Shown: positions 1 to 20,595 of the stretch, one piece after another
How positions within the stretch are numbered: the first letter of the stretch is position 1
Layout: every line of letters starts with the position of its first letter
Virus record (IMG/VR): IMGVR_UViG_3300023429_000011
Location: 1 to 20,595 of that record
Source: a virus
DNA: 20,595 nucleotides
Strand: one strand, 5' to 3'
The notes under the pieces: model-generated
Told to the model about the DNA's origin: nothing
Seen by the model: only the letters and a program-made list of their open reading frames with translations
Database searches by the model: none
Program-made: the position numbers and the translations under genes

Positions 1-133
1 CGTCCACAATCTTGTAGGGCTTGCCAGTTGGCACATCCTTGGCCGCGATTTCCTCAATTGTTAAACCGCAATCGCACGGGATAATAATTGACACGCCGCC
101 TTGGTCGTTTTGGTATATGATGCGTTGGTCCAT
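1..133 (-). CDS. Hypothetical tail-region protein, N-terminal part (runs off the window)
   Basis: An open frame starts at ATG 133 with AAAGGAAACCAA just upstream as ribosome binding site, and stays open to base 1, so its C-terminus lies outside the window. The 44 visible residues begin MDQRIIYQNDQGGVSI and contain a CDC triplet followed by GLTIEEIAAKDVP. I have the impression that short proteins of this kind lie beside tail-fibre genes in marine phages, but I cannot name a domain. It is the last gene seen in the tail-fibre cluster, 11 bases after the stop of the preceding fibre gene, and is probably co-transcribed with it. Function unknown. Confidence 0.7.
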   Translation of the reverse strand, partial: MDQRIIYQNDQGGVSIIIPCDCGLTIEEIAAKDVPTGKPYKIVD

Positions 134-144
134 TTGGTTTCCTT

Positions 145-729
145 TCATCGGAAGATTGCGACATTGCAACGTGGGGTATCGCGCTGTGCGTCTGTGTTAT
201 TATCAGAGACACCGATGCGGACGCTTCCAGACGCATAAACTGCTGCCCATCCAACAGCTGCGTTTCCGGACGCTGAGGTGCCATTACCGCCCGTTGTAAC
301 TACAGCGCAATAATTTGCATCTTGCATTGCTGTCGTAAAATTGACCGTATAATCACCAGTCCCATTGTCCGTGATGCTCGACACATTCCCGCTGGCCCGA
401 ATTGCACTTGAGCCGTCAAAATTCACCCATGCGCGGCAGGCGTAGAGCGGAGCTGTGCCGGAAGCGTTCAGCACGTTAGGAATGTCAGACTTAAAAGCTA
501 TCGCCCCTTGGTCAACGGTATCAACTTGCGCCTTCAGTTCGCTACCGCTCCAGCCGATATAGACCTTATTACTGCTCAACTGACCTGCACCACCGCCCTG
601 CTGTACTGGGGTGAATGTAAGTCCAATTGCATTTTTAATAGTATTAGTCGTAGTAGCGTCTGTTGACGCAATGTTTTCAAGGCTTCTACTGTTACCAACT
701 ACAGTAGTGCCGCTTACTTGAATTGCCAT
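145..729 (-). CDS. Tail fibre or fibre-tip protein
   Basis: The 194-residue protein starts at ATG 729 behind AAAGGATACGATA. It is rich in Gly, Ser, Thr, Asn and Ala and poor in charged residues, as beta-structured fibre proteins are. The N-terminal half (MAIQVSGTTVV, then a VQQGGGAG stretch and KVYIGWSGS) resembles short fibre proteins of marine phages. The C-terminal half carries WVNFDGSS and NVSSITDNGTGDYTVNFTT, a pattern I recognise from C-terminal domains of phage fibre proteins. No catalytic motif is seen. It sits in the tail cluster after the assembly chaperone and a 65-residue protein. Role in host binding is inferred from composition and neighbours. Confidence 0.75.
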   Translation of the reverse strand: MAIQVSGTTVVGNSRSLENIASTDATTTNTIKNAIGLTFTPVQQGGGAGQLSSNKVYIGWSGSELKAQVDTVDQGAIAFKSDIPNVLNASGTAPLYACRAWVNFDGSSAIRASGNVSSITDNGTGDYTVNFTTAMQDANYCAVVTTGGNGTSASGNAAVGWAAVYASGSVRIGVSDNNTDAQRDTPRCNVAIFR

Positions 730-858
730 TATCGTATCCTTTCATAGTTACTAGGCTTTTATTTGTTTAATTTCTTTTTTTTTTTTAACAGCTGTACTTT
801 ATTCGTTTGTAATTGAGTCTAATTTAAAAATACTCGTGCTTCTAAACTACTAATTTCG

Positions 859-1056
859 TCACGTTACGCCGAAGCTCCGTTCTGCCGCAGTTGTGGCCAG
901 AGAATAGGATGCCGAACCGGCAGAACTGGCGACCAAAGCAACCTGTGCCAGCGCATCCAGTCCGAAGGCGATGGCGCGAGTTGATGTGGCGTCGATCAGG
1001 GCTACAGCGGCGGCATCGCCAAGAGGCGCAGAGGCGAGGGGGCTAAAACCTAGCAT
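859..1056 (-). CDS. Small hypothetical protein of the tail cluster
   Basis: This 65-residue frame begins MLGFSPLASAPLGDA and is almost entirely Ala, Ser, Leu, Val and Gly with very few charged residues. Short proteins starting in a similar way occur next to tail-fibre genes in other phages, but no function is known to me. It starts at ATG 1056, with GTAGGAGTAACCC upstream giving a good ribosome binding site, 9 bases after the tail-assembly chaperone gene. Its base composition is clearly richer in G and C than the replication genes of this window. About 130 bases without a gene follow before the fibre gene starting at 729. The frame is probably real. Confidence 0.6.
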   Translation of the reverse strand: MLGFSPLASAPLGDAAAVALIDATSTRAIAFGLDALAQVALVASSAGSASYSLATTAAERSFGVT

Positions 1057-1065
1057 GGGTTACTC

Positions 1066-1581
1066 CTACGGGTTGGTGGGCCAGACGACACTAAACGGAA
1101 ACCCGCCTTGGTCTGGCACATCGCGCAGGGCTTGACGGTAGGTTGTCACTGCCTCGCTCATGGTGTTGTCGCTCAGGGCTTGCCAGTCTGTTGCTTGCAG
1201 GAGTTGGTCACGATGGTTGCGAACTGCTGCCTCTGCTTGATCTTGTGGCCTATTGACGACCGTGTAGCCAATGAACCAGCGATTACCGTGAATAGGCTGA
1301 CCTACCTGAGACTGGTCTACCTCGCCTGTGATATGGTTTGTGGCATCGTTTTCTGTCTTCAGACGGATCACCTCTTTGTGAGGCATATCGCCCATTACTA
1401 AATTTTGTACCAACGGCTCATAGGCTGGCTTAGACAGTTCAATCACTGGATGCACCAGATGGCGCTTCAGCATCGTGTCAGGAATGATGCGAGGAAAGCT
1501 AGTCTCAGGGTGGTCACGACGAAATTGCCCGATTGTGTAGGGAAATTCTACGGGCTGGTCGTTTGTGATCTTAACGTGCAT
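1066..1581 (-). CDS. Tail fibre assembly / tail assembly chaperone-like protein
   Basis: The 171-residue protein has two recognisable parts. Residues 14-33 (PYTIGQFRRDHPETSFP) match the N-terminus of many phage tail-assembly proteins. The last 55 residues (AAVRNHRDQLLQATDW, ALSDNTMSEAV, YRQALRDVPDQGGFPF, VVWP) match the Phage_tail_APC type of C-terminal domain. Such proteins are encoded next to fibre genes and are thought to help fold or attach fibres, or to form the fibre tip. It follows the 983-residue fibre gene after 13 bases, so the two are likely co-transcribed. It is richer in G+C than the upstream fibre gene, which hints at separate acquisition. Confidence 0.75.
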   Translation of the reverse strand: MHVKITNDQPVEFPYTIGQFRRDHPETSFPRIIPDTMLKRHLVHPVIELSKPAYEPLVQNLVMGDMPHKEVIRLKTENDATNHITGEVDQSQVGQPIHGNRWFIGYTVVNRPQDQAEAAVRNHRDQLLQATDWQALSDNTMSEAVTTYRQALRDVPDQGGFPFSVVWPTNP

Positions 1582-1594
1582 TTAATGCTCCTAT

Positions 1595-4546
1595 TTAGCT
1601 GAAGTTGTCGCCTATCAAGCGTCCGTAGTAAGTTGTGCCGCCATCTTGCGTGAGGAATCTTAGTAGGTCTGTCTCACCGTCAGCAGGGGAGGTAGGTGGT
1701 GTGCCTGCTGGCCACTCGACAGACGCAGGGTATGTGAAGGTCGCATCTCCGACAAAGCCTGTGGAGTATTGCCATACTGCATCCCCAGTATCCCCAATAA
1801 CATACATCTTTGTGCCATCAGGTTTGAAGAAGACGCCGGTTGGACCTGTTTCTTGAGCGGAAACACTGAAGTTCTGTAAGTAAGATGCTGAAGTTATATC
1901 CCAAGCTGTGCTTAGGTCATACTCATTAACATCATCTCCGCTAATCCCAATAACGTACATCTTTGTGCCATCGGGCTTGAAGAAGATGCCGGTTGGACCT
2001 GTTTCTTGAGCGGAAACACTGAAGTTCTGAAGGTAACTAGCTGAAGATACATCCCAAGCTGTGCTTAGGTCATACTCATTAACATCTCTTCCACTAGCCC
2101 CAAGAACATACATTTTTAGGCCATCGGATTTGAAGAAGACGCCGGTTGGATCTGTTTCTTGAGCGGAAACACTGAAGTTCTGTAAGTAAGATGCAGTAGA
2201 AACATCCCAAGCTGTACTTAGGTCGTACTCATTTACATCATCTCCACTGAACCCAATAACGTACATTTTTAGGCCATCGGGTTTGAAGAAGATACCGGAT
2301 GGAGCTGCTTCTTGAGCAGCAACACTGAAGTTCTGAAGGTAAGAAGCTGAATTTATATCCCAAGCTGTACTCAGATCATATTCGTTTACGTCGTCCCCAC
2401 TAGCCCCAATAATATACATTTTTGTGCCGTCAGGTTTGAAGAACATGCCTTGTGGAGATGTTTCTTGAGCAGCAACACTGAAGTACCCTTCAGTGGGAAA
2501 ATCAAAGCTAGCAGCGCTTACGTCCCAAGCTGTGCTTAGGGTGTAGGAAAAGACTGCGTCTCCGGCAGTCCCAAGAACATACATTTTTGTGCCATCGGGC
2601 TTGAAGAAGATACCTTGTGGATTTGTTTCTTGAGCGGCAACACTAAAGTTCTGAAGGTAACTAGCCGTAGTGATATCCCAAGCAGTGCTTAGGTCGTACT
2701 CATTAACATTGTCTGCAGTATTCCCAATAACGTACATCTTTAGGCCATCGGGCTTGAAGAAGATGCCTTGTGGATCTATTTCTTGAGCAGCAACGCTAAA
2801 GTTCTGTAAGTAAGACGCAGTGCTTATATCCCAAGCTGTGCTTAGGTCATACTCATTAACATCGTCTCCACTTAACCCAATAACGTACATCTTTGTGCCA
2901 TCAGGTTTGAAGAAGATACCTTGTGGAGTTGCTTCTTGAGCGGAAACACTGAAGTTTTGCAGGTAAGTTGCAGAAGTTATGTCCCAAGCTGTGCTTAGAT
3001 CATACTCATTTACGTCGTCTCCAGTATTCCCAATAACGTACATCTTTAGGCCATCGGGCTTGAAGAAGATACCTTGTGGAGTTGCTTCTTGAGCAGCAAC
3101 ACTGAAGTTTTGCAGGTAAGTTGCAGAAGAAACATCCCAAGCCGTGCTTAGGTCGTACTCATTGACATCGTCTCCAACATTCCCAAGAACATACATCTTT
3201 GTGCCATCGGGCTTGAAGAATATGTCTGTTGGACCTGTTTCTTGAGCAGCAACACTGAAGTACCCATAAGCAGGTGGCTCTGCATTAGCTAGGTCATAGC
3301 CGCCATCAATAAATTCACCATTGAGCTCAAGCGTAAATCCGAGGGTAGTACCCGTCGTAGGGGGGTTGCTAAACACAAACGTAGTTTCAGCCGTAGGGGT
3401 GTAGCTAAACACGTTCCCAGAAGTCAGGTCAAGAGTTGTGCCTGTGATCGTTCCCACCTTCTCAGCGGTAGCAATACCGTCAAGCTTTGTTTTATCACTT
3501 GTAGACAACAAACCAGCAGTCGTAGTAGTAGCTACAGGAACAGTTACGTTAGTGCCTGTTGACGAAGTAATTGTTCTAGTGTTGCCTGTTCCGGTAATTC
3601 CAAGGTTAGTAGCTACGTTAACCTGAGCGCCTGCAGCGATTCCGTCTAACTTGTTCTTGTCAGTTGAAGACAAGACCCCTGCGAGGGACGTTGTTGCTGC
3701 GTTAACCGTAGCGTTAGTGCCGTCAGAGCTATTTACAATAATAGTAGAGGCATTATGTGTTGTTGATAAGTTGGTAGTTACGTTGGGTGCGGTGTTAGTA
3801 ACTGTAATAGTTCCGTTAGTAGTGATCGGTGAGCCGGTAATGGAAATACCAGTGCCGCCAGAAGCGGCTACTGAAGTTACTGTACCGGACCCACTCGATT
3901 TAGCTTCCCAACGTTCGTTAGCATTGTCCCAAGCAAGAACTTGTCCTTCAGTAGGGTTGGGGACGTGTAAGTCGTGAAGTTCGCCAAGGTGAAAGCCAGT
4001 AATTGGTTTTACAAAGATAATTCCCGTAGTAGCGTGAGCACGAATAACAATAGCAACAGAAATGTTTTGATTAGGTGCTTCTGGCTTAACATAAGTAAGT
4101 TTACCAGCGGTGGTTGGAGAAGCATAAAGAATAGTGCCTTCTACCCAAGTCTCGCTAACAGCATCTCCTGTTGTATCTAACCTGTTAATTTCGCCAAAGG
4201 TAATCGCAAACCCTGATTCGTTTATCGCTAAGTCTCTCTCTGCAAGTCCAATAACAGCAAGCTCTTCGATTGTATTATTAGCGATAAACTTGTTTACTGT
4301 AATCTTGCCAGAAGCCTCAACAGCTCCTGTAGCGTAAACTAAGTCGCCCTTAACTAGAGCTACATCCGCCTGAATAGGGATTCTTGCTTCTTCTGTGTTA
4401 CCTAGTTGTAAAATATCACCAGCAGCATCTTTAGTAAAAATCTTTTTATCGGCAAGGTTGATAGCAACCTCACCAATATCTAAGTCCGAAGTCAGCGGAG
4501 TTTTACCTACAACACTAGACTTTTTTGGAATAATTTTAGTAGCCAT
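1595..4546 (-). CDS. Long tail fibre with ten propeller-like repeats
   Basis: This 983-residue protein is the largest in the window. Residues 1-50 (MATKIIPKKSSVVGKTPL, DIGEVAINLADKKIFTKD) form a fibre-attachment head, shared with the 309-residue fibre gene just upstream and resembling the N-terminal domain of Mtd-type tropism proteins. A Thr/Ser/Asn-rich shaft follows, with two copies of a motif like LSSTDKNKLDGIA. From about residue 430 there are ten repeats of about 51 residues with the core FFKPDGxKMYVxG and VNEYDLSTAWD, as in beta-propeller or NHL-like blades. The tail end (SPADGETDLLRFLTQDGG) is typical of fibres. It probably mediates surface binding. No reverse transcriptase or template repeat is present, so diversification by a retroelement is not supported. 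Confidence 0.85.
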   Translation of the reverse strand: MATKIIPKKSSVVGKTPLTSDLDIGEVAINLADKKIFTKDAAGDILQLGNTEEARIPIQADVALVKGDLVYATGAVEASGKITVNKFIANNTIEELAVIGLAERDLAINESGFAITFGEINRLDTTGDAVSETWVEGTILYASPTTAGKLTYVKPEAPNQNISVAIVIRAHATTGIIFVKPITGFHLGELHDLHVPNPTEGQVLAWDNANERWEAKSSGSGTVTSVAASGGTGISITGSPITTNGTITVTNTAPNVTTNLSTTHNASTIIVNSSDGTNATVNAATTSLAGVLSSTDKNKLDGIAAGAQVNVATNLGITGTGNTRTITSSTGTNVTVPVATTTTAGLLSTSDKTKLDGIATAEKVGTITGTTLDLTSGNVFSYTPTAETTFVFSNPPTTGTTLGFTLELNGEFIDGGYDLANAEPPAYGYFSVAAQETGPTDIFFKPDGTKMYVLGNVGDDVNEYDLSTAWDVSSATYLQNFSVAAQEATPQGIFFKPDGLKMYVIGNTGDDVNEYDLSTAWDITSATYLQNFSVSAQEATPQGIFFKPDGTKMYVIGLSGDDVNEYDLSTAWDISTASYLQNFSVAAQEIDPQGIFFKPDGLKMYVIGNTADNVNEYDLSTAWDITTASYLQNFSVAAQETNPQGIFFKPDGTKMYVLGTAGDAVFSYTLSTAWDVSAASFDFPTEGYFSVAAQETSPQGMFFKPDGTKMYIIGASGDDVNEYDLSTAWDINSASYLQNFSVAAQEAAPSGIFFKPDGLKMYVIGFSGDDVNEYDLSTAWDVSTASYLQNFSVSAQETDPTGVFFKSDGLKMYVLGASGRDVNEYDLSTAWDVSSASYLQNFSVSAQETGPTGIFFKPDGTKMYVIGISGDDVNEYDLSTAWDITSASYLQNFSVSAQETGPTGVFFKPDGTKMYVIGDTGDAVWQYSTGFVGDATFTYPASVEWPAGTPPTSPADGETDLLRFLTQDGGTTYYGRLIGDNFS
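1718..3259 (-). repeat. Tandem array of ten 153-bp repeats inside the fibre gene
   Basis: Repeat starts are recognised by the codons for FSV(A/S)AQE at 3259, 3106 and then every 153 bases. Between the fifth and sixth repeat the step is 12 bases longer, so repeats fall into two blocks of five whose first units start at 3259 and 2482, 777 bases apart. The fifth unit of each block departs from the others in the same place (GDAV plus an aromatic instead of GDDVNEYD). The DNA copies are very similar, which makes the array prone to recombination and to assembly collapse. Confidence 0.9.
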
Positions 4547-4567
4547 ATTTATGACCTTTCTTTTATG

Positions 4568-5497
4568 TTAGTAAACACCACCATCGATAGTTACATTTTG
4601 AAGCGTTTCGTTACCTAAGTCCCAAGCATCGTCTGCTTCGTTCCAAATAAACTGGACGTTAGCGGACGTACCGCGCTCTATTTCAAGACCGGAGTTTTGA
4701 GAAGGCACCCCTGTCTCGTCGGAGTTAAGCAGAATAATAGAGTCACCAATGTTAACTTCATTAGAGTTAATAGAGGTTGTCGTACCTTGGACAGTCAAGC
4801 TACCTGCAATAACAACAGTACCAGTTGCATCGCCTGTACCAGCGGGGTCAATGGTAATGACTGAACCGCCTTCAATAAGATCAGTAGTGACCTTGTTGAA
4901 AGTTACGTTATTAGTTGTACCAACTGGCTGACCAACAGCAATATTACCGTTAGTAATAGTAACGCCAGTGCCATCAGTAAAGTGAGCGCGAGCTTCAGCC
5001 GCAGAAGGGCCTGTGTAAGAGATTACGCCTGTCGTACTGTTGTAGGACAGAGAACCATCTCCGCCATTGTCTGTAACAGAAACAGAGTTACGGGCGTCAG
5101 TAACAAGGTTAGACGCAGCTTGGATGTCGGCTTCAGCAAGAGTGTTGTTGATCCAGTTAGAGCCAGACCACTTAAGGACTTCACCGGCACTAACAGCTGT
5201 AATGGTTGTGTCTTCCAGTGCAGCAATCGTTTGATAACCAGCAGACTGAAAAGAAGAACCATTATGGGCTTTGAGAAGGTTGGCTGCAGTATCAAACCAC
5301 AAGTCACCTTCAACAGCATTTGCTGGAGCAACCGAGTCAACATAAGCACCGTCTAGGCGTGTAATTACACCTGCACCGTTCTTTGTATAAATCTTGCGAT
5401 CAGCAAGGTTAAGTGCAATCTCGCCAGCTTCCAAGTCTGTTCCAAGAGGTGCGCCGCCAGAAGTACCGGACTTTTTAAGAATAATTTTAGTGGACAT
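4568..5497 (-). CDS. Tail fibre / virion structural protein
   Basis: This 309-residue protein begins with the same attachment-like domain as the long fibre (MSTKIILKKSGTSGG, then LEAGEIALNLADRKIYTKNG). The middle is Ser/Thr/Asn/Gly-rich. The C-terminal third has GSLTVQGTTTSINSNEVNIG, DSIILLNSDETG, NSGLEIERG and FIWNEADDAWDL, a block well known from cyanophage and other marine phage fibre or structural proteins. It starts at ATG 5497, which overlaps the upstream stop as TGATG, and ends 21 bases before the long fibre gene. The two genes look like paralogues sharing one docking head, which suggests that both products attach at the same site on the tail or to each other. Confidence 0.8.
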   Translation of the reverse strand: MSTKIILKKSGTSGGAPLGTDLEAGEIALNLADRKIYTKNGAGVITRLDGAYVDSVAPANAVEGDLWFDTAANLLKAHNGSSFQSAGYQTIAALEDTTITAVSAGEVLKWSGSNWINNTLAEADIQAASNLVTDARNSVSVTDNGGDGSLSYNSTTGVISYTGPSAAEARAHFTDGTGVTITNGNIAVGQPVGTTNNVTFNKVTTDLIEGGSVITIDPAGTGDATGTVVIAGSLTVQGTTTSINSNEVNIGDSIILLNSDETGVPSQNSGLEIERGTSANVQFIWNEADDAWDLGNETLQNVTIDGGVY

Positions 5498-5925
5498 CAG
5501 AAGTCTCCCCCAATAATGCTAATATTGTTGTTATTGATAATTGTAGTTGCTGTATACTTAGAAGTAACACCGGAGTAGACTAGCATAGAGCCATCCTGCC
5601 TATTAGTGTTGTCAACATCCGTCAGTGAGCTAGTTGTGAACCTGTGGTTAGTAAAGTTTTGTTCAGCAGCATTATAAAGAATTACATCTTTATCTTGAAG
5701 CTCAAAAAAGTCTACATCCCCAAGGTTTACTAAGCTTGATCCTTCAAAAATATCAAAGGAGTAAGTTTCAACAGGAGAGCCTGAAGAAGTAGTAAGGTCT
5801 ACTTCAAGCTGACCGTCAACAAAACTTACAGCAGAAATACTATCACCCTTAGAACCTTGACCACCCACTCTTGAAGTATCAACCACAATATCAGTGTTAG
5901 AAACCGTTACAGAGTACTTAGCCAT
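5497..5925 (-). CDS. Virion structural protein, fibre-like
   Basis: The 142-residue protein is poor in Lys and Arg and rich in Ser, Thr, Asn, Val and Asp. It contains GQGSKGDSIS near residue 25, a short collagen-like element often seen in fibres. A C-terminal block (LTDVDNTNRQDGSMLVYSG, then KYTATTI) resembles the LSDVD-DGxxLxY motif seen in tail fibre and baseplate-related proteins. It starts at ATG 5925, whose A is shared with the stop of the upstream gene, and it is followed directly by the 309-residue fibre gene. A short fibre or connector is a reasonable guess from composition and context. No enzyme motif is seen. Confidence 0.7.
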   Translation of the reverse strand: MAKYSVTVSNTDIVVDTSRVGGQGSKGDSISAVSFVDGQLEVDLTTSSGSPVETYSFDIFEGSSLVNLGDVDFFELQDKDVILYNAAEQNFTNHRFTTSSLTDVDNTNRQDGSMLVYSGVTSKYTATTIINNNNISIIGGDF

Positions 5926-6371
5926 TAGACCTCCTCAGAGGGACTGTAACGAACCTCTACCAATCCTCTAAAGGGCTTCCAGATTTGTTGTTCAGAGCCT
6001 AGGCCGGAGTCCCGAACTTCAACACCGATCCAACCGTAGGCTGGAACTTCTGGGGCTGGTTGTGTAGCCCAAAGACCAATAAGGCTTTCAGGAATAACGA
6101 GCTTAAAGGTGTTATCTGTAATGTTTTCATCTAAAATAGCTAAGGTGGTAACTTGTCCACCAGCTTTAACAACAGTGGGGTAGTTTCCTACAATAACGCC
6201 AGTCATGTCTGCTTCAACAATCTTGGAGGTTATTGTATAGTCTTGAAGGCTTGTTAGCCAGTTAAGTGTCATGTTAAAATGAATTTGTTCGCCTTCAATA
6301 ATTGATACAAGGACCGCTCCGTTGTCGTCAATAATATCTTTAGAGGCACTATTAATTCTTGCTCTAGGCAT
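5925..6371 (-). CDS. Hypothetical virion structural protein
   Basis: This 148-residue protein opens the fibre operon. It starts at ATG 6371 with AGAAAGGAATTACC as a good ribosome binding site. The sequence (IHFNMTLNWLTSLQDYTIT, TFKLVIPESLIGLWATQP, YGWIGVEVRDSG, FRGLVEVRYSPSEE) looks like an Ig-like or BppU-like beta-sandwich. Proteins with the ending GLVEVRYSP occur just before fibre genes in marine phages. It has no signal peptide, membrane segment or catalytic motif. Its position suggests a baseplate or tail adaptor on which the next fibres dock; this is inference from order only. Confidence 0.65.
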   Translation of the reverse strand: MPRARINSASKDIIDDNGAVLVSIIEGEQIHFNMTLNWLTSLQDYTITSKIVEADMTGVIVGNYPTVVKAGGQVTTLAILDENITDNTFKLVIPESLIGLWATQPAPEVPAYGWIGVEVRDSGLGSEQQIWKPFRGLVEVRYSPSEEV

Positions 6372-6434
6372 GGTAATTCCTTTCTACCGATCCTCAGATG
6401 GGTAAGTTTAGTTACCGCACTATTCTTAATACTG

Positions 6435-6442
6435 TATTTATA
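6435..6442 (-). promoter_or_regulatory. TATAAATA box, possible late promoter
   Basis: The 153-base gap between the basic protein gene and the first structural gene contains TATAAATA on the coding strand, 64 bases before the ATG at 6371. This octamer equals the consensus of T4-type late promoters. The same gap has a small hairpin (CCCCT AAT AGGGG, about 6451-6463) just upstream of the box. No sigma factor or late-transcription gene is in the window, and the octamer is AT-rich and can arise by chance; another copy occurs inside the glutaredoxin gene. Treat as a weak candidate. Confidence 0.25.
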
Positions 6443-6524
6443 ATTACTTGCCCCTATTAGGGGAACTGTAAATCTTTTCTAATCGATCTTTTTCTGCTGC
6501 TTGGGATCGGTTTTCTATACTAGT

Positions 6525-7055
6525 TTAGCTTCCTTTTCTACGCGAGTCTACCAAGTTAGTAGCGGTTCTACGTGCAGTAGACGGTTTAGCACCTCTTGTA
6601 ACTAAGCGCTGAGTTTCATTGTTAATAGCTGCACTTCGACTACGGCCAGCGGCGTTACGAGTAGCAGTACTACGAACGCGACCAGCTACAGTAGAGGCCG
6701 CATTGCTAGCAGCACTGCGAGCTTTAGAGGCAGCACTACTCACAGCACGTTTAGCTGACATACGCTTGCTAAGAGCTGAAGTTTTCGAACCTGTTGCGCG
6801 ATTAACTAAACGGTTAGCTGAAATAGCAGCCCTACCGACAGCGCGTCTAGCAGCGTTAGGGGCGTTGCCTGCAATCTTCCTTGCTCGTGCAGAAGCATCT
6901 TGAGCCTTCTTAAGAGCGGTTTTTCTAGCGCCTGTTAACTTGTAAGCTGTGTTACCTTGACGCTTACGAACAGCCTGACCTACACGGCTGTTGTTAATAC
7001 GAGCCATGACTCTTTCTCTGCGCGATACCGCGCCGGTTGTTCCCCTGGGTGGCAT
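6525..7055 (-). CDS. Very basic Ala/Arg/Ser-rich protein, histone H1-like
   Basis: The 176-residue protein is dominated by Ala, Arg, Ser, Lys, Thr and Asn with almost no acidic or aromatic residues. Motifs such as KTALKKAQDASARARK, SAKRAVSSAASKARSAASN and VAGRVRSTATRN recall histone H1 tails and bacterial H1-like proteins. It would bind DNA without obvious sequence preference, or be an internal virion protein. The start at ATG 7055 has AAAAGGAATACTATT upstream; a second Met (MARINNSRVG) lies 16 codons later and is an alternative. It follows the large terminase gene by 27 bases, so it belongs to the packaging/virion module. Low complexity makes homology searches unreliable. The open frame on the other strand here is an artefact of this bias. 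Confidence 0.75.
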   Translation of the reverse strand: MPPRGTTGAVSRRERVMARINNSRVGQAVRKRQGNTAYKLTGARKTALKKAQDASARARKIAGNAPNAARRAVGRAAISANRLVNRATGSKTSALSKRMSAKRAVSSAASKARSAASNAASTVAGRVRSTATRNAAGRSRSAAINNETQRLVTRGAKPSTARRTATNLVDSRRKGS

Positions 7056-7082
7056 AATAGTATTCCTTTTAATTGTAAACGA

Positions 7083-8414
7083 TCAGAACCCAAACCCTCT
7101 AACAGTAGTTTTAGTGCCAGAGCGGATTGGAAACAAGTACTCAACAGCATAGCGCAAACCATCTGACCAGTGTTCTACACCTTCTTTTTTGTCAATGACT
7201 GCACTGTCGGGATTGTTTTCGACCCATTGGGTTCTCTCGATTGATTTGATTGTGTTAACACACTTAGGGTGAATATACATATCAATAGTACCAGCAGCAT
7301 TCATAAACTTCTTGTTTACAGCCGCTACACTATCAATAATAGGTGGCGCTTTACTATGCGCACGAGTAGCAATACCTGCGCCTTGTAACAAACTAAAGTC
7401 TGTAGTACCAACAGCAGCAGAGGACTTCCTAGCACGACCACTAGGGTCAGGGTAAGAAATAATCTTGTGGCCAGCATACTTAATCTTTAAAGCATTAGCT
7501 AAGGTTTCCGTGTCCGGATGGCCTTGCATTTCATCTAGTATGTGTATCTGATTACCCCTTAAAGCAAAGATAACAGAAGCCATTATACCGACGTTGAAGT
7601 CAATAGCAACATGAACATCTTCCCCTGTTTCGAAGTAGGGGAGGTCTTTGTTGATATGGTCTTTACGGCTAAAGGTATAGAATACGTTAGTACCAGAGTC
7701 TTCGAAGCTTGCTGTATACTCTCTGGCGAACTTTAGGGGGTCAAGGGTTAGTTTAACACTCTCAATCTCCTCTTCATCAAGGTAAGGAGAGTCCTTATAA
7801 GTATAGTGATAGCTCTTCCAATCTTTGTCGCTGTCTTGTCTATTGAACATGTCATAGAAATAATCGTACCCGCTTGGGGTACTGATAATAAGCGCACGTC
7901 CTGGATTAGCATTAAATCTTTTGGCATTTTGTCTTGACCAACGTGTCGAAACACAAGGCTGAATAATAGATTCCCAAGACTCTTTTAGGTTCATGCCAGC
8001 ACCCTTCCAAGAAGTAACCTCATCTGCTACTACGAAGTACTGACCAGTACCTCGCATACGCTGAGACGCTTCATAGGACCATAGCTTTAGTTGAACGTTG
8101 TTAGGAAACCAGAACGTACCAGAGGCTTTAGAGGACTTGTCTGCAAAGTCTTCCATACCAAGTTGCCAAGCAATTAGTGGGTAGTAAATGTCCACAGCTT
8201 GACTGTAAGTGGGTGCGATGAGTGCAACGTTCTTGTTAGGCACGTCATCAGGAAGCTCCATGAGTTCCTGCACGGCAATAATAGCGGCAGTGGCTGCTAA
8301 GTAAGACTTGCCAAAGCCACGACTAGCATTAACCACTGAATATCGACAAGTCTTATCTATAAATAAGTCTCTGATGACTTCTGACTGTTTATCATGTAAT
8401 CTGATTTCTGACAT
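7083..8414 (-). CDS. terL: Large terminase subunit (DNA packaging ATPase/nuclease)
   Basis: This 443-residue protein drives DNA packaging at the portal and cuts the concatemer. Visible motifs: Walker A SRGFGKS (31-37), APTYSQA (67-73), Walker B VVADE (128-132) with the catalytic Glu, and the coupling motif STPSG (179-182). The nuclease domain has an Asp in AIDFNVG (D272), D323 in YPDPSG and D418 in HWSDGLRY, which fits a three-acid RNase H-like site. It starts at ATG 8414, 13 bases after the DUF5872 gene, with GTTAGAAG as a modest ribosome binding site. It is shorter than T7 gp19 but complete in both domains. No portal gene follows, which is an unusual order. Confidence 0.95.
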   Translation of the reverse strand: MSEIRLHDKQSEVIRDLFIDKTCRYSVVNASRGFGKSYLAATAAIIAVQELMELPDDVPNKNVALIAPTYSQAVDIYYPLIAWQLGMEDFADKSSKASGTFWFPNNVQLKLWSYEASQRMRGTGQYFVVADEVTSWKGAGMNLKESWESIIQPCVSTRWSRQNAKRFNANPGRALIISTPSGYDYFYDMFNRQDSDKDWKSYHYTYKDSPYLDEEEIESVKLTLDPLKFAREYTASFEDSGTNVFYTFSRKDHINKDLPYFETGEDVHVAIDFNVGIMASVIFALRGNQIHILDEMQGHPDTETLANALKIKYAGHKIISYPDPSGRARKSSAAVGTTDFSLLQGAGIATRAHSKAPPIIDSVAAVNKKFMNAAGTIDMYIHPKCVNTIKSIERTQWVENNPDSAVIDKKEGVEHWSDGLRYAVEYLFPIRSGTKTTVRGFGF

Positions 8415-8427
8415 TATGTTCTTCTAA

Positions 8428-8787
8428 CTATTTCTTTTTAGGCTGTGAACTATACTGCTTACCTGCCTTGGTGTCTTTACGCTTCTTGGCAGTACTAGCT
8501 GCATACGTCTTTTTAGACATAGCATTAATAGCCTTAGTTGGCAAATACCGTTCACCAGTAGCGTCTTTACCTAGCACAGAGTTCTTGCCAGACTTAGTTC
8601 GCCACTTCTGATCAGTCCACTTAGTCATTGACTTTTGAGCAGCAGTCTTACCGCCAGTGTACTTGCCACCTCTATCTTTGTAGAGTTTAGCGGCTAGTTG
8701 CATAGCCCTAGCAGAGTGCTTACCTCCCATACGGGAAACAGCATCTGACTTAGCTTTCTCCCACAGGGTTGGATTAGCTCTGGCCAT
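8428..8787 (-). CDS. DUF5872-like basic protein
   Basis: The 119-residue protein is strongly basic. The N-terminal part (NPTLWEKAKSDAVSRMGG, MQLAAKLYKDRGGKYTG) followed by MTKWTDQKW, GERYLPTKAI and a Lys/Ala-rich end (TYAASTAKKRKDTKAGKQ) fits the DUF5872 family found in phages and some large eukaryotic viruses; the match is from memory of the pattern. Function is unknown; nucleic-acid binding is plausible from charge. The ATG at 8787 shares one base with the stop of the upstream 25-residue peptide (TAATG). The stop is TAG, which shows that TAG is a normal stop in this phage. It lies directly before the large terminase gene. Confidence 0.75.
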   Translation of the reverse strand: MARANPTLWEKAKSDAVSRMGGKHSARAMQLAAKLYKDRGGKYTGGKTAAQKSMTKWTDQKWRTKSGKNSVLGKDATGERYLPTKAINAMSKKTYAASTAKKRKDTKAGKQYSSQPKKK

Positions 8788-8864
8788 TACTTCTTCTTAC
8801 CACCTTTAGGTGTTTTGGGTGGACGACCTACTTTAGTTCCGTAAGTACCTTTTCCTGCGGGCAT
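8787..8864 (-). CDS. 25-residue basic peptide MPAGKGTYG
   Basis: A very short frame starts at ATG 8864 with GGAGAATAACT as an excellent ribosome binding site, and its stop codon overlaps the next ATG (TAATG). The product begins MPAGKGTYGTKVGRPP and ends in three lysines, with a GRP element like an AT-hook. I believe that tiny proteins beginning MPAGKGTYG recur in marine phage packaging regions. Strong initiation signal, tight spacing on both sides (two bases after the upstream stop) and translational coupling to the next gene all argue that it is translated. The role is unknown; packaging-related DNA binding is a guess. Confidence 0.7.
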   Translation of the reverse strand: MPAGKGTYGTKVGRPPKTPKGGKKK

Positions 8865-8866
8865 AG

Positions 8867-9142
8867 TTATTCTCCAATTCTTTTTAAAACAGATTCAATA
8901 GAAGCACGAATAGACAAGATGTTCTCATCAATACGGGCTAGCATAACAGCTTGAGCTTGAGAAGTCCTCTCAATTTCATTCAAACGGATTTCCTGCCTAG
9001 CGATCTCTCGTGTATTAGTACTAACAGCAGCGTCTAGAGCAGAAATGTACCAGACAAGAGCGACTGTCTGGAGAGTAATAGCAATAAGCGATGACATGGT
9101 GATGCTCTTAGATATACCCCAACTTGAGTTATTTTCACCCAT
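8867..9142 (-). CDS. Small membrane protein with C-terminal coiled coil (holin/spanin-like candidate)
   Basis: I place the start at ATG 9142 (MGENNSSWGISK) because AAGGAAAATAAAA lies just before it; a longer frame to 9244 would lie mostly inside the small terminase gene. The 91-residue product has one membrane segment, roughly residues 14-34 (ITMSSLIAITLQTVALVWYI). A heptad-like helical region follows (STNTREIARQEIRLNEIER, then RIDENILSIRASIESVLKRI). This single-span plus coiled-coil layout fits small phage membrane proteins near terminase genes, some of which are lysis proteins. A role in lysis is possible but unproven. It overlaps the upstream gene by 8 bases. Confidence 0.7.
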   Translation of the reverse strand: MGENNSSWGISKSITMSSLIAITLQTVALVWYISALDAAVSTNTREIARQEIRLNEIERTSQAQAVMLARIDENILSIRASIESVLKRIGE

Positions 9143-9569
9143 TTTTATTTTCCTTATTAGTAGATGAATCAGTAAGAACAATAGACACAGGGCGCTTCTC
9201 CGTAATCTCTTGCTCAAGTTTATCAGGGATCTTCTTATAGCCATACTGCATCAGGTTATTGATGAGTTGACCTTTAGTAGCAATTAACTGGGCATAAGCA
9301 CCAGAGCCAATGCGGATGTCACCGGAAGCTAAAGCATCATCAATAGCATGAAACTGGTTAACCATCTCGACAATAGGATCAAAGCCAAGTTCTTCAAGCT
9401 TCTTTACAGAGGCAAGAGAGTTAATGTTCTTAGAGCCTTTAGGACGACCACTGCCCTCTCTACTACCGCCATTCTTCATACCTTTTTTCTTGTTACAAGG
9501 GACAGTACCAGCGGGTTTGCCATCAAGGCGAGGTCTTCCAACAGGGCGTTTTGTGTTCATATCAACCAT
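9135..9569 (-). CDS. terS: Probable small terminase subunit
   Basis: The 144-residue protein has two AT-hook-like elements near its N-terminus (RPVGRPRLDGK, about residues 8-18, and GSGRPKGSKN, about residues 39-48). A helical region follows (ASVKKLEELGFDPIVEMVNQ, GAYAQLIATKGQLINNLMQY) and a charged tail. In many marine phages a protein of this build is annotated as the small terminase, which recognises viral DNA and regulates the large subunit. It starts at ATG 9569 behind AGAAAGGATCTTCTAGT; a second in-frame ATG lies three codons later. It is the first gene after the long non-coding region and heads the packaging module. The assignment is from position and composition; another DNA-binding protein is possible. 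Confidence 0.6.
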   Translation of the reverse strand: MVDMNTKRPVGRPRLDGKPAGTVPCNKKKGMKNGGSREGSGRPKGSKNINSLASVKKLEELGFDPIVEMVNQFHAIDDALASGDIRIGSGAYAQLIATKGQLINNLMQYGYKKIPDKLEQEITEKRPVSIVLTDSSTNKENKNG

Positions 9570-9636
9570 ACTAGAAGATCCTTTCTGTGCGAGTGGTCAT
9601 TCAAAAGTTTTTCAAAAGAAATTTTTTAAAAGTAAA

Positions 9637-9718
9637 TAGTACCAAAGTGTGACTACTTATACCTAAACAATTGTAATTAATAATAATTCATAGATTAGTA
9701 CCAAAGTGTACCTAATCT
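9637..9718 (-). repeat. Two copies of a 14-bp direct repeat upstream of the terminase operon
   Basis: The sequence ACACTTTGGTACTA (coding strand) occurs exactly at 9650-9637 and 9709-9696, 59 bases apart. Each copy sits in a partial inverted repeat. The upstream copy is framed by AGATTAG and CTAATCT (9718-9712 and 9698-9692); the other is framed by AGTA and TACT. I found no other exact copy in the window. They lie 68 to 140 bases before the first packaging gene and could be operators, promoter parts or RNA hairpins. Confidence 0.6.
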
Positions 9719-9720
9719 GT

Positions 9721-9763
9721 TTTATTATAAAAATAATAAAAATAATTTATGTATCTAAGATAC
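9721..9763 (-). terminator. Possible intrinsic terminator after the structured element
   Basis: On the coding strand the hairpin GTATC TTA GATAC (9763-9751) is followed by a T-rich tract (ATAAATTATTTTTATTATTTTT). The stem is short and AT-rich, so termination would be weak. It could define the 3' end of a transcript covering the tRNAs and the structured element. Part of the hairpin repeats the 3' strand of the closing helix next to it (AAGGTATCTT versus TAGGTATCTT), so alternative pairing is possible. Confidence 0.35.
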
Positions 9764-9938
9764 CTAGAAGATACCTTAATAACCCCCGTAAAGAACCGAA
9801 TAAACCTTCACAAAAGGCTTATCAAGTTCTTCCACAGGAGACTATGGGAGTGACATCTTCGGGGGTTATCTGTGACAAGTCACAAGTAAGAGTTCTCTTT
9901 CAGATGTCAGTAGAGAGTCTTATTCGGTATCTTCTAGG
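9763..9938 (-). ncRNA. Candidate structured RNA with nested hairpins and a pseudoknot
   Basis: No gene covers this stretch, but it holds far more base-pairing than expected. Helix A: 9763-9775 with 9926-9938, 13 perfect pairs. Helix B: 9779-9788 with 9860-9869, 10 perfect pairs. Helix C: 9798-9803 with 9920-9925, 6 pairs, stacking directly on A and crossing B, hence a pseudoknot. Local hairpins: 9871-9884 (UGUGAC UU GUCACA), 9805-9817 (CCUU/AAGG), 9832-9847 (CCAUAG/CUGUGG) and 9894-9898 with 9912-9916. The 9832-9847 stem has a G-U pair on the minus strand that would be a C-A mismatch on the plus strand, so the RNA should be minus-sense, like the genes. It does not match an RNA family I recognise. 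Confidence 0.6.
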
Positions 9939-9980
9939 CAGAGCTTAGACAGTAAGTTTATACTCGTTTGAGGAGAATTA

Positions 9981-10000
9981 TTCTTAAACGTCAGGTATCA
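9981..10000 (-). repeat. Dispersed repeat, copy A (intergenic)
   Basis: Coding-strand sequence TGATACCTGACGTTTAAGAA. It differs from copies B and D by one base in the A/T part. It lies between the tRNA-like element and the structured element, outside any gene. Confidence 0.7.
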
Positions 10001-10029
10001 GTTTTATGATATTTTTGTTATAATATTAT

Positions 10030-10112
10030 TGGTATCAGTTGGGGAATTGAACCCCAAGGTTACAAGCTATGACGCCTGACTAACTATAGTAACCTGCTAA
10101 CCTGCCCTGACA
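10030..10112 (-). other. tRNA-like element without a readable anticodon arm
   Basis: This 83-base stretch starts one base after the encoded CCA of tRNA-Leu and itself ends in CCA. It has a perfect T-arm (TGGGG TTCAATT CCCCA) and acceptor-like ends (TGTCAG with CTGATA, six pairs including one G-U). The usual anticodon arm is missing. Instead a long hairpin is formed by AGGTTAC (10095-10089) with GTAACCT (10063-10057), then AGTTA (10085-10081) with TAGCT (10069-10065), around an 11-base loop. The only 5+7 arm I can build gives anticodon AUA with two wobble pairs and a degenerate D-arm. It may be a decayed tRNA, a divergent long-variable-arm tRNA or a tRNA mimic. Confidence 0.5.
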
Positions 10113-10195
10113 TGGTGCCCCCTACCAGACTCGAACTGGTACGCTATAAGCATAAGATTTTAAGTCTTTCGTGTCTACCATTCCACCAAGGGGGC
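10113..10195 (-). tRNA. tRNA-Leu (UAA anticodon), CCA encoded
   Basis: The acceptor strands GCCCCCT and AGGGGGC pair perfectly, with discriminator A and an encoded CCA (10115-10113). The anticodon arm AGACT-TAAAATCT has anticodon UAA, reading UUA. A long variable arm (about TATGCTTATAGCGTA) and the T-arm ACCAG TTCGAGT CTGGT complete a class II tRNA as expected for leucine. It is the second of the tRNAs in transcription order. UUA is favoured in AT-rich genomes, so this tRNA likely offsets a codon shortage in the host; this is inference. Confidence 0.93.
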
Positions 10196-10207
10196 TTATT
10201 GTTATTA

Positions 10208-10284
10208 TGGCCTCCCCCACAGGACTCGAACCTGTAACCTAGTCATTAGAAGTGACTTGCTCTGTCCAGTTGAGCTAGGGAGAG
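10208..10284 (-). tRNA. tRNA-Arg (UCU anticodon), CCA encoded
   Basis: The acceptor CTCTCCC pairs with GGGGGAG (one U-G pair), followed by discriminator G and an encoded CCA (10210-10208). The D-stem is GCTC/GAGC, the anticodon stem AGTCA/TGACT with loop CTTCTAA (anticodon UCU), and the T-arm ACAGG TTCGAGT CCTGT. It reads AGA, an arginine codon common in AT-rich phages and often rare in hosts. It lies 8 bases after the oligo-T run of the terminator, so it may need its own promoter or transcription that passes the terminator. Confidence 0.93.
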
Positions 10285-10291
10285 TTATAAT

Positions 10292-10372
10292 AAAAAAAAA
10301 AAAAAATAATTACTCCCCCTAGCAACCCTCTAAGTCATCCATAAGGACAACAAAGAGAGTTACTAAGGGGAG
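10292..10372 (-). terminator. Strong rho-independent terminator, 18-bp stem and T15 tract
   Basis: CTCCCCTTAGTAACTCTC (10372-10355) pairs along its full length with GAGGGTTGCTAGGGGGAG (10330-10313), counting four G-U pairs that exist only in the minus-strand RNA. The loop contains a second small stem (TTGTCC/GGATGA). TAATTA and fifteen T residues (10306-10292) follow. It begins 3 bases after the stop codon at 10376 and should end the replication-gene transcript before the tRNAs. The wobble pairs fix its direction. Confidence 0.92.
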
Positions 10373-10375
10373 CGG

Positions 10376-10573
10376 TTAAGCTACTACACTTCCATAGCTA
10401 CCAGCTACTTCACCGTAATAGTCTTGTCTAAATAAGTCATAAGTAAGTTCATACTCTTTGTCTTTGTAAAGTACAGTCATTACTTCTCGAAGGTCATCGT
10501 CGGAAGGGTGCTTAATTTTAACCATTTCAACTAGTAAAGTCTTACAGCTATCGGTAACAAACAGTTCAGTCAT
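10376..10573 (-). CDS. Small hypothetical protein, last gene before the terminator
   Basis: This 65-residue frame (MTELFVTDSCKTLLVEMVKI, DDLREVMTVLYKDKEYELTY) has no motif I recognise. Its composition is that of an ordinary soluble protein. The ATG at 10573 shares one base with the stop of the upstream gene (TAATG), which implies translational coupling. It ends 3 bases before a strong terminator stem, so it is the last gene of the metabolic operon. Function unknown. Confidence 0.7.
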   Translation of the reverse strand: MTELFVTDSCKTLLVEMVKIKHPSDDDLREVMTVLYKDKEYELTYDLFRQDYYGEVAGSYGSVVA

Positions 10574-10992
10574 TAATCAACTTCTTCCAAGAGTACTAGT
10601 TTAACACCGTAAGGGTTAGGTCGTTTAAGTGCTTCATAGTACAGCTCTTTAGAGCATAAGATAACACCCACCGGAGGTTCTTCAATAAAGCCAGAGGTGG
10701 GGTAGACGTTCCAGCGATACATAGAGAAGCTTCTTTGACCAAAGGTTCTATTAGCGTTATCTAGCCTACTTTCGTTAGTATCAGTGACATAAAAACTAAT
10801 CTCAGGGTTCTTCCATAGTAGGTCAATAAATCCTAAAGTAAACCGATCAATCCCGTAAATACCCCACTCTGTAGTGTTCTTGTACTTCTTAAGAATATCT
10901 TCTTTAGCTGTTTTAGGAGTGTGAAGAAGTTTAATCTTAGAACCATCCTTGGGAATAGAGATAGGCTTACGACCCCTCTTTTTAGGTTCCAT
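10573..10992 (-). CDS. Hypothetical protein with basic N-terminus
   Basis: The 139-residue protein begins MEPKKRGRKPISIPKDGS, a basic AT-hook-like start (RGRKP). A globular part follows with EWGIYGIDRFTLGFIDLLW, EISFYVTDTNES, YRWNVYPTSGFIEEPPVG and VKLVLLEEVD. I do not recognise a family. DNA binding through the N-terminus is possible. It overlaps the glutaredoxin gene by 11 bases at its start and its stop overlaps the next ATG, so it is coupled on both sides. Confidence 0.75.
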   Translation of the reverse strand: MEPKKRGRKPISIPKDGSKIKLLHTPKTAKEDILKKYKNTTEWGIYGIDRFTLGFIDLLWKNPEISFYVTDTNESRLDNANRTFGQRSFSMYRWNVYPTSGFIEEPPVGVILCSKELYYEALKRPNPYGVKLVLLEEVD

Positions 10993-11212
10993 TGTATTCT
11001 CTTTCTAGTTCTGTATAACCACCGATTACATCAATAACAACAGGTAAGGTACTCATGCCTAAGAAGGTAGTTATAAAACCCTTAAAAAGAGTATAATTAC
11101 TTTCATTCATATCACTCATATTTATATAAGTGTAGTCCTGATTATTAGTGTCTAGAAGCTCTTTAGTCTTATCACACCAAGGACAATTATTCCTGCCTAT
11201 AACGTAAATCAA
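10982..11212 (-). CDS. grx: Glutaredoxin
   Basis: The 76-residue protein has the dithiol active site C10-P-W-C13, the cis-proline motif TLP (55-57) and GGYTEL (64-69), all diagnostic of glutaredoxin. It reduces disulfides using glutathione and is a likely electron donor for the ribonucleotide reductase encoded upstream. There is no ATG at the right place: the frame starts at TTG 11212, with GAGGA seven bases upstream as a good ribosome binding site and the stop of the previous gene four bases before. A start at an internal codon would remove the first strand of the fold, so the TTG start is preferred. Length is normal for phage glutaredoxins. Confidence 0.92.
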   Translation of the reverse strand: MIYVIGRNNCPWCDKTKELLDTNNQDYTYINMSDMNESNYTLFKGFITTFLGMSTLPVVIDVIGGYTELEREYNGT

Positions 11213-11215
11213 AAG

Positions 11216-11404
11216 TTATTCCTCGGTTTCTTCTTCTTCTTCTTCCAAGACAGCCAAGGCGCTTTCGAACCCTGCTTTAAAGAAAGACTTAAACACTTCG
11301 TCGAAAGTCATATCCGAACTAAAATCGAAACCATCTTCCATAAAGTCGTTAAAGGTATCTTCGATAAGGGCTTCGTAATCTTCGTTTGTAAGGTCATCAG
11401 ACAT
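11216..11404 (-). CDS. Small very acidic hypothetical protein
   Basis: This 62-residue protein is highly acidic (MSDDLTNEDYEALIEDTFND, ending in a run of Glu) with several Phe residues in a helical middle (DEVFKSFFKAGFESALAVL). No family is recognised. Small acidic phage proteins often bind host proteins or mimic DNA, but nothing here proves it. Its ATG at 11404 overlaps the end of an interrupted small frame (ATGTCTGA), and the glutaredoxin gene starts four bases after its stop. The position in a tightly coupled operon supports translation. Confidence 0.7.
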   Translation of the reverse strand: MSDDLTNEDYEALIEDTFNDFMEDGFDFSSDMTFDEVFKSFFKAGFESALAVLEEEEEETEE

Positions 11405-11543
11405 TCTTTTTGCTTTCTTTTTGTTCTAAGTTAATTGTTTTAATAAGGTCTTCTCTTGGCAGCTTAATTTCTTTTAAGAACTCATCAGCTACTGACTAAG
11501 TTTTTAAAAAGGTTTTTAGATCTTTATAAAAATCGAAAAACAT
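11397..11543 (-). pseudogene. Small frame interrupted by an in-frame TAG
   Basis: The ATG at 11543 overlaps the DUF1127 stop (TAATG) and opens a frame of 15 codons (MFFDFYKDLKTFLKT) that ends at TAG (11498-11496). The same frame then stays open for 32 more codons (SVADEFLKEIKLPREDLIKT and so on) to a TGA that overlaps the next gene's ATG. Without the TAG it would be a 48-residue protein filling the gap exactly, as all neighbours do. TAG is used as a true stop elsewhere in this phage. The simplest reading is a recent nonsense mutation or a sequencing error. Confidence 0.5.
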
Positions 11544-11722
11544 TACTCTGTCTTTCCTCTTTTGTTTTTATCTTCTTGTAGCCAAACTAAACGATCAATA
11601 TCGTTACGGTTAATGCCAATGTCCTTTAGCTCTTTGTCGGTAAGAGCATTAAGGATTTTAATAGCATTGCGATGTTGTCGCCAAGTAGCAAGATAGTTAA
11701 CGTATCTTCGAAACCAACTCAT
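11543..11722 (-). CDS. DUF1127 (YjiS-like) small protein
   Basis: This 59-residue frame begins MSWFRRYVNYLATWRQHRN and contains LNALTDKELKDIGINRNDID, the hallmark of the DUF1127 domain (L-x-D-[RK]-x-L-x-D-I-G-[IL]-x-R-x-[DE]-I). DUF1127 proteins are common in Proteobacteria. At least one, CcaF1 of Rhodobacter sphaeroides, is reported to bind RNA and to affect sRNA maturation and RNA turnover. The start is fixed by the ATGA overlap with the upstream stop at 11719, and the stop overlaps the next ATG. A phage copy might act on host RNA metabolism; that is inference. It also suggests a proteobacterial host. Confidence 0.88.
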   Translation of the reverse strand: MSWFRRYVNYLATWRQHRNAIKILNALTDKELKDIGINRNDIDRLVWLQEDKNKRGKTE

Positions 11723-11913
11723 GCAGGGTCTCCTTCTGGAATCTTAACACAGAAAGCTGCGTCTACGTAGCTAAAGTTCTCTTGTGTAAAAAACTCTTTA
11801 CCATTAATAATTTCTTGTTGACAAGTAGAAAGCTCTTCAAACACTTGAACATGTGAGGTAGCTGTGCAGTCGTTAGTCTCAACACTACACACTACTAGAA
11901 TTGCAGCAAACAT
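11719..11913 (-). CDS. Small protein with possible signal peptide, Cys-rich
   Basis: The 64-residue protein starts MFAAILVVCSVETNDCTATS. The first nine residues are hydrophobic but lack a positive charge, so export is uncertain. Four cysteines (residues 9, 16, 32 and 55) could form disulfides in the periplasm. The later part includes QVFEELSTCQQEIINGKEFF and YVDAAFCVKIPEGDPA. I do not recognise it, though short Cys-containing proteins with hydrophobic starts are common in marine phage genomes. ATG 11913 shares its base with the upstream stop (TAATG) and the stop overlaps the DUF1127 start (ATGA). Confidence 0.7.
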   Translation of the reverse strand: MFAAILVVCSVETNDCTATSHVQVFEELSTCQQEIINGKEFFTQENFSYVDAAFCVKIPEGDPA

Positions 11914-12167
11914 TACTCTTCCTCTATTTCATTTTCATCATAAACAACTTCTAAGGCTGATACTAACATTTCCTCAATGACTTCCCTGTCTTCAACAGTA
12001 GAAGACATTTGGAGTTTACCATCTGCAATAGTAATAATTACTACACCATCGGGAAAAGTTTCTTCACAAAAGTCTAAAGCACCTTCATGTATGTCATAAT
12101 AATAGTCTGTGCTTTTACTTGTGGTTTTAAACTTTATTCTGCTTAAAAAGTTAATAACTTCACTCAT
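11913..12167 (-). CDS. Hypothetical acidic protein
   Basis: I choose ATG 12167 (MSEVINFLSRIKFKTTSK) because it overlaps the stop of the small membrane protein as ATGA; a start 14 codons earlier would lie inside that gene. The 84-residue product has DYYYDIHEGALDFCEETFPDG, VVIITIADGKLQMSS and an acidic C-terminus (VVYDENEIEEE). The alternation of short strands and helices suggests a small alpha/beta fold. No family is recognised. It is coupled to the genes on both sides. Confidence 0.7.
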   Translation of the reverse strand: MSEVINFLSRIKFKTTSKSTDYYYDIHEGALDFCEETFPDGVVIITIADGKLQMSSTVEDREVIEEMLVSALEVVYDENEIEEE

Positions 12168-12283
12168 GGCATCCAGCCAAGATAACCCAGAATAGTAAGC
12201 CCAAGCCAAGTGTGAATAACAGAGGCAAAGACGATCCCCAAGGACCAGCCAAGAAGCTTTCCTACAACTACTTCAGTTTTCAT
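12164..12283 (-). CDS. 39-residue membrane peptide
   Basis: A short frame starts at ATG 12283 (AAAAAGTGATAAAA upstream, a weak ribosome binding site) and ends at TGA 12164, overlapping the next ATG as ATGA. The product MKTEVVVGKLLGWSLGIVF, then SVIHTWLGLTILGYLGWMP, is nearly all hydrophobic after residue 10 and would span the membrane once. It is the first gene after the repeat copy at 12315-12337 and a TATAAT-like box at 12310-12305. Too short for a family call. The overlap with the next gene is the best evidence that it is real. Confidence 0.65.
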   Translation of the reverse strand: MKTEVVVGKLLGWSLGIVFASVIHTWLGLTILGYLGWMP

Positions 12284-12314
12284 TTTTTATCACTTTTTGT
12301 TAAGATTATATATA

Positions 12315-12337
12315 TTGTTCTTTAACGTCAGGTATCA
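12315..12337 (-). repeat. Dispersed repeat, copy B (end of the DUF1289 gene)
   Basis: Coding strand TGATACCTGACGTTAAAGAA followed by CAA. It includes the last codons and the TGA stop of the DUF1289 gene (frame D-T-stop). It is identical to copy D over 22 bases. A TTGATA hexamer at its start lies 18 bases before a TATATA box (12314-12309), so this copy could overlap a sigma-70-type promoter for the small genes that follow. Confidence 0.75.
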
Positions 12338-12537
12338 AGCTCTTTCATAATACTAAGACGTTGTTCGTCAGAGTACTTGCTCCAAAGTCTAATGTCGTCT
12401 AGGTGCCTACCACCCCCTTTGCAGTAAGCACCTTCTATTTTACACTGCTTAATGCAGGGAGAACTAACTTTAGATTTCGCAGCCTCCGCTAACACACGCC
12501 AAAGTCTGAGCGCCTTCTGTGTTATCTTCAAACTCAT
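12328..12537 (-). CDS. DUF1289-like protein lacking one conserved cysteine
   Basis: The C-terminal 45 residues (SSPCIKQCKIEGAYCKGGG, then RHLDDIRLWSKYSDEQR) match the DUF1289 family, a small proteobacterial domain with four conserved cysteines probably binding a metal. Here C28, C32 and C39 are present, but position 42, Cys in the usual CxGC element, is Gly. Metal binding may be altered. The frame opens at ATG 12537, inside the 3' end of the ribonucleotide reductase gene in another frame (68-base overlap). A GTG at 12495 is an alternative start, near the family's usual N-terminus. No good ribosome binding site supports either. Function unknown. Confidence 0.75.
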   Translation of the reverse strand: MSLKITQKALRLWRVLAEAAKSKVSSPCIKQCKIEGAYCKGGGRHLDDIRLWSKYSDEQRLSIMKELDT

Positions 12538-14338
12538 ACAGAGACAATTTAGAAAAGTCTACAACAGGCATTGCTTTAACTGCGGCTTCATATTCTTCCT
12601 TAATGCAGTCTTGATAAGGTGCTTGGTCGTAAGTATGATCAGAGTAAGGCAAGAAGCTAATGCCGGTGATGTAGTCAAAGTTCTTGTAAACCCAGCTACC
12701 AACTTCCATCCACTCGTCTTCTTTAACATACACAGTTACAGAAACAGAGTGTTCTGCCCAATGTTCTTTAAAGACTTTCCAGTTCTCAAGTTGCTCAATA
12801 GCTGACTGTTCATTAGCCAGAATAGCGCCTTCTGGAGACTTGATAGGGAAGTAAAACACAGTAGTCTTAGCAGGGTTCATTGCGTCGGGTTCGTTAGGAA
12901 CTCCTTGGTCCTTCAATAGTTGTGTCAAAGGATCGTTGTTAGCTTGACGAACACTGCGGATGTAATAAGGCGAGAAACGACCATGAATGCCGCTAGCACT
13001 ATCAACAAGCTGAGAAACCGTTCCGCTTGGTTTCACTGTTGTAATAGCTGCTGCAGGGTTAATCCCAATACGATTAGCATACTCAATGTTTGTTTCAATA
13101 GCTGCTTGCTTCATTGCTTTAAGAAGCTTGGGGTTAGGCTTTTGCAAAAGTTTACAGTCTTGAATACCTGTCAAAGACACGCCTAACAGTGCTTCTTCTT
13201 CACAGTTCTTCTTCCAAACATTACGAACGTATTTAAAGTCTGTAAGAGAAGCTTGGAGTGTACCAAGAATAGTTGCAGCTTTAACTTTACGGATAAGGTC
13301 TTCACGAGTGTCATTTTCACGACATACAACCTCTGTCAGGTTGCACAGCTGTCCGTTACGCAGTGCGATCTCAGCGCAAGGGTTAAGGCCAACAATCTGG
13401 CTTCCATCACGGCGTTCTGGTGCCATAGTTTGCAGCCCGTACTGTGACACAATACCGCGCTCACCGGAGCCAGACTTCACAAGGGAAATCCACTCATCCA
13501 TAAATACTGTCATAGGTGGTTTGACTTCATAACCTGCGGAGTTGTTAGCCAAGGCACGGTGTGAAGCGGTTTCCCACCAACGACCAGACTTTGCATCACG
13601 AATCTCTGGGTCGCCCAAGTCTGAAATAGAAATCAAAGCAGAGCGGCGGACGCCCCCCACTACGACTACTTCCGCAATCTTACAAATAATGTCGTGTACT
13701 TCAATTGGACGAAGCTTACGACCAGCAGCATTTTTAAACATTGCTGTTACAAAGTTAAACAAGTCTTTAAGCGGCTCTGGGCCACTTGCACGACCGCCCA
13801 TAGTTTTAAGTCGGGCACCTTCTGGTCGGATTTTAGAATAATCCCACTGGTGAATGTTACCTAAGTAAAGCTCTGCAATAAGTTTCCGAAGGGCCTTAGC
13901 CCAACCTTCCGCAGAGTCTTCAATAGGAATAATGCGCTCTGTCTTTACAAAGTTATCATTAATAATAGGGAGCTTGTTTACGTCTTTAGCGCGGGCACCA
14001 AAACCTACGCCGGTTCCTGCCATAAGGATATAAAGAATTTCATCAAAGACTCGAATGTGATCAACATCTTTGTAAGAGCAGTTATAGCCTCGGAAGTGGT
14101 TCTTAGAGAGTGCATCTCCTGCAGACCACATGGATCGCATGGAAGGCATTACTTCACGATTATAGATTGCTGTACGTAGAGTCGTAAATTCTTCTTCGGT
14201 TATAACATTGTTGCCAATTTGTTTCTTCCAAAAAGAAATTAACCTGTCAACGGTTTCACCCCAAGTTTCACGACGGTTTGCGCCATCTAGAAACCGAGAG
14301 TATCTCGACAAGTGAATAAAGCTTTCATAGGGGGTCAT
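12470..14338 (-). CDS. nrdJ: Adenosylcobalamin-dependent (class II) ribonucleotide reductase
   Basis: The 622-residue protein makes deoxyribonucleotides by radical chemistry using coenzyme B12. Hallmarks of the monomeric NrdJ type are seen. C87 (YNCSYK) and C332 (QLCNLTEV) would be the redox pair. NPCAEI (319-324) carries Asn319, the radical Cys321 and Glu323. TVKPSGTVSQLVDSASG (434-450) binds phosphate. C615 and C620 near the end (ACVSGGCEI) would be the re-reduction pair. No class I tyrosyl-radical subunit is nearby. It is shorter than the Lactobacillus enzyme (about 740), as in other phages. AAGGATTAAACAA is the ribosome binding site. The host must supply cobalamin. The glutaredoxin downstream may be the reductant. 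Confidence 0.95.
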   Translation of the reverse strand: MTPYESFIHLSRYSRFLDGANRRETWGETVDRLISFWKKQIGNNVITEEEFTTLRTAIYNREVMPSMRSMWSAGDALSKNHFRGYNCSYKDVDHIRVFDEILYILMAGTGVGFGARAKDVNKLPIINDNFVKTERIIPIEDSAEGWAKALRKLIAELYLGNIHQWDYSKIRPEGARLKTMGGRASGPEPLKDLFNFVTAMFKNAAGRKLRPIEVHDIICKIAEVVVVGGVRRSALISISDLGDPEIRDAKSGRWWETASHRALANNSAGYEVKPPMTVFMDEWISLVKSGSGERGIVSQYGLQTMAPERRDGSQIVGLNPCAEIALRNGQLCNLTEVVCRENDTREDLIRKVKAATILGTLQASLTDFKYVRNVWKKNCEEEALLGVSLTGIQDCKLLQKPNPKLLKAMKQAAIETNIEYANRIGINPAAAITTVKPSGTVSQLVDSASGIHGRFSPYYIRSVRQANNDPLTQLLKDQGVPNEPDAMNPAKTTVFYFPIKSPEGAILANEQSAIEQLENWKVFKEHWAEHSVSVTVYVKEDEWMEVGSWVYKNFDYITGISFLPYSDHTYDQAPYQDCIKEEYEAAVKAMPVVDFSKLSLYEFEDNTEGAQTLACVSGGCEI

Positions 14339-14342
14339 TTGT

Positions 14343-14468
14343 TTAATCCTTTATTTGCTTGCAATTATCGCCGTGCCACCTGGAGTACATACCTAGAGTG
14401 AATTCACTTTGACAGTGCGCGCATTGTTTCTTATTGTTATTAAGACTAGCTGTCTTATTCAGCTTCAT
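14343..14468 (-). CDS. 41-residue zinc-ribbon-like protein
   Basis: A short frame starts at ATG 14468, inside the end of the upstream gene (14-base overlap), and stops 4 bases before the ribonucleotide reductase ATG. The product has C16-x2-C19 and H32-x3-C36 in the context KKQCAHCQSEFTLGMYSRW followed by HGDNCK. This CCHC pattern with RWH-DNCK is the zinc-binding end found in several phage homing endonucleases and small phage zinc proteins. It may be a free-standing zinc finger that binds nucleic acid, or a remnant of an endonuclease. Conserved-looking zinc ligands in an intact frame argue for a real gene. Confidence 0.7.
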   Translation of the reverse strand: MKLNKTASLNNNKKQCAHCQSEFTLGMYSRWHGDNCKQIKD

Positions 14469-14715
14469 AGCTTTTAAATGCGTGGTTTTTGAGTTCTTCT
14501 GCAAACTCTTCCGACTTTTCAATAAAAGCCTTTGTATTTTCTGCTACTACTTCTGCTTGCTTTTCGAAAGGAGTTCCTTTCCACAGGTCTTTCAGAAGAT
14601 CAACCTTTTCTTTGTTCAAGCTGTAAATCCGTTTTACGTTATCGTTTTCAAGCCAAGCTTCAAAGTCTTTCTTAGTAAAGTTAGCTGCTTTAAGTTCCTT
14701 AATAATTGTTTCCAT
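14455..14715 (-). CDS. Hypothetical helical, charged protein
   Basis: The 86-residue protein (METIIKELKAANFTKKDFEA, then EKVDLLKDLWKGTPFEKQ and TKAFIEKSEEFAEELKNHAF) is rich in Lys and Glu and should be mainly helical, perhaps coiled-coil. No family is recognised. It lies 2 bases after the stop of the 77-residue protein and overlaps the zinc-ribbon gene. It sits between primase-helicase and ribonucleotide reductase, so a replication-related role is possible but only from position. Confidence 0.7.
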   Translation of the reverse strand: METIIKELKAANFTKKDFEAWLENDNVKRIYSLNKEKVDLLKDLWKGTPFEKQAEVVAENTKAFIEKSEEFAEELKNHAFKSYEAE

Positions 14716-14717
14716 AG

Positions 14718-14951
14718 TTAGTGCAGAGTCTCCTTGGCCCCGTATAGTTTGTTAAAAAATGTGTCAGCATAATAATATACTGCTTCGTAGTAACCTTCTT
14801 CTTCTGCGGTTACTTCTTTAAATTCTTCGCATAACCCATTAATATACTCTTGTACGTTAGGGTTAAGGTCGTTAGTGTTTTGAACACGATCTAACAACTG
14901 AAGCATAATAGAGATCAATACTAAATGGTTTTCATCAAATTTAAATTCCAT
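14718..14951 (-). CDS. Hypothetical acidic protein
   Basis: This 77-residue protein (MEFKFDENHLVLISIMLQLL, NVQEYINGLCEEFKEVTAEE, YYEAVYYYADTFFNKLYG) is acidic with an aromatic cluster, and is probably helical. No family is recognised. Its ATG at 14951 shares one base with the primase-helicase stop (TAATG), so it is translated by coupling. It is 2 bases from the next gene. Confidence 0.7.
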   Translation of the reverse strand: MEFKFDENHLVLISIMLQLLDRVQNTNDLNPNVQEYINGLCEEFKEVTAEEEGYYEAVYYYADTFFNKLYGAKETLH

Positions 14952-16600
14952 TAGACTCTTTCAAACCGCTCTTCTTTATCGTCAGGTATCGCCATGTTAG
15001 ACCTGCTAAGACGACCTGTGTCAAAGTTATAAGACAAGTTCCCAGAAGGGCCTGTCAAACCAGTGTAACGACACTTTAGAACCTTTGTCTTAATAATGTT
15101 TCTTAGTTCTTCGTTTTCAGCACCAACGTCCCTTGCAAAAGCAATAATGTCGTGGCTAATTTGTTTAATAGAGCCAGAGCCACGGATGTCATCCATCGAG
15201 GGTAGCTTGCCTTCTTCAAAAGACTTGCCTTTATTGTCTGTTTTTCTCAAGTGACTGATCAAACCAATCCAGACGTTATGCTTCTTAACAAGCCTGAGTA
15301 ACTGATTCATAATCAAGTCAATAGCTTCGTTGCCACTTAGCCCTTCTGCACCCTCTGACGCAAGAATTGTAATGTGGTCTACAAATAAATATTTGCAACC
15401 ACTAAGGCACATGTACTCCAAAAAATCCATGACAGAACCGTCAGAAAGACTTCCTTGATGGTCCAAGACCATAACTCTATCCGTGCCGAATACCTTTTCA
15501 AAACCAGGTTTAAGTTCTTCAAGTGATAACTCCTCTTTTGCAGGGTTTTTGTTTAGGGCCATACCTGCCATCTTGCGAGCAGTCTCGGCAGGTGACTCTT
15601 CAAGAGAGATAATACCAATCTTGTCAGGAGTAGCCTCAAGCAAGTTAAAAGCAATCTCCCTAAGCAAAGTAGACTTACCTGAACCCGTGCCAGAAGTCCA
15701 CAAGGTAATTTCACCGAAGCGCATACCTTTAAGCTTCTCATTCAGTCCTGCCATAAACTCAGGGTAAGGTACTGACTCAAGAGAGTTATAGTTTTCTAGC
15801 TGATCCCATAGCTCTTTTGTAGTTAGAATACCTGCAGGGGTGTAGTCTGAAGAATTCCAAATAGCTTTCAAAACCTCGTCTGGGTTTTTAATCCAAAGAT
15901 CAGAAGCGTCATTCTCTGAACAGTTAACTACCTTAACTTTATCATAACCAATAATACGAGCGGCTTCTTTAGTAGCGTCCTTGCCCTGCTTGTCGTTATC
16001 AAACCACAAGACTACCTCGTCAAACTGACGAACCCAGTCTCTTACCTCGATAAGGTCTTTAGTAGCTGTTGAAGACCGAATAGAAACTACTGGATAAAAG
16101 GTTTTGTACTTTTCAAAGTTAGCAGTTTGAACTGCCATAGCGTCAAGTTCACCCTCAGTAATCACAAGGCGTTTACCACCGTTGTAAAGACTTTGACCAA
16201 ACAACCCGCAACTAACTTTACCTACGTTAGGTCTAAAAATCTTAGGTAGCTGTCTTACTTTGTAACCAGTAATCTCTGCACCACTCGAAGTATAAGGGTA
16301 GTAGTGAGTGTCAATCTGCCCGTCAATATCGTAAGAAACCTTTACTTTATAATGATCAGCAACCTGCTTTTTAATGTTTCTTTCTTTAAATCCGCGAGAA
16401 GGATAATCGTCCCGAACTTCATCAAGGCGGGGTCCGTAATAGTTACTATTAGTCTCTGTCACAACTTCTCTTTCTGAGCTATTCCCTTTTCTTGACTTCT
16501 TACAAGAAAAACAGTAACTCGATTGATCATCATAAATCTGTTTAGCATCGCTACTTTCGCAGTCTTCACAAGGTTGATTCTTAGTTACTATCTTCCCCAT
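14951..16600 (-). CDS. Bifunctional primase-helicase (T7 gp4 type)
   Basis: I set the start at ATG 16600 (MGKIVTKNQP), with GGAG six bases upstream; a TTG at 16612 is less likely. Counting from there the 549-residue protein has a zinc-binding domain (C11, C14, C30, C33), a TOPRIM primase core (TEGELDAM with E149, and WFDND with D201 and D203) and a RecA/DnaB-type helicase. The helicase has Walker A SGTGSGKS (303-310), ISLEES, Walker B YLFVDH (D408), SHLRK and RGSGSIKQISHD. It would unwind the fork and lay primers. The last 15 codons contain repeat copy C. The gene overlaps the upstream membrane protein gene by 20 bases. Confidence 0.93.
   Translation of the reverse strand: MGKIVTKNQPCEDCESSDAKQIYDDQSSYCFSCKKSRKGNSSEREVVTETNSNYYGPRLDEVRDDYPSRGFKERNIKKQVADHYKVKVSYDIDGQIDTHYYPYTSSGAEITGYKVRQLPKIFRPNVGKVSCGLFGQSLYNGGKRLVITEGELDAMAVQTANFEKYKTFYPVVSIRSSTATKDLIEVRDWVRQFDEVVLWFDNDKQGKDATKEAARIIGYDKVKVVNCSENDASDLWIKNPDEVLKAIWNSSDYTPAGILTTKELWDQLENYNSLESVPYPEFMAGLNEKLKGMRFGEITLWTSGTGSGKSTLLREIAFNLLEATPDKIGIISLEESPAETARKMAGMALNKNPAKEELSLEELKPGFEKVFGTDRVMVLDHQGSLSDGSVMDFLEYMCLSGCKYLFVDHITILASEGAEGLSGNEAIDLIMNQLLRLVKKHNVWIGLISHLRKTDNKGKSFEEGKLPSMDDIRGSGSIKQISHDIIAFARDVGAENEELRNIIKTKVLKCRYTGLTGPSGNLSYNFDTGRLSRSNMAIPDDKEERFERV
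14972..14990 (-). repeat. Dispersed repeat, copy C (end of the primase-helicase gene)
   Basis: Coding strand GATACCTGACGATAAAGAA, inside the last codons of the primase-helicase gene, read as A-I-P-D-D-K-E. It differs from copies B and D by one base (A for T). Confidence 0.7.
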
Positions 16601-16778
16601 TATCTTCTCCAATGGTCATTTGAGCAAAGAAATTACTTAGTTCCTGAGTTAAAAAGAAAAACACTAAAGAGATAATTGGGTCTATAAAACCGATAGCTAA
16701 AACATAATCAAACAACTGAAGAAACAACGTTAAAATTCCTGCAATCCAAAGTGCAGGAGCTATTGGTGACATGTTCAT
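16581..16778 (-). CDS. Small membrane protein, two spans
   Basis: The 65-residue protein starts at ATG 16778 (ATGA overlap with the upstream stop). It has two hydrophobic stretches, roughly residues 8-30 (ALWIAGILTLFLQLFDYVLA) and 32-48 (IDPIISLVFFFLTQEL), then an acidic tail (IGEDNGEDSN). Two spans with a short turn could fit a small pore or holin-like protein, but it lies among replication genes rather than lysis genes, so a membrane-located replication or exclusion role is equally possible. It is coupled with its neighbours on both sides. Confidence 0.75.
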   Translation of the reverse strand: MNMSPIAPALWIAGILTLFLQLFDYVLAIGFIDPIISLVFFFLTQELSNFFAQMTIGEDNGEDSN

Positions 16779-17245
16779 ACAATATACCTTTTCTTTAACT
16801 TGCTAACAAAAGCTTTAGTCTTTTTAGTAGGATGCTCTTTTGGAACAAACCTGATAGCTGCAATTTGTCGATTATATGAGCGAGGTGTTATTAGGTCGCT
16901 CAAGTACTCTGTCATAGAGTCTGATAGCATTTGAACGTAAGCTTCTGCATAGTATAGTCCGCCTTTTGTTTTATAAAACTCTATAATCTCAAACTTAAAG
17001 TTTTCTTTTCTATACTTTTTTATGTCACTGTTTAAGGCAATAGAGGAGCCAGTATAGGTTTTCCAAAGCATAGGTTTACCATAAGTCTTAGACTTTTTCT
17101 TACCAGCGTGTCTTAGTTGTTTTTTCCCAATGTAAAATTGATTTGTAACTTTATTCTCAATGCAGTAAATAAAACCAAACCACTCTTCAATATCCACTTT
17201 GTAGTTGTATTCCCAGTGGCCTAACTCAGTCTTTAATGGCGTCAT
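16775..17245 (-). CDS. GIY-YIG family nuclease
   Basis: The start at ATG 17245 (MTPLKTELGH) overlaps the exonuclease stop region by 20 bases; a GTG at 17281 would extend further into that gene. The 156-residue protein has GFIYCI (24-29) and YIGKK (38-42), the two strands of the GIY-YIG motif. YTGSS (64-68) and Glu101 in YYAEAYVQ, the likely metal-binding glutamate, follow. The C-terminus is basic. GIY-YIG enzymes cut DNA in homing, repair or host DNA degradation. Lying tightly inside the replication operon next to the exonuclease, it may be a housekeeping phage nuclease (resolvase or host-DNA cutter) rather than a free homing endonuclease; the sequence does not decide. Confidence 0.85.
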   Translation of the reverse strand: MTPLKTELGHWEYNYKVDIEEWFGFIYCIENKVTNQFYIGKKQLRHAGKKKSKTYGKPMLWKTYTGSSIALNSDIKKYRKENFKFEIIEFYKTKGGLYYAEAYVQMLSDSMTEYLSDLITPRSYNRQIAAIRFVPKEHPTKKTKAFVSKLKKRYIV

Positions 17246-17957
17246 TATAAACTTCTTTGTCGATCGAAAAATGATCACCAATGTAACGCCAAATATGCAG
17301 GAGTTTTCCGTTCAGGAGCATATGATTAAAACCTTCCTCTTTAAACTGGTTATAGTAAGCTTTACAAACTATCTTTTTACGCTCTCGATGGTTTGTAGTA
17401 CCTGCCAAAATAGCCTCTGCTTTCTTAGGGCCAATTCCAGGGAGGCCAGGGATGTTGTCTACGCTGTCTCCCATTAGAAGCTGTTTCCAATAGAAGTAAT
17501 CAGCCCACTCTTGGTCAACTTTATAAACCTCCCCTTTGCGGGGGTTTAAGTGTTTACCTGCAATACAATCAAGGTCTTTATCAACACTAACTACGCAATA
17601 ATCTTTTCCGGCCTTATATAACTCTAGACTCCAAACCCGAATCATGTCGTCTGCCTCACAGTTGTCTGTTAAGATGCAGCCTTCATAATAATCAACTGTC
17701 CAAGACTTCAGCTCGTTAAACCATTCAGGTTTTGTAGAGCTTGACTTTACTCTGCTAGGTGAACTTTTATATTCACTATACAGATCGTTACGAAAGTTGT
17801 CAGGACCACCCATGGCCATGACGTAGTCTTCGGTGAACAGTTGTTCTAGTACTGAGTTAAACTTAGCCTTGAACTCTTCTTTAGCTTCTTCTAGTGAGGT
17901 TTTCCCCCACATGGACATGTAAAGTAACACATCACCATCTACTACTGCTACAGTCAT
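17226..17957 (-). CDS. 5'-3' exonuclease (FEN/T7 gp6-like)
   Basis: The 243-residue protein carries the acidic metal-binding set of flap-type nucleases: D7 and D9 (VVDGD), E101, D103 and D104 (CEADDMI), D126, D128 and D130 (SVDKDLD), and D164 and D167 (MGDSVDN). A helix-hairpin-helix follows (IPGLPGIGPKKAEAI, 169-183). Such enzymes remove RNA primers and process DNA ends in phage replication and recombination. The size is below that of T7 gp6 (about 300), but all active-site groups are present. ATG 17957 overlaps the upstream stop (ATGA), and the GIY-YIG gene starts within its last codons. Confidence 0.93.
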   Translation of the reverse strand: MTVAVVDGDVLLYMSMWGKTSLEEAKEEFKAKFNSVLEQLFTEDYVMAMGGPDNFRNDLYSEYKSSPSRVKSSSTKPEWFNELKSWTVDYYEGCILTDNCEADDMIRVWSLELYKAGKDYCVVSVDKDLDCIAGKHLNPRKGEVYKVDQEWADYFYWKQLLMGDSVDNIPGLPGIGPKKAEAILAGTTNHRERKKIVCKAYYNQFKEEGFNHMLLNGKLLHIWRYIGDHFSIDKEVYNDAIKD

Positions 17958-18280
17958 TCTTTAATAATCCAATCTATGGTTAGCCAGTTGGTATCTTCTA
18001 ACATGAGTTCTACCTTGTCACCGTGTATTTTTTGAAAACGATCCCAGACGTGGGCGTTATTCATTCTAAGACAATAACTATCAACATAGCACTTGTAACA
18101 GCTTCCACTAGATCCGTAGAAATAATAATAGTCTCCATCAAACTCACTCCTTACAACCCCACTGTTTAACCGCCAACTACTCCCTGACAAGTAACCCCCG
18201 GAGGTTCCTGTTAGGACTCGATAGTGAAGGTCTTTACCTTTGAACTTAATAATCACCCAATTATCACAAGTATAGATCAT
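17954..18280 (-). CDS. Hypothetical aromatic- and Cys-containing protein
   Basis: This 108-residue protein is unusually rich in Tyr, Trp, Ser and Gly (VLTGTSGGYLSGSSWRLNSG, EFDGDYYYFYGSSGSCYKCY, HVWDRFQKIHGDK). It contains CYKCYVDSYC, a three-cysteine cluster that could bind metal. The predicted fold is beta-rich. No family is recognised. The ATG at 18280 has AACGAGGAGTAAACT before it as an excellent ribosome binding site, which partly overlaps the MazG stop region. Repeat copy D lies 15 bases upstream of its start. Confidence 0.7.
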   Translation of the reverse strand: MIYTCDNWVIIKFKGKDLHYRVLTGTSGGYLSGSSWRLNSGVVRSEFDGDYYYFYGSSGSCYKCYVDSYCLRMNNAHVWDRFQKIHGDKVELMLEDTNWLTIDWIIKE

Positions 18281-18284
18281 TAGT

Positions 18285-18602
18285 TTACTCCTCGTTGTTC
18301 TTTAACGTCAGGTATCCTTTTGTGTTACTTTTCTTACCGTTAAGTTTCCTGTCCTCTAGCTTTTCTAAGGTGTACATCATAAGCTCTGACAAGCTGCTCC
18401 CCTCACAGTGTGCCATTACAGTAACATACCATAGAACATCGCCTAGCTCATCAAGTAGATCTTTACGGGTTCCCACTTTAATAGCTTCTTTTACTTCGTG
18501 AACTTCTTCTAAAAGCCCCACGTGTAGTTCTTTAGAGTTTTTATGGTTGTCGTTAAAAAACTCTACGGCAAGTTTTGAGTAGACTTCATTTGTAAGTTTC
18601 AT
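18285..18602 (-). CDS. mazG: MazG-like nucleotide pyrophosphohydrolase
   Basis: The 105-residue protein has the all-alpha NTP-PPase signature: EE-x2-E at 32-36 (LLEEVHEVKEA) and DLLDELGDVLWY (48-59) with E52 and D55, which together bind Mg2+ and the nucleotide. MazG proteins hydrolyse (d)NTPs to monophosphates. Phage forms have been proposed to affect alarmone levels or to recycle host nucleotides, though the substrate cannot be read here. It is one MazG domain, as in most phage versions. The last 11 codons contain repeat copy D (frame G-Y-L-T-L-K-N). It starts immediately after the upstream stop. Confidence 0.9.
   Translation of the reverse strand: MKLTNEVYSKLAVEFFNDNHKNSKELHVGLLEEVHEVKEAIKVGTRKDLLDELGDVLWYVTVMAHCEGSSLSELMMYTLEKLEDRKLNGKKSNTKGYLTLKNNEE
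18295..18316 (-). repeat. Dispersed repeat, copy D (end of the mazG gene)
   Basis: Coding strand GATACCTGACGTTAAAGAAC followed by AA, inside the last codons of mazG. It matches copy B over all 22 bases. It stands just before the ribosome binding site of the next gene. Confidence 0.75.
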
Positions 18603-18836
18603 TTAGTTTCCTGTTTTAATGTGGAAAGACCCAACGGGACTGTTTAGGGCAGCGTTAATTTCTAAAAGCTGTTGCCAAGAAAGCTCTATGACTTCATACT
18701 TATTAAGTTGAGGACACCACTGACGAATAAAGCATCGATCGTCTTTGTCAATAAACACAGAGACATCTTCAAAACGAGCAGTTTCGTCCAGTGTAGTAAT
18801 CTCTGTTTCTTGCTCTTGCATTTCTACTGTAAACAT
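18603..18836 (-). CDS. Hypothetical small protein
   Basis: The 77-residue protein (MFTVEMQEQETEITTLDETA, SVFIDKDDRCFIRQWCPQLN, KYEVIELSWQQLLEINAAL) reads like a small alpha/beta domain. No family is recognised. It abuts mazG with no gap, and follows the 90-residue gene by one base, so it is in the same operon. Function unknown. Confidence 0.7.
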   Translation of the reverse strand: MFTVEMQEQETEITTLDETARFEDVSVFIDKDDRCFIRQWCPQLNKYEVIELSWQQLLEINAALNSPVGSFHIKTGN

Positions 18837-18837
18837 A

Positions 18838-19110
18838 TTACAAGTCCTTCAAAGCATAGTTGACACCGTCTTTAAAACCTTTTTTGCGACCTTCAGAGGC
18901 CCCTACTTCAAAGCCGTCTTTATAAGCCTCTTCGTACTCTGTACTATATTGAGAAGTAGAAGCTGCGCTACAAGCTTCTTCAAGGTCTTGTAAACCATCC
19001 CCCATTATTTCAATAAAACTTTGAAAAGACATGTCGTTCATCTTTTGATAAAACTTATCAAAAGCTTTTTGCACCATCACTTGCGCAGACACTGTTACAG
19101 TCATAGTCAT
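18838..19110 (-). CDS. Hypothetical helical protein
   Basis: This 90-residue protein (MTMTVTVSAQVMVQKAFDKF, FQSFIEIMGDGLQDLEEACS, then YEEAYKDGFEVGASEGRKKG) ends in a Gly/Lys/Asp-rich region with a short EGxxxGxxxGxxxA periodicity, typical of surface-exposed amphipathic helices. No family is recognised. Its ATG overlaps the upstream stop as ATGA. Confidence 0.65.
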   Translation of the reverse strand: MTMTVTVSAQVMVQKAFDKFYQKMNDMSFQSFIEIMGDGLQDLEEACSAASTSQYSTEYEEAYKDGFEVGASEGRKKGFKDGVNYALKDL

Positions 19111-19280
19111 ACCCTCCAGATATAGGTCGAATTTCCGTCTTCATCAGTAAGCTCTCCGTCGGACCCTACATCTTCCCGAAAAAGTTTTTCCATAAGGTCT
19201 TTAGCTTCTTCTAGGTTATCTGCGTTAATTTCACCGCCGATTATTCCGAATTCACCTTCAAACCACCACTCATAAGTCAT
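19107..19280 (-). CDS. 57-residue acidic protein
   Basis: A short frame starts at ATG 19280 and ends at a TGA that overlaps the next ATG (ATGA at 19110-19107). The upstream context is CTTATGACTTATG, so initiation is probably coupled to the previous gene. The product (MTYEWWFEGEFGIIGGEINA, DLMEKLFREDVGSDGELTDE, ending TYIWRV) is strongly acidic with several Trp residues. It is not recognised. Perfect packing between neighbours supports it. Confidence 0.65.
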   Translation of the reverse strand: MTYEWWFEGEFGIIGGEINADNLEEAKDLMEKLFREDVGSDGELTDEDGNSTYIWRV

Positions 19281-19285
19281 AAGTT

Positions 19286-19582
19286 TTACTCCACAATAAA
19301 GTATTGATTAGTTGTTGGGTCATAGGTCCACCCATCTTCACTTAAGGCATCATCCTTAGACACTGACTTGAGCTCACCTAACTGGTCAATGTCACCACTA
19401 GAATAGACAAGGCTTGCGAGTGTCCGCTTAGAGGTACGACCGTTAGAGGTGTTAGTGAGTTTCAAGATGGACTCTTGCCCAGAGGTAAACCCCAGGGTTG
19501 CCACATGGTTGTTGAAGTCTGCTTCATTGCACAAGAAAGAATACTCCATCACACCAAGGTAGCTACCAATTAGGGTTTTCAT
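19286..19582 (-). CDS. Hypothetical protein
   Basis: ATG 19582 is chosen because GGAGG lies five bases upstream; an ATG four codons earlier overlaps that site. The 98-residue product (MKTLIGSYLGVMEYSFLCNE, GFTSGQESILKLTNTSNGRT, VYSSGDIDQLGELKSVSKDD, ending YFIVE) appears globular with mixed strands. No family is recognised. It belongs to the early run of small genes. Confidence 0.65.
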   Translation of the reverse strand: MKTLIGSYLGVMEYSFLCNEADFNNHVATLGFTSGQESILKLTNTSNGRTSKRTLASLVYSSGDIDQLGELKSVSKDDALSEDGWTYDPTTNQYFIVE

Positions 19583-19609
19583 CCTACCCTCCATCTTACC
19601 AAGGGCCTT

Positions 19610-19690
19610 TTAGGTGTCCATATGCCGCAAGAACTTGGCAAGAGTATGCACATCGGTCACGTTATCAATAGAAAAGATCACATAAGCCAT
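19610..19690 (-). CDS. 26-residue peptide
   Basis: A very short frame starts at ATG 19690 with AAAAGGAAATACT as a strong ribosome binding site and ends at TAA 19610. The product starts MAYVIFSIDNVTDVHTLAKF. It fills the gap between two genes and has a good initiation signal, but it is too short to be certain. Alternatively it is a leader whose translation influences the gene that follows. Confidence 0.45.
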   Translation of the reverse strand: MAYVIFSIDNVTDVHTLAKFLRHMDT

Positions 19691-19720
19691 AGTATTTCCT
19701 TTTACAGTTTATAATGGTTG

Positions 19721-19918
19721 TTAGTTTTTAAGCCTAGCTTCTTCACAAACTTTTTCAAACTTGTTGAACAGCTCTTCAAACTTCCAGTAGTAAAGGCGGC
19801 GGATACCGTCTAGAACTTGCATAGCTTCTTGATCTTCACTGTTTTTAGACAAGAAATTAAGATCTTCACAAATTTCCCAACAAGCCATAATTGGCCCTTC
19901 TAGTTCATAAGGCTTCAT
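19721..19918 (-). CDS. Hypothetical small helical protein
   Basis: This 65-residue protein (MKPYELEGPIMACWEICEDL, QEAMQVLDGIRRLYYWKFEE, FEKVCEEARLKN) is charged and mainly helical with three cysteines. Initiation is at ATG 19918 behind AAAGGAAGTAACT. Not recognised. Confidence 0.65.
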   Translation of the reverse strand: MKPYELEGPIMACWEICEDLNFLSKNSEDQEAMQVLDGIRRLYYWKFEELFNKFEKVCEEARLKN

Positions 19919-19941
19919 AGTTACTTCCTTTAGATAATTTA

Positions 19942-20103
19942 TTACAGGTCTTTTTCTAGGCTTAAGAATTGATCAGAGTCAATTACATAACTACAACCTT
20001 TTAAAAAGTATTCAAAGTGTTGCAGAACTTCGTCTAGTGAAAGGTCTTGCTTGTGTAACTTTAAAGTTACCGTATAGTCTTTATCAGTGTGAGTAAACTT
20101 CAT
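19942..20103 (-). CDS. 53-residue hypothetical protein
   Basis: A short frame starts at ATG 20103, 7 bases after the stop of the upstream gene. The product (MKFTHTDKDYTVTLKLHKQD, LSLDEVLQHFEYFLKGCSYV, ending SLEKDL) resembles small proteins with LDEVLxHFExFLKGCGY that I recall from many marine and cyanobacterial phages, where they remain uncharacterised. It has one strand pair and one amphipathic helix. Conservation of the pattern is the main support. Confidence 0.7.
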   Translation of the reverse strand: MKFTHTDKDYTVTLKLHKQDLSLDEVLQHFEYFLKGCSYVIDSDQFLSLEKDL

Positions 20104-20109
20104 ATCTAA

Positions 20110-20361
20110 TTACCAATCCTTCGCTACTTCAAAAAATTTAATAACGTGCTTAAGTGCAGCTATATCTAAAAGCAGTTCCTTGTATTCCCTTTGTTGTTCT
20201 TTTGAAAACTTAATCTCACTCTTAAAACCAAGACGATCTAACTCATAAGAGTTAAGTGCTAACCGAAGTCGAACAACCGTTACAGCATCTTCAAAGTCGT
20301 AAATTCCGTCAGACCGTTCGAGTTCTTTATAAACTTCACTTAACATTCTATTCATTGTCAT
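20110..20361 (-). CDS. Hypothetical helical protein
   Basis: ATG 20361 is chosen because GAGGAG lies seven bases before it; a TTG at 20379 would include that site. The 83-residue product (MTMNRMLSEVYKELERSDGI, DAVTVVRLRLALNSYELDRL, EYKELLLDIAALKHVIKFFE) is predicted to be almost all helical. It overlaps the end of the upstream gene by 14 bases. Not recognised. Confidence 0.65.
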   Translation of the reverse strand: MTMNRMLSEVYKELERSDGIYDFEDAVTVVRLRLALNSYELDRLGFKSEIKFSKEQQREYKELLLDIAALKHVIKFFEVAKDW

Positions 20362-20595
20362 AGTTTTGCTCCTCTGCAAGTTTAATTAGTTGATTACACC
20401 CATCAATAGCATCTTGTCCCATTACATCTGGGCAGTAACCCAAGTATGCAGACAAAACCATGCGGGCATATAGTTCACCGAGAAAGTTAGTTTCATACTC
20501 TTCAAGCAAATCCTTGTTTACAGTGGCTGCCTCAAGATCGGCAAACAACATCGGCAAAAGTCTAGCTGCAACTGTATTAACTGCCTGTTTTTTAA
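20348..20595 (-). CDS. Hypothetical protein, C-terminal part (5' end outside the window)
   Basis: The frame stays open to the last base of the window without a convincing start: the residues before the internal TTG and ATG (KKQAVNTVAARLL) read on smoothly, so the gene most likely begins beyond 20595. The visible part (MLFADLEAATVNKDLLEEYE, LGELYARMVLSAYLGYCPDV, DGCNQLIKLAEEQNYDNE) is helical. Not recognised. Its stop lies inside the next gene. Confidence 0.6.
   Translation of the reverse strand, partial: KKQAVNTVAARLLPMLFADLEAATVNKDLLEEYETNFLGELYARMVLSAYLGYCPDVMGQDAIDGCNQLIKLAEEQNYDNE

Follow-up and report, generated by a model that had tools for sequence, protein, structure and literature searches.

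The minus strand of the 20.6-kb virus record analysed here (the whole stretch, hereafter the window) encodes a conserved element that we regard, with near certainty, as a structured RNA. Judged from sequence comparison, it is very probably a structured 5′ leader of the packaging or late transcript, situated beside a phage promoter. The RNA occurs in marine phages belonging to a widespread aquatic group, where it is consistently flanked by a promoter-like motif and, on its opposite side, by the terminase genes. The features of the window copy are collected in Table 1.

Table 1. Features of the structured RNA and the neighbouring terminase genes in the window, listed in the direction of the minus strand.
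Feature	Position	Strand	Basis or remark
Promoter-like motif TACCTGACGTTTAAGAATAA, 20 bases	9978..9997	-	RNA starts just downstream
P1 outer helix, 5′ strand UGUCUAAG	9944..9951	-	RNAduplex pairing with 9752-9759
P1 internal loop, CUC	9941-9943	-	same 3x1 loop recurs in homologues
P1 inner closing helix, 5′ strand, 15 bp	9926..9940	-	sequence turnover with pairing kept across homologues
P2 hairpin, 5′ strand	9912..9918 (inner 5 bp 9912-9916)	-	two-sided changes at 4/5 pairs
P2 loop ACUGACAUCUGAA	9899..9911	-	near-invariant unpaired bases, alignments A6 and A7
Pseudoknot, 5′ strand GACAUC	9903..9908	-	6/6 pairs in 35/35 copies
P2 hairpin, 3′ strand	9894..9898	-	pair counts in homologues
P3, 5′ strand GAUAACCCCCG, CCCCCG invariant	9860..9870	-	26 distinct cores
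Pseudoknot, 3′ strand GAUGUC, 2 bases past P3	9852..9857	-	pairing in homologues
Variable arm within P3, local hairpins	9789..9851	-	alignments A4 and A7
P3, 3′ strand CGGGGGUUAUU	9778..9788	-	pair counts in homologues
P1 inner closing helix, 3′ strand	9761..9775	-	pairs with 9926..9940
P1 outer helix, 3′ strand	9752..9759	-	pairs with 9944..9951
TerS, probable terminase small subunit, 144 aa	9135..9569	-	first gene 3′ of RNA
TerL, terminase large subunit, 443 aa	7083..8414	-	similarity to DSS3_PM1/DSS3_VP1 TerL

The genes of the window lie on the minus strand, in the order tRNA-Arg, tRNA-Leu, structured RNA, probable TerS and TerL. The TerL protein shares 68% identity with the TerL of roseophages DSS3_PM1 and DSS3_VP1 (Naomviridae). 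The protein encoded at 9135-9569 has no Pfam match, and we take it to be TerS from its position ahead of TerL and its linkage to the RNA. In every copy, TerS is linked to the RNA and lies downstream of it on the same strand; genes may intervene between the two, and the first gene varies by phage. The TerL gene of three relatives (L027, L042 and L067) carries a group I intron near residue 277 (RF00028, E 2e-19 to 2e-23), and the split TerL halves in L001, L004, L033 and L027 match the uninterrupted TerL of the window at 99.6-100%. On the 3′ side of the terminase genes, positions 1595-4546 (minus strand) encode 983 aa in which beta-propeller-like segments recur, matching SGL and lactonase; the product is likely a tail protein or one that binds the receptor.

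The RNA comprises an optional long closing helix (P1), a hairpin (P2), a helix (P3) and a 6-bp pseudoknot, in which the P2 loop pairs with a strand 2 bases past the 5′ strand of P3. The P2 loop consists of 13 nt in the pattern A-Y-Y-[6 nt]-U-G-R-A, with the conserved A-Y-Y and U-G-R-A flanking the pseudoknot strand, while P3 reads CCCCCG/CGGGGG in all 26 distinct cores. The arm enclosed by P3 is conserved in neither sequence nor length (alignments A4 and A7). The inner helix of P1 measures 14-19 bp in most copies and extends past a CUC/U internal loop in most of them, and P1 as a whole, internal loop included, spans 23-27 bp in most copies. By far the longest P1 of the family, with 48 continuous pairs (G-U allowed), was observed at L042:381-581. 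P1 is absent in three lineages (L071; L187/L191/L192; L193/L215/L216), and the core of the RNA is therefore P2, the pseudoknot and P3; in L193, L215 and L216 this core starts directly 3′ of the promoter-like motif.

Parts of this fold had been drawn in the original prediction, made from the window sequence. Its 10-bp helix (9779-9788/9860-9869) was confirmed, is conserved among homologues and corresponds to P3. The 13-bp closing helix (9763-9775/9926-9938) is also present, but is longer than claimed: it reaches 15 bp (9761-9775/9926-9940) and continues, beyond the CUC/U internal loop, in an 8-bp extension (9752-9759/9944-9951). A pseudoknot does exist, formed by GACAUC (9903-9908) with GAUGUC (9852-9857) and not by the proposed 6-bp crossing helix (9798-9803/9920-9925). 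That helix can be drawn in the window, in competition with the outer P2 pairs, but most homologues offer only short, chance-like pairing in its place.

Homologues were collected from TerS relatives in viral contigs, followed by pattern scans and then TerL/TerS scans. The TerS relatives carried conserved blocks at the same place as the window RNA, and the descriptor gave 39 distinct matches, all upstream of a probable TerS and on its strand; a relaxed pass added the variants L106, L124 and L128. When copies were listed by criteria blind to pairing (UGRAA, a C-run plus G, and later a CG-run), all six pseudoknot pairs formed in 35 of 35 distinct copies across nine sequence types, whose 5′ strands include GACAUC, GGUACU, GACAGU, UGCAUC and AACAUC. 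Two-sided changes occurred at five of the six pairs, and in the same listing the P2 loop lay 241-1411 nt from the TerS match.

Gapless blocks and a subset covariance model were used because MAFFT placed the 3′ strand of P3 wrongly in the window copy and in some others. On the gapless core blocks (A6), with the variable parts left out and cut to the proposed structure, 99.3% of cells were paired; two-sided changes numbered 74, compared with 18.7 in shuffles, and the covariation score was 0.472 against 0.164. Slid versions of the structure on these blocks all failed, at 33-55% paired. Compensatory changes in homologues, whose absence had been named beforehand as a ground for refutation, are present. 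P3 is invariant, so covariation cannot test its pairing, and the P1 counts are partly circular since P1 was picked as the longest helix. A covariance model trained without the window recovered the window copy at E 6e-5, a score lowered by its long insert, and identified one convincing copy per genome.

The minus strand of 9755-9945 folds at -76.1 kcal/mol (z -7.28), and none of 200 dinucleotide shuffles was as low; the plus strand of the same region gives z -5.82 against dinucleotide shuffles. The RNA is minus-sense, as had been proposed, and the promoter-like motif, the TerS orientation and the covariance model agree on this; the wobble pair originally put forward for it is a weak argument. 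No terminator-like site was found after the RNA, where a possible weak terminator had been suggested. The implied link to tRNAs did not hold up either: the promoter-like motif stands between the tRNAs and the RNA, most homologues have no adjacent tRNA, and the association is incidental. Between tRNA-Leu and the motif, positions 10031-10110 (minus strand) look like a degenerate tRNA, with a T-arm-like GGGGTTCAATTCCCC and partial acceptor pairing, in a place where neither ARAGORN nor Rfam calls a tRNA.

Directly upstream of the RNA, CCTGACGTTTAAGAATAA is found in most copies, and the promoter-like motif lies 30-60 nt ahead of P1 in most homologues. Searching 12 records for TACCTGACGTTWAAGAAYAA with at most 2 mismatches yielded 35 matches in 8 records, within each record only on the strand of the RNA, whereas the reversed control gave none. 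At the motif position, a second clade (L030, L042, L060, L063 and L071) carries AATACTGCCGACTAATGATAA or near variants. Two further motif copies in the window, at 12315-12334 and 18295-18314, are of the TTAAAGAACAA type; over the 230 nt past each motif, the fold z is -8.1 at the RNA and 1.08 and -1.0 at these copies. Relatives encode a T7-like RNA polymerase (PF00940) of about 720-770 aa, which is present in the RNA-positive records G004, G005, G006, G009 and G013. The 20-base motif is therefore probably the promoter of the phage's own T7-like polymerase, as its sequence pattern and the gene content suggest. A standard sigma-70 promoter was rejected, since the two sites detected were weak and shuffled sequence contained more.

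A second, weak T7-like polymerase match (E 1e-7 to 1e-10) was identified in DSS3_VP1 21242-25633 (‘minor head protein-like’), and frames of 1450-1510 aa in several relatives show the same weak match; this very large protein is perhaps a virion polymerase as in N4. Other motifs, of the TTTAAGAATAA type, occur at L240, L241 and L242 (G013:25600-26100, G008:28800-29250 and G007:19600-20000) and at L248-L289, and in many cases the motif is repeated in tandem. Downstream of them come a bulged hairpin of another conserved kind (GAGAC-AG..CU-GACA-GUCUC), a GC-rich hairpin and then a gene. The bulged-hairpin pattern matched 42 stretches, with at least 16 distinct sequences, and possibly represents a second structured leader or small RNA.

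In the TerL tree, RNA-positive and RNA-negative rows are interleaved, with 6 label changes (7 computed, L193 being relabelled by hand), which indicates several losses, or transfer. The RNA is missing in 17 rows of this tree (after the L193 correction), where the same terminase is kept, and a function strictly needed for packaging is unlikely because several lineages lack it. Members of the L147 group have the motif immediately ahead of TerS, with a P1-like remnant. The nearest isolated relatives, DSS3_VP1 and DSS3_PM1, lack both the RNA and the motif. The RNA-less L206, L226, L225 and L025 carry a short hairpin just past a similar motif; these hairpins are few and could have arisen by chance. 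No copy was found in an 84,980-species genome collection searched for exact matches to one pattern, and the nucleotide search of phage records returned, among the matches listed, tRNA matches.

As a leader, the RNA would be transcribed by the phage T7-like polymerase from the 20-base motif, with a start expected within a few bases of AAGAATAA and the fold lying within tens of bases downstream of the motif. Given a phage promoter at the motif, the growing transcript would adopt the fold at its 5′ end or close to it. There the compact fold may shield this end from the decay machinery of the host (RNase E, RppH, and RNase J where present); alternatively, RNase III may cut P1 and set a defined processed end. 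The predicted outcome is longer-lived terminase messages. Such 5′-end protection or processing of the packaging or late transcript is our tentative candidate for the main job, to which the sequence comparisons lead us to give slightly less than an even chance.

The sequences of the pseudoknot, P2 and P1 vary while pairing holds, so the shape of the fold appears to outweigh base-pairing to a target, and the invariance of P3 and of the loop bases points to a partner or to a precise tertiary fold. Simple hairpins suffice to protect 5′ ends, and protection alone therefore leaves the invariant P3, the loop bases and the pseudoknot unexplained; it also sits poorly with one RNA per genome, although more promoter-like motifs exist. 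A switch at the TerS ribosome site was rejected, since genes lie between the RNA and TerS, with up to 1.3 kb of other sequence, genes included, before TerS. It is doubtful, at a small probability, that the core is a phage counterpart of exonuclease-resistant RNA, a 5′-end pseudoknot physically blocking host decay, and the founding example of several cap-like folds dedicated to late messages. Another such fold would be the unrelated hairpin located after further promoter-like motifs of this type in the same phages.

Among the rival explanations, the one that survives best, which we still consider unlikely at about one step above doubtful, is a trans-acting ncRNA of ~180 nt, pseudoknotted, freed by RNase III within P1 and acting on a host or phage target. 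The phage polymerase would make it abundantly, and the site before TerS would merely supply a strong promoter. A P1 of 23-27 bp with its internal loop (48 bp in L042) is long enough for RNase III, but three lineages do without it; a specific partner is suggested by P3 and by the unpaired loop bases, which do not vary, and the patchy presence fits an accessory function, whereas the constant place and orientation relative to the terminase operon and the lack of a terminator-like site after the element speak against this rival.

A phage or host protein that binds the pseudoknot and controls the operon has a low probability. The precedent is T4 gp32, which binds a pseudoknot in its own leader (PMC3014915), and the marine RNA likewise places a pseudoknot, with conserved loop bases, in the 5′ leader of a phage message. 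The T4 gene 32 knot is short, with two stacked stems, is separated from the downstream start codon by 67 nt and acts via unstructured RNA reaching the ribosome site (PMC3014915). The marine RNA is instead a three-helix fold, usually clamped by P1, about 150-1350 nt from TerS and beside a probable phage-polymerase promoter; genes intervene before TerS in some phages, the first gene differs between phages, and no homology between the two RNAs is shown.

Linkage to TerS is strict in all copies, and the two complementary loop strands could pair between molecules, both of which would suit an RNA or site element that works with TerS and TerL in packaging. Phage phi29 uses a pRNA for packaging and has no TerS, and its pRNA resembles the present RNA in being tied to packaging genes and in having complementary loop strands. 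This explanation is nevertheless very unlikely: TerS is present here, Rfam gives no pRNA match, the RNA is missing from several relatives with the same terminase (the 17 TerL-tree rows), and the L147 group has the motif directly before TerS. A self-cleaving ribozyme is more improbable again. The pistol ribozyme has the same element order (a hairpin, the next helix, and a loop pairing to the strand just inside that helix), and the present RNA has conserved unpaired bases; however, the loop size (13 nt here) and the conserved bases differ, no cleavage motif was recognised, and no Rfam ribozyme matched at E up to 5. A DNA-level element (a cruciform, packaging or recombination site) would account for a long inverted repeat beside the terminase genes but is scarcely credible, because pseudoknot pairing kept through nine sequences needs a single strand, lengths between the paired parts vary freely and the promoter-like motif stands on one side only.

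The fold is defined well enough for direct testing. If the RNA serves in 5′-end protection or processing, it would reveal how phages that bring their own polymerase preserve their transcripts despite active host decay from that end; if it acts in trans, it would be a new phage effector RNA.

Phage T7 carries RNase III processing hairpins and late-message 5′ stem-loops, which are plain hairpins. The likeness lies in structured RNA within the messages of a phage with a T7-like polymerase, and P1 with its small internal loop is a candidate RNase III substrate like the T7 processing hairpins. In contrast, the marine RNA has a covarying pseudoknot, conserved loop bases, an invariant helix and a P1 that is absent in three lineages; set against the RNase III length of about 20 bp or more of dsRNA, P1 offers 23-48 bp with interruptions in most copies, and none in those lineages.

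At the Rfam 15 gathering score, the window and 8 homologous loci matched no family besides tRNAs, and at E up to 5 the window region gave tRNAs and two sub-threshold Plastid-ycf2 matches opposite them. The literature searched, with most subscription journals and all preprints outside it, contains no description of the RNA. GOLLD and ROOL (PMC12286853) share with the present RNA that they are large, structured and phage-encoded; they have no assigned function and often lie close to tRNAs. They are several times longer and have different folds (PMC12286853), their Rfam models do not match the window RNA, and of the tRNA-cluster setting only the two tRNAs near the window copy remain, most homologous loci having none. 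The original view of an RNA type distinct from GOLLD and ROOL is thus retained: among structured phage leaders, a broad and already known class, it constitutes a new RNA family that Rfam 15 does not contain.
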